DNA from: an uncultured Faecalicatena sp.
GTDB lineage: Bacteria; Bacillota; Clostridia; Lachnospirales; Lachnospiraceae
Length of the DNA stretch: 41,881 bases
Direction of reading: 5' to 3'
Assembly: GCA_948468385.1 (NCBI GenBank)
Contig: CAOKHZ010000034.1
Location: 1 to 41,881 of the forward strand
Shown: positions 1 through 41,881 of the stretch, one piece after another
How positions within the stretch are numbered: the first letter of the stretch is position 1
How the letters are laid out: each line of letters begins with the position of its first letter
The notes under the pieces: model-generated
The model's input: the letters and a program-made list of their open reading frames with translations, nothing else
Told to the model about the DNA's origin: nothing
Database searches by the model: none
Made by a program: the position numbers and the translations under genes

Positions 1-1492
1 CTTTTACGTTGATTACGCTGTCGGGTTTTTTGTGGGAAAGCATTACTACCGTCTCCACATGCACCGTCTGGCAAAACTGGTCCACCGCCACGCACCGCTT
101 CACCTCATACCCTCTTCCCTGGAACATCTGCAAGTCCCTTGCCAGACTTGTCGCCTTGCACGAAATATAGACAATCGTATCCACCTGATAATCAATAATC
201 TTCGGCAGTGCCTTCGGATGGATGCCATCCCTCGGCGGGTCGAGCACGATCACGTCCGGCTTTTCCTCAATCTCATCCAGCACCCGGAAGACGTCCCCGG
301 CAATGAACCGACAGTTGGTCAACCCGTTGTGCGCGGCATTTTCCCTTGCCGCCTCCACGGCCTCCTCCACGATTTCCACCCCGATTACCTGCTTGGCGAC
401 GGGAGCCAGCACCTGCGCGATTGTGCCGGTTCCGCTAAACAAGTCGAACACCGTCTTGTCCCGCAAGTCGCCCGCATATTCGCGCACTGTGCGGTAAAGC
501 ACCTCCGCCGCCCGCGAATTGGGCTGGAAAAAGGAAAACGGCGTAATCTTGAACTCCATTCCCAAAATCTTTTCATAAAAATAGTCTTGTCCATACAGAA
601 TCCGCGTCTCGTCACTTTGCACCACGTCGGCCAAGGAATCATTGAGAATGTGAAGAATCCCCACGATTCTACCCTCCAATCTTCCCTCCGCCTCCAACGC
701 GAGCAAAGCTTCCACCAACGGCCGCAAATCGTATTCTTGCTGGGTGGTCGTGACCAGGTTCACAAGAATTTCCCCCGTGGAGTCCCCGCGCCGCAGCAAA
801 AGATGGCGCAAATAGCCGACATGCCGCATTTTCTGATAATAGGGAACATTTCTCTCCTGAAAAAAAGCGAGGACACATTGCAGGATTTCCGTCATGTCCG
901 CGTGCACCAGCTTACAGTCCGCCGCCGTCAAAACGTCGTACGAGCTCCCTTTCTTATGCAGCCCCAACGTCAGCGGCCCGTCCTTGCATGCGTCGCCAAA
1001 GGAAAACTCCATCTTATTGCGATAGGCAAATTCCTTCGGGCTTCCCTTGATTTCCTCGAACTCATAACTTTGTCCCGGCAAAATGGCAGCGTCAATCAAC
1101 GTTTTAATTTGCCGTTCTTTCATTTTCAACTGTTCCTCGTACGGCATCGTCTGGTACATGCATCCGCCACATTGTGGAAATATGCTGCAAACCGGTTTCC
1201 TCTTCTCAAGCGGGGATGCCTCCAACACTTCCAGTATCCGTCCCTCGGCCTTGCCGCTTCTTTTTTTGTGAATCTGGACACGCACCCTCTGGCCGGGGAT
1301 CGCGTTTTTCACAATCACGCATTGATCGTTGCCCGCAGACGCACTGCTTAAAGTTTCACCTTTTCCCGCATCGACAATCATGTGCGCGCCGTTTGCGGAC
1401 CCACCCTTTTCCGCATCAGAAACGTACACGATCCCCTTGTTCGGAAATTCCACGCGCTCCACCACGCCCTCAAACACTTGTCCCTTTTTCAT
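1..1492 (-). CDS. rlmD: 23S rRNA (uracil-5-)-methyltransferase RlmD/RlmCD, C-terminus cut by window edge
   Basis: This SAM-dependent methyltransferase of the TrmA/RumA family makes 5-methyluridine in 23S rRNA. The minus frame opens at an ATG (1490-1492) behind AAAGGG and stays open to base 1, so the C-terminus lies outside the window. An N-terminal TRAM-like segment is followed by a Cys cluster of the form C-x5-CGGC (CSIFPQCGGC) that in this family binds a 4Fe-4S cluster. Further on are FDLFSGTGTIAQVL (SAM site), VIVLDPPRDG and the catalytic-Cys motif YISCKATSLARDL. A long open frame on the opposite strand is only its shadow. Family assignment is very secure. Whether it targets U747, U1939 or both cannot be read from the sequence. 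Confidence 0.93.
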   Translation of the reverse strand, partial: MKKGQVFEGVVERVEFPNKGIVYVSDAEKGGSANGAHMIVDAGKGETLSSASAGNDQCVIVKNAIPGQRVRVQIHKKRSGKAEGRILEVLEASPLEKRKPVCSIFPQCGGCMYQTMPYEEQLKMKERQIKTLIDAAILPGQSYEFEEIKGSPKEFAYRNKMEFSFGDACKDGPLTLGLHKKGSSYDVLTAADCKLVHADMTEILQCVLAFFQERNVPYYQKMRHVGYLRHLLLRRGDSTGEILVNLVTTTQQEYDLRPLVEALLALEAEGRLEGRIVGILHILNDSLADVVQSDETRILYGQDYFYEKILGMEFKITPFSFFQPNSRAAEVLYRTVREYAGDLRDKTVFDLFSGTGTIAQVLAPVAKQVIGVEIVEEAVEAARENAAHNGLTNCRFIAGDVFRVLDEIEEKPDVIVLDPPRDGIHPKALPKIIDYQVDTIVYISCKATSLARDLQMFQGRGYEVKRCVAVDQFCQTVHVETVVMLSHKKPDSVINVK

Positions 1493-1565
1493 CCTCGCAC
1501 CCTTTCTAACAGTCACCCTTTTTAACCGCCTTCACCAAATCCTAATATATCCCACGCACTATCAG

Positions 1566-1594
1566 AAAAAGACGGAGTGTAATGCCACCCCGTC
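1566..1594 (-). terminator. Rho-independent terminator after the 67-residue membrane protein gene
   Basis: On the minus strand GACGGGGTG and CACTCCGTC form a nine-position stem with one internal G-A mismatch around a six-base loop, followed at once by TTTTT. It lies between the small gene (1713-1916) and rlmD, so it should separate their transcripts. Confidence 0.75.
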
Positions 1595-1712
1595 CTTCAT
1601 TCGCTTTTCCACATGTTTCATAATTCACAAAGTCACTTGGCGTATCCTTCCCGCTCGCCGACTTGTCCCAACACAAAGAGTCTCTCCTGCGAAACCCTCG
1701 CGCCAGCCACCG

Positions 1713-1916
1713 TCAGACTTGGTCTTCCTCGCTGAAATAATCGTCGAAATCGTCATCAAAGTCCTCGTCGAAATCCTCCAGGTAATCCGGTGTCACAAAC
1801 TTGTACACCGCATACGCGATGGTGGCAACCGCCACGATAATCCCGATAACGGCCAATACCTTGACAAGCAATCCCTTCTTCTCTCCATCCTTGCAACATC
1901 CTTTTTTACAGCACAT
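1713..1916 (-). CDS. Small single-pass membrane protein with Cys-rich head and acidic tail (unknown function)
   Basis: I do not recognise a function. The product is 67 residues: a Cys/Lys-rich head (MCCKKGCCKDGEKKG), one hydrophobic segment (about residues 18-34, VLAVIGIIVAVATIAYAV), then an almost purely acidic Asp/Glu/Phe tail. Start choice: GAAAGGAC lies about 10 bases before the ATG at 1914-1916; an upstream in-frame GTG (1923-1925) would sit only about two bases from that ribosome site. It has its own extended -10 box upstream and a terminator downstream, so it is probably monocistronic. The layout suggests a membrane-anchored protein with a charged tail; the side of the membrane is not decided by the sequence. 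Confidence 0.7.
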   Translation of the reverse strand: MCCKKGCCKDGEKKGLLVKVLAVIGIIVAVATIAYAVYKFVTPDYLEDFDEDFDDDFDDYFSEEDQV

Positions 1917-2031
1917 AAATTCCACGTCCTTTCTTTTTTATCAATCCCGCAATCGTAACAGGCACCAGCAACGAATCCCCGTTCAACCATCCGCCCTGAA
2001 AACACATCGCGCAGACATTCGTCTTTGTTTT

Positions 2032-2037
2032 AGTATA
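2032..2037 (-). promoter_or_regulatory. Extended -10 box for the 67-residue membrane protein gene
   Basis: The minus strand reads TGTTATACT, an extended -10 (TGn-TATACT), about 115 bases before the start codon. No good -35 is seen 17 bases upstream, which is common for extended -10 promoters. The region up to pcrA's stop is otherwise AT-rich without a clear gene. Confidence 0.5.
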
Positions 2038-2169
2038 ACACGTTCTGATTTAGATTACTATCTTTTATTGCAAATTTTCTTTCCAGAATTTCATAAATTT
2101 TCATAAACCAATTTTTTCCAACTGTGTGGTTGCGATCCTTATATTATCCAACCGCAAAGTTGGCAAATT

Positions 2170-4476
2170 TCACACCTTCTGCAATTTTGCAAACGCCGCG
2201 AACATCTTGCGCACGCCCACCGAGTCAAATTCTATCGTAACCTCAAAGTCGCGGCTGCCGTCCGTGATTGCCTTCACCGTGCCCTCCCCGAACTTGACAT
2301 GGCGCACCCTGTCGCCCACTATGTAATCCAGTCCTTTTTCCTTGGACACGGCAAATTGCTGCGCTCCTTTTTGCAGAGGCATGCTCTGAAACGGTTGCTT
2401 TTGGAAACTTTTTTGCGCCTGCCGATAGGAACTGCGCTGGTTTTGCCAATACGTACCGCTCCCGCCCTGCCCATATGTATCACCTGCATCCGAACCATAC
2501 ACATTGCCCGCACTCGAACCATACGCGCCGCCCGCACGAGTTCCCCTCGCCGTCAACAATTCCTGCGGAATCTCTTGTATGAAACGTGACATTCGGTTGT
2601 ACTGCGTCTCCCCGCGAACCATTCTCTTGCGCGCGCAGCTCAAAGTTAGACGCTCCATCGCCCGCGTGATGCCGACATAGCAGAGCCTGCGCTCCTCCTC
2701 CAGGCTTTCCGAGTCTTCCGTGGAAAGATAGCTGGGAAACAGCCCTTCCTCCATTCCCGCCAGATAAACCTGGGGAAATTCCAGCCCTTTCGCGCTGTGC
2801 AGCGTCATCAATACCACGTAATCCTGGCTCTCGTCCAAGCTGTCAATGTCGGCGACCAACGCCACCTCTTCCAAAAATCCGCCAAGCGTCGCGGGTTGCC
2901 CTTCGTCCGCGCAAGCCTCCTCATAAGCGGCAATTTTATTCTGCAACTCCTCGATGTTCTCTATCCGGGCCTTCGCCTCTTCCTCGCCTTCCGCTTCCAA
3001 AGATTCCACGTAAGCCGTCATCTCGATGATTTCATTCAACAAGTCGGAAAGGCTTGCCTGCTGCGCCACCCTGCCTTTAAAATACTCTATCAGCGATACG
3101 AAGGAATCCAGCTTCGCGCTCGCCCTGCCGATGCCTGGTATCAGATCCAAACCTTTCAGCGTTTCGTAAAACCCGATGCCCCGCGCGTCTGCCGACTCCT
3201 GCACGCGGCCAATCGTCGTCAGGCCGATGCCGCGTTTTGGCACGTTGATGATACGGCGCACCGCCAGATCATCTTGTCCGCTGTCAATCGTTTTCAAGTA
3301 AGCAAGCAAGTCCTTGATTTCCCGTCTCGCATAAAAGTTCACGCCGCCTACGATTTTGTAAGGAATGCTCATCGCCACGAATTTTTCCTCAAACAGACGG
3401 GACTGCGCGTTCGTCCGGTACAAAATCGCGAAATCCTTATACGCCGCCCCGTTCTCCACCCGATTTTGAATGTCGTCGGCTGCGAACTCCGCCTCGTCAT
3501 AAGCGGTGTCAAACTGACGAAAGCAAATCAAGTCCCCGTCGCCCTGATCAGTCCACAACGTCTTGTCCTTCCTGCCGCGGTTATTGCGGATGACCGCGTT
3601 CGCCGCATTCAGGATATTGGAGGTCGAACGATAATTTTGTTCCAGCTTGATGACCTTCGCGTCAGAAAACGTACTTTCAAAACTCAAAATATTTTTGATG
3701 TCCGCCCCCCGAAACTTATAAATCGACTGATCGTCGTCCCCTACCACGCAAAGGTTATGGTACTTCGAAGCCAAAACGCTTACCAGTTTAAACTGCACCG
3801 TGTTCGTGTCCTGGTACTCGTCCACCATGATATAACGGAAACGCTCTTGATAGTAATCCAGCACGTCCGGCTGCGTCTGCAAAAGCTGCACCGTCTTCAT
3901 CAATAAATCGTCAAAATCCAGGGCATTATTCATCTTTAACTGCCCCTCGTACTCCCGGTACGCTTTCGCGATTTTCTGCCGTCCAAAGTCTCCCGCCGCG
4001 TTCAGCTCGTATTCCGCCGGCGTGACCATCTCGTTCTTTGCCGAAGAAATCGCCGAAAGAATCATCCGCTCGCTATATTTTTTCGTGTCAATGTCCAATT
4101 TCTTACAGACGTCCTTCATCAAGGTTCGCTGGTCGTCCGCGTCATAAATTGTAAATGAATCGTCATATCCAATCAAGTCGATATAACGGCGCAGAATTCG
4201 CACGCACATCGAATGGAACGTGCTCACCCATACACTTTTGGCCCCGTGGCCGACAAGGTTGTCCACGCGCTCCCGCATCTCCCCGGCCGCCTTGTTCGTA
4301 AACGTGATGGCCAGAATATTCCACGGGTTTACCCCCAACTCCTCTATCAAGTATACGATTCGATGCGTCAGCACCCGCGTCTTGCCGGAACCCGCCCCCG
4401 CCAAAATCAGAAGCGGCCCCTCCGTGTGAAATACGGCTTCCCTCTGCCGTTCATTTAACGTGTCGTATATACTCAT
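2170..4476 (-). CDS. pcrA: ATP-dependent DNA helicase PcrA (UvrD/Rep family)
   Basis: Superfamily 1A 3'-5' helicase used in nucleotide-excision repair, plasmid replication and clearing of roadblocks. The 768-residue protein carries Walker A AGAGSGKT (residues 26-33), VDEYQDTN (motif II), GDDDQSIYKFRGA (motif III), LEQNYRST (motif IV), VVLMTLHSAKGLEFPQV (motif V) and YVGITRAMERL (motif VI). After a Gly/Ser/Tyr/Gln-rich linker there is a C-terminal module (VGDRVRHVKFGEGTV) typical of PcrA, which binds RNA polymerase. The frame extends 39 codons further upstream, but AGGAGGAAAAGG directly before ATG 4476 and the conserved MSIYDTLNERQ fix the start. It begins 20 bases after the AraC gene's stop, so the two may be co-transcribed. 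Confidence 0.97.
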   Translation of the reverse strand: MSIYDTLNERQREAVFHTEGPLLILAGAGSGKTRVLTHRIVYLIEELGVNPWNILAITFTNKAAGEMRERVDNLVGHGAKSVWVSTFHSMCVRILRRYIDLIGYDDSFTIYDADDQRTLMKDVCKKLDIDTKKYSERMILSAISSAKNEMVTPAEYELNAAGDFGRQKIAKAYREYEGQLKMNNALDFDDLLMKTVQLLQTQPDVLDYYQERFRYIMVDEYQDTNTVQFKLVSVLASKYHNLCVVGDDDQSIYKFRGADIKNILSFESTFSDAKVIKLEQNYRSTSNILNAANAVIRNNRGRKDKTLWTDQGDGDLICFRQFDTAYDEAEFAADDIQNRVENGAAYKDFAILYRTNAQSRLFEEKFVAMSIPYKIVGGVNFYARREIKDLLAYLKTIDSGQDDLAVRRIINVPKRGIGLTTIGRVQESADARGIGFYETLKGLDLIPGIGRASAKLDSFVSLIEYFKGRVAQQASLSDLLNEIIEMTAYVESLEAEGEEEAKARIENIEELQNKIAAYEEACADEGQPATLGGFLEEVALVADIDSLDESQDYVVLMTLHSAKGLEFPQVYLAGMEEGLFPSYLSTEDSESLEEERRLCYVGITRAMERLTLSCARKRMVRGETQYNRMSRFIQEIPQELLTARGTRAGGAYGSSAGNVYGSDAGDTYGQGGSGTYWQNQRSSYRQAQKSFQKQPFQSMPLQKGAQQFAVSKEKGLDYIVGDRVRHVKFGEGTVKAITDGSRDFEVTIEFDSVGVRKMFAAFAKLQKV

Positions 4477-4495
4477 CCTTTTCCTCCTGCCTCCC

Positions 4496-5338
4496 TCATT
4501 CCTCTTCTTTGGCCCTTTTACGCACGTCACGCGGCGCGCAGCCGTACGTTTCGTGAAACATCTTGTTAAACAGCTTGTAATTCGTAAACCCATGCCCCTC
4601 CGCCAGTTCCAGTATCCCGTCCGACGTGTTGCAAATGTCCTGATAAATATGCATCAGCCGCACCTGGCATACATACTTTGAAAATGTCACGCCCATGTTC
4701 TGCTTGAAAAATCGGCTGAAATATTCCCTGCTCAAATAAAAATGGGAAGAAATGCTTTCCAATGAAATCGGTTCCCGGTGATGTCGCTCGATATACTCCG
4801 TAATCTCGCCCAGCCGCTCCAAAATCTCCGCTTTTTCCGTCGCCTGCACTTTGCTTTCCCGCGAGGAAAAATGATTCAAAAGTTCAAAAAACACCTCCAT
4901 GGCGACCGCCTGGCTTTTCAGCTTGTAACCGACGGGCTGCATCACGTAGAGCGGCGGCAATTTTTTCAACATGTCGCAAATCTCCAGATATCCTTCGAGC
5001 TGTTCCTTTTCCAACGTCTCCTTCGTGCAGTGGAAATGGTACTGCTCCAACTCCGGAATGAAATTTTTCATGCTGTTGCGCGAAAAATGAATCATCACCA
5101 TCATGGAGGCTTTGGCACACTTCGTCTCATGCATCTGGTTTGAATCCACCACCAGAAATTCGCCCGCCACCACCGGGTAATCTTTTCCTTCTATCATAAT
5201 CGTGCCGTTTCCGTTCAGAATGTAAATCAACTCGACGGCCGAATGCCAGTGCACCGGATTATACCTTCTCCGGCGGCTCGTATAGTACTGTATCTGCACG
5301 CCGGTTCGCTCCAGCTTGAACAACGGTTCGTAAATCAT
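4496..5338 (-). CDS. AraC-family transcriptional regulator with N-terminal cupin sensor domain
   Basis: A 280-residue one-component regulator. Residues about 20-90 form an AraC-type cupin (NPVHWHSAVELIYILNGNG, then GEFLVVDSNQMHE) that would bind a small, probably sugar-like ligand. Residues about 180-275 form the double helix-turn-helix, ending in AEGHGFTNYKLFNKMFHETY and the usual P-x-x-x-R tail (APRDVRKR). Its ATG overlaps the stop of the M23 peptidase gene by four bases (ATGA), so translation of the two is probably coupled and it may sense something linked to the cell envelope. No dedicated promoter is visible. The ligand and targets are unknown. Confidence 0.92.
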   Translation of the reverse strand: MIYEPLFKLERTGVQIQYYTSRRRRYNPVHWHSAVELIYILNGNGTIMIEGKDYPVVAGEFLVVDSNQMHETKCAKASMMVMIHFSRNSMKNFIPELEQYHFHCTKETLEKEQLEGYLEICDMLKKLPPLYVMQPVGYKLKSQAVAMEVFFELLNHFSSRESKVQATEKAEILERLGEITEYIERHHREPISLESISSHFYLSREYFSRFFKQNMGVTFSKYVCQVRLMHIYQDICNTSDGILELAEGHGFTNYKLFNKMFHETYGCAPRDVRKRAKEEE

Positions 5339-6546
5339 CTCTCCTTTTCTCCTTGCGCTTCCTCCGCAGCCGGATCCTTAAACGGATATTTTCGTACCCA
5401 CTCTTTCGTCTCGTCGTTTCTTACCGCCTCCGACTGGTGACGGCTCAAAAACTGGGTCAGCGGATACAAGTCAATCCAAATCTCGTTCGACCCTTCCCTC
5501 TGCGACTCATCAAAAATCAACTGCAACCCCAGATGCAAATGATACTCGTCAATATTGTTCACATTTTCCTTGGTACTGTACCCGGTGCGCCCCATATAGC
5601 CAATCACGTCGCCAGCCTGCACGATGTCGCCTTCCTTAAGTCCCTCGGCATAAGGACGGTTCTGCCGCAAATGTGCGTAATAATAGTAACGCTTCCCGTC
5701 AAAACTGTCAATGCCGATACGCCAGCCGCCATACTGGTTCCACCCCATCGCCGACACCCGGCCTGACTCGATGGCAATCACCGGAGTGCCGACCTGCCCC
5801 ATCAAGTCATGTCCCAAATGCTGCCTGCGATAGCCATAGCTTCTTGACACCCCGAAATCATCATAGTGAGAATAAGGGAAACCTTTGGCAATTGGGGCAA
5901 ACGCCTTCAGCCCGTACGTTTTCACCAACTCGCCATTTTCCTGCTCCGCGGTTTCAAATTCCCCGACCATGCCGCCAAGCACCGCGTCGTACGCCTCCTC
6001 ATAATACGAATAATACTTCATGTCCGCGGTCAGGCTCTCGATTCCCTCCGCCTTTATTTTCTCCACGGCGGCCACCATGTCCGCACTTTTGTAATGACTG
6101 AAGTCACCGCCATAACCTGCGGCCAGGTAAGCCAGTAATTCCACCCAATTGATATGTACGTCCTGCCCATAGGTATCAATGTCATACTGCAAGGCTTGTG
6201 ACATGGCCTCCAGGCAAATGTCAAAATCCACCCAGTGTATGTAATCCTTCTTCTCGGAATTATTTTCCTCAAAATCTCCTCCCTCGGACTGATTCTCCTC
6301 GGAATCCGCATCCCCAAAACCCGCGTCCTCCTCGTTCGCCCCTTCCTTTCCGGCATCCGAAGATTCAGAGGCATTCCCGGCCGACGCGCCAGACGTCTCA
6401 TTCACAACCGGCGTGCCAGACGTTTCCACGCCACCCCCGCCGACCGGCCCGCCTGCCCCGCCGTAACTCCATACTCCCAAAATGATACAAAGCAGCAGTA
6501 CTTCCGCCCCTAGCCGCCATCTCAATAATTTTCGGATTGTCTGCAT
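5335..6546 (-). CDS. M23 family metallopeptidase (LytM-type), membrane-anchored
   Basis: A predicted peptidoglycan endopeptidase of 403 residues. Order: a hydrophobic anchor or signal segment (about residues 13-30), a Gly/Ser/Glu/Asp-rich low-complexity linker (about 30-100), an unassigned helical domain (about 100-210), and a C-terminal M23 domain. The zinc ligands are H243 and D247 (HLGHD) and the HxH pair H336/H338 (HLHLG), with the usual YAHL at about 290-293, so it looks catalytically intact. The linker would hold the enzyme away from the membrane in the wall. The last four bases overlap the AraC start. Ribosome-site spacing at the ATG is unusual: AGAGGT is very close, with GAGGTG about 11 bases upstream. 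A sporulation role is possible but unproven. Confidence 0.92.
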   Translation of the reverse strand: MQTIRKLLRWRLGAEVLLLCIILGVWSYGGAGGPVGGGGVETSGTPVVNETSGASAGNASESSDAGKEGANEEDAGFGDADSEENQSEGGDFEENNSEKKDYIHWVDFDICLEAMSQALQYDIDTYGQDVHINWVELLAYLAAGYGGDFSHYKSADMVAAVEKIKAEGIESLTADMKYYSYYEEAYDAVLGGMVGEFETAEQENGELVKTYGLKAFAPIAKGFPYSHYDDFGVSRSYGYRRQHLGHDLMGQVGTPVIAIESGRVSAMGWNQYGGWRIGIDSFDGKRYYYYAHLRQNRPYAEGLKEGDIVQAGDVIGYMGRTGYSTKENVNNIDEYHLHLGLQLIFDESQREGSNEIWIDLYPLTQFLSRHQSEAVRNDETKEWVRKYPFKDPAAEEAQGEKER

Positions 6547-6568
6547 ACCTCTTTTTTCACCTCGCGAA

Positions 6569-6633
6569 CCTTTTAGCCCATTGATAACATGGATTGCCGC
6601 GCCCCTCGTGCACCCGCAATCCTTTTAGCCCTT
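6569..6633. repeat. Paired CCTTTTAGCCC direct repeats in the M23 gene leader
   Basis: CCTTTTAGCCC occurs at 6569-6579 and 6621-6631, 52 bases apart, in the 116-base gap before the M23 gene. A related TTTTTAGCCCTT lies at 20965-20976 before the cation-efflux gene. It could be a binding site or a remnant of a dispersed repeat. Confidence 0.4.
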
Positions 6634-6662
6634 AGTATCAACGTATGCAGACAACTCCTTCA

Positions 6663-7511
6663 TTATTCCTTTTTAAAGCCTTCCCCCACCACTTCGTTGG
6701 ATTCCATGATGATGGTAAAGGCCTTTTCGTCAATCTCTTTCACCATCTTGCGGATTTCGTACATCTGCTTGTTATTGCAGGCGCACATCACGACGTCCTT
6801 CTCCAGGCCAGAATACGCGCCGCTCCCCTTCCATATCGTGGAACCGCGCCCCACGTATTGGTCGATGCACGCCGTCACCTCCCGCCCCTTTTCCGTCACG
6901 ATCAGGGTCATCTTCCCGGCATCAATCCCATACATCATCTTGTCAATGACCGCCGACAGCAGATACGTGATAATCAGGCCATAAATCGTGGCGTCCACGT
7001 CCCCAAACACCAGTCCGCCAAGCAGTACCACCAGAACGTCCAGCACGAACACGATTCTTCCGAGGGACAAGTATGGATGTTTCTTGCGGATTGCCACCGA
7101 GACAAAGTCCATCCCCCCCGTGGAGGAACGATTCATGAATATCACGGCATAGCCAAGCCCGCTAAAAACCCCCGTACAGATGGCCGCCAACATCCGATTC
7201 CCGTCATATACCGGTAAAAACGGCACCACGTAATCCAATATCAAGGACGAGATGACGATGGACTGCAGCGACCTTAACAAAAACTGACGTCCAAGCACCT
7301 TGTAGCTGAACAAAACAATCGGAATGTTCAACAATATCGTGCCAAGGCCGATTGGCAGCCCGAACAAACGGTAAAAAATCAAGGCGATACCCGAAATGCC
7401 CGCCAACGGAAATCCCGCACTGGCCGCGAAACTATAGATGCCGACGCCGGCCAGGAAACCGCCCAGAACGTCCACCAGTATGTTATATCCTATTTTTTTC
7501 GCACGCTGCAT
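6663..7511 (-). CDS. YitT family membrane protein (YitT/DUF161 plus DUF2179)
   Basis: Integral membrane protein of 282 residues, uncharacterised in most organisms. About five hydrophobic helices cover residues 10-175 and include the family signatures GGFLAGVGI, AGFPLAGISGIALIF and NRSSTGGMDF. A soluble C-terminal DUF2179 domain follows (about 200-275, from MTLIVTEKGREV). Length and layout are normal for the family. It starts three bases after the nudC stop with AGAGG inside the end of nudC, so the pair is translationally linked. The family is often called a transporter, but substrate and mechanism are not established. Confidence 0.93.
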   Translation of the reverse strand: MQRAKKIGYNILVDVLGGFLAGVGIYSFAASAGFPLAGISGIALIFYRLFGLPIGLGTILLNIPIVLFSYKVLGRQFLLRSLQSIVISSLILDYVVPFLPVYDGNRMLAAICTGVFSGLGYAVIFMNRSSTGGMDFVSVAIRKKHPYLSLGRIVFVLDVLVVLLGGLVFGDVDATIYGLIITYLLSAVIDKMMYGIDAGKMTLIVTEKGREVTACIDQYVGRGSTIWKGSGAYSGLEKDVVMCACNNKQMYEIRKMVKEIDEKAFTIIMESNEVVGEGFKKE

Positions 7512-7514
7512 GTC

Positions 7515-8378
7515 TCATACCTCTTTGTTTTTAAATTTCATGATCATTTCATTGGTAAGGCTGTCACGCATCGGTTCTACCGGAATTTCCTCCCGCTCGA
7601 ACCACTCGGCCAGGGCAAGCTCCTCCTTGTCCAGGCGAATCTCGTCGTCTCCATCCAATTCACAATAAAATCCCATCAGCAAGGTTTCCGTAAGTCCCCA
7701 CGGCTGGCTTTTATAGTAACGGATGTTTTTCACCTCAAGCCCGACCTCCTCCATCACCTCACGCCGCACGGTTTCCTCCATCGTCTCCCCGATTTCCGTG
7801 TACCCGGCGAGCAAGGCATAACGCTTGTACGTCCTCCCTGCATATTTTGACAACAAAATGCGATTTTTATCCGTCACGGCAATAATTACCGCCGGACAAA
7901 TCCTCGGAAACTCCATGTTTCCACATTGCGGGCAACGCATCATCCGCTCTTTCTCGTCCGGCACCATCTCACATCCGCACCCGCCGCAATAACGCCGACA
8001 CTTGTACCAACTGTAAAGATGCAGCCCGGTAAATCCGGCAAACGCCGCGTGTTGCGGCTCGGCCAGCCGAAACTCCTCCTTACTTTCCATTCGATATCCG
8101 GCCAACTTGCCGATATCCAATTCCATCAACAAATAATAGTTCGTCTCATCTATGGAAAATAGATAAATGTAATTTTTCACCAAGTCGTTTCTTTCCCGCC
8201 CTTCCGCCACGGAAAAACAATACTCCTCCACCTCGGCCACGGTAGGAAAATCAATCCGCCCTTCGGCATGCCTTAACAAACAAGAACGGTTCTCAAAATA
8301 GAGAACGCGGTCTTCTTTCTTTGGCGGCACCGGCTTGTACGCGTTGTCAAAACGATGTGGCGCAATTTCCTGAATCAT
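7515..8378 (-). CDS. nudC: NAD(+) diphosphatase NudC (Nudix hydrolase)
   Basis: Hydrolyses NADH/NAD+ to NMN(H) plus AMP; NudC enzymes can also remove NAD caps from RNA. The 287-residue protein shows an N-terminal domain, a four-Cys zinc ribbon (CGGCGCEMV then CPQCGN) and the Nudix box GYTEIGETMEETVRREVMEE. The downstream specificity motif reads SQPWGLTET where classical NudC has SQPWPFPxS, so the Pro-Phe-Pro part is altered although SQPW is kept. Start: GGGAG lies 6-7 bases before ATG 8378 and the protein then begins MIQEIAPHRF; an in-frame ATG eight codons upstream (8402) behind AAGGG is the alternative. Confidence 0.93.
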   Translation of the reverse strand: MIQEIAPHRFDNAYKPVPPKKEDRVLYFENRSCLLRHAEGRIDFPTVAEVEEYCFSVAEGRERNDLVKNYIYLFSIDETNYYLLMELDIGKLAGYRMESKEEFRLAEPQHAAFAGFTGLHLYSWYKCRRYCGGCGCEMVPDEKERMMRCPQCGNMEFPRICPAVIIAVTDKNRILLSKYAGRTYKRYALLAGYTEIGETMEETVRREVMEEVGLEVKNIRYYKSQPWGLTETLLMGFYCELDGDDEIRLDKEELALAEWFEREEIPVEPMRDSLTNEMIMKFKNKEV

Positions 8379-8436
8379 GATACTCTCCCACTTCCTTATC
8401 ATTCACACCCTTGCCCGCGCGGTATAAGTGGGCGCA

Positions 8437-8477
8437 CTTACTGTTCAGCCCGCGCTGGCGCAGTATGAATTGTAACG
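8437..8477. repeat. Imperfect palindromic intergenic repeat, related to the 26434-26472 hairpin
   Basis: CTTACTGTTCAGCCCGCGC and GCGCAGTATGAATTGTAACG can fold on each other. The right half (CAGCCCGCGCT, then TGAATTGTAAC) matches the third hairpin of the gene-free block at 26434-26472, so this looks like a second copy of one dispersed element. It lies in the 100-base gap between the trhP-like gene and nudC, with no T-tract to make it a clear terminator. Confidence 0.6.
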
Positions 8478-8482
8478 TTCCT

Positions 8483-9706
8483 TTATGCCTGCCTGCGCAA
8501 TATGTCAAATTCCTCCCCGCGCCCTTGCAAATCCACATACACCACCTGCTTCGCATGCGGCGCGCTTTCCTGATCCGTTCCGTCCTCGCTGACGATTCGG
8601 CCCACCCTGACCGGCACGTTCCTCCCGTCCGGTTTCATGATTTCGATTTCTTCCCCGACCGAAAACTTGTTGCGCTGTTCGACTCGATATAGGCCATCCC
8701 TTTCCCCGCTGACAATTCCCAGATAAACGGATTCTTTCAAATACGTGCTGTTGTCATAAATCTGCGTCTGTCCGTCCGGCTTTCCGAAAAAAAATCCGGT
8801 CGTGAACTGCCGGCGTGTACAACAAGAAATCTGCTCCAAATACCATGGCATGTTGCGGCGGTACGTCTCAACGTCCTTCGCGTAATCATCCAACGCCTTG
8901 CGGTACGTCCTCGCCACGGTCGCCACGTAAAGCGCCGCCTTCATGCGCCCTTCCACCTTCAGGCTGTCAATCCCTGCCTCCACCAGTTCCGGAATATGCT
9001 CGATCATGCACAAATCCTTCGAATTAAAAAGAAACGTGCCCCGCTCATTTTCATAAACCGGCATGTATTCTCCCGGCCGCGTCTCCTCCATTACCGCATA
9101 TTTCCAACGGCACGGATGCGTACACGCCCCCTGGTTGGCATCCCGCCCGGTAAAATAATTGCTCAAAAGGCAACGTCCCGAATAGGAAATGCACATCGCC
9201 CCATGGACGAACGTCTCAATTTCCAAATCTGCCGGAACATGCTCCCGCAGCTCCTTGATTTCCTGCAGGGAAAGTTCCCGTGCCGACACGACGCGACGCG
9301 CCCCCAGCTTGTACCAGAAATTGTACGTCTCGTAATTGGTATTATTGGCCTGCGTGCTGATGTGCCGCTCGATTCCCGGGCACACCTCCTTCGCGATTTC
9401 AAACACGCCGGGATCGGCGATAATCAACGCGTCCGGGCGTATCTCCCTCAATTCCTCGAAATACGACCGCACGCCGTCCAAATCCGCGTTGTGCGCCAGG
9501 ATGTTCGCCGTCACGTACACTTTCACGCCCCGCGCGTGGGCGAACGCGATTCCCTCCCGCATGTCGTCCATGGAAAAATTTTTCGCTTTCGCCCGCAGTC
9601 CGAACGCCTCCCCGCCAATATAGACCGCGTCCGCGCCATAGACGACCGCGATTTTTAACACTTCCAGGCTGCTCGCCGGAATTAATAGCTCAGGATGTCT
9701 TGCCAT
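8483..9706 (-). CDS. trhP: U32 family protein, probable tRNA wobble-uridine hydroxylation protein TrhP
   Basis: The 407-residue protein carries the U32 signature ETFVHGAMCISYSGRCLLS (about residues 164-182). C172, C179, C195 and C199 are spaced as expected for the Fe-S cluster of U32 hydroxylation proteins. Historically called peptidases, the TrhP branch makes 5-hydroxyuridine at tRNA position 34. The start lies five bases after the stop of the trmR-like methyltransferase, whose Bacillus homologue methylates that same hydroxyl. B. subtilis has two U32 genes here (yrrN, yrrO); this locus has one, of yrrO-like length. The enzymatic role is inferred from family and operon context; U32 membership is certain. 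Confidence 0.9.
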   Translation of the reverse strand: MARHPELLIPASSLEVLKIAVVYGADAVYIGGEAFGLRAKAKNFSMDDMREGIAFAHARGVKVYVTANILAHNADLDGVRSYFEELREIRPDALIIADPGVFEIAKEVCPGIERHISTQANNTNYETYNFWYKLGARRVVSARELSLQEIKELREHVPADLEIETFVHGAMCISYSGRCLLSNYFTGRDANQGACTHPCRWKYAVMEETRPGEYMPVYENERGTFLFNSKDLCMIEHIPELVEAGIDSLKVEGRMKAALYVATVARTYRKALDDYAKDVETYRRNMPWYLEQISCCTRRQFTTGFFFGKPDGQTQIYDNSTYLKESVYLGIVSGERDGLYRVEQRNKFSVGEEIEIMKPDGRNVPVRVGRIVSEDGTDQESAPHAKQVVYVDLQGRGEEFDILRRQA

Positions 9707-9711
9707 CTCCT

Positions 9712-10356
9712 CTAACCCTTCTTCACACTCAACGCCACTCCGTCACCCAATGGGAGAATCGACGTCTGAAACGATTCACCATGCTTCAACTCGAAAAGGT
9801 ACTCCCGCATCCTTGCATGGATGGTACGATCCCTACGCTCCACCGCGAAGCGGGATTCCATCACCGTCCCGTCCTGCATCACGTTGTCGGAAAGAAGTAC
9901 GCCGCCGCTTTTTAACAGCCTTTGCACCTGCGGCAGGAAATGGATGTATTGTCCCTTGGCCGCGTCCATGAAAATGAAGTCATATTCCCCCTTAAGCGTG
10001 GGCAGGATTTCCATGGCGTCCCCTGCAAGCAACGTAATCTTATCTTCCCTCCCCGCCCGGCGAAAGTTCTCCTTAGCGACGGGAATCCTTTTTTCATAAT
10101 TTTCTATTGTCGTAATCCGTCCGCCTTCCGGCATGTATTCACTCATCAAAACGGCAGAGAAACCTACGGCCGTCCCCACTTCCAGAACATTCATAGGTTT
10201 CAACATCATTAGCAAGACCTTGAGGAAGCTCTGCACCTCCTTGCGGATGATTGGCACGTTCGCGCCAAGAGCCTCGCCCTCCATCTTCTCTAATATTTCG
10301 CTGTTCTCTGTTTCCATGGAATTGATGAATGTCACAACGCGTTCATCCACAATCAT
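9712..10356 (-). CDS. trmR: SAM-dependent O-methyltransferase, probable tRNA 5-hydroxyuridine methyltransferase TrmR
   Basis: A 214-residue class I O-methyltransferase (methyltransferase family 3, COMT-like). The SAM site is VLEVGTAVGFSA (about residues 57-68); acidic GDAME and FIFMDAAKGQY follow, then LLSDNVMQDG, where family members bind a metal and the acceptor hydroxyl. In B. subtilis the gene at the same place (yrrM, now trmR), downstream of ireB-ruvX-DUF1292 and before the U32 genes, makes 5-methoxyuridine at tRNA position 34. The conserved neighbourhood is the main reason for the specific name. It begins 18 bases after the RNase J stop. Confidence 0.88.
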   Translation of the reverse strand: MIVDERVVTFINSMETENSEILEKMEGEALGANVPIIRKEVQSFLKVLLMMLKPMNVLEVGTAVGFSAVLMSEYMPEGGRITTIENYEKRIPVAKENFRRAGREDKITLLAGDAMEILPTLKGEYDFIFMDAAKGQYIHFLPQVQRLLKSGGVLLSDNVMQDGTVMESRFAVERRDRTIHARMREYLFELKHGESFQTSILPLGDGVALSVKKG

Positions 10357-10374
10357 AACAATCCCTCGAATCTC

Positions 10375-12069
10375 CTACCACCGCTTATGACGATCGTCTT
10401 CCCGATCCACGTCCATGATGATGGGAATGATCATGGGACGCCTCTTCGTCTTGCGCCAGATGAAGTCGTTCATGGAATCACGAATCGCCAGCTTAATCTT
10501 GTTCCAATCCGCATATCGCCCGGACAAACATTTCTCGACACTGTCCACCGTGGCCTGCCTGGCCTCCTCCATCAAGCTCTCCGACTCACGCACATAGACA
10601 AAGCCCCTCGATACAATGTCTGGTCCTGCCAGCAAACGGTTCGTCCCCTTCTCCAACGTAAGCACCACGATAATGATGCCGTCCTCCGCCAGATGCTGCC
10701 GGTCGCGCAGTACGATGTTCCCCACGTCGCCGACACCCAGCCCGTCCACCAAAATGGCACCCGTGTGCACCTTGTCCGCGACCTTTGCACAATCCTCGCC
10801 CAGTTCCAGCACGTCGCCGGACTGAATGATGAACACGTCCTCTGCCGGTATGCCAAGGGACATGGCGATCTCCGAGTTTGCCCGCAAATGCCGGTACTCT
10901 CCGTGCACCGGAATCGCGTACTTCGGCTTCACCAGAGAATATATCAGCTTCAATTCCTCCTGGCAAGCATGGCCTGACACGTGCGCGTCCTGGAAAATCA
11001 CGTTGGCACCCTTGGCCGACAACTCGTTTATCACGCGCGAAACCGGCTTCTCATTGCCCGGTATCGGATTCGAACTGAAAATAATCGTGTCATTTGGCTC
11101 AATCGTCACCTTGCGGTGCACGTCCGCCGCCATGCGGGAGAGCGCCGCCATCGACTCGCCCTGGCTGCCGGTCGTGATGAGCACCATCCTTTCCGGCGGG
11201 TAATTGCGCATCTCGTCAATCTCAATCAACGTGTCTTCCGGCACGTTCAAATACCCCAGTTCCGAAGCCGTGGAGATGATGTTGACCATGCTGCGCCCCT
11301 CCACGACGACTTTGCGATGATACTTGTAAGCCGAATTAATAATCTGCTGCACGCGGTCAACGTTGGACGCAAAGGTGGCAATGATGATACGCGTATTTTG
11401 ATGCTCCGCGAAAATGTGGTCAAACGTGATGCCCACCGTGCGCTCCGACTGCGTGAACCCCTTGCGCTCCGCGTTGGTACTGTCCGACATCAATGCCAGC
11501 ACGCCCTTTTTGCCAAGCTCGGCGAAACGCTGCAAATCTATGGCATCGCCAAATACCGGCGTATAATCCACCTTGAAGTCCCCCGTGTGTATCACGATGC
11601 CCGCCGGAGAATAAATCGCCAACGCGGAAGCGTCCTGGATACTATGGTTCGTCTTGATGAACTCAATCCGAAACTGCCCCAGGTTGATGGACTGCCCATG
11701 CGTGACCACCTTCCTGCGGGTGGTACGCAAAAGGTTATGTTCCTTCAACTTGTTTTCAATAATGCCCATCGTCAGCTTCGTCGTATAAATGGGCACGTTA
11801 ATATCCTTCAGCACGTACGGCAACGCCCCGATATGGTCCTCATGGCCGTGCGTGATGACAAATCCCTTTACCTTGCTGATATTATCCTTGAGATACGTCA
11901 CGTCCGGGATGACCAGGTCGATGCCCAGCATGTCGTCTTCCGGAAACGCCAGGCCGCAGTCTACCACAATAATACTGTCCTCGTACTCAAAGACAGTAAT
12001 ATTCATGCCAATCTGCTCCAATCCTCCCAGAGGGATAATGCGCAGCTTTCCAATATTCTCTTTTTTCAA
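10375..12069 (-). CDS. rnjA: Ribonuclease J (metallo-beta-lactamase/beta-CASP)
   Basis: mRNA-decay and rRNA-maturation nuclease with 5'-3' exonuclease and endonuclease activity, a hallmark of low-GC Gram-positives. The 564-residue protein has the zinc motif HGHEDHIGALPYV from residue 74, TGDFKVDYTP, SDSTNAERKG, the beta-CASP segment with TTGSQGESMAALSRMA, and VHGEYRHL, with a full C-terminal domain. The start codon is TTG (12067-12069) with GGAGG about 10 bases upstream. In the equivalent B. subtilis operon this slot holds yrrL/mltG. Whether it is the J1 or J2 type cannot be told here, as no second copy is in the window. Confidence 0.96.
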   Translation of the reverse strand: MKKENIGKLRIIPLGGLEQIGMNITVFEYEDSIIVVDCGLAFPEDDMLGIDLVIPDVTYLKDNISKVKGFVITHGHEDHIGALPYVLKDINVPIYTTKLTMGIIENKLKEHNLLRTTRRKVVTHGQSINLGQFRIEFIKTNHSIQDASALAIYSPAGIVIHTGDFKVDYTPVFGDAIDLQRFAELGKKGVLALMSDSTNAERKGFTQSERTVGITFDHIFAEHQNTRIIIATFASNVDRVQQIINSAYKYHRKVVVEGRSMVNIISTASELGYLNVPEDTLIEIDEMRNYPPERMVLITTGSQGESMAALSRMAADVHRKVTIEPNDTIIFSSNPIPGNEKPVSRVINELSAKGANVIFQDAHVSGHACQEELKLIYSLVKPKYAIPVHGEYRHLRANSEIAMSLGIPAEDVFIIQSGDVLELGEDCAKVADKVHTGAILVDGLGVGDVGNIVLRDRQHLAEDGIIIVVLTLEKGTNRLLAGPDIVSRGFVYVRESESLMEEARQATVDSVEKCLSGRYADWNKIKLAIRDSMNDFIWRKTKRRPMIIPIIMDVDREDDRHKRW

Positions 12070-12142
12070 AAAATCTACACCTCCATATAAGTATTTTTGT
12101 AAAATAATTTTGTGAACGGCCTGAAACGGCTAATTACAATCC

Positions 12143-12403
12143 TTACAATTCGATATCCACGTCCTCAAGCAATTCCTCGAACACCTGCGAAACGGCCAGC
12201 AGCTCCGTGTCGTCCTCCACGACGTCATATACGCAGTCCTGTCCTTCCATCGAAGCGCGCTCCTTCAAAATCAGACATTCCGCGTCTCCTCCTGCCGAAT
12301 CCGTCACCAGTATGTAGGAGGAACCGTTAATCTTCGTCTGTTCCAACACGTAAAACTCAGCCGTCTCTCTCGTGTCCCCAAACGTAAACACAACCTTGTC
12401 CAT
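12143..12403 (-). CDS. DUF1292 family small protein (YrzB-like)
   Basis: An 86-residue acidic protein of the DUF1292 family, function unknown. It shows the expected start MDKVVFTFGDTRETAEFYVLEQT and an acidic end (EELLEDVDIEL). It sits between ruvX and the RNase J gene, matching the yrzB position in the ireB-ruvX-DUF1292 gene order conserved in Bacillota. AGGGG lies about seven bases before the ATG. The constant linkage suggests involvement with the operon's nucleic-acid enzymes, but no activity can be assigned. Confidence 0.9.
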   Translation of the reverse strand: MDKVVFTFGDTRETAEFYVLEQTKINGSSYILVTDSAGGDAECLILKERASMEGQDCVYDVVEDDTELLAVSQVFEELLEDVDIEL

Positions 12404-12458
12404 CTATAATCCCCTTGTCCGCGTTACCATTCGCGGCGAGCCGCGCCTGGCGATGGCG

Positions 12459-12890
12459 TCACTCTCCGTCCATACTCATCGAATCCAAATACCCTTGTAA
12501 AATGAACACTGCCGCAATCTGGTCCACATATTTTTTGCGGTTCTCCCGCCTTACCCCGCTCTCCATCAAAACCCGTTCTGCCGCCACCGTCGTAAGACGC
12601 TCGTCCCACATCACGACCTCAAGCTTGGTCCGCCTCTCAAGCATCGTCTGAAACTCCAGCGATTTTAACGCACGTTCTCCTACGTCATTATTCATGTGCT
12701 TCGGAAAGCCGAGAACGATCCGCCCCACCTCGTACTCACGAACCAATTCCTCGATTCGCGCGCAAGTGCGGCGCAACTTGTTCTCTTCCTTCCGCTCAAT
12801 CGTCTCTATCCCCTGGGCAGTCAGACACAAGGCATCACTAATCGCGACGCCCACCGTCTTCGAGCCATAGTCCAGTCCCATGATTCGCAT
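12459..12890 (-). CDS. ruvX: Putative pre-16S rRNA nuclease RuvX/YqgF
   Basis: RNase H-fold protein implicated in processing the 5' end of 16S rRNA and once named a Holliday-junction resolvase. The 143-residue product has the catalytic Asp in [19 protein letters not shown], then [10 protein letters not shown] and WDERLTT, and near the C-terminus [14 protein letters not shown] with the last conserved acid. Start: ATG 12890 lies five bases after the ireB stop and begins the conserved N-terminus; a TTG five codons upstream overlaps ireB and is less likely. Family assignment is secure. Confidence 0.94.
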
Positions 12891-12895
12891 CTTTA

Positions 12896-13159
12896 TTATT
12901 CCCAAGAATTGTTCTCAATATACGCCTTTAAAAGCTCCTCGACCAATTCGTCGCGTTCCACCTTCATTACCAGACTACGTGCGCCGTTATAACTGGTCAC
13001 GTAAGTCGGATCACCGGACATGATGTAGCCGACAATCTGGTTGACCGGATTGTATCCTTTCTCTTTCAACGCCTTGAATACGATTTCCAGAATGTCCCTC
13101 GCGGAAATCTGCGGTCCCGGCTCGACCTGAAAGAATTGTGTGTTACTCAAATCGCTCAT
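12896..13159 (-). CDS. ireB: IreB family regulatory phosphoprotein (DUF965)
   Basis: An 87-residue IreB homologue. In Enterococcus IreB is phosphorylated by the PASTA kinase IreK and affects cephalosporin resistance; the Bacillus homologue is YrzL. Near-diagnostic stretches are [29 protein letters not shown] and [12 protein letters not shown]. The Thr residues near the N-terminus that would be phosphorylated fall in SNTQFF and around TYVT. It is the first gene of the operon running to trhP. GGAGG lies seven bases before the ATG, and a near-consensus promoter lies about 75 bases upstream. Confidence 0.95.
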
Positions 13160-13235
13160 TGCTTTTCCTCCATTTGTGCTTGCATGTTATCCATAGTGTC
13201 TGTATGAGGAGAGTTGAAAACCTACCTTGTCCTCT

Positions 13236-13264
13236 ATTCTAATATAGATTGCGATAAATTTCAA
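13236..13264 (-). promoter_or_regulatory. Sigma-A-type promoter for the ireB operon
   Basis: On the minus strand a TTGAAA -35 and a TAGAAT -10 are separated by exactly 17 bases. The expected start is about 70 bases before ireB. The -35 lies right beside the tandem repeats at the end of mtaB. Confidence 0.75.
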
Positions 13265-13267
13265 TGA

Positions 13268-13313
13268 GGAATTTTAGTTTCGGAGAATTTCAGTTTCGAA
13301 AAATTTCAGTTTC
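13268..13313. repeat. Three tandem ~16-bp repeats at the 3' end of mtaB
   Basis: Three head-to-tail copies (GGAATTTTAGTTTC, GGAGAATTTCAGTTTC, GAAAAATTTCAGTTTC) at 13268-13281, 13282-13297 and 13298-13313. The mtaB stop codon (13290-13292) falls inside the middle copy, so the array sets the last residues of MtaB. Confidence 0.75.
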
Positions 13314-14642
13314 CTTCGTAAGTATAAATTTTACGAGCTTATTTCTCATGTCTTCGTCGCCGTCCAAGGCGACTTTCAAGTATTCCCTCGTATGCCCGCA
13401 CCACATCCTCCGTCCCCCGACCATGACGCTTTCTTCCATCAATGCCTCAAGCTCTTTGCCAAACAAGCTTTCCTCATACCGTTTCCTCTTTTTTGCCCCG
13501 AGCCTTATCATCTCTTCGCTGCGCCTCGCCTTCACCTGCTCCGGCAACTGGTTTCCCATCGCGGCCGCCTTCGTCCCCTCCCGCCGGGAATATTTGAAAA
13601 TGTGCGTTTCATAGAAATTCACCTTCTCCACGAATGCCTTCGAAGCCGCAAATTCTTCTTCCGATTCCCCCGGGAATCCCACGATGATGTCCGTCGTCAA
13701 GGCGGGATTTTCAAAATGCTCCCGCAAAAGAAGACATTTTTCATAATATTCTCCGCTCGTGTAATGACGATTCATCCGCCGCAATGTCTCATCACACCCG
13801 CTTTGTAAGGAAAGGTGAAAATGGGGGCACACCTTCGGCAGTGCCGCCAACGTACGCACAAAATCCTCCGTGATGACGCGAGGCTCCAAAGACCCGAGAC
13901 GGATGCGCTCCACGCCCTCCACTTCATGGACGGATTGTATCAGCGAAAGCAAGTTCGTCCCTTCTTGTCCAAGTCCATAAGAACTCAAGTGAATTCCGGT
14001 CAACACCACTTCCCTGCAACCGCTTTTCACCAACGCCTCCGCTTCCCGAACCACGTCCCCTTGTTCACGGCTGCGCACGCGCCCCCTCGCGTAAGGAATG
14101 ATACAATAAGAACAAAACTGGTTGCAGCCGTCCTGTACCTTGATATAGCCTCTTGCACGCTCCTCGCTTTTGTCAATTCGCAAGTCTTCGTATTCTTTCG
14201 TTTGACCAATGTCAATCAGCTCTTTTACCACCGGCGGCGCGAAAACCGCACCGTTTCTGTCCGCCCGTCCGCCTTCCTCTCGAACTACTTCCGCCGCGTT
14301 TTGCGCCTCGTATTCCCGCAAAATGCGCGGCAAGTCCTTCTTTCTATTATTTCCGATTATGATGTCGACGCACGAATCTGCCGGACGCCCCTCTTGCACC
14401 TGCGCGTAACACCCCGCCGCCACGACGATTGCGTTCGGGTTTTGCCTCCTCGCCCGATGCAACATCTGACGCGACTTTCTGTCCGCGACATTGGTCACGG
14501 TACAAGTGTTAATGATATATACGTCCGCCCATTCGTCAAACGGAACGATTTCATACCCGGCATCGCAAAGCATCTCCCGCATGGCTTCCGTCTCATATGC
14601 GTTTACTTTGCAGCCCAGGTTGTGCAATGCCACTTTTTTCAT
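13290..14642 (-). CDS. mtaB: tRNA t6A37 methylthiotransferase MtaB
   Basis: Radical-SAM methylthiotransferase converting t6A to ms2t6A at position 37 of ANN-decoding tRNAs. The 450-residue protein has the N-terminal UPF0004 domain with cluster cysteines C11 (LGCKVN), C47 (INTCTVTN) and C78 (AAGCYAQ), the radical-SAM triad C173, C177, C180 (CNQFCSYC), then VVLTGIHLSSYG and FHLSLQSGCDETL. The C-terminal TRAM-like domain is present but its last residues come from a short tandem-repeat tract. AGGAG precedes the ATG by five bases. It is divergent from the HPr-like gene. The N-terminal LGCKVN, as opposed to the MiaB or RimO pattern, supports MtaB. Confidence 0.96.
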   Translation of the reverse strand: MKKVALHNLGCKVNAYETEAMREMLCDAGYEIVPFDEWADVYIINTCTVTNVADRKSRQMLHRARRQNPNAIVVAAGCYAQVQEGRPADSCVDIIIGNNRKKDLPRILREYEAQNAAEVVREEGGRADRNGAVFAPPVVKELIDIGQTKEYEDLRIDKSEERARGYIKVQDGCNQFCSYCIIPYARGRVRSREQGDVVREAEALVKSGCREVVLTGIHLSSYGLGQEGTNLLSLIQSVHEVEGVERIRLGSLEPRVITEDFVRTLAALPKVCPHFHLSLQSGCDETLRRMNRHYTSGEYYEKCLLLREHFENPALTTDIIVGFPGESEEEFAASKAFVEKVNFYETHIFKYSRREGTKAAAMGNQLPEQVKARRSEEMIRLGAKKRKRYEESLFGKELEALMEESVMVGGRRMWCGHTREYLKVALDGDEDMRNKLVKFILTKETEIFRN

Positions 14643-14661
14643 AAAATCTCCTAACTGTTTC

Positions 14662-14690
14662 TTGACTTTTCACCCATCATCACTTAGAAT
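14662..14690 (+). promoter_or_regulatory. Sigma-A-type promoter for the HPr-like gene
   Basis: TTGACT (14662-14667) and TAGAAT (14685-14690) are separated by 17 bases, about 55 bases before the start codon. This is close to consensus and suggests strong expression. Confidence 0.8.
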
Positions 14691-14746
14691 GAACGTGAGA
14701 ACGAGGAACGCGTTTTCAAAAATCGGCATTAAAAGGAGGTATTTTT

Positions 14747-14983
14747 ATGATGAAAACGGTGCAGATTTCTTTAAACTCCATTGACAAAGTAAAAGCATTC
14801 GTGAATGAAATTACAAAGTACGACAACGACTTCGATTTAGTTTCCGGAAGATACGTCATAGATGCAAAATCCATCATGGGAATCTTCAGTCTGGACTTGT
14901 CCAAGCCAATCGATTTGAACATTCACGCTGAAGGAGAACTCGATGACATCATGGCCGCACTGGATCCATACATCATCAAGTAA
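14747..14983 (+). CDS. HPr-fold protein lacking the phosphorylatable histidine (Crh-like)
   Basis: A 78-residue protein with the HPr fold pattern. The region SGRYVIDAKSIMGIFSLDLS matches the HPr segment around regulatory Ser46. The active-site segment, normally G-[IL]-H-A-R-P-A, reads NSIDKVKAF here, so the His that takes phosphate from Enzyme I and the Arg beside it are both missing. It therefore cannot act as a normal PTS phosphocarrier. The retained Ser region recalls Bacillus Crh, which also lacks that His and works only through Ser46 in catabolite repression. AAGGAGG lies seven bases before the ATG. It is monocistronic, with its own promoter and terminator. Confidence 0.88.
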   Translation: MMKTVQISLNSIDKVKAFVNEITKYDNDFDLVSGRYVIDAKSIMGIFSLDLSKPIDLNIHAEGELDDIMAALDPYIIK

Positions 14984-15008
14984 CGTTCGTCATTTACTTA
15001 TGTCGATG

Positions 15009-15032
15009 AGCGGGGGAAGTTCCCCCGCTTTT
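15009..15032 (+). terminator. Rho-independent terminator of the HPr-like gene
   Basis: AGCGGGGG and CCCCCGCT form a perfect eight-pair stem with a five-base loop, followed by TTTT, 25 bases after the stop codon. Confidence 0.85.
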
Positions 15033-15093
15033 GTCATGACTTTCGACCTACGGCCGCGACAGCAACCTTCTTTTTTTACCTTTTCTTTTTCCT

Positions 15094-16272
15094 TTACTTC
15101 ACGTCAATCACTTCGGTCGTCTCAATCGCCGTTTTTACCAATTCCTCGATTTTTTCCAAATTTTTCTCCGACTCCTCAATTCGCGCAAGTTCCGGCCTCG
15201 TCACCGGATGCTTGGCCACGAATATCGTGCAGCAATCCTCGAACGGCAGGATGGAAGTCTCGTACGTCTCAATTTTTTCCGCGATGTCCACGATGTCGCG
15301 CTTGTCAAATCCAATCAACGGCCGATAAACGGGCAGCGTGCACACCGCGTTCGTCACCGCGAGGCTTTGCATCGTCTGGCTCGCTACCTGGCCGATGCTC
15401 TCCCCGGTTATCATCCCCAGGCATCCGTCAGCCGTGGCAAAATGCTCGGCGATTTTCATCATGTAGCGACGCATGATGATAGTCAATTCCGCATGCGGGC
15501 ATTTCTCATAAATATAGAGCTGGATGTCCGTGAAATTCACGACGTGCAGCTTGATCGGCCCCGCGTATTTCGCCACCTGCCGCGCCAAATCCACGACCTT
15601 CTCCTTCGCCCGCTCGCTCGTGTAGGGCGGGGCGTGAAAATACGTCGCTTCCAAGGCGACGCCCCGCTTTGCGATCATGTAACCGGCGACCGGACTGTCA
15701 ATCCCGCCGGACAGCAGAAGCATCGCGCTCCCGTTCGTCCCGATCGGCATCCCGCCCGGTCCCGGAATGATTTCCGAATATAAATAAATCTCCTCCCGCA
15801 CTTCCACGTTCAGGCGGACGTCAGGCTTGTGAACGTCCACCTTCATTTCCGCGTGGCTTCCAAGTATCGCCTCGCCAAGTGCCGCGTTGATTTCCATCGA
15901 GGTCATCGGGTACGTCTTCTTGCTCCGGCGCGCCTCCACCTTGAACGTCAAATCCTTATTCGGATACATTTCACCCATATAGGACACGACTTCTTTTTTC
16001 AATTCCTCGAAGCCCTTGTCGTCCAGACGAACCACCGGACAAATGCCGACGATGCCAAACACCCTTTTCAGCGCCTCCACCGTCTCCTCATAATCATATC
16101 CGTCCTCGCAGTCCACGTAAACCCTGCCATACGTCTTGTGCACCAGAAACTTCCCTTCCACGTCCTTCAGGACGAAGCGAATCTGGCGCACCAGCGCGTC
16201 CTCGAACATGAAACGGTTCTTCCCCTTAATCCCAATCTCTCCGTACTTAATCAAAAATGAATGAAATTCCAT
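15094..16272 (-). CDS. thiI: tRNA 4-thiouridine synthase ThiI
   Basis: Adenylates U8 of tRNA and inserts sulfur; it can also supply sulfur for the thiazole of thiamine. The 392-residue protein has an N-terminal ferredoxin-like region, the THUMP domain (about 60-165) and the PP-loop pyrophosphatase SGGIDSPVA (residues 188-196), followed by ECPH-like and MITGESIGQVASQT motifs. It ends without the rhodanese domain of E. coli ThiI, so sulfur must come directly from a partner desulfurase. That partner is probably the gene just upstream, whose stop lies 39 bases before this start. AAAGGA precedes the ATG. This matches the nifZ-thiI pair of B. subtilis. Confidence 0.96.
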   Translation of the reverse strand: MEFHSFLIKYGEIGIKGKNRFMFEDALVRQIRFVLKDVEGKFLVHKTYGRVYVDCEDGYDYEETVEALKRVFGIVGICPVVRLDDKGFEELKKEVVSYMGEMYPNKDLTFKVEARRSKKTYPMTSMEINAALGEAILGSHAEMKVDVHKPDVRLNVEVREEIYLYSEIIPGPGGMPIGTNGSAMLLLSGGIDSPVAGYMIAKRGVALEATYFHAPPYTSERAKEKVVDLARQVAKYAGPIKLHVVNFTDIQLYIYEKCPHAELTIIMRRYMMKIAEHFATADGCLGMITGESIGQVASQTMQSLAVTNAVCTLPVYRPLIGFDKRDIVDIAEKIETYETSILPFEDCCTIFVAKHPVTRPELARIEESEKNLEKIEELVKTAIETTEVIDVK

Positions 16273-16311
16273 TTTGCTTCCTTTCTGTATCTTTTATACA
16301 CTTATATCCGT

Positions 16312-17466
16312 TCAATGCCTCGTATATTTTCGCAACTTCGGAACACAATCATACAACGTTTCCAGCGTATAGTCAATCTCTTCTTTCGTCGTGAACTCGG
16401 ACATGCTAAAACGCAAAGTCGCGTCCAAGTATTCCTTGGAAGCCCCGATGCCCTTTAAAACGCCGCTGACGGCCGGATGGTTGGAAGCGCAGGCCGAACC
16501 TGATGAGACGTAAATCCCCTTCTCCTCCAAGGCGTGCAAAAGCACCTCGCTGCGGATGCCGGCAATCCCCACGCTGATAATGTGCGGCGCGCTGTTTTCA
16601 TCCGTCAGCCCGTGCACGGTCGTATGCTCTATCTTCGACACCCCTTCCAAAAAATGTGCCTTCAAATCCCGCATCAACGCCACCTTGACGTCCAAGTCGC
16701 GGTAAATCATCTCCGCCGCCAATCCAAGTCCTGCGATGCCCGGCACGTTTTCCGTACCGGAACGGATATTTTTCTGTTGCTCCCCGCCAAACACGATGGG
16801 CAAAATCTTCACCTTCTCATCCAAATACAAAAAGCCGGTTCCTTTCGGCCCATGGATCTTGTGGCCGCTGGCAGAAAGCATGTCGATACCCAGACGTTTC
16901 GGGTAAATGTTGTATTTTCCAAACCCCTGCACCGCGTCCGTGTGGAACAAAATCTGCGGATTGTAACCCTTCACGATTTTTGCCGCCTCTGCCACCGGCT
17001 GCACCGAGCCGACCTCGTTGTTCACGTACATGACAGACACCAGGATCGTCTCGTCACAAAGCGCTTCCTTCAGCGCCTCTAACTTCACCCGCCCGGCCGC
17101 GTCCACGGGAAGGTAGGTGACACGAAACCCTTCTTCCTCCAAGTGACGCATGGTATTTAAAATCGCCGGGTGTTCAATCCCCGTGGTAATCAGGTGGTTT
17201 CCACTGCGGCGGTTGGCCCTCGCACATCCACGAAGCGCCAAATTGTCGCTCTCGGTGCCGCCCGACGTGAACACGATTTCCTTCTCCTTGACTTTCAATA
17301 TCTTCGAAAGCCGCTCTTTCGCGCCCCGGATATAATGTTCCGCCTCCACGCCCTTCTTATGCATGGAGGATGGATTGCCGTAATCACGGCACATCACTTT
17401 ATAAACCAATTCCCCGACTTCCGGGTAACAAGCGGTTGTCGCGGAATTGTCCAGATAAACTTCCAT
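16312..17466 (-). CDS. Cysteine desulfurase (NifS/IscS family), probable sulfur donor to ThiI
   Basis: PLP enzyme that takes sulfur from cysteine and carries it as a persulfide. The 384-residue protein starts MEVYLDNSATT, has the PLP lysine K203 in SASGHKIHGPKG, HTDAVQGFG for ring stacking, and the catalytic Cys C326 in a short loop (SSGSACASNHP). Position directly before thiI, with a 39-base gap, suggests it serves tRNA thiolation like B. subtilis NifZ; no iscU or other Fe-S scaffold gene is adjacent. AAAGGA lies eight bases before the ATG. The enzyme class is certain; the dedicated role is inferred. Confidence 0.95.
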   Translation of the reverse strand: MEVYLDNSATTACYPEVGELVYKVMCRDYGNPSSMHKKGVEAEHYIRGAKERLSKILKVKEKEIVFTSGGTESDNLALRGCARANRRSGNHLITTGIEHPAILNTMRHLEEEGFRVTYLPVDAAGRVKLEALKEALCDETILVSVMYVNNEVGSVQPVAEAAKIVKGYNPQILFHTDAVQGFGKYNIYPKRLGIDMLSASGHKIHGPKGTGFLYLDEKVKILPIVFGGEQQKNIRSGTENVPGIAGLGLAAEMIYRDLDVKVALMRDLKAHFLEGVSKIEHTTVHGLTDENSAPHIISVGIAGIRSEVLLHALEEKGIYVSSGSACASNHPAVSGVLKGIGASKEYLDATLRFSMSEFTTKEEIDYTLETLYDCVPKLRKYTRH

Positions 17467-17519
17467 ATAATTGTTCCTTTTCTATCACTCTTCTTATTAT
17501 AAATTATGATGGATGCATT

Positions 17520-18281
17520 TCAAGTGCTACAAGGAAGTTCTTGACAGCATTCCAGATGATACATCAGAACCGCCAAAACCGTAAACCCCGCCGTCTCCGT
17601 GCGCAAAATCCGTTTTCCCAGAGAAATCGGGAACGCTCCGTGTCCACATGCCATCTCGATTTCCTTCTCCTCGAAGCCGCCCTCCGGGCCGATAAATATG
17701 GCCACTGTCTTGCCCGGCCGCACTCTTTGCAACGCCTCTTTTGTCTTCTGCATGCCCTTCGCCTTCTCATAGGGAATCAGGCACACGTCCATCTCATTTG
17801 CATAATTTAGCGCTTCCGTAAACCCCATCACGCCCTGCACCTTGGGAACGACGCCCCGCCCGGACTGCTTGGCCGCCCCCTCGGCGATGGCGTTCCACCG
17901 GGCCACCTTCTTGTCCGCCTTTTTCTCGTCTATACGCACCACGCAACGCCGCGTTTCCACCGGAATGATTTCAAAAGCCCCCAATTCCACGGCTTTCTGA
18001 ATAATCAGTTCCATCTTGTCACCCTTGGGGAGTCCCTGAAAGAGGTAAATCTTTGCGGGCAGTTCTACGTCATCCTCCCACACGTCTACGATTTTCACGA
18101 AAACCGTCTCTGTCTCCATGCACTCCAATTCGCACAAATACCGGCTCCCCGTGCCGTCACTGACTTCCATAAGTTCCCCGCGTTTCATGCGCAACACGTT
18201 TTTAATATGGTTGACGTCGCCGCCCTCGATTGCAATTTGCCCCTCCCGCACCTGCGAGGGGGATACGAAAAAATGGTTCAT
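17520..18281 (-). CDS. rsmE: 16S rRNA (uracil1498-N3)-methyltransferase RsmE
   Basis: SPOUT-class methyltransferase for m3U1498 of 16S rRNA. The 253-residue protein starts MNHFFVSPSQV, has an N-terminal PUA-like domain with DVNHIKNVLRMKRG, then the knot with QGLPKGDKMELIIQKAVELG, FIGPEGGFEEKE and LGKRILRTETAG. Start: AGGAG lies six bases before ATG 18281, though the frame stays open 16 codons upstream. It follows prmA, its usual partner, after 94 bases. That gap holds short inverted GGTGA/TCACC-like motifs but no clear terminator. Confidence 0.95.
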   Translation of the reverse strand: MNHFFVSPSQVREGQIAIEGGDVNHIKNVLRMKRGELMEVSDGTGSRYLCELECMETETVFVKIVDVWEDDVELPAKIYLFQGLPKGDKMELIIQKAVELGAFEIIPVETRRCVVRIDEKKADKKVARWNAIAEGAAKQSGRGVVPKVQGVMGFTEALNYANEMDVCLIPYEKAKGMQKTKEALQRVRPGKTVAIFIGPEGGFEEKEIEMACGHGAFPISLGKRILRTETAGFTVLAVLMYHLECCQELPCST

Positions 18282-18375
18282 CTCACGCTCCTGCCCGGTG
18301 TACTGGATTTTTTCACCGTTTTGGCACACCGCTTCTTGTCATGGCCGTCTCACCGTGATGGTTCGTCGGTTCCTC

Positions 18376-19389
18376 TCACGGTTTTTTCGCCGTGACGGAC
18401 ACCCACTCGCCCTGGTATGTCACCTCGAGCACGTCAAGCCCTGCCTTCTTTACGCATTCTACTACGGTCCGCTCCTTGTCGTCAATGATTCCGCTCGTAA
18501 TATAAATGCCGCCCGGCTTCAGATGCTTTACGACGACCGGGGTCAGTTCTACCAAGACCTCGGCCAAAATATTGGCCACCACGATGTCATAACCGCCTAC
18601 TGGCTCCGAATCGTCCCGCACGCACGCTCGCCCCGCGTCACCCACGTTCTCAATTGCACGCCGAACCTTGTCCTGCACCTCCACGTCGTCAATGATGTTT
18701 CCTATCATCACCTCGTAACGGTCATCAAGAATCCCGTTTCTCCCCATGTTTTCGTGGGTTGCCGTAATCGCGCACGGGTCCAGGTCGGTTCCCACCACGT
18801 AAGCCGCACCGAATTTCAATGCCAGCATCCCCAAGATTCCACTGCCGCAGCCCACGTCCAAAAGGCGTGCCGTCTCCGTCACGTACTTGCGAAGCTGCCG
18901 GATGCAAAGCTGCGTCGTCTCGTGCATTCCCGTGCCAAACGCCGTTCCCGGATCTATGTGAATCACTAGCTTGTCCGTATCTTGCGGACTTACGTCCTCC
19001 CAAGACGGGATAATCAAAACGTCGTCCACACAAAACTGGTGGAAATACTGCTTCCAGTTATTCACCCAGTCTACGTCCTCCGTCTGCGACTCCTCTATCG
19101 TGCACTCGCCCACGTCCAAATAAACCGACATGTCGGCAAGCTCCTCCCTGATTTGCGCAAGAAGCCCGGTCGCGTCTTTCTCCACGTCCAGATAGAAGCT
19201 TAGATAAGCCGTCCCGTCATCCTCCTCCGCCTCCGGCATGATGTCCACGAACATCTGCTCCTTGTCCGCGGCGGTCAACGGAACCTTGTCCTCGATTTGC
19301 ACGCCTTCGACGCCTAAATCCGCCAACATGCTGCTTACTATGTCTTCCGCCTCCGTCGTCGTCTTCAAACGAAACTTATTCCATTTCAT
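18376..19389 (-). CDS. prmA: Ribosomal protein L11 methyltransferase PrmA
   Basis: SAM-dependent trimethylation of ribosomal protein L11. The 337-residue protein starts MKWNKFRLKTTTEAED (L11-recognition domain, about 1-90), then has DPGTAFGTGMHETT, the SAM site LLDVGCGSGILGMLAL, and DIVVANILAEVL with the substrate-binding Asn. Relative to typical PrmA there is an extra stretch around residues 235-260 (ENVGDAGRACVRDDSE). Start: GGGGGA lies about nine bases before ATG 19389; a TTG three codons upstream touches that ribosome site and is unlikely. First gene of the prmA-rsmE-desulfurase-thiI operon. Confidence 0.95.
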   Translation of the reverse strand: MKWNKFRLKTTTEAEDIVSSMLADLGVEGVQIEDKVPLTAADKEQMFVDIMPEAEEDDGTAYLSFYLDVEKDATGLLAQIREELADMSVYLDVGECTIEESQTEDVDWVNNWKQYFHQFCVDDVLIIPSWEDVSPQDTDKLVIHIDPGTAFGTGMHETTQLCIRQLRKYVTETARLLDVGCGSGILGMLALKFGAAYVVGTDLDPCAITATHENMGRNGILDDRYEVMIGNIIDDVEVQDKVRRAIENVGDAGRACVRDDSEPVGGYDIVVANILAEVLVELTPVVVKHLKPGGIYITSGIIDDKERTVVECVKKAGLDVLEVTYQGEWVSVTAKKP

Positions 19390-19481
19390 AATTGTCAATC
19401 CCCCAAGTATTCTTTCGATTCTTGTCCCAGCCCTTTCCCAACATCATCAGCGGAAACTTCCTCTTTCATCTCTTTTGTTGC

Positions 19482-19510
19482 ATTATACACGACACCGTCA
19501 ATTCTTGCAA
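19482..19510 (-). promoter_or_regulatory. Sigma-A-type promoter for the prmA-rsmE-desulfurase-thiI operon
   Basis: On the minus strand TTGCAA and TATAAT are separated by 17 bases, about 95 bases before prmA. Confidence 0.75.
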
Positions 19511-19518
19511 GTAAATTC

Positions 19519-19552
19519 ACACGCGAATTTTTTACACGCATTTTTTACACGC
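19519..19552. repeat. Short direct repeats (ACACGC plus T-run) after the symporter gene
   Basis: ACACGC followed by a run of Ts occurs in two near copies plus a third ACACGC, just downstream of the symporter stop. There is no inverted repeat to make it a normal terminator. Confidence 0.4.
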
Positions 19553-19553
19553 C

Positions 19554-20825
19554 CTATCCATCCGCGACCTCCCTCCGCAACATCCATAAGCAGCACAGAT
19601 TCGGAACCGCCATCGCCACGTTGAAAAAGTCGGACAATCCCCAGATGAAGTCCGATGAAACCGTCGCCCCGACAAAGACGGCGGCGATATAGAAAAACTG
19701 GTATGGCAAAATTCCTTTCTCCCCCATAAGATAACGCACGGCGCAGCATCCATAATAATTCCAGCCGATGATGGTCGCGAACGCGAACAGCACAAGTGAT
19801 ATCGACAATATTTCATCCCCGAAAAGCGGCAACTGTGAAAACGCGACGAAGCACCATCTCTCCCCCGCGACATTTTCATAAATGTTCGTTTGTCCCACCA
19901 TGCAGCCAACCAGAGCGATTCCGGTAATCGCGCACATCACCACCGTGTCCCAAAACGGTCCCGTCATGGAAACAAGTGCCTGCCTATGGGCACTTTGTTC
20001 CTTGGAGGCGGCAGCCGCCATGGGAATCGAACCAAGCCCGGCCTCGTTCGTGAACAGTCCGCGCGAAATTCCCGTACGCATCGCAAGCATCACCGCCCCT
20101 CCCGCGCCCCCGCCAAGCACGGACTTCCCCGTGAACGCGCTCTGGACGATGCAAAGAAGCGTCTCCGCCAAAAACGCCCGGTTCAACCAAATAAGCAAAA
20201 GACACCCTCCAAAATAGAACACGCTCATGAACGGCACCAGCCAGGTACAGATTTTCGAAATCTGCTTCGCGCCGCCAAGTATCACCACGGCCGTCACCCC
20301 TGCCAGAACCAGCCCGATTCCCCTCGCCGGAACCGCCGCCTGCTCCGTCACAGCCGTCGTAATCGACGCGGACTGCACCCCGCCGCCCATTCCCAAAGAT
20401 ACCAGAATGACTGCCAACGAAAAAAGGATCGCCGCCCCTTTTTGATGAAGCCTATGTTCCAATATGTACATCGGACCGCCAAAAAATCCTCCCTTTGCGT
20501 CCTGGACGCGATATTTTACGGACAAAAAGCATTCGGCATAACAAGTGGCGATTCCCAAAAGCCCCGTCATCCAACACCAAAACACCGCTCCCGGGCCACC
20601 GATTGCGATCGCCGTGGACACTCCGATGATATTTCCCGTGCCAATCGTGGCGGCCAGCGCGGTCGCCAACGCGGAAAACGGGGAAATGGCTTCCTCGCCT
20701 GCCCAACCCTTTTTTTGCGGGAACAAGCTCATGCGAATCGCCTGCGGCAAGTGCCGCTGGACGACGCGCGTGCGATACGTGAAATAGACATGAGTTCCTA
20801 AAAGGAACATAAGTAGAAAATTCAT
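19554..20825 (-). CDS. Sodium:alanine/glycine symporter (AGCS family)
   Basis: Secondary amino-acid transporter that imports alanine or glycine with Na+. The 423-residue protein has about 11 hydrophobic helices and the family signatures ATIGTGNIIGVSTAIAIGGP and TNEAGLGSIPMAAAAS. The N-terminus is short: MNFLLMFLLGTHVYFTYRT goes directly into the first conserved helix. Start: GGGAG lies eight bases before ATG 20825; an ATG 11 codons upstream (20858) has no ribosome site. It is divergent from the cation-efflux gene, with no clear promoter in the shared gap. Substrate is inferred from family only. Confidence 0.94.
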   Translation of the reverse strand: MNFLLMFLLGTHVYFTYRTRVVQRHLPQAIRMSLFPQKKGWAGEEAISPFSALATALAATIGTGNIIGVSTAIAIGGPGAVFWCWMTGLLGIATCYAECFLSVKYRVQDAKGGFFGGPMYILEHRLHQKGAAILFSLAVILVSLGMGGGVQSASITTAVTEQAAVPARGIGLVLAGVTAVVILGGAKQISKICTWLVPFMSVFYFGGCLLLIWLNRAFLAETLLCIVQSAFTGKSVLGGGAGGAVMLAMRTGISRGLFTNEAGLGSIPMAAAASKEQSAHRQALVSMTGPFWDTVVMCAITGIALVGCMVGQTNIYENVAGERWCFVAFSQLPLFGDEILSISLVLFAFATIIGWNYYGCCAVRYLMGEKGILPYQFFYIAAVFVGATVSSDFIWGLSDFFNVAMAVPNLCCLWMLRREVADG

Positions 20826-20989
20826 TTGCGAAACTCCCATATAAATGGCCTTGTTCATATATATGAAAAAAGCCGGGCGGAATATGTCTCCTTGTTATTT
20901 CAAAATGAGATCACTCACCCTTGCCGTCCTTTTTGCATATGATATCTTATACGACAAACAAGTTTTTTAGCCCTTGGAAGGATATTGAC

Positions 20990-21865
20990 ATGAGAGAAGC
21001 CAAAATCACGGCAAACAAAGTGGCCGCCATCACCATGCTTGGAAACACCTTGTTGTCCGCCCTCAAATTTCTGGCCGGAATTATGGCGCACTCCAACGCC
21101 ATGATAAGCGACGCCATCCACTCGGCATCGGACGTGTTCAGCACGATCGTGGTCATCATCGGCATCAAGTTCGCCTCAAAAAAGTCCGACAAGGGACACC
21201 CTTATGGGCACGAGCGTTTTGAATGCGTGGCGGCCATCCTCCTATCCATGCTCCTCTTCATGACGGGAATCGGGATTGGCGGCGAAGCGTTACGAACCAT
21301 TTTACATGGCAATGGCAAACATTTACAAGTCCCCGGAATGTTCGCGCTCATCATGGCCATGGTATCCATCGTCAGCAAGGAGGGAATGTACTGGTACACG
21401 AGGCACCATGCCAGGAAGCTGGATTCCGCCGCCCTGATGGCCGACGCGTGGCACCATCGCTCGGACGCGCTTTCTTCGATTGGCGCCCTTGTCGGAATCG
21501 GCGGCGCGAGGCTTGGCTTCCCGCTGATGGATTCCATTGCTAGCCTCGTCATTTTCCTATTTATCGTGAAAGCGGCGTTCGACATTTTCAAAGATGCCAT
21601 GGATAAAATGGTGGATCACTCCTGCGATGAAGAAACGGAACGACGAATTTATGAATGTATCTTGCAAAATAAAAACGTGACAGGCATCGACTTACTCCAA
21701 ACCCGTATTTTCGGAAACCGGATTTACGCCGACGTGGAAATCCAAATGGACGCGTCATGCACGCTAAAGGAAGCGCACGATGTTACCAAGACCGTACATG
21801 ACAAAATTGAACAAAGCTTCCCCAAGATAAAACATGTCACGGTGCGGGCAAATCCCGCGCCGTGA
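20990..21865 (+). CDS. Cation diffusion facilitator (CDF) family transporter
   Basis: Divalent metal/proton antiporter that exports metals such as Zn, Fe or Mn. The 291-residue protein has six predicted helices: SDAIHSASDVFS in helix 2 and ADAWHHRSDALSS in helix 5 supply the transport-site acids and histidines (HxxxD). A C-terminal cytoplasmic domain (about 205-290, YADVEIQMDASCTLKEAH) is typical of CDF dimers. Start: GGAAGGA (20976-20982) lies seven bases before ATG 20990; the frame is open 23 codons further upstream but without a ribosome site. The metal cannot be told from the sequence. Confidence 0.93.
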   Translation: MREAKITANKVAAITMLGNTLLSALKFLAGIMAHSNAMISDAIHSASDVFSTIVVIIGIKFASKKSDKGHPYGHERFECVAAILLSMLLFMTGIGIGGEALRTILHGNGKHLQVPGMFALIMAMVSIVSKEGMYWYTRHHARKLDSAALMADAWHHRSDALSSIGALVGIGGARLGFPLMDSIASLVIFLFIVKAAFDIFKDAMDKMVDHSCDEETERRIYECILQNKNVTGIDLLQTRIFGNRIYADVEIQMDASCTLKEAHDVTKTVHDKIEQSFPKIKHVTVRANPAP

Positions 21866-21901
21866 CGTTCTGCTTCCCTCTTCGCCTTCCTTCGTCTTTC
21901 T

Positions 21902-22711
21902 TTACTCCTCCGTCGATTTCTCGCCTTCCGTCGTCCCTTCCGTTTCCATCGCTTCTTCGTCTTCCCTCGCCCCTTCGTCTTCCCTCGCCTCTTCGTTTGC
22001 CCCCGACAGTTTTTCCTGCGAAATCAGCTTGGAATCCAGCATGCGAATATCCTCCTCTGGAATTTCGTACGTCCCCTCCTCCGTCTTGTTGACGTGAATC
22101 CGTACCGTTTCGGAGCGTCCATATTTTAACCCCGCGTCCAACTCGGCCTTTAGGATGTCATAATAAATCTGATAAACCGCCTGCTGCATTTCCTCCTCCG
22201 TGGGCACCGGCGTCCCCTCCATCACGCTATTACTCAAGTTCACGGCATATTCGGCGGATTTTTCCCGAAACGTCTCGTACGTGTCGTCAAACAACGTCAT
22301 CGGATACACCGACACCTCCACGACATAATTGCCCCCCTCGTCCTTCGTTGCCTCTCCCACCGTGTACTGTACCCGCATGATGATGTCCTTAAACAACTGA
22401 TTATAATTATTTTCCAGTTCTCCCGGCAGCTTCGCGTTCTTGTAAATCTTGGCGGTCGTTTCCAGATTGCTCTCAAACACCTGCTTCGCGTCCTCTTCCG
22501 TGGCTCCGGTCAACTCTATGTACTGCTCCGTCTCATTTTTGTAAGTCACGTCCAAAATCGCTTGTGTATAGGCAACGGGGTCAATGATGCGGATGCAACT
22601 GCACACGCATAACGCAATTCCCAGTATCACCACCACTCCCAATATGTACCTTCCCTTATGAGATTTTTTTCTTCTTTCGTCCGACGTGTTTTTCTTCGTT
22701 CGGCTCCACAT
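21902..22711 (-). CDS. Membrane-anchored or lipoprotein-like extracytoplasmic protein of unknown function
   Basis: 269 residues. A basic head (residues 1-22) precedes one hydrophobic segment (about 23-41) ending LCVCSC, so either a signal anchor or a weak lipobox (VCSC) at Cys 39. The exported part (about 45-235) is soluble and acidic, with an alternating pattern around YTVGEATKDEGGNYVVEVSV; it resembles DUF5105-type proteins of Gram-positives, but I cannot confirm that. The last about 35 residues are a Glu/Asp/Ala low-complexity tail encoded by an 18-bp tandem repeat. GGAGG lies seven bases before the ATG. It is transcribed alone, downstream of the PadR operon. Confidence 0.75.
   Translation of the reverse strand: MWSRTKKNTSDERRKKSHKGRYILGVVVILGIALCVCSCIRIIDPVAYTQAILDVTYKNETEQYIELTGATEEDAKQVFESNLETTAKIYKNAKLPGELENNYNQLFKDIIMRVQYTVGEATKDEGGNYVVEVSVYPMTLFDDTYETFREKSAEYAVNLSNSVMEGTPVPTEEEMQQAVYQIYYDILKAELDAGLKYGRSETVRIHVNKTEEGTYEIPEEDIRMLDSKLISQEKLSGANEEAREDEGAREDEEAMETEGTTEGEKSTEE
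21956..21991. repeat. 18-bp tandem repeat in the acidic tail of the anchored protein
   Basis: Two copies of an 18-bp unit (21956-21973 and 21974-21991) differ at one base and encode the repeated tail residues REDEGA/REDEEA. The unit keeps the reading frame. Confidence 0.75.
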
Positions 22712-22872
22712 AAAAAATCCTCCTTACTTTGCGACATTTGTCATATCACTTTCCTCTGACAACGCAGACATCAAAAACGATTTGCCCTTTGTGATGCCCG
22801 CCTTGCAATCCATGCGGGGAACATGGCTCGTCCCAAAATCCATGAGTCATCCCCGGTCATATTCAAGAATAG

Positions 22873-22878
22873 AATATA
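22873..22878 (-). promoter_or_regulatory. Extended -10 box for the anchored-protein gene
   Basis: The minus strand reads TGTTATATT (TGn plus TATATT), about 160 bases before the start codon at 22711. No good -35 is visible. Confidence 0.4.
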
Positions 22879-22940
22879 ACACACTTCCCTCGCAAAAAAA
22901 GGAGAAACTTGTCTGTTTATTAAAATATTGTAATTGACGT

Positions 22941-22970
22941 TGCCATCGTGGTCGTAAGCCACGAATGGCA
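22941..22970 (-). terminator. Hairpin after padR, possible operon terminator
   Basis: TGCCATCGTGG and CCACGAATGGCA pair with one bulged A around a seven-base loop, 24 bases after the padR stop. The downstream DNA is AT-rich but has no immediate T-run, so termination is only likely. Confidence 0.45.
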
Positions 22971-22993
22971 GCCAACCAGCGTCAGGCGCGCGT

Positions 22994-23305
22994 CTAGCCG
23001 CCCAGATACGGCGTGCCGTCCTCCACCATCGTCTTCAGCCGCTCAAATTCCCTTTGTAACATTTCCCGCCCCGTCTCCGCGATAATGTAGGATTTCTTCC
23101 GCCCCTCTTTTGCGGTGCGAAGAATAATCTTTTCCTCCTCGAAACGGGAAAGCAGTGCATAAAGCGTCCCGGGACCCACTTGCACCCGTCCCTTCGAAAG
23201 CATTTTCACCTTGTCCATGACGTCCACGCCACAGCACTCCTGCGTCAACGCCAAAAGAATATAATACATCGGCTCCGTCAAAGTCTGCAATTGTTCCCTC
23301 GCCAT
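22994..23305 (-). CDS. PadR family transcriptional regulator
   Basis: A 103-residue winged-helix repressor of the PadR-s1 subclass. EPMYYILLALTQE opens the fold; the recognition part is VGPGTLYALLSRFEEEKII and the wing LRTAKEGRKKSYIIAETG; the C-terminal helix (EMLQREFERLKTMVED) dimerises. It is the last gene of the operon with two DUF2812 proteins, 124 bases after the second. PadR next to DUF2812 is a recurring Bacillota pairing, usually with padR first; here it comes last. Its targets are probably the two AATATCGA palindromes at the operon promoter. AAGGAG precedes the ATG by five bases. Confidence 0.94.
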   Translation of the reverse strand: MAREQLQTLTEPMYYILLALTQECCGVDVMDKVKMLSKGRVQVGPGTLYALLSRFEEEKIILRTAKEGRKKSYIIAETGREMLQREFERLKTMVEDGTPYLGG

Positions 23306-23429
23306 GTCCGCTCCTTTCCGTCAGCGCGTTTGCACCGACCCTCCTCATTTTCCCTTGTCAGATTCATGGCCCGCACGTTCGTCATTTCCATCCGCACGTC
23401 GCTCTTGCCCCGCCCCCGTCTGATGCGTC

Positions 23430-24689
23430 CTAATCAATCTTTTCAAGTTTTTCCCGCACGATTTGCACCTGCTCGTCGGAAAGCTTCTCCCCGGTACGAA
23501 GCACCCACACCGCGTCCTCATATTTCACATAATAGCAATATGAGTCCCAGAATCCGGCATAAACCGCTTCCCACTGCGCCGTGCATTCTTCCATCTCTCG
23601 ATTTCTCACCTCGACGTCCCATGTCCTTTCAACCATCCATGGATACGGGCTCCGATAAATTTCATACCGCAGTCCGTTCTCTGGCGCATATTCTACCCAG
23701 ACACCATACATTTCCCCAAACACGCCCGTTTGCCGAAAATTTTCCACGACGTTTTTTTCGCCTGACACGCCCTTATAATCTTCCATCAAAAGCGGAGGCT
23801 CGCTTGCATCGTTTCTATTTTGGGGGAGCAAAATCCCCTCGCCTAAAATCACGGCCACGACCACGACCGCCATGACCATGGTAATTGCCGCCGTCGCCAC
23901 CTTCATCATCCATACATTTTCCCTGTCCGGCCGCAGATAAGCGAACAGAACGCTCACGCCGACGACCACTGCCAAAAGAGGGAGCAGCATGAATAACATC
24001 CAATCATATCCCGATTGAAAAGCAAGCCAAAAGAGAAGTCCCAGGCAAAAAACCTCCCGTAAGCACACATAAACATCTTTTTGAAGCCCCACCTTGTCAT
24101 ATGTGATTACCTGACCGGCCAACAGTCTTTTCTTTTGCCTGATTCCCCAAAACAAAAGCCAGATGCCGTCCAAGGTACGCCAAAGAAGACGAATCATCGC
24201 AATACAGACAATAAACATAATCATGTTGTTATAAAAAGACATCGCCGACACCGGCCATAACACGTACTGACAAACAAACAATCCCGCCAACAGCGCATAG
24301 CACAAAATTTCCCGCAGCCACTGCCGCCATTCCGCCATTCGGACATTTTGAAACTTCTCTTCCTCCGTCACGATAGGCAAGGCGTCCTTGCCACACTTGC
24401 GAAAAACACAAAAACGTCCCTGGCCGTCCACAAATTCCCACCCCGCCACTTCGCAGTAATCGGCATACTCTTTGGCCTCCGCTTCCGGCTTATAATCATA
24501 TTCCCTGCCCTTTGGAAACACCTGCACGTCATACACGACGTCCTTTTTCTCCCCCCGCTCGAAGACGAATCCCATCTTCCATTCCTTGAAATGCCATCCC
24601 TTAAGGGACTGCTCGCGCAAAAACGCGGCAAACGTGTCACACTCCCGATAACTGAACTTCCGATAAACCCTTTTCCGATTCCTCATCAT
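23430..24689 (-). CDS. DUF2812 domain membrane protein, second paralogue
   Basis: 419 residues. The N-terminal DUF2812 domain (about 1-110, RVYRKFSYRECDTFAAFLRE, then FERGEKKD and YADYCEVAGWEFVDGQG) is followed by about five to six hydrophobic helices (about 140-300) and a soluble C-terminal part ending in SYCYYVKYEDAVWVLRTGEK. Function unknown; such proteins are usually controlled by a neighbouring PadR and thought to act at the membrane. The first about 110 residues are nearly identical to the upstream paralogue, the end is clearly related and the membrane core has diverged. Two ATGs in a row follow AAGGAGG; the second has the better spacing. Compared with its paralogue it lacks about 30 residues before LRYEIY. 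Confidence 0.88.
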   Translation of the reverse strand: MMRNRKRVYRKFSYRECDTFAAFLREQSLKGWHFKEWKMGFVFERGEKKDVVYDVQVFPKGREYDYKPEAEAKEYADYCEVAGWEFVDGQGRFCVFRKCGKDALPIVTEEEKFQNVRMAEWRQWLREILCYALLAGLFVCQYVLWPVSAMSFYNNMIMFIVCIAMIRLLWRTLDGIWLLFWGIRQKKRLLAGQVITYDKVGLQKDVYVCLREVFCLGLLFWLAFQSGYDWMLFMLLPLLAVVVGVSVLFAYLRPDRENVWMMKVATAAITMVMAVVVVAVILGEGILLPQNRNDASEPPLLMEDYKGVSGEKNVVENFRQTGVFGEMYGVWVEYAPENGLRYEIYRSPYPWMVERTWDVEVRNREMEECTAQWEAVYAGFWDSYCYYVKYEDAVWVLRTGEKLSDEQVQIVREKLEKID

Positions 24690-24729
24690 GAAAACCTCCT
24701 TTCCGTATCCGTTTATAATCAGACAATCA

Positions 24730-24750
24730 AGCGGATATTCGCAATCCGCT
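24730..24750. repeat. Inverted repeat between the DUF2812 paralogues
   Basis: AGCGGAT and ATCCGCT form a perfect seven-pair stem with a seven-base loop in the 80-base gap between the two genes. With no T-run it could be an mRNA processing or stability element. Confidence 0.4.
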
Positions 24751-24769
24751 TTGCCACTTGCTCATAACC

Positions 24770-26152
24770 TCATTCTCCCCACTCAATTTTTTCCAGTCTT
24801 TCCCGCACAATACGGATTTGTTCATCGGTAAGCCGTTCTCCGGTCGTAATCACCCACACCTCGTCCTCATACTTCACATAGTAACAGTATGAATTCAGAA
24901 GGCCGGCATATGCCGCGTCCCACTGCTCGCTACATTCCTCCAGCTCGGCATCCCCAGCCTCGATGTCCCACACCTTTTCAATCATCCACCGGTATCTGCT
25001 CTGGTAAATTTCATAACGCAGGGTGTCCGTCTCCTCCTGCCGCAAGTCATCCAGTCTGACACGCTCCTCCACGGGCAGTTTGTAACGCTCTTCCTCGGAA
25101 AGTGCCGTTTCTTCCGGCACATATTCCACCTTGCAGGCCAGCATTTCCCCAAACATCCCCCGCCTCCAGAAATATTCCTCGACACTTCCCATGTCTCCCG
25201 CTTCTTTGTAATCCTCCTGAACAAGGGGCACGTCCTCTTTCTGCCAGAAATGTCCGGACGTGAACTCCCCGTTCAAAAAGATTGAAGCCACATCGCCGCG
25301 TTCGGCAACTAACATGACCCCGGTCAGGAACACCACGATTATCCAGAGCCCCATTCCTGACATCGCCACGACCCACAGATTTTCCCGCTTCGGCCGTAAA
25401 TACTCAAATAGCGCGTCCAAAACACTGACTGCCAGCACGAAAAACACAATGGGAACAATCACCTGCCCATGTCCGGCCTGATACGCCAACACGCCAATGG
25501 CTATGATGCCAATGTTATTCCGCAGCCCAATCAGGGAGTACGCCCGTGGTCCCGCCTTGTGATACGAGACCTTTTCCCCCGCCTCCAACTTCTTCTTTTG
25601 CGCGCGCCCCCATGATAACAGCCACGCACCATCCATGAGGCTCCACAAAAGACAAATCACGAAGATGGCGATTACACATAATATGACATTATCATAAAGC
25701 CCCCATGCCGATGTCGGGCACAAGACCCACTGCCACAAATCCAGGCTCAAGAGCAATGCCGGCCAAATGACATCCCTTCGCCACTGCCTCCACTCCGCCG
25801 CGCATACGTTTCGAAACCGCTCTTCCTCGGTCACGATGGAAATGGCATCGTTGCCACACCTGCGAAAAATGCAAAACTGTCCCTGCCCATCCACGAACTC
25901 CCAGCCCGCAACCTCGCAGTAATCCGCATACTCCTCCGCCTCCGCCTCAGGCTTATAATCATAATCCTTGCCCTTGGGAAACACCTGCACGTCGTATTCG
26001 ACATCCTTTTTCTCTCCCCGCTCGAAGACGAGTCCCATCTTCCATTCTTTGAAATGCCATCCCTTTCTGGACTGTTCACGCAAAAACGCGGCAAACGAAT
26101 CACACTCCCGATAACTGAACTTCCGATAAATCCTTTTCCGATTCCTCATCAT
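24770..26152 (-). CDS. DUF2812 domain membrane protein, first paralogue
   Basis: 460 residues and first gene of the PadR-controlled operon. It has the DUF2812 domain (about 1-110, RIYRKFSYRECDSFAAFLRE and WEFVDGQGQFCIF), about five to six hydrophobic helices (about 135-290) and a longer soluble tail with PVEERVRLDDLRQEETDTLR that the second paralogue lacks; it ends with SYCYYVKYEDEVWVITTGER. Role unknown. The near-identical N-termini suggest a recent tandem duplication or gene conversion between the copies. GGGAGG precedes two consecutive ATGs, the second with better spacing. The promoter is directly upstream and overlapped by palindromic operators. Confidence 0.88.
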   Translation of the reverse strand: MMRNRKRIYRKFSYRECDSFAAFLREQSRKGWHFKEWKMGLVFERGEKKDVEYDVQVFPKGKDYDYKPEAEAEEYADYCEVAGWEFVDGQGQFCIFRRCGNDAISIVTEEERFRNVCAAEWRQWRRDVIWPALLLSLDLWQWVLCPTSAWGLYDNVILCVIAIFVICLLWSLMDGAWLLSWGRAQKKKLEAGEKVSYHKAGPRAYSLIGLRNNIGIIAIGVLAYQAGHGQVIVPIVFFVLAVSVLDALFEYLRPKRENLWVVAMSGMGLWIIVVFLTGVMLVAERGDVASIFLNGEFTSGHFWQKEDVPLVQEDYKEAGDMGSVEEYFWRRGMFGEMLACKVEYVPEETALSEEERYKLPVEERVRLDDLRQEETDTLRYEIYQSRYRWMIEKVWDIEAGDAELEECSEQWDAAYAGLLNSYCYYVKYEDEVWVITTGERLTDEQIRIVRERLEKIEWGE

Positions 26153-26217
26153 GAAACCTCCCTTCGCACGCCAATGTAAGTCTGCTTTTACACCCGTCTC
26201 ATATGCCGTGTCAGCAC

Positions 26218-26236
26218 AATATCGAGTGTCGATATT
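26218..26236. promoter_or_regulatory. Downstream PadR-type operator palindrome
   Basis: AATATCGA-GTG-TCGATATT has perfect eight-base arms. It sits just downstream of the expected transcription start, where a bound repressor would block elongation or promoter escape. Its centre is 38 bases from that of the promoter operator. Confidence 0.75.
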
Positions 26237-26250
26237 TCTTTCATGGCTCC

Positions 26251-26279
26251 ATTATAATATCGAGACTCGATATTGTCAA
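26251..26279 (-). promoter_or_regulatory. Consensus sigma-A promoter of the DUF2812-DUF2812-padR operon
   Basis: On the minus strand both hexamers match consensus perfectly, TTGACA and TATAAT, with a 17-base spacer. The spacer is filled by an operator palindrome, so the promoter should be very strong when free and fully blocked when bound. Confidence 0.92.
26256..26274. promoter_or_regulatory. PadR-type operator palindrome inside the promoter spacer
   Basis: AATATCGA-GAC-TCGATATT has the same eight-base arms as the site at 26218-26236. It fills the spacer and touches the inner edges of both the -35 and -10 hexamers, a typical repressor position. Assignment to the operon's own PadR is inferred from linkage. 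Confidence 0.8.
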
Positions 26280-26310
26280 GGAGATTTTTCGTATGTTATG
26301 GAAACAGATT

Positions 26311-26492
26311 ATTATTCGTTACCGTTCAGCCCCGAGCCAGTCACCACGCTGACTGGCTCGGAGGATGCACGTAAATCTGGCCGATGCATCACCCGCTTTG
26401 CCGAAGGCGAACTAAAAATGCGGGTGATGCCAGTTGCAATCCAGCCCGCGCTAACGCGGTGCTGAATTGTAACTATTATTCGTTACTGTTCA
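26311..26492. repeat. Element of three stacked hairpins between 18-bp direct repeats
   Basis: ATTATTCGTTACYGTTCA occurs at 26311-26328 and 26475-26492 with one mismatch. Between the copies lie three hairpins: a perfect 12-pair stem (26332-26343 with 26350-26361), a perfect 11-pair stem (26386-26396 with 26420-26430) enclosing GCCGAAGGC, and a long stem (26434-26472) whose outer arms differ only by G-U-compatible changes and whose top is CCGCG-CTAA-CGCGG. A related hairpin lies at 8437-8477. It looks like a mobile intergenic repeat or a structured RNA. Confidence 0.65.
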
Positions 26493-26536
26493 CGGGTGGC
26501 CGCCCAAACAGCCGCACGGCAACCGGCACATAAGCG

Positions 26537-26568
26537 AAGGGGCAATCGGCATTCGCCGACTGCCCCTT
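26537..26568. terminator. Bidirectional-type terminator hairpin beside the radA stop
   Basis: AAGGGGCA and TGCCCCTT pair outside an inner CGGC-ATTC-GCCG stem. On the plus strand it is followed by a T-rich stretch (TTGATTATTTTATT), on the minus by a weaker one (TTCGCTTAT). It lies 29 bases after the radA stop. Confidence 0.65.
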
Positions 26569-26597
26569 GATTATTTTATTACACGCGAATGCCGACA

Positions 26598-27959
26598 CTA
26601 AATCAATCCCATCGCGTCACTGACGTTCTTCACGCCAATCAACTTGATTCCCTTCACGTCATCCACCTGCCCCAGAGACACTTGCGGGAGCACGCACGCT
26701 TCGAATCCCAGCTTCCTCGCCTCCAACACACGTTGTTTTGGCATGCTCACCGCCCGCACTTCTCCGCTTAAGCCTACCTCGCCGAACACGAGCATTTTCT
26801 CGTCCAACGGACGATTTTTATAGCTGGAAACGATCGCCAGCACGATTCCCAAGTCGATCGCCGGCTCGTTCATGCGGATGCCCCCCGCAATGTTGACATA
26901 TGCATCACAATTACCCATCCGTAATCCGATTCGTTTTTCCAACACCGCCATCAAAAGATTGACCCGGTTATAATCCGTCCCGGTGGCGGTGCGCCTCGGC
27001 ATCCCGAAACTCGTCTCGCAGACCAACGCCTGGATTTCAATCAAAAGCGGGCGCGTCCCCTCCATCGAGCAGGCCACCACCGACCCGGAAGCATTTTCCG
27101 GCTTGCCGCTCAGCATGTATTCGGAAGGGTTTTCCACCTCCACGAGCCCGTTTGCGCGCATCTCGAACACCCCGATTTCATTGGTGGAACCAAATCGATT
27201 CTTGACTCCGCGCAATATACGGTAGGAGGCATGGCGGTCGCCCTCAAAATAAAGCACCGTGTCCACCATGTGCTCCAGCACCCTCGGTCCCGCCACCGTG
27301 CCTTCCTTGGTCACGTGCCCGACGATGAAAATCGTAATTCCCAATCCTTTCGCGAGTTGCAAAAACACGTTGGTGGACTCGCGCACCTGCGACACGCTGC
27401 CGGGGGCGGAAGCCACCTCCTCACTGTACATCGTCTGAATCGAGTCAATGATGACCAGGCTTGGCTTCTTATTCTCAATCACGCCACGCACCGTGTCCAG
27501 ATTCGTCTCGCACAAAAGTTTTAAATTCTCGCAAAAATCCCCCATGCGGTTGGCGCGCAGCTTAATCTGCGACAACGATTCCTCCCCGGAAATGTAAAGC
27601 ACGTCCCGCTCCTCTGCCAAATACTGGCAAACTTGTAAAAGCAACGTGGATTTGCCGATGCCCGGATCGCCGCCGACCAATATAAGTGACCCGGGAACGA
27701 TGCCGCCGCCCAGCACTCTGTCCAATTCCAATATCCCCGTTTTCAAGCGCACATGGTCATCCGCGCTGACCTCGGACAAGGAAACGATATTGGCTCCCAT
27801 CCGCGCCATCCCGGAACCCGCCGCTTTGGAGGAAGAGGCCACCACCTTTTCCTCCACGAACGTGTTCCACTCTTTACACGCAGGACACTGCCCCAGCCAC
27901 TTCGACTCCTCGTTCCCGCAATTCTGACAAAAATATACAATCTTCTTTCCCTTTGCCAT
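26598..27959 (-). CDS. radA: DNA repair protein RadA (Sms)
   Basis: Branch-migration ATPase of recombinational repair. The 453-residue protein has the N-terminal four-Cys zinc finger (C11, C14, C25, C28), Walker A GGDPGIGKST (96-105), the RadA-specific KNRFGST motif, and a C-terminal Lon-like domain without the protease catalytic residues (AYVNIAGGIRMNEPAIDLG). Start: ATG 27959 begins MAKGKKIVYFCQNCG two bases after the upstream stop; no strong ribosome site is present, so translation is probably coupled. Linkage with clpC is conserved in Bacillota, here with one small gene between. Confidence 0.96.
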   Translation of the reverse strand: MAKGKKIVYFCQNCGNEESKWLGQCPACKEWNTFVEEKVVASSSKAAGSGMARMGANIVSLSEVSADDHVRLKTGILELDRVLGGGIVPGSLILVGGDPGIGKSTLLLQVCQYLAEERDVLYISGEESLSQIKLRANRMGDFCENLKLLCETNLDTVRGVIENKKPSLVIIDSIQTMYSEEVASAPGSVSQVRESTNVFLQLAKGLGITIFIVGHVTKEGTVAGPRVLEHMVDTVLYFEGDRHASYRILRGVKNRFGSTNEIGVFEMRANGLVEVENPSEYMLSGKPENASGSVVACSMEGTRPLLIEIQALVCETSFGMPRRTATGTDYNRVNLLMAVLEKRIGLRMGNCDAYVNIAGGIRMNEPAIDLGIVLAIVSSYKNRPLDEKMLVFGEVGLSGEVRAVSMPKQRVLEARKLGFEACVLPQVSLGQVDDVKGIKLIGVKNVSDAMGLI

Positions 27960-27961
27960 AA

Positions 27962-28372
27962 TCAACACTTTTCTATCTTCACGGCCGCCCGCTCGTTCGG
28001 GCTTAACTCGGCACTGACACTCAACTTGCCGCTCAAATTCGTGCGCATCGTCCCGGCGGACGTTTCATTTATCACTACCTTGTATTCACTCTCCGGTTCC
28101 AGCTCCAGCGTAAGCTGCACGTCGCCCGCGGCGGACACCTCGAAACTCACGCCACGCGCGTCCTCCTTGAAACGCCCAACCGCGCTCCCCGGAACGGACT
28201 CGTAGACAAACATCCCGTTCTTCTCCAACTTGGTAATCTCCGCGAAAGTCTTCACCTTGTAAATGTCGCCCGCAAACTCAAAATTGTCCAGTTTCGTCTT
28301 GGAAGTAAGCGTATAGTCCCCAAAACTCAGCGTCCCGTCTTCCTCCGCAAATAATAATTCCTTCGCCGCCAT
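27962..28372 (-). CDS. Conserved Lachnospiraceae-type protein of unknown function
   Basis: 136 residues, no signal peptide or membrane segment. The sequence is rich in beta-prone repeats: LSFGDYTLTSKTKLDNFEF, then DIYKVKTFAEITKLEKNGMF and VYESVPGSAVGRF, then TLELEPESEYKVVINE and NLSGKLSVSAEL. I recall similar Lachnospiraceae proteins being named endosialidase in databases, but I see no sialidase motif and would not use that name. It lies between clpC and radA with GGAGG eight bases before the ATG and its end next to the radA start. A role in stress or repair is only suggested by position. Confidence 0.8.
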   Translation of the reverse strand: MAAKELLFAEEDGTLSFGDYTLTSKTKLDNFEFAGDIYKVKTFAEITKLEKNGMFVYESVPGSAVGRFKEDARGVSFEVSAAGDVQLTLELEPESEYKVVINETSAGTMRTNLSGKLSVSAELSPNERAAVKIEKC

Positions 28373-28472
28373 TTTAATATCCTCCTTCGTGTATGAAAAT
28401 GTTTTAGTAAAAACTCAATTGGTGCCAGAGCCAAAAGCATGCCGCGGTCACGTCAAAACAAATACCATGAAA

Positions 28473-30923
28473 TCATACCTGATAAAACTTGATTTCTCCT
28501 TTCGCCAACCCGGCCTCCACGGTCATCCCCGACTGCACCTCGCCGTTTAACACGGCCTCCGCCAGCTTATCCTCCAGCTCCGTCTGCATCGCGCGCCGCA
28601 ACGGCCTCGCCCCATATTTGGCATCGGTTCCCTTCTCCACGATGTGGTTCTTCGCTGATTCACGCAACGTAAGCGAGATGTCCATCTGCGCCTTCAGCCG
28701 TTTCGTGAACTCCTTGCACAACAGTCCCACGATTTGCTTCATGTGTTTCTTCTCCAACGCGTGGAACACGATGATTTCATCAATACGGTTCAAAAATTCC
28801 GGACGGAAAATCTGCTTCACCTCGTCCATGACGTCCTGCTTCATCTTCTTATAATCACCCTGAGTATCCTCCCCCGTCGCGAAACCCAGCTTCTTCGGCT
28901 CCACGATGGCCTTGGCCCCGGCATTGGAAGTCATGATGATCACGGTATTACTAAAATCGACGGTTCGCCCTTGCGAATCCGTAATGCGCCCGTCATCAAG
29001 CACCTGCAGCAATATGTTAAACACGTCGGGATGCGCCTTCTCAATCTCGTCAAACAAAAGCACCGAATACGGATGCGTGCGCACCTTGTCGCTCAACTGC
29101 CCGCCCTCGTCATGTCCGACATAGCCCGGTGGGGAACCAATCATCTTCGCCACGGAATGCTTCTCCATATACTCCGACATGTCCACCCGTATCATCGAAT
29201 TTTCATTACCGAACAACGCCTCGGCCAGTGCCTTCGACAGCTCCGTCTTGCCAACGCCGGTCGGCCCCAGGAACAAGAAAGAACCGATGGGACGCCTTGG
29301 GTCTTTCAGCCCCACGCGCCCACGCTTGACCGCCCGCGCCACCGCGCTGACCGCCTCGTCCTGTCCGATGACGCGTTGATGCAGCTCCTGTTCCAATTTC
29401 TTAAGCCGCTGCGTGTCACTTTCACGCAGCTTCTGCACCGGAATCTTCGTCCATGCCGAGACGACGGCCGCGATGTCTTCCTCCTGCAGGGTAAGCCCGG
29501 ACGCGGCATTCTTTTTCTGCAGACGTTTCTTCAATGTCTCCAGCTTCTTTTCCGCCTCTTGTTGCTCCTTTTGAATCAACGAGGCTTCCGCAAAATCCCC
29601 GACCTTGATACTCTCTTCCTTTTGCCGGACAAGTTCACGAATCGATTCTTCCAGCTTCGTCACGTTTTCCGGCATCTTATAGCCGCCAAGGCTTAGACGG
29701 GCACACGCCTCGTCCAGCACGTCAATCGCCTTGTCCGGCAGGTTGCGGTCCGTAATATATCGCTCGGACAACTCCACCGCGGCCCTCATCGCGTCCTCAC
29801 TAATGGAAATCTTATGGTGCTGCTCATATTTTTCACGCAACCCTTGCAAAATCTCCAGACACTGCGCCTTGTCCGGCTCCTCCACGGTAATCGGCTGGAA
29901 TCTGCGCTCCAACGCCGCGTCCTTCTCGATATACTTGCGGTACTCCGCAATCGTGGTGGCTCCAATCAACTGCATCCGTCCCCTGGCCAACGCCGGTTTG
30001 AGGATGTTGGACGCGTCCATCGCCCCCTCCGCGCCGCCCGCGCCAATCATCGTGTGCAACTCATCCATGAAAAGGATGACGTTGCCGTCCGACTCCACCT
30101 CGGAAATCAAACCCTTGATTCGTTCCTCGAACTCCCCGCGGTACTTCGACCCGGCAATCAGCCCCGGCAAGTCCAGCGTGTAAATACGCTTTCCCTTCAT
30201 GCTCTCCGGCACGGCCCCGGTCGCCAGGCAAGCGGCCAATCCTTCAATAATCGCCGTCTTCCCCACTCCCGGCTCTCCAATCAGGCACGGGTTGTTCTTT
30301 GTCCGACGGCTTAACACCTGCATCAGGCGGAAAATCTCTTCGTGTCGGCCCACGACCGGGTCAAGCTTTCCATCCTCCGCCTCAGCGGTCAAATCCTTGC
30401 AATACTGTGAAAGGGAGCCCCCCTCCCCATGCATGGAATCCTGCAACTCTTCCTGATACTCCCGCACGTCAACTCCCGCGACGTTTAAAATGTCCTGGAA
30501 CATCTTCTGCAAATGTATGTCCAACGTCGTCAACATCCGCGCCGCCACGCAGTCCGTCTCCCGAATAAGGGAAAGAAGCAAATGCTCCGTGCCAACCATG
30601 TCCGAATGCAACCGCGTCGCCTCACGCACGCTCTCCTCCAAAATGAATTTCAAACGCGGGCTTTCCTGCAAGCCCCTCGCCTTTCCTTCCCCTTCCTGCG
30701 CCGGCGCGATTAACTCGTCCATCAACTTCAAGAGTTTCCCTTCCTCCACGCCATACTGCGCCAAAATCTGTCCCGCCACGCCGGTCACTTCTTTCAAAAG
30801 CCCCAGCAAGAGATGCTCCGTCCCGATATAAGGATGCTTTAGCTTTTTCGCGGCTTGCGCCGCCCTCTCGATGGCCCGCCGCGCCTGTATCGTAAACCGC
30901 TCCTGCATAAACTCTTTCTGCAT
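28473..30923 (-). CDS. clpC: ATP-dependent Clp protease ATP-binding subunit ClpC
   Basis: Class I Hsp100 unfoldase feeding ClpP. The 816-residue protein has two Clp_N repeats ([14 protein letters not shown] and [13 protein letters not shown]), AAA1 with Walker A GEPGVGKT and [12 protein letters not shown], a middle coiled region (about 415-470), AAA2 with GPTGVGKT and [13 protein letters not shown], the ClpP-loop region, and the D2-small domain with YGARPLRRA. Start: GAGGAGG five bases before ATG 30923; the frame stays open 38 codons more through an 18-bp repeat array to a GTG without a ribosome site, which I reject. No ctsR, mcsA or mcsB is next to it; a GntR-type gene precedes it. Confidence 0.95.
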
Positions 30924-30935
30924 AAAATCCTCCTC

Positions 30936-31025
30936 GATTTTCTTGATTTCTTCGATTTTCTTGATTTCTCCGATTTTCTTGATTTCTCCGATTTTCTTGA
31001 TTTCTTCGATTTTTTTGATTTCTCC
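30936..31025. repeat. Five tandem 18-bp repeats upstream of clpC
   Basis: Five head-to-tail copies of GATTTTCTTGATTTCTYC (30936-30953, 30954-30971, 30972-30989, 30990-31007, 31008-31025). They end two bases before the GAGGAGG ribosome site of clpC. As the unit is a multiple of three, the frame continues through it as repeated (G/E)EIKKI, but it is probably untranslated leader. Confidence 0.85.
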
Positions 31026-31055
31026 GACTTCTGACACTCATACTCAGGCCGATAA

Positions 31056-31102
31056 AATCTGCCGTGAGCATCACGCCAGCCGCAGCCGCAAAGCGGCAGA
31101 TT
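31056..31102 (-). terminator. Hairpin between gntR and clpC, possible attenuator or terminator
   Basis: On the minus strand AATCTGCCG and CGGCAGATT form a nine-pair stem around a long loop with smaller inverted repeats, followed by TTAT. No new promoter is obvious before clpC, so it may let some transcription through. Confidence 0.5.
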
Positions 31103-31125
31103 CCCTCATGCGGCCGTGCACACAA

Positions 31126-31148
31126 CCCCGGATAACTCCACGTCAGTA
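31126..31148. repeat. 23-bp dispersed repeat, copy 1
   Basis: CCCCGGATAACTCCACGTCAGTA matches 33448-33470 with two mismatches, and the similarity weakly extends to a TGCAC on the left. It overlaps the last codons and stop of the GntR-type gene. Confidence 0.55.
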
Positions 31149-31511
31149 ATATCCCTCGTAAATCTCATCCACCAACGCGTGCACTTCCTCGCGGGAAATG
31201 TCTTTACAACGGGCCGCCGCCAAAATCATCGTCATACGCTCACGCACTTCCTCCAGTGCCTGTATCCGGTCATGGTTCAAGGACACGATGGCCCCGTTCC
31301 TCTTATCCAGCGTGATAAATCCCTCCTGCCTGAGCACGTGGTACGCCTTGTTGACCGTATGCATGTTAATCCCAATCATGCCGGCAAGCTGACGTACGGA
31401 CGGCAAGGAATCCCCCTCGCGAAGCCTGGACGTGGCCACGCCCAAAACGACCTGGTTTCGTATCTGTATATAAATGGCTTCCTCGCTGTTCAAATCAATC
31501 TCAATCCTCAT
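31143..31511 (-). CDS. GntR family transcriptional regulator, YtrA type
   Basis: A 122-residue regulator. The N-terminal GntR winged helix (about 10-75) reads AIYIQIRNQVVLGVATSRL, then SLPSVRQLAGMIGINMHTV and AYHVLRQEGFITL; a short helical C-terminus (about 80-122) is typical of the YtrA subgroup, which dimerises without a ligand domain. Start ATG 31511 follows GGTGG by about six bases; the frame stays open 13 codons more without a ribosome site. YtrA regulators usually sit with ABC transporters; here the downstream neighbour is clpC, with a 219-base gap. Self-control is likely, control of clpC is possible. Confidence 0.9.
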   Translation of the reverse strand: MRIEIDLNSEEAIYIQIRNQVVLGVATSRLREGDSLPSVRQLAGMIGINMHTVNKAYHVLRQEGFITLDKRNGAIVSLNHDRIQALEEVRERMTMILAAARCKDISREEVHALVDEIYEGYY

Positions 31512-31608
31512 ATGTATCCACCGCCCTACCTTCCTCCGACGCGCCATCAAACGGATGCGTCCCTCTCATCCACAAGACGAAACGGACGCGGCCGCCAGTG
31601 TTACATCT

Positions 31609-31637
31609 ATACTAGCACATCCACGGATTCTCTGCAA
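31609..31637 (-). promoter_or_regulatory. Sigma-A-type promoter for the GntR-type gene
   Basis: On the minus strand TTGCAG and TAGTAT are 17 bases apart, and the -10 is extended (TGC before TAGTAT). The transcript would start about 90 bases before the ATG. Confidence 0.75.
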
Positions 31638-31653
31638 GCATAGTTTTAAAAAA

Positions 31654-33261
31654 TCACTCTGGTAATACCTCGACGATCCTCGTTGCTATTCTCTCGCAAA
31701 ATTGAGCATCATGCTCCACGACGATCATCGTAGGCTCGAATTTCAACAACAAGCTTTCAATTTGCATCCTGGAAAACACGTCGATATAATTGAGCGGTTC
31801 ATCCCAGATATACAAATGTGCCGGGGTCATCAGGCTGGCGGCGATCAGTACTTTCTTCTTTTGCCCTTCCGAATAGTCCTCCATCGGCTTCGCGAACTGC
31901 TCCCGCGCCATGTCAAGCTGCCGAAGAATCGCGCAAAACAAGCTCTCGTCCAACCCCCGCGTCCTGCAAAATGCCTTGATGTCGCCTTTCAGAAACGCGG
32001 TGTCCTGATTAATGTAGGAAATCGTAAGTCCCGTGCCAATCGCCAAAGTCCCCCGCACGAATAGATTGGGCTCCTCGTTTTGCCCGGCACGCTTTAAAAC
32101 GGCCTTGAGGAAACTCGATTTTCCACAACCGTTTCGACCGCGCAGGACGACTCTCTCACCCTGCCTCAGCTCAAAGTCAAAGTCCCGCAAAACCTCGCGC
32201 CCCATGTCCGCCTGGCCGCGCCCTTCCAGACCTTTCATTTCCAGCGCGCCCTGCGCAAACGTTCCTTTCGAGTCTGCCAACGCATATCCGATCGAACATT
32301 CCCTCGCCAAAATCAGCACGTCCTTATGATATACGAGCGGCGTGATTTTCAAGTCCACCACGTCCTCCACATCCAAAAGCAGGCCTTCCTTCTCCTCGAT
32401 TTCCCGCTCCAGCCTGCGCTCGTACTGCTTTACGCGGCTCTGCATTTTCTTCGTCTTCGCGCCAATATACGCCCTGCTTCCTTTTTTGTAGTCATGATCC
32501 TTAATCGGGTCGCGTCCAATCTTGGTACCCTCGTTTTTTTCCGCCCACTGATTGCTGCGCCGCGCCGACTGCCGCAACTGGCCAATCTCCCGCAAATGCT
32601 TTTCATTTTCCTTTTTTGAAAAATTGTCGCGTCGGTTCTTATTCTCCCACCAACTGGAAAAATTTCCCTTTTGAATCTCTATCGTTTTCCGATTCAATAC
32701 CAAGACATGGTCAATACAAGCATCCAGCAAGTCCCGGTCATGGGAAACCAGAATAAACCCTTTCTTTTGTTGCAGGTACTTCTTAACAATGTCCCGCGCG
32801 CCCCAGTCGAGATGGTTTGTCGGCTCGTCAATCAGCAAAAACGCGTTCTCCCCCGAAAATAGAATCGCCAGCATCACCCTCGTCCGCTCCCCGTGGCTCA
32901 ACGTAGAAAACGGTCGATAAAGTACCTCCTGCGAAAGCCGCAGTTTGTCCAGCTCGCAAAACACCCTCCAAGGCTCGCAACCTGCTTTCAAATCTTCCAT
33001 GAAATCGACCGCGCACGATCCTTTCTGCTCCTCACTCAATGGATATGGAAAATAGTCAAACGCCATCGGGGCGTCAATATTCCCCGAATACTCATATTTT
33101 TCCAGCAAAAGATTTAGAAACGTCGTCTTGCCTTTCCCGTTTCTGCCGATAAAGCCCAATTTCCAATTCGTGTCAATCGAAAAGGACACATTTTCAAAAA
33201 CATTGTCAAAGCTGCCTTCATAACAAAATGTAAGGTTCGTCACGTTAATTTGCGCCATCAT
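31654..33261 (-). CDS. ABC-F ATPase, Lsa-like ribosome-protection subfamily (candidate antibiotic resistance)
   Basis: A 535-residue soluble protein with two ATPase domains and no membrane segments. Domain 1 has GRNGKGKTT (39-47), TLSHGERTRVMLAILF and LLIDEPTNHLDWGA; domain 2 has GRNGCGKSS, the signature YSEGQKKKVLIAASLM and LYIWDEPLNYIDVFSRMQIE. The altered second Walker B (WDEPLNYIDV in place of DEPTNHLD) is typical of the Lsa/Vga/CplR branch. Those proteins bind the ribosomal E site and dislodge lincosamides, pleuromutilins and streptogramin A. Between the domains is a long Lys/Arg/Glu linker (about 210-300), the antibiotic-release region in that branch. Two ATGs in a row follow GGGAGG. 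Resistance activity is inferred. Confidence 0.9.
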   Translation of the reverse strand: MMAQINVTNLTFCYEGSFDNVFENVSFSIDTNWKLGFIGRNGKGKTTFLNLLLEKYEYSGNIDAPMAFDYFPYPLSEEQKGSCAVDFMEDLKAGCEPWRVFCELDKLRLSQEVLYRPFSTLSHGERTRVMLAILFSGENAFLLIDEPTNHLDWGARDIVKKYLQQKKGFILVSHDRDLLDACIDHVLVLNRKTIEIQKGNFSSWWENKNRRDNFSKKENEKHLREIGQLRQSARRSNQWAEKNEGTKIGRDPIKDHDYKKGSRAYIGAKTKKMQSRVKQYERRLEREIEEKEGLLLDVEDVVDLKITPLVYHKDVLILARECSIGYALADSKGTFAQGALEMKGLEGRGQADMGREVLRDFDFELRQGERVVLRGRNGCGKSSFLKAVLKRAGQNEEPNLFVRGTLAIGTGLTISYINQDTAFLKGDIKAFCRTRGLDESLFCAILRQLDMAREQFAKPMEDYSEGQKKKVLIAASLMTPAHLYIWDEPLNYIDVFSRMQIESLLLKFEPTMIVVEHDAQFCERIATRIVEVLPE

Positions 33262-33298
33262 TCATTCCTCCCAAATATCCTTCTGCCGCCAAAAACAT
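33245..33298 (-). CDS. Candidate leader peptide overlapping the ABC-F start
   Basis: A 17-codon frame (MFLAAEGYLGGMNDGAN) begins at ATG 33298 with AAGGG about five bases upstream and ends at 33245, past the ABC-F start codons and in another frame. Its ribosomes would run over the ABC-F ribosome site. Resistance ABC-F genes are often controlled by short upstream frames on which drug-stalled ribosomes change leader folding, so this is plausible. It is short and unproven. Confidence 0.4.
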   Translation of the reverse strand: MFLAAEGYLGGMNDGAN

Positions 33299-33326
33299 TC
33301 CTTCCCTTACATTTCTTTCTCTTGTA

Positions 33327-33354
33327 ACTATAAATGATAACTTTCCATTGCAAA
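33327..33354 (-). promoter_or_regulatory. Candidate promoter for the ABC-F gene
   Basis: On the minus strand TATAGT (33327-33332) is preceded 16 bases upstream by TTTGCA (33349-33354), about 65 bases before the ABC-F start. The leader would include the short overlapping frame. Confidence 0.5.
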
Positions 33355-33447
33355 ACGCGAGTCCATAAAAGCCCCCGCGCCCTGACACGAAAAAAGCGAA
33401 AAAGAGAGTCGTAATCTGTTTTTGGCAACACGAAAACATGCACTATC

Positions 33448-33470
33448 CCCCGGATAATGCCACGTCAGTA
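33448..33470. repeat. 23-bp dispersed repeat, copy 2
   Basis: CCCCGGATAATGCCACGTCAGTA matches 31126-31148 with two mismatches. It lies in the 278-base gap between degV and the ABC-F gene. Confidence 0.55.
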
Positions 33471-33539
33471 CCCTTCATGTTTCAAAAGCAGATTACTTAC
33501 TCATCTTCCCACCCCTTTCATATTTTAATGTCTTGCCGC

Positions 33540-34430
33540 TTACGCGGTTCGTTCCTTTCCCCAGAAGAACAACGCCACCGTTCCCGGCCCCGTATGGCTA
33601 CCTATCGTGGTGCCGATATCATTAATCTCCACCTTGCCGTTCAGCCTCGGGAACCGCTCCTCAACCAGGTCCGCCACGGCCCTCGCGTCCTCATGACACG
33701 CCGAATGTGAAATGTAGCACTTCCCGTCATAATCTGTTCCGTTTGCGGCACATTCCTCCATCCGCTTCACGATTTCCTTGATGACGGCACGCTTTCCCCG
33801 AATCTTATAGCGGGGAATCAACGCCCCCTTGTCATCCATGTTAAGCAACGGACAGATATGTAGCGCCGTGCCAAACCATCCGGAGGCCTTGGAAATCCGT
33901 CCACCTTTCACGTAAAACGTAAGATCCGTGGAAAAGAACCAGTGGTTCAACTCCAAACGATGCGACAACGCCCAATCATGCAAATCTTCTATCGTCATCC
34001 CGCCATCTCGCAAATCCGCCAGTTTGTCCATAAAAAGCCCGAACCCGGAAGACGCCCCGCGAGAATCCACGATAAATATCTTTCGATTCGGATAATTCTC
34101 CAAAAGCTCCTCTCTGGCAATGTTGGCCGAATTGTAAGACCCCGAAATCCCGCTGGACAAACTGACATGCAGAATGTCCCTCCCTTCCTCCAAAAACGGC
34201 GTGAAATACGCAATATATTCTTCCACGTTTACTTGTGAAGTGCTTGTCTCGGCTCCGTCGCTCATCGCCTGATAAAATGCCGCGCTGGAAATGCTCTTTC
34301 CCAAATCATCCGCATACTCCTTTCCGTCTAACGAAAAGTGGAAACACACGTAATGAATGTCCCTCTCCTTCATATGCGTTTCCGTCAAATCCGCCGTCGA
34401 ACAACAGCTTAATACATATCCTTCACTCAT
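33540..34430 (-). CDS. DegV family protein (fatty-acid-binding, FakB-like)
   Basis: A 296-residue DegV-fold protein. DegV/FakB proteins bind a fatty acid and present it to a FakA kinase for phospholipid synthesis. Seen here: SCCSTADLTETHMKERDIHYVC where the Ser/Thr-rich start shapes the pocket, ETSTSQVNVEEY, HVSLSSGISGSYNSA, VDSRGASSGFG and GRISKASGW, then HTGPGTVALFFWG at the end. The N-terminal motif is CCSTADLT where FakB usually has TDSTADLP. No fakA kinase gene is adjacent. It follows the Na/Pi transporter gene after 134 bases with several small hairpins. Confidence 0.92.
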   Translation of the reverse strand: MSEGYVLSCCSTADLTETHMKERDIHYVCFHFSLDGKEYADDLGKSISSAAFYQAMSDGAETSTSQVNVEEYIAYFTPFLEEGRDILHVSLSSGISGSYNSANIAREELLENYPNRKIFIVDSRGASSGFGLFMDKLADLRDGGMTIEDLHDWALSHRLELNHWFFSTDLTFYVKGGRISKASGWFGTALHICPLLNMDDKGALIPRYKIRGKRAVIKEIVKRMEECAANGTDYDGKCYISHSACHEDARAVADLVEERFPRLNGKVEINDIGTTIGSHTGPGTVALFFWGKERTA

Positions 34431-34563
34431 GTTTTCTTCCTCTTTCCAAATCTATTCTTTATGGCAAAGCCGCCTGCGGCATCCAGCCTTTCATACCAGA
34501 TTTTTGCCTGGTACCATTCACGGCCGACTCACCACAAACACGCGCTCGTCGTGCCTTACGGCA

Positions 34564-36198
34564 CTATATGGCCAGCACTTCCTCCGCGATATTCCGGGAA
34601 TGGTCGGAAATACGCTCCAACCCTACCAAAGCATCCAAAAAGACGATTCCCGCGTCCGTATCGCACTGGTTCGCCGCCAGCCGCATCATGTGCTCGCTGC
34701 GCAAACGGATTTCCAAATCATCCGCCTGGCTTTCCTTCTCAATGACCTTCAATGCCTCGGCCCTGTCATTGCCCGCGAACGCCGCGACCGCATGGCAATA
34801 ACTGTCCGCGCAAACGGAAATCATTTCTTCCAGCTGCTTCTTTCCAACCTCGGAAAATTCCGCTCCCCGCTCCGACATCGTCTGGGCATACTCGGAAATA
34901 TTTTCACAGTAATCGCTGATACGTTCCATGTCGGAAAGCGTCTGCAAGAGGCTCGCCACATGCTTGTGCTCTCTTTCATTCAGCGCCAGCGCGCTTAACT
35001 TGACCAAGTACTCGGTAATACCGCTACAAAGGTGATCCACCGTCTCCTCCTCGTCACGAATATCCGCAATCAGCCTTTCATCCCTCGTAAACAACACCGT
35101 CCGTGCCTTCTCGATGGAACGTTCCACGACCCTTCCCATGCGGCTGATCTCGCTCACCACGGACTCCAGGGCGATTCCCGGGGTCTCTAGCATACGTTCG
35201 TCCAACAGCACCTTGCTTTCCTCGTTCTCCGTCTCCTCCCCCTTCTGCAGCTTCTCCGCCAGCTTGATAATCAGGTTCGAGAACGGGAACAATAACACCG
35301 TCGTGCCAATATTGAACACCGTGTGCACGGCACTGATCTGCGTCTGCGTAATCGACCCTTCCCCCGCGTCTGGAAACAGTACCGAGAACAACAAGATTGC
35401 CACCACGCTGAAAACCACGGTTCCGATAACGTTAAACAAAAGGTGCATCCGCGCCGCCGTCTTGGCCGTCTTCTTTGCACCGATACCGGACATGATGGCC
35501 GTCACACAAGTACCGATGTTCTGTCCCATAATGATGTAGATGGCCGCGTTAAACGGAACCAGACCGGCCGCCGCCAGGCTCTGCAAGATGCCGACCGAAG
35601 CGGACGAACTTTGAATGACCGCCGTCACGACCGCGCCCGCCACGATTCCCAAAATCGGATTCTTGCCCAACACGACGAAAAGGCTGCAAAACGCCTCCGA
35701 CTCCCGCAACGGGGCGACCGCCGTGGACATCGTCGTGATTCCCACGAACAGAAGCCCGAATCCGATGATGATGCTGGACACGTCCTTGGTAGAACGCCTC
35801 GTCCCCGTCAACATCACGATCACGCCCGCCATAATGGCAATCGGGGCCAGGTTGGCCGGGCTTAAAAACTTCGCCCACTCCACCGCCGACACGAGCCATC
35901 CGGTAACCGTCGTACCGATGTTGGCTCCCATGATGACACCCATCGCCTGGCTTAAGTTCATAATGCCGGCATTGACAAAGCCGACCACCATGACCGAAGT
36001 GGCGGACGAGCTTTGAATGACCGCCGTGATAATGGCTCCAAGCATCACGCCCATGAACTTGTTGCGCGTCAACGCTTCCAAAAGGCTCTTCATCTTGCTG
36101 CCCGCCGCGTTCTCCAAACCCTGCGCCATAATCTGCATTCCATAAATAAACATGCCAAGTCCCCCTATGAAGGGGATGATAATGCTTATATAATCCAT
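34564..36198 (-). CDS. Na/Pi cotransporter family protein with C-terminal PhoU-like domain
   Basis: Sodium-dependent phosphate transporter (NptA/PNaS type). The 544-residue protein has about 9-10 membrane helices containing the duplicated family motif: AVIQSSSATSVMVVGF near residue 60 and AVIQSSSASVGILQSL near 190, with GANIGTTVTGW and GQNIGTCVTAIMSG after them. A cytoplasmic PhoU-like helical domain fills about 350-540 (DMERISDYCENISEYAQT and GLERISDHSRNIAEEVL). Start: GGAGG five bases before ATG 36198, beginning MDYISIIIPFIGGLGMF; the frame is open 35 codons upstream but that part is leader. Phosphate as substrate is inferred from the family. Confidence 0.93.
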   Translation of the reverse strand: MDYISIIIPFIGGLGMFIYGMQIMAQGLENAAGSKMKSLLEALTRNKFMGVMLGAIITAVIQSSSATSVMVVGFVNAGIMNLSQAMGVIMGANIGTTVTGWLVSAVEWAKFLSPANLAPIAIMAGVIVMLTGTRRSTKDVSSIIIGFGLLFVGITTMSTAVAPLRESEAFCSLFVVLGKNPILGIVAGAVVTAVIQSSSASVGILQSLAAAGLVPFNAAIYIIMGQNIGTCVTAIMSGIGAKKTAKTAARMHLLFNVIGTVVFSVVAILLFSVLFPDAGEGSITQTQISAVHTVFNIGTTVLLFPFSNLIIKLAEKLQKGEETENEESKVLLDERMLETPGIALESVVSEISRMGRVVERSIEKARTVLFTRDERLIADIRDEEETVDHLCSGITEYLVKLSALALNEREHKHVASLLQTLSDMERISDYCENISEYAQTMSERGAEFSEVGKKQLEEMISVCADSYCHAVAAFAGNDRAEALKVIEKESQADDLEIRLRSEHMMRLAANQCDTDAGIVFLDALVGLERISDHSRNIAEEVLAI

Positions 36199-36308
36199 GC
36201 CTTCCTCCCATCCGCGTCCGTGGAACATGGCAGAGCCACAGACGACGAACCATGTGTGGACAAGCCCACACCCATTTCCGTGTGATAAAACTTTGCCAAG
36301 CAATTCCT

Positions 36309-36337
36309 ACTATACCATTATTTCAGAAAAAAGACAA
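36309..36337 (-). promoter_or_regulatory. Sigma-A-type promoter for the Na/Pi cotransporter gene
   Basis: On the minus strand TTGTCT and TATAGT are separated by 17 bases, about 110 bases before the ATG. The leader has several short hairpins (for example TGTGG-GCTTGT-CCACA). Confidence 0.65.
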
Positions 36338-36377
36338 TGAGTTTTTTCAAACCATGTCACGGGGTTCTTAAAAGCGA

Positions 36378-36734
36378 TTACTTCTTCATCTTCGGGTCAA
36401 AAATCCATGACGCGACATAGGAAAAGATCAAGGCTGCCGAGATTCCCACCGCGCTTGCCTTGAACCCGCCCTGGAAAATACCAAGGAAGCCGTTCTCGTC
36501 CACCGCTTCCTTCACGCCTTCCCAAAGGACATTTCCAAAACCTAAAAGCGGGACGCTCGCCCCCGCCTTGGCAAACCCCAAAAACGGCTTGTAAATATTT
36601 AAAAATCCAAGAACCGCCCCCGTGCAAACCAAAAGCACCATGACGCGTCCCGGCATCATCTTCGTCCGATCGAGGAGGATTTGCACCAACGCGCAAATCA
36701 GCCCCCCGATCCAAAATGCATTCACATAATCCAT
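36378..36734 (-). CDS. spoVAE: Stage V sporulation protein SpoVAE
   Basis: A 118-residue inner-membrane protein of the SpoVA channel that moves Ca-dipicolinate into the forespore and out during germination. It shows YVNAFWIGGLICALVQILLD, KMMPGRVMVLLVCTGAVLG, FLGFAKAGASVPLLGFGN and a last helix ending FSYVASWIFDPK, giving about three to four helices as in SpoVAE (SpoVAEB). It follows spoVAD after 151 bases with an 11-bp repeat and a hairpin. GGAGG lies about 12 bases before the ATG, longer than usual, so translation may be weak or the start less certain. Confidence 0.95.
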   Translation of the reverse strand: MDYVNAFWIGGLICALVQILLDRTKMMPGRVMVLLVCTGAVLGFLNIYKPFLGFAKAGASVPLLGFGNVLWEGVKEAVDENGFLGIFQGGFKASAVGISAALIFSYVASWIFDPKMKK

Positions 36735-36751
36735 AATAAAATTCTACCTCC

Positions 36752-36808
36752 TGCTATGAGCTCGTTATGAGCTCGTTATGAGCACTTAGTGACCGTCCTT
36801 TGGTCACT
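36752..36808. repeat. 11-bp direct repeats and hairpin between spoVAD and spoVAE
   Basis: TATGAGCTCGT is repeated twice plus a third partial copy just upstream of the spoVAE ribosome site. Next to it AGTGACC and GGTCACT (36788-36794 with 36802-36808) form a perfect seven-pair stem. They may affect mRNA stability or the relative level of the two proteins. Confidence 0.55.
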
Positions 36809-36885
36809 TACGTGCGAATGTACTCCGCGCACCTTGGCAAGGTTCCTCACGCGCCTAGTTAAGCGGAGCTTCCTCTCTCTAAGCA

Positions 36886-37920
36886 CTAACAATGTTCCAA
36901 CACAATCGCGTGCGCGATTCCCGGCACGCTCGCGCCCTCGTTAAAGCTGACAGTCGACATCAGCGCCCCCGTCGGCACGAACAGCACCCGTTTCCACTCG
37001 CCCTTTTGAATCTTCGGCAATATATACGCCGCCAACGTCACCGCCGCGCAGCCGCAGCCGCTCCCGCCGGCATGCGTGTCCTGGCTCTTCTGGTCAAAAA
37101 TCGTCATGCCGCAGTCCATGTGCCTTGACGCGACGTCATAGCCCCTTTCATTTAACAAGTCTATCAAAATGTCCCTCCCGACATATCCCAAATCCCCGGT
37201 GACGATACGGTCATAATAGTCCGGTTTCCGCTTAAAATCAGAAAGGTTTTGGATAATCGTGTCCCTTGCCGCCGGAGCCATGCACGCCCCCATGTTCTGG
37301 GAATCCTTCAGGCCATAATCCACGATTTTCCCAATCGTCACGCCCGTGATGCGGACGTGGCTTTTTTTCGTCCCCACCAAAAATGCCCCGCTTGCCGTCA
37401 CCGTCCATTGGGCGGAAAGCGGCCTTTGGTTCGCGTACCCGAGCGGGAACCTAAACTCCTTCTCCGCGCTCCCGAAATGGCTCGAGGTTACTGCCAGCGA
37501 GAGATTCGCATAATTCGCCGCCACGCTCATCGCCGCAAGTGCCAACGCCTCCCCGGAAGTGGAGCAAGCTCCGAACAACCCGAACATAGGAATCTGCAAG
37601 GCTTCCACGCCAATCGAAGTGGCGATTCCCTGCCGAAGTAGGTCGCCGCCATACAAGAAGCGCACGTCCTGCGGTTCCACTTTCGCTTTCCCCATCGCCA
37701 GCACGCAAGCCTCCTTCTGCATGTTACTCTCCGCTTCCTCCCACGTCTTCGCGCCGAACAAATCGTCCTGCCCGGTCATGTCAAACAATTTTCCCAGCGG
37801 TCCCTCCGACTCCTTCTTGCCGGCAATCGAACCCGCGCTGATAAGAAATGGTGCCACCGCGAAGCAGATGCTTTGCCTTCCCGCCATCTGCCCTTTTTCT
37901 TGTTCTTTTTCCTGATTCAT
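36886..37920 (-). CDS. spoVAD: Stage V sporulation protein SpoVAD
   Basis: Dipicolinic-acid-binding component of the SpoVA complex, with a thiolase-like (KAS) fold. The 344-residue protein shows LFGACSTSGEALALAAM where thiolases keep their nucleophile Cys, GYANQRPLSAQWTVTASGAFLV, TGDLGYVGRDIL, and HAGGSGCGCAAVTLAAYILP at the C-terminal fold. A Lys/Glu/Gln-rich head (MNQEKEQEKGQMAGRQS) precedes the fold. Length is normal. A sigma-G-like promoter lies about 120 bases upstream. It heads the minus-strand spoVAD-spoVAE unit and is divergent from spoVAC, unlike the usual one-operon order. Confidence 0.96.
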   Translation of the reverse strand: MNQEKEQEKGQMAGRQSICFAVAPFLISAGSIAGKKESEGPLGKLFDMTGQDDLFGAKTWEEAESNMQKEACVLAMGKAKVEPQDVRFLYGGDLLRQGIATSIGVEALQIPMFGLFGACSTSGEALALAAMSVAANYANLSLAVTSSHFGSAEKEFRFPLGYANQRPLSAQWTVTASGAFLVGTKKSHVRITGVTIGKIVDYGLKDSQNMGACMAPAARDTIIQNLSDFKRKPDYYDRIVTGDLGYVGRDILIDLLNERGYDVASRHMDCGMTIFDQKSQDTHAGGSGCGCAAVTLAAYILPKIQKGEWKRVLFVPTGALMSTVSFNEGASVPGIAHAIVLEHC

Positions 37921-38040
37921 CCTTCACCCCGTTCTGCCGCCGTTTCTGTCTTCACTATATAAAGCGGCATCTTTCATTTCACGCAACCACTCACGACCCG
38001 AATGACGATATACTCGCGAATCGTTGCAACCTACGAAAAT

Positions 38041-38070
38041 TAGTATGACAAAGATTGGATGAAAATATTC
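38041..38070 (-). promoter_or_regulatory. Sigma-G-like promoter for spoVAD-spoVAE
   Basis: On the minus strand GAATA, 18 bases, then CATACTA. This fits the B. subtilis sigma-G consensus (GHATR, about 18 bases, CATNHTA) at all specified positions. Sigma-G drives spoVA in Bacillus, so the match agrees with gene function. Confidence 0.7.
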
Positions 38071-38098
38071 CTACGACAAGAACACCATCAAGAATGAT

Positions 38099-38128
38099 GC
38101 ATATTTTTCCGAATTATTCCGAATACTA
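38099..38128 (+). promoter_or_regulatory. Sigma-G-like promoter for spoVAC
   Basis: On the plus strand GCATA, 18 bases, then AATACTA: a perfect -35 and a -10 with one mismatch (A for C at the first base) to the sigma-G consensus. The start codon is about 130 bases downstream. Confidence 0.55.
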
Positions 38129-38259
38129 ATCGCCATGAACACGCTGACCGTCATCGCGTGCTTTGCATGATACACTAGGACGGCAACAACGACACATGAT
38201 CAAAACTTTGCAGTATTACGGCATTACATCATTACATTATATGAACGAGGTGAACATTC

Positions 38260-38757
38260 ATGGAAAAGAACGGCACGAACGAAACGGCACGAAACGAAAT
38301 AGAAAAGAAAAAGAAGGAACAACGGTACGAATCCTACGTCAAACAAAAAACGCCCGTGCACAGCCTATTACCGAACATGCTAAAGGCCTTCGTCGTCGGC
38401 GGCATCATATGCACGGTGGGACAATGCATTTACAATTTCTGCCAGCTGCAGGGCTTGTCCAAGGATGAATGCAGCGGCTGGACCTCCATGCTACTGGTTC
38501 TCATAAGCGTCATCCTGACCGGCATCAATGTGTACCCTTCCATCGCCAAATGGGGCGGTGCCGGCGCACTCGTCCCGATTACGGGATTCGCCAACTCCGT
38601 GGCCTCCCCGGCCATTGAGTATAAAAAGGAAGGTCAGGTTTTCGGGATTGGGTGTAAAATTTTCACCATTGCGGGGCCGGTGATACTGTACGGGGTGTTT
38701 ACCAGCTGGGGGCTGGGATTGTTGTATTGGCTCGGAGGGATACTGGGCATCGTTTGA
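38260..38757 (+). CDS. spoVAC: Stage V sporulation protein SpoVAC
   Basis: A 165-residue inner-membrane protein of the SpoVA dipicolinate channel; in B. subtilis SpoVAC forms a mechanosensitive pore. It has a polar Lys/Glu/Asn head (1-30) with an imperfect short repeat at DNA level (ACGGCACGAAC-like), then four to five helices with AFVVGGIICTVGQCIYNF, VLISVILTGINVYPSIAKWGGAGALVPITGFAN and SPAIEYKKEGQVFGIGCKIF (pieces of one continuous region). GAGGTG lies seven bases before the ATG. It is on the opposite strand from spoVAD and spoVAE. No spoVAA, AB or AF is in the window. Confidence 0.95.
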   Translation: MEKNGTNETARNEIEKKKKEQRYESYVKQKTPVHSLLPNMLKAFVVGGIICTVGQCIYNFCQLQGLSKDECSGWTSMLLVLISVILTGINVYPSIAKWGGAGALVPITGFANSVASPAIEYKKEGQVFGIGCKIFTIAGPVILYGVFTSWGLGLLYWLGGILGIV

Positions 38758-38855
38758 ATACAAAAAATAATACGCACAAAATCATCTCTTCTTGCACAGA
38801 TGGAAAAATTCTTGCTAAACTGGAAAAAGATGTCAGAATAAAGGGCAGGGGCGAC

Positions 38856-39362
38856 TTACGTCGCCTCATCCTCGCCCCTCTCCATCGCAAGCAACCTTTC
38901 CTTTTTATCCATGCCGCCCGCATAACCGGTCAGGCTCCCGTCCGTCCCGACGACCCTATGGCACGGTATAATCAAGGACATCGCGTTATGGGCCACCGCA
39001 CTGCCGACCGCTTGCGCCGACATGCTGGAAAGCCCCCTTTTTTTTGCGATTTTTTCCGCGATTTCCTTGTAAGTCATGGTCTGTCCAAAAGGGATCGTGA
39101 GCATGATTTCCCACACGTCCTTTCGAAAAGGCGTGGCTTTCATGGACAATGGCGGGGTAAATCCCGGTTCTTTCCCGCAAAAATAGATGTCCAGCCACCG
39201 CTTGGCCTGCTCAAAAACGGGAAGTTCCTTTTCTTCATGCTCCTCGTCCAGCGTGGCGGCAAAATATTTTTGGCCGTCAAACCACAACCCCGTCAACGCT
39301 TCCCCGTCGCTTGCCAGTGTAATGCCGCCAAGCGGCGAGTCATAATGACAAGTATATTCCAT
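38856..39362 (-). CDS. ogt: Methylated-DNA--protein-cysteine S-methyltransferase (Ogt/AdaB type)
   Basis: Suicide repair protein that takes methyl groups from O6-methylguanine. The 168-residue protein has an N-terminal RNase H-like domain (about 1-75, YDSPLGGITLASDGEALTGLWF) and the active-site domain with RKDVWEIMLTIPFGQTMTY, AVGSAVAHNAMSLIIPCHRV (acceptor Cys C134) and GSLTGYAGGMDKKERLL. Length and motifs are normal. It starts six bases after the LysR stop with GAGGAGG, so both are in one transcript. The stop lies in a GGCGAC-GTAA-GTCGCC hairpin. Convergent with spoVAC. Confidence 0.95.
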   Translation of the reverse strand: MEYTCHYDSPLGGITLASDGEALTGLWFDGQKYFAATLDEEHEEKELPVFEQAKRWLDIYFCGKEPGFTPPLSMKATPFRKDVWEIMLTIPFGQTMTYKEIAEKIAKKRGLSSMSAQAVGSAVAHNAMSLIIPCHRVVGTDGSLTGYAGGMDKKERLLAMERGEDEAT

Positions 39363-39368
39363 CTTCCT

Positions 39369-40253
39369 TTACCTCCTCAAATATTTGTAAAACGTATCGG
39401 CCGCAAGATTTTTTCCCCGCCCTTTGTCCGAGACAATCTGTATGGAACGTTTCGGAATTTCGCAATCCGTCCGTATTTGTACCAGCTTCTTCTCTTTCAA
39501 CAACGGCAATGCCAATTCCTTCGGCACGAAACCAATTCCCAAATTATTCTCTATCAACGGCAACATGAGGTCGGATGTCGCGACCTGCATGTCCGGCTCG
39601 AAATCGACCTTGTTCTTTATAAAGAAGTCTTTATACAAATCATACGTCACGCTCCCCTTTCCCAACCCGATCCACGAGTGCTTCTTGACATCCTGCCATT
39701 TCAACGGAACCTTGCATAGCCCCTCGTACTCCGTCCCGCCCACCAGAATTTCTTCAAACTCCAATACTTTGATGCAGGAAACCGTTTTGGGTGCCTCAAA
39801 CGGTGTCGTGACCACCGCGAAGTCCAGTTTGCCGCTTAAAAGCTGCCGCATCGTTTCCGGCGTCGTGTGGTTATGAATTTTAATCTTCACCTCGGGATAC
39901 CTCGTCCGAAACCCGCGCAACGCGTCCAAAAGGAACAAATGAATCGCCGTCTCCGTCGCCCCGATTTCCACCGTGCCGCCATTTAACGAATCCTGCCTGC
40001 CAATCTCCTCCTGCGCGTCCATCAAATGCTTATAGGCGATTTCCACATGCGAATACAACCGCTCCCCTTCCTCCGTCAGGCTCACCCCCCTGGCCTCGCG
40101 AATAAAGAGCCGGCAGTTCAACTGCGTTTCCAATAATTTCATGACACGCGTCACGTTTGGCTGGTTACTGCCCAATGCCACGGCCGCCTTCGTAATGTTC
40201 CCGTACTTGGCCACATGATAAAATATTTTGTAATATTCAAAATTTATATCCAT
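39369..40253 (-). CDS. LysR family transcriptional regulator
   Basis: A 294-residue LysR regulator. The N-terminal winged helix reads YKIFYHVAKYGNITKAAVAL, then SNQPNVTRVMKLLETQLNC and FIREARGVSLTEEGERLY; the effector domain (about 90-290) includes GTVEIGATETAIHLFLLDAL, HNHTTPETMRQLLSGKLDFAVV and NNLGIGFVPKELA. Start: ATG 40253 gives the usual N-terminus; the frame is open to a TTG at about the transcription start, which I reject. The ribosome site is weak (GGAG 17 bases off, purine-rich stretch nearer). It is divergent from the MATE gene and shares its control region, so it probably regulates it. The effector is unknown. Confidence 0.93.
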   Translation of the reverse strand: MDINFEYYKIFYHVAKYGNITKAAVALGSNQPNVTRVMKLLETQLNCRLFIREARGVSLTEEGERLYSHVEIAYKHLMDAQEEIGRQDSLNGGTVEIGATETAIHLFLLDALRGFRTRYPEVKIKIHNHTTPETMRQLLSGKLDFAVVTTPFEAPKTVSCIKVLEFEEILVGGTEYEGLCKVPLKWQDVKKHSWIGLGKGSVTYDLYKDFFIKNKVDFEPDMQVATSDLMLPLIENNLGIGFVPKELALPLLKEKKLVQIRTDCEIPKRSIQIVSDKGRGKNLAADTFYKYLRR

Positions 40254-40288
40254 GTCTTTTTTATATTTCTCCAATATACAATATATAT

Positions 40289-40317
40289 TTTTCACATTCT
40301 TCAAAATGTATTATAAT
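40289..40317 (+). promoter_or_regulatory. Sigma-A-type promoter for the MATE gene
   Basis: TATAAT (40312-40317) is perfect; the -35, 17 bases upstream, reads TTTTCA, which is weak, as is common for activated LysR targets. The -10 lies inside the 22-bp palindrome. Confidence 0.6.
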
Positions 40318-40324
40318 ACATTTT
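40303..40324. promoter_or_regulatory. Perfect 22-bp palindrome covering both divergent -10 boxes
   Basis: AAAATGTATTA and TAATACATTTT are exact inverted copies with no gap. It contains the T-N11-A form typical of LysR boxes and overlaps the -10 of lysR (40310-40315) and of the MATE gene (40312-40317), so one bound dimer would affect both promoters. Confidence 0.7.
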
Positions 40325-40338
40325 CGGAACGATGTAAA
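40310..40338 (-). promoter_or_regulatory. Sigma-A-type promoter for lysR-ogt
   Basis: On the minus strand TTTACA and TATAAT are separated by 17 bases. The -10 lies in the 22-bp palindrome, so the gene probably represses itself. Confidence 0.75.
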
Positions 40339-40396
40339 TCGCTACTTTTCACGGCCTTCGGCCCGACATTCACACTTAGAAAGGACATGGACTTTT

Positions 40397-41827
40397 ATGA
40401 ATCTGGAAAATCAGAAAAATTCGGAGAATCAGAAAAATCAGGATAACCAGAAGAATCAGGATAACCAGGAGAATCAGGGGATTCAGAAAAATCAGGGGAA
40501 CCAGGATTTAACGGTGGGAAAGCCGCAAACCGTACTGTGGAGATTCTGCCTTCCGCTTTTTGGCAGCATCATTTTCCAACAACTATACAATATCGCGGAC
40601 AGCCTCGTGGCGGGCAAGTTCATCGGCGAAAACGCGTTGGCGGCGGTCGGGAACAGTTACGAAGTCACGCTGATTTTCATTGCCTTCGCGTTCGGCTGCA
40701 ACATGGGATGCTCCGTCATCGTCTCCCAACTATTCGGCGCGAAGAAATATGAAAAGCTAAAAACCGCGGTGACGACCGCCTGCATTTTCAGCGCCGTCCT
40801 TTGTGCGGCATTGATGTTGATTGGCATCCTTGGATGCTCCCCGCTTCTTCGCTTCATAAAGACTCCGGCGGAAGTGTTTTCAGACTCCAAACTATATTTG
40901 GACATCTATGTATGGGGACTGCCCTTCGTATTTTTTTACAACATCGCCACGGGAATCTTCTCCGCGCTCGGCGATTCCAAAACGCCGTTCTATTTTCTGG
41001 CGGCATCCTCCACGTCAAACATCGCGGTGGACGTCTTGTTCGTCAGCGCGTTTGACATGGGCGTGGCTGGCGTCGCCTGGGCTACCTTCTTGTGCCAGGG
41101 CGTCAGTTGCATCCTGGCCGTTTTCGCGATATCGAAACGGCTGAAAACCATCCCGGTTCAGACAAAGCCGCCACTTTTTGACTGGCCGCTCCTGAAAAAG
41201 ATCATGGTCATCGCCATTCCCAGCATCCTGCAGCAAAGCTTCGTCTCGGTGGGAAACATCATGATTCAAAGCGTCATCAACGGATTCGGCCCCTCCGTCA
41301 TGGCCGGCTATTCTGCCGCGGTAAAATTAAACAACCTGGTCATCACGTCCTTCACCACCATCGGCAACGGGATTTCCAATTTTTCTGCCCAAAACATCGG
41401 TGCAAAAAAATACGAACGCATCAAAGAATGTTTTCATGCAGGCCGGAAAATGGTATGGTACTTATGCATTCCATTTTGTGTCCTATACATCGTATTCGGC
41501 AGGTTTTTGCTTCTTTTGTTTCTGGGCGGGGACTCCTCCACGGCAATGATGACGGGCAGGCAGTTCCTATGGGTGCTGTCCCCGTTCTATTTCGCAATAT
41601 CGACCAAGTTGGTAGCAGACGGCATCCTGCGCGGAGCCAGCGCGATGCGGCAATTCATGGTCGCCACCTTCACCGACCTTATTTTACGCGTGACCCTGGC
41701 CTTCCTCTTGTCGGGCTGGACGAATTCCGCGCTGGGCATATGGTTCGCATGGCCCATCGGCTGGACGACGGCCACGGTGCTTTCCATCTACTTTTATCAA
41801 AAAGAATATCGAAAACTGACCGCATGA
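40397..41827 (+). CDS. MATE family efflux transporter with Asn/Gln-repeat N-terminus
   Basis: Multidrug/metabolite antiporter of 476 residues. After an unusual 40-residue head made of Asn-Gln-x triplets, the MATE fold begins at VLWRFCLPLFGSIIFQQLYN with IADSLVAGKFIGENALAAVG, the expected entry motif; about 12 helices follow in two halves, the second with KIMVIAIPSILQQSFVSVGN and GYSAAVKLNNLV. It most resembles the DinF/NorM-like proteins of Clostridia. Start: AAGGA lies 11 bases before ATG 40397; an earlier ATG in another frame overlaps the ribosome site and stops soon. It is divergent from lysR. The substrate cannot be told. Confidence 0.93.
   Translation: MNLENQKNSENQKNQDNQKNQDNQENQGIQKNQGNQDLTVGKPQTVLWRFCLPLFGSIIFQQLYNIADSLVAGKFIGENALAAVGNSYEVTLIFIAFAFGCNMGCSVIVSQLFGAKKYEKLKTAVTTACIFSAVLCAALMLIGILGCSPLLRFIKTPAEVFSDSKLYLDIYVWGLPFVFFYNIATGIFSALGDSKTPFYFLAASSTSNIAVDVLFVSAFDMGVAGVAWATFLCQGVSCILAVFAISKRLKTIPVQTKPPLFDWPLLKKIMVIAIPSILQQSFVSVGNIMIQSVINGFGPSVMAGYSAAVKLNNLVITSFTTIGNGISNFSAQNIGAKKYERIKECFHAGRKMVWYLCIPFCVLYIVFGRFLLLLFLGGDSSTAMMTGRQFLWVLSPFYFAISTKLVADGILRGASAMRQFMVATFTDLILRVTLAFLLSGWTNSALGIWFAWPIGWTTATVLSIYFYQKEYRKLTA
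40409..40507 (+). repeat. Eleven tandem 9-bp repeats at the start of the MATE gene
   Basis: Eleven degenerate units of AAYCAGRAN from 40409 to 40507 encode Asn-Gln-x triplets (NQK, NQD, NQE, NQG). The unit keeps the frame, so copy-number changes would alter only the length of the N-terminal tail. Confidence 0.85.
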
Positions 41828-41828
41828 A

Positions 41829-41881
41829 ATCGAGTAGGAGGCGGTGACTAGCCGCCGTCCTCTCACAGCACCGGACATACG
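41829..41881 (-). mobile_element. 3' end of a group II intron (domain VI and part of domain V), cut by window edge
   Basis: On the minus strand the edge reads GTCCGGTGCTGTGAGAGG, which resembles the 3' part of domain V plus linker, then a hairpin (GGCGG-CTAGTCA-CCGCC with outer AGGA/TCCT), then CTACTCGAT. This is the pattern of domain VI, with a candidate branch-point A seven bases from an AT 3' end. The intron would end two bases from the MATE stop codon. The reverse transcriptase and 5' domains would lie beyond the window. Confidence 0.6.

Follow-up and report, generated by a model that had tools for sequence, protein, structure and literature searches.

The DUF2812-DUF2812-padR operon of the window, the whole stretch of 41,881 nucleotides from an uncultured Faecalicatena sp. 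that was analysed here, is preceded by a consensus promoter and by two palindromes with identical arms, O1 and O2. These palindromes are very probably operators for the PadR that this operon itself encodes, with one dimer at O1 blocking RNA polymerase and a second dimer at O2. As judged by comparison of sequences, such operators accompany PadR-type operons and hold a fixed place in the promoter. An operon repressed by its own PadR is an already known type; in open-licence full texts, neither this class of operators nor its constant position in the spacer, the twin site or the mirrored centres was found described, nor was any such paper found that has PadR and DUF2812 together.

The promoter and its probable twin operators

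A first, sequence-only reading of this DNA had assigned the operon, with its gene order given correctly, a TTGACA-17-TATAAT promoter whose spacer lies within a palindrome, and had placed an operator with identical arms 38 bp downstream. Both elements were found as described (Table 1). The promoter reads on the minus strand at 26279-26251 and matches the consensus at 12 of 12 positions. O1 runs from the last A of the -35 hexamer through the entire 17-bp spacer to the first T of the -10 hexamer; O2 lies downstream, 38 bp away from centre to centre. The central triplets, given as GAC and GTG in that reading, hold for the plus strand; read as transcribed, O1 has GTC and O2 has CAC. Transcription is expected to start near 26244, in which case O2 would cover approximately +9 to +27.

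The window contains two 19-bp matches to the O1/O2 pattern, each with 0 mismatches. When up to three mismatches were allowed, shuffled versions of the window gave 0.24 matches on average, and two or more matches in 4 of 100 shuffles. In the draft genome to which the window belongs (4.25 Mb, 94% complete, 62 contigs), the exact 15-bp operator core occurs at O1 and O2 alone, and the predicted regulon is therefore the DUF2812-DUF2812-padR operon alone. One mismatch adds two sites, C31:44015, which lies within an open frame, and C13:76130, which lies upstream of a second padR-DUF2812 operon in this genome. This second operon (L017, from C13:76130 onward) carries TATATCG-AAAGG-CGATATA near its start site and continues with a gene that by eye resembles a sigma factor and with one more gene. 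The motif had also been said to differ from the classical PadR site, ATGT-N8-ACAT, and it does: there is no ATGT on the coding strand from 26300 to 26140, nor any ATGT-N8..10-ACAT.

A dispersed intergenic palindromic repeat, ..GTTCAGCCC...GGGCTGAATTGTAAC.., was observed upstream of this promoter (approximately 26313-26500 of the window) as well as upstream of the promoters of L017 and L019. With at most one mismatch, CTGAATTGTAAC occurs at 95 sites in the genome, as against 3 for the reversed control.

Table 1. Features of the promoter region and of the operon in the window.
Feature	Position	Strand	Basis or remark
-35 hexamer TTGACA (consensus)	26279-26274	minus	direct reading and pattern search
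-10 hexamer TATAAT (consensus), spacer 17 bp	26256-26251	minus	direct reading and pattern search
O1, AATATCGA-GTC-TCGATATT in the direction of transcription	26274-26256	minus	fills the promoter spacer
O2, AATATCGA-CAC-TCGATATT in the direction of transcription	26236-26218	minus	arms identical to those of O1
Likely ribosome binding site, AAGGGAGG	26157-26164	minus	precedes the ATG at 26152; read from the sequence
DUF2812 membrane protein 1, 460 aa	24770-26152	minus	PF11193, E 1.1e-13; model mean pLDDT 89
DUF2812 membrane protein 2, 419 aa	23430-24689	minus	PF11193, E 3.3e-15
padR, 103 aa, winged helix, predicted repressor binding O1 and O2	22994-23305	minus	PF03551, E 1.7e-10; model mean pLDDT 92

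Recurrence of the operators

A collection of 84,980 species genomes was scanned for two TATCGA-N3-TCGATA sites separated by 8-38 bases, regardless of the genes nearby. The scan yielded at least 117 loci, and padR or DUF2812 was the next gene in 90 of 117 among the matches listed, as called with our own profiles built from proteins of the window's genome. These 90 listed loci had PadR and DUF2812 together in 72 cases, DUF2812 only in 12 and PadR only in 6; some of the 18 single-gene loci run into the end of the available sequence. The 90 listed loci include some from Lachnospiraceae, Clostridium, Oscillospiraceae, Erysipelotrichaceae, Peptoniphilus, Anaerococcus and Enterococcus. They cannot be counted as independent: 70 of the 90 listed operator pairs are distinct when taken with their near flanks.

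The promoter was no part of the search pattern. In 84 of the 90 listed PadR/DUF2812 loci, O1 was nevertheless centred on the spacer of a sigma-A promoter, compared to 0.79 in shuffled flanks, where a promoter had to match at least 9 of 12 positions and its spacer centre had to fall 0 or 1 bp from the centre of O1. The centre-to-centre spacing in the 90 listed loci was 33 bp (41 loci), 34 bp (21), 26 bp (9), 27 bp (9) or another value from 24 to 37 bp (10), and the 38 bp of the window lie just beyond the range of these listed loci.

The single site behaved differently from the pair. Exact TATCGA-N3-TCGATA occurred 16 times, in 15 of 157 class genomes, versus 35 times for the pattern read backwards, and, the window aside, no single exact site lay near any DUF2812 place in the 157 genomes when coordinates were compared by eye. 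As a genome-wide marker, the single exact site was rejected since it is not enriched in these genomes. When 291 class genomes were searched for exact ATATCG-N5-CGATAT pairs, three matches were obtained, all at PadR-DUF2812 loci and the window being one of them. The TATCGA-N3-TCGATA pair is far more specific than the single site, yet imperfectly so.

Operons were also collected without regard to operators. DUF2812 was present in 34 of the 157 sampled class genomes, at 46 places; from the 43 places outside the window's genome, 40 regions were taken and approximately 370 bp around the operon start was scored. PadR was present in 36 of the 40, and 35 regions were usable, with PadR and DUF2812 together and sufficient upstream DNA. 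ATATCG-N5-CGATAT with at most one mismatch was found in 22 of the 35 operons (7 exact), where 0.08 would be expected from dinucleotide shuffles and approximately 0.5 from stretches drawn at random from these loci (1.5%). Among relatives of the window PadR, 13 of 19 had such a site. The closest match in the remaining 13 operons had two mismatches in 2, three in 6 and four in 5, and by eye several of these divergent operons have common ATTACG-N5-type sites. The operator class is therefore real, but it is broader than the exact TATCGA-N3-TCGATA. Two main subtypes were recognized, TATCGA-N3-TCGATA with an offset of 0 from the spacer centre, and TATATCG[TG]-N3-[AC]CGATATA, which is located 3 bp nearer the -10 hexamer. 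Some further PadR-DUF2812 operons have the downstream site alone, or no site was found. In the window's genome, eight other PadR promoters were inspected, and in two of them (L019 and L023) the spacer is occupied by another palindrome (offsets by eye). The expectation that TATCGA-N3-TCGATA would recur upstream of other PadR-DUF2812 loci was thus correct for the twin, while the exact sequence turned out to be one subtype.

These counts bear on whether the palindromes are products of chance or an RNA hairpin element, an explanation to which we attach practically no credence. O2 would be transcribed and could fold as a hairpin, but O1 lies upstream of the expected start and has the same arms; moreover, recurrence was far above shuffled controls both in the operator-blind operons and in the listed twin-site loci.

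The predicted regulator and its membrane partners

The window PadR scored 41.2 bits against PF03551, above the curated cut-off of 27. Its model has helices at residues 11-19, 26-36 and 45-57 (the predicted recognition helix), a wing at 61-75 and a C-terminal helix at 77-101. This is the PadR-s2 layout of approximately 100 residues, with a winged helix and one long C-terminal helix. A profile search of the PDB finds 3f8b (LmrR) and 4esb (BC4206). The family has two signature tyrosines (PMC6457526), Y20 and Y42 in BsPadR and Y28 and Y48 in LftR. The window PadR has the second as Y49 and has V27 at the position of the first. The first tyrosine is present in 32 of 35 operator-blind PadRs of the class sample versus 8 of 79 twin-site PadRs among the matches listed; most of these listed proteins, like the window PadR, are without it and often have a CCGVD or CGxD motif. 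Residues 24-25 of the window PadR are vicinal cysteines (ECCG), where most class-sample PadRs carry the HGY signature, and a cysteine at residue 25 was seen in 61 of 79 listed twin-site proteins versus 2 of 35 in the class sample. The vicinal cysteines could possibly act as a thiol switch.

Residue 50, which follows Tyr49, lies inside the predicted recognition helix, and its identity appears to go with that of one half-site nucleotide. Among 56 loci that had not been selected by operator, 27 had a scored site and were counted, the 29 others being dropped. Where residue 50 was not glycine, an A stood next to the operator centre in 11 of 12 loci; where it was glycine, in 0 of 15. Seven of the 12 non-glycine loci are the window and its same-genus relatives, and the class sample alone gives 3 of 4 versus 0 of 8 (p 0.018). 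Furthermore, 5 of 79 listed twin-site PadRs have glycine although the search pattern fixes the A. Because of this clade bias and these rule-breakers, the correlation is suggestive only.

The DUF2812 protein was modelled as an N-terminal domain of approximately 100 residues (beta-alpha-beta-beta-beta-alpha-beta-beta), followed by several long helices and a C-terminal domain; a simple scan showed three clear hydrophobic segments, and the N-terminal domain probably faces the cytoplasm. Pfam assigns DUF2812 no function. A Foldseek comparison of the model with the PDB yielded nothing that reached E 0.001 (best 0.38), and a profile search gave weak matches to unrelated membrane proteins and nothing more, so that no function can be assigned from the fold. 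A HAAS domain (three alpha-helices, GxP) was not found in the partner, DUF2812 being the sole match at E values up to 1.

The same layout with other partners

A PadR-FtsW/RodA operon, in which HAAS is matched below the cut-off, is also present in the window's genome; its promoter combines TTGACA with ATATATAGA-N3-TCTATATAT in the spacer and a second site, TATATAGA-N3-TCTATATA. Paired TATAGA-N3-TCTATA gave 3 matches in 291 genomes including that of the window, all three upstream of PadR; at the two other loci, PadR is followed by a protein that by eye has a HAAS-like start. In these small samples, the two kinds of membrane partner are told apart by one half-site letter (ATATCGA versus ATATAGA), the exception being L071, where a TATCGA pair goes with a PadR that looks by sequence to be of the HAAS type. 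At L072, in Desulfobacula, a TATCGA pair precedes tauE-padR, the gene for a TauE/SafE exporter coming first, an arrangement that links the operator to PadR and not to DUF2812. A TATCGA pair was also seen at L093 and L076 (Desulfobacula/Desulfobacterales), where the sequence ends close to the pair.

PadR or DUF2812 was not the next gene in 27 of the 117 listed twin-site loci. Pfam was applied to 20 proteins from 19 of these 27 loci (L049, L056, L076, L093, L102, L106, L123 and L125 being left out; in L102, L076 and L093 the operators are at or near the sequence end). DUF2975 was found in 12 of the 20 listed exception proteins, 9 of them above the curated cut-off, and the remaining 8 were MFS, TauE, Rce1-like (2), APH-like and acyltransferase proteins and two without a match. 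The DUF2975 loci with a TATCGA pair belong to Actinobacteria and Proteobacteria, and PadR was not detected there. At L123 (7194-7259, Cohnella thermotolerans), the pair lies inside a longer repeated stretch within an open frame, and no PadR was found in the surrounding sequence. The notion that the pair belongs to PadR-DUF2812 only was rejected on account of L072, L071 and the DUF2975 loci. Accordingly, the operator class that had been suggested for DUF2812-paired PadR proteins stands as a class, but its layout extends beyond DUF2812.

The DUF2975 operons resemble the window operon in having an uncharacterised membrane protein, the TATCGA-N3-TCGATA pair and, in 5 of 9 loci inspected (L115, L038, L036, L111 and L027), a small HTH gene, which we take to be YozG-like. 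They differ in that this HTH protein is unrelated in kind to PadR. The pair at these loci means that its sequence alone is no proof of PadR, and different proteins may read the same operator DNA. It is nonetheless quite improbable that such a regulator, rather than PadR, reads O1 and O2. The window's genome does have one DUF2975-HTH locus (L282, C2:121467) with TATCGAAAAACAATA upstream, but it lies on another contig and has no exact copy of the site, and promoter placement and operator subtype track padR operons. Counted against the PadR reading are the 27 listed exceptions, the 13 operator-blind operons without a site of at most one mismatch, and V27.

Mirrored centres of O1 and O2

The three central bases of each palindrome are unpaired. 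In 44 of the 90 listed loci the centre of O2 is the exact reverse complement of that of O1, where shuffling expects 12.5 with a maximum of 24 in 2000; within one mismatch, this holds for 73 of the 90. Same-orientation centres were found in 6 (exact) and 11 (within one mismatch) of the 90 listed loci. With duplicates removed, 20 of 51 listed pairs were mirrored versus 4.6 expected, and the 70 distinct listed pairs gave 28 versus 8.6, with z-scores of 8.7, 5.8 and 3.6 for the positions. The listed loci of spacing 26 alone (n=9) gave no clear excess, with 3 exact mirrored centres (p 0.08), and the centres of the window are mirrored with one mismatch. Eleven pairs of other subtypes, hand-picked and read by hand, included 6 that were mirrored with at most one mismatch and 5 with two or three mirror mismatches (four TATATCG[TG] promoters and L019); when the centres were compared in the same orientation, 4 of these 11 pairs had one mismatch. 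As a general rule, mirrored centres therefore hold only in part: they are valid for the TATCGA subtype, and 5 of the 11 other pairs deviate.

Template-switch correction of quasi-palindromes is an established process, and we consider it possible, with considerable doubt, that the mirrored centres are a mutational by-product without function, nearby inverted repeats having corrected each other in this way. Flank positions 8 and 9 are partly mirrored, with z-scores of 2.9 and 3.4 on one side and -0.3 and 2.3 on the other, as such correction might leave them. This flank mirroring is, however, weaker than that of the centre, and at position 9 direct similarity is of comparable strength (z 3.8 and 2.1). 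The alternative to template switching is that two PadR dimers bind face to face, which would predict an effect on repression, whereas template switching predicts none.

Relation to known PadR systems

As with LmrR, LadR and PadR (PMC5428041, PMC5050560, PMC4517056), a PadR-family dimer, here a predicted one, would sit on an inverted repeat at its own or target promoter. According to the same sources, LmrR also contacts the -10/-35 region, and the classical operator is ATGT-N8-ACAT, with N10 in lmrCD. The window differs from these in its half-site (ATATCGA, not ATGT), its conserved inner CG, an O1 centred on the spacer and a second full operator downstream. In PMC5050560, cdPadR1 of Clostridioides difficile is described as a member of PadR-s2 whose own promoter contains two inverted-repeat sets to which it binds, with the motif GTACTAT(N2)ATTATA(N)AGTA. 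The window PadR shares the PadR-s2 layout and two inverted repeats at its own promoter, where binding is predicted, whereas the half-site of cdPadR1 as given there is TACT/AGTA around an AT-rich centre of 11-12 bases; its motif was reported in 200 other genome regions, as against two exact sites in the window's genome.

In Listeria, LltR, whose operon also encodes DUF1700 and DUF4097 proteins, was reported to repress itself approximately 100- to 150-fold (PMC6624303), which makes it a close precedent for a PadR/membrane-protein operon that is strongly autorepressed. The HAAS-PadR dyads of the cited accounts include LltR-lmo0600 (DUF1700) and LstR-lmo0421 (FtsW/RodA-like), and both the lltR and lstR operons are autorepressed (PMC6624303, PMC11237479). 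Like these dyads, the window operon has a stand-alone padR in one operon with a membrane-protein gene, and the PadR-FtsW/HAAS-like operon of the same genome shares its promoter layout, the arms there being TATATAGA. Unlike them, the partner DUF2812 is modelled with a beta-alpha-beta fold, not as a three-helix HAAS domain, and the operator reads CG at the window operon versus AG at the FtsW/HAAS-like operon. Text matches to TATCGA were primers in PMC6624303 and, among those checked, primers in PMC11970672.

Proposed circuit and implications

A PadR dimer on O1 would cover the spacer of the consensus sigma-A promoter and thereby exclude RNA polymerase, and a second dimer on O2, past the start, may add to repression by excluding the open complex or acting as a road-block. 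As padR stands at the end of the operon that it would repress, it would make a self-limiting off switch. Such a circuit would be nearly silent at rest, strong upon release of PadR, and returned to rest by freshly synthesized PadR. The releasing signal may be membrane- or envelope-related, possibly relayed by the cytoplasmic domain of DUF2812.

More specifically, repression might be relieved not by a free small molecule but by the N-terminal domain of DUF2812, which would bind and titrate PadR under membrane stress, as a two-part switch similar to HAAS-PadR that would add to binding at O1 and O2 and not replace it; we put this forward tentatively. PadR and DUF2812 occur together in most of the 90 listed twin-site loci and in 36 of 40 DUF2812 regions, and the model places a separate domain before the helices. 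In addition, HAAS-PadR dyads have been proposed to act likewise (PMC11237479), a proposal that is a close precedent for a membrane partner releasing PadR, and LftR was reported to work with a co-regulator, LftS, although aurantimycin binds neither directly in vitro (PMC11970672). On the other hand, L072 has PadR and the operators with a TauE protein beside them, and DUF2812 has no HAAS domain match. A still wider scheme, which as a whole we think rather unlikely, is that the centres orient each palindrome, a face-to-face PadR pair closes the promoter jointly and DUF2812 opens it by binding PadR, giving a switch that is free of kinase and inducer and whose operator letters are matched to the kind of partner.

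The promoter is recognizable, so that such operons, their regulators and their start sites can be called from DNA, and tightly controlled promoters for use in gut Clostridia could be derived from it. As a feature, the mirrored centres are specific and easily tested, and the system offers a clean test of PadR release by membrane partners. If the wider scheme is true, PadR-DUF2812, like PadR-HAAS, would be a widespread two-part switch from membrane to promoter.
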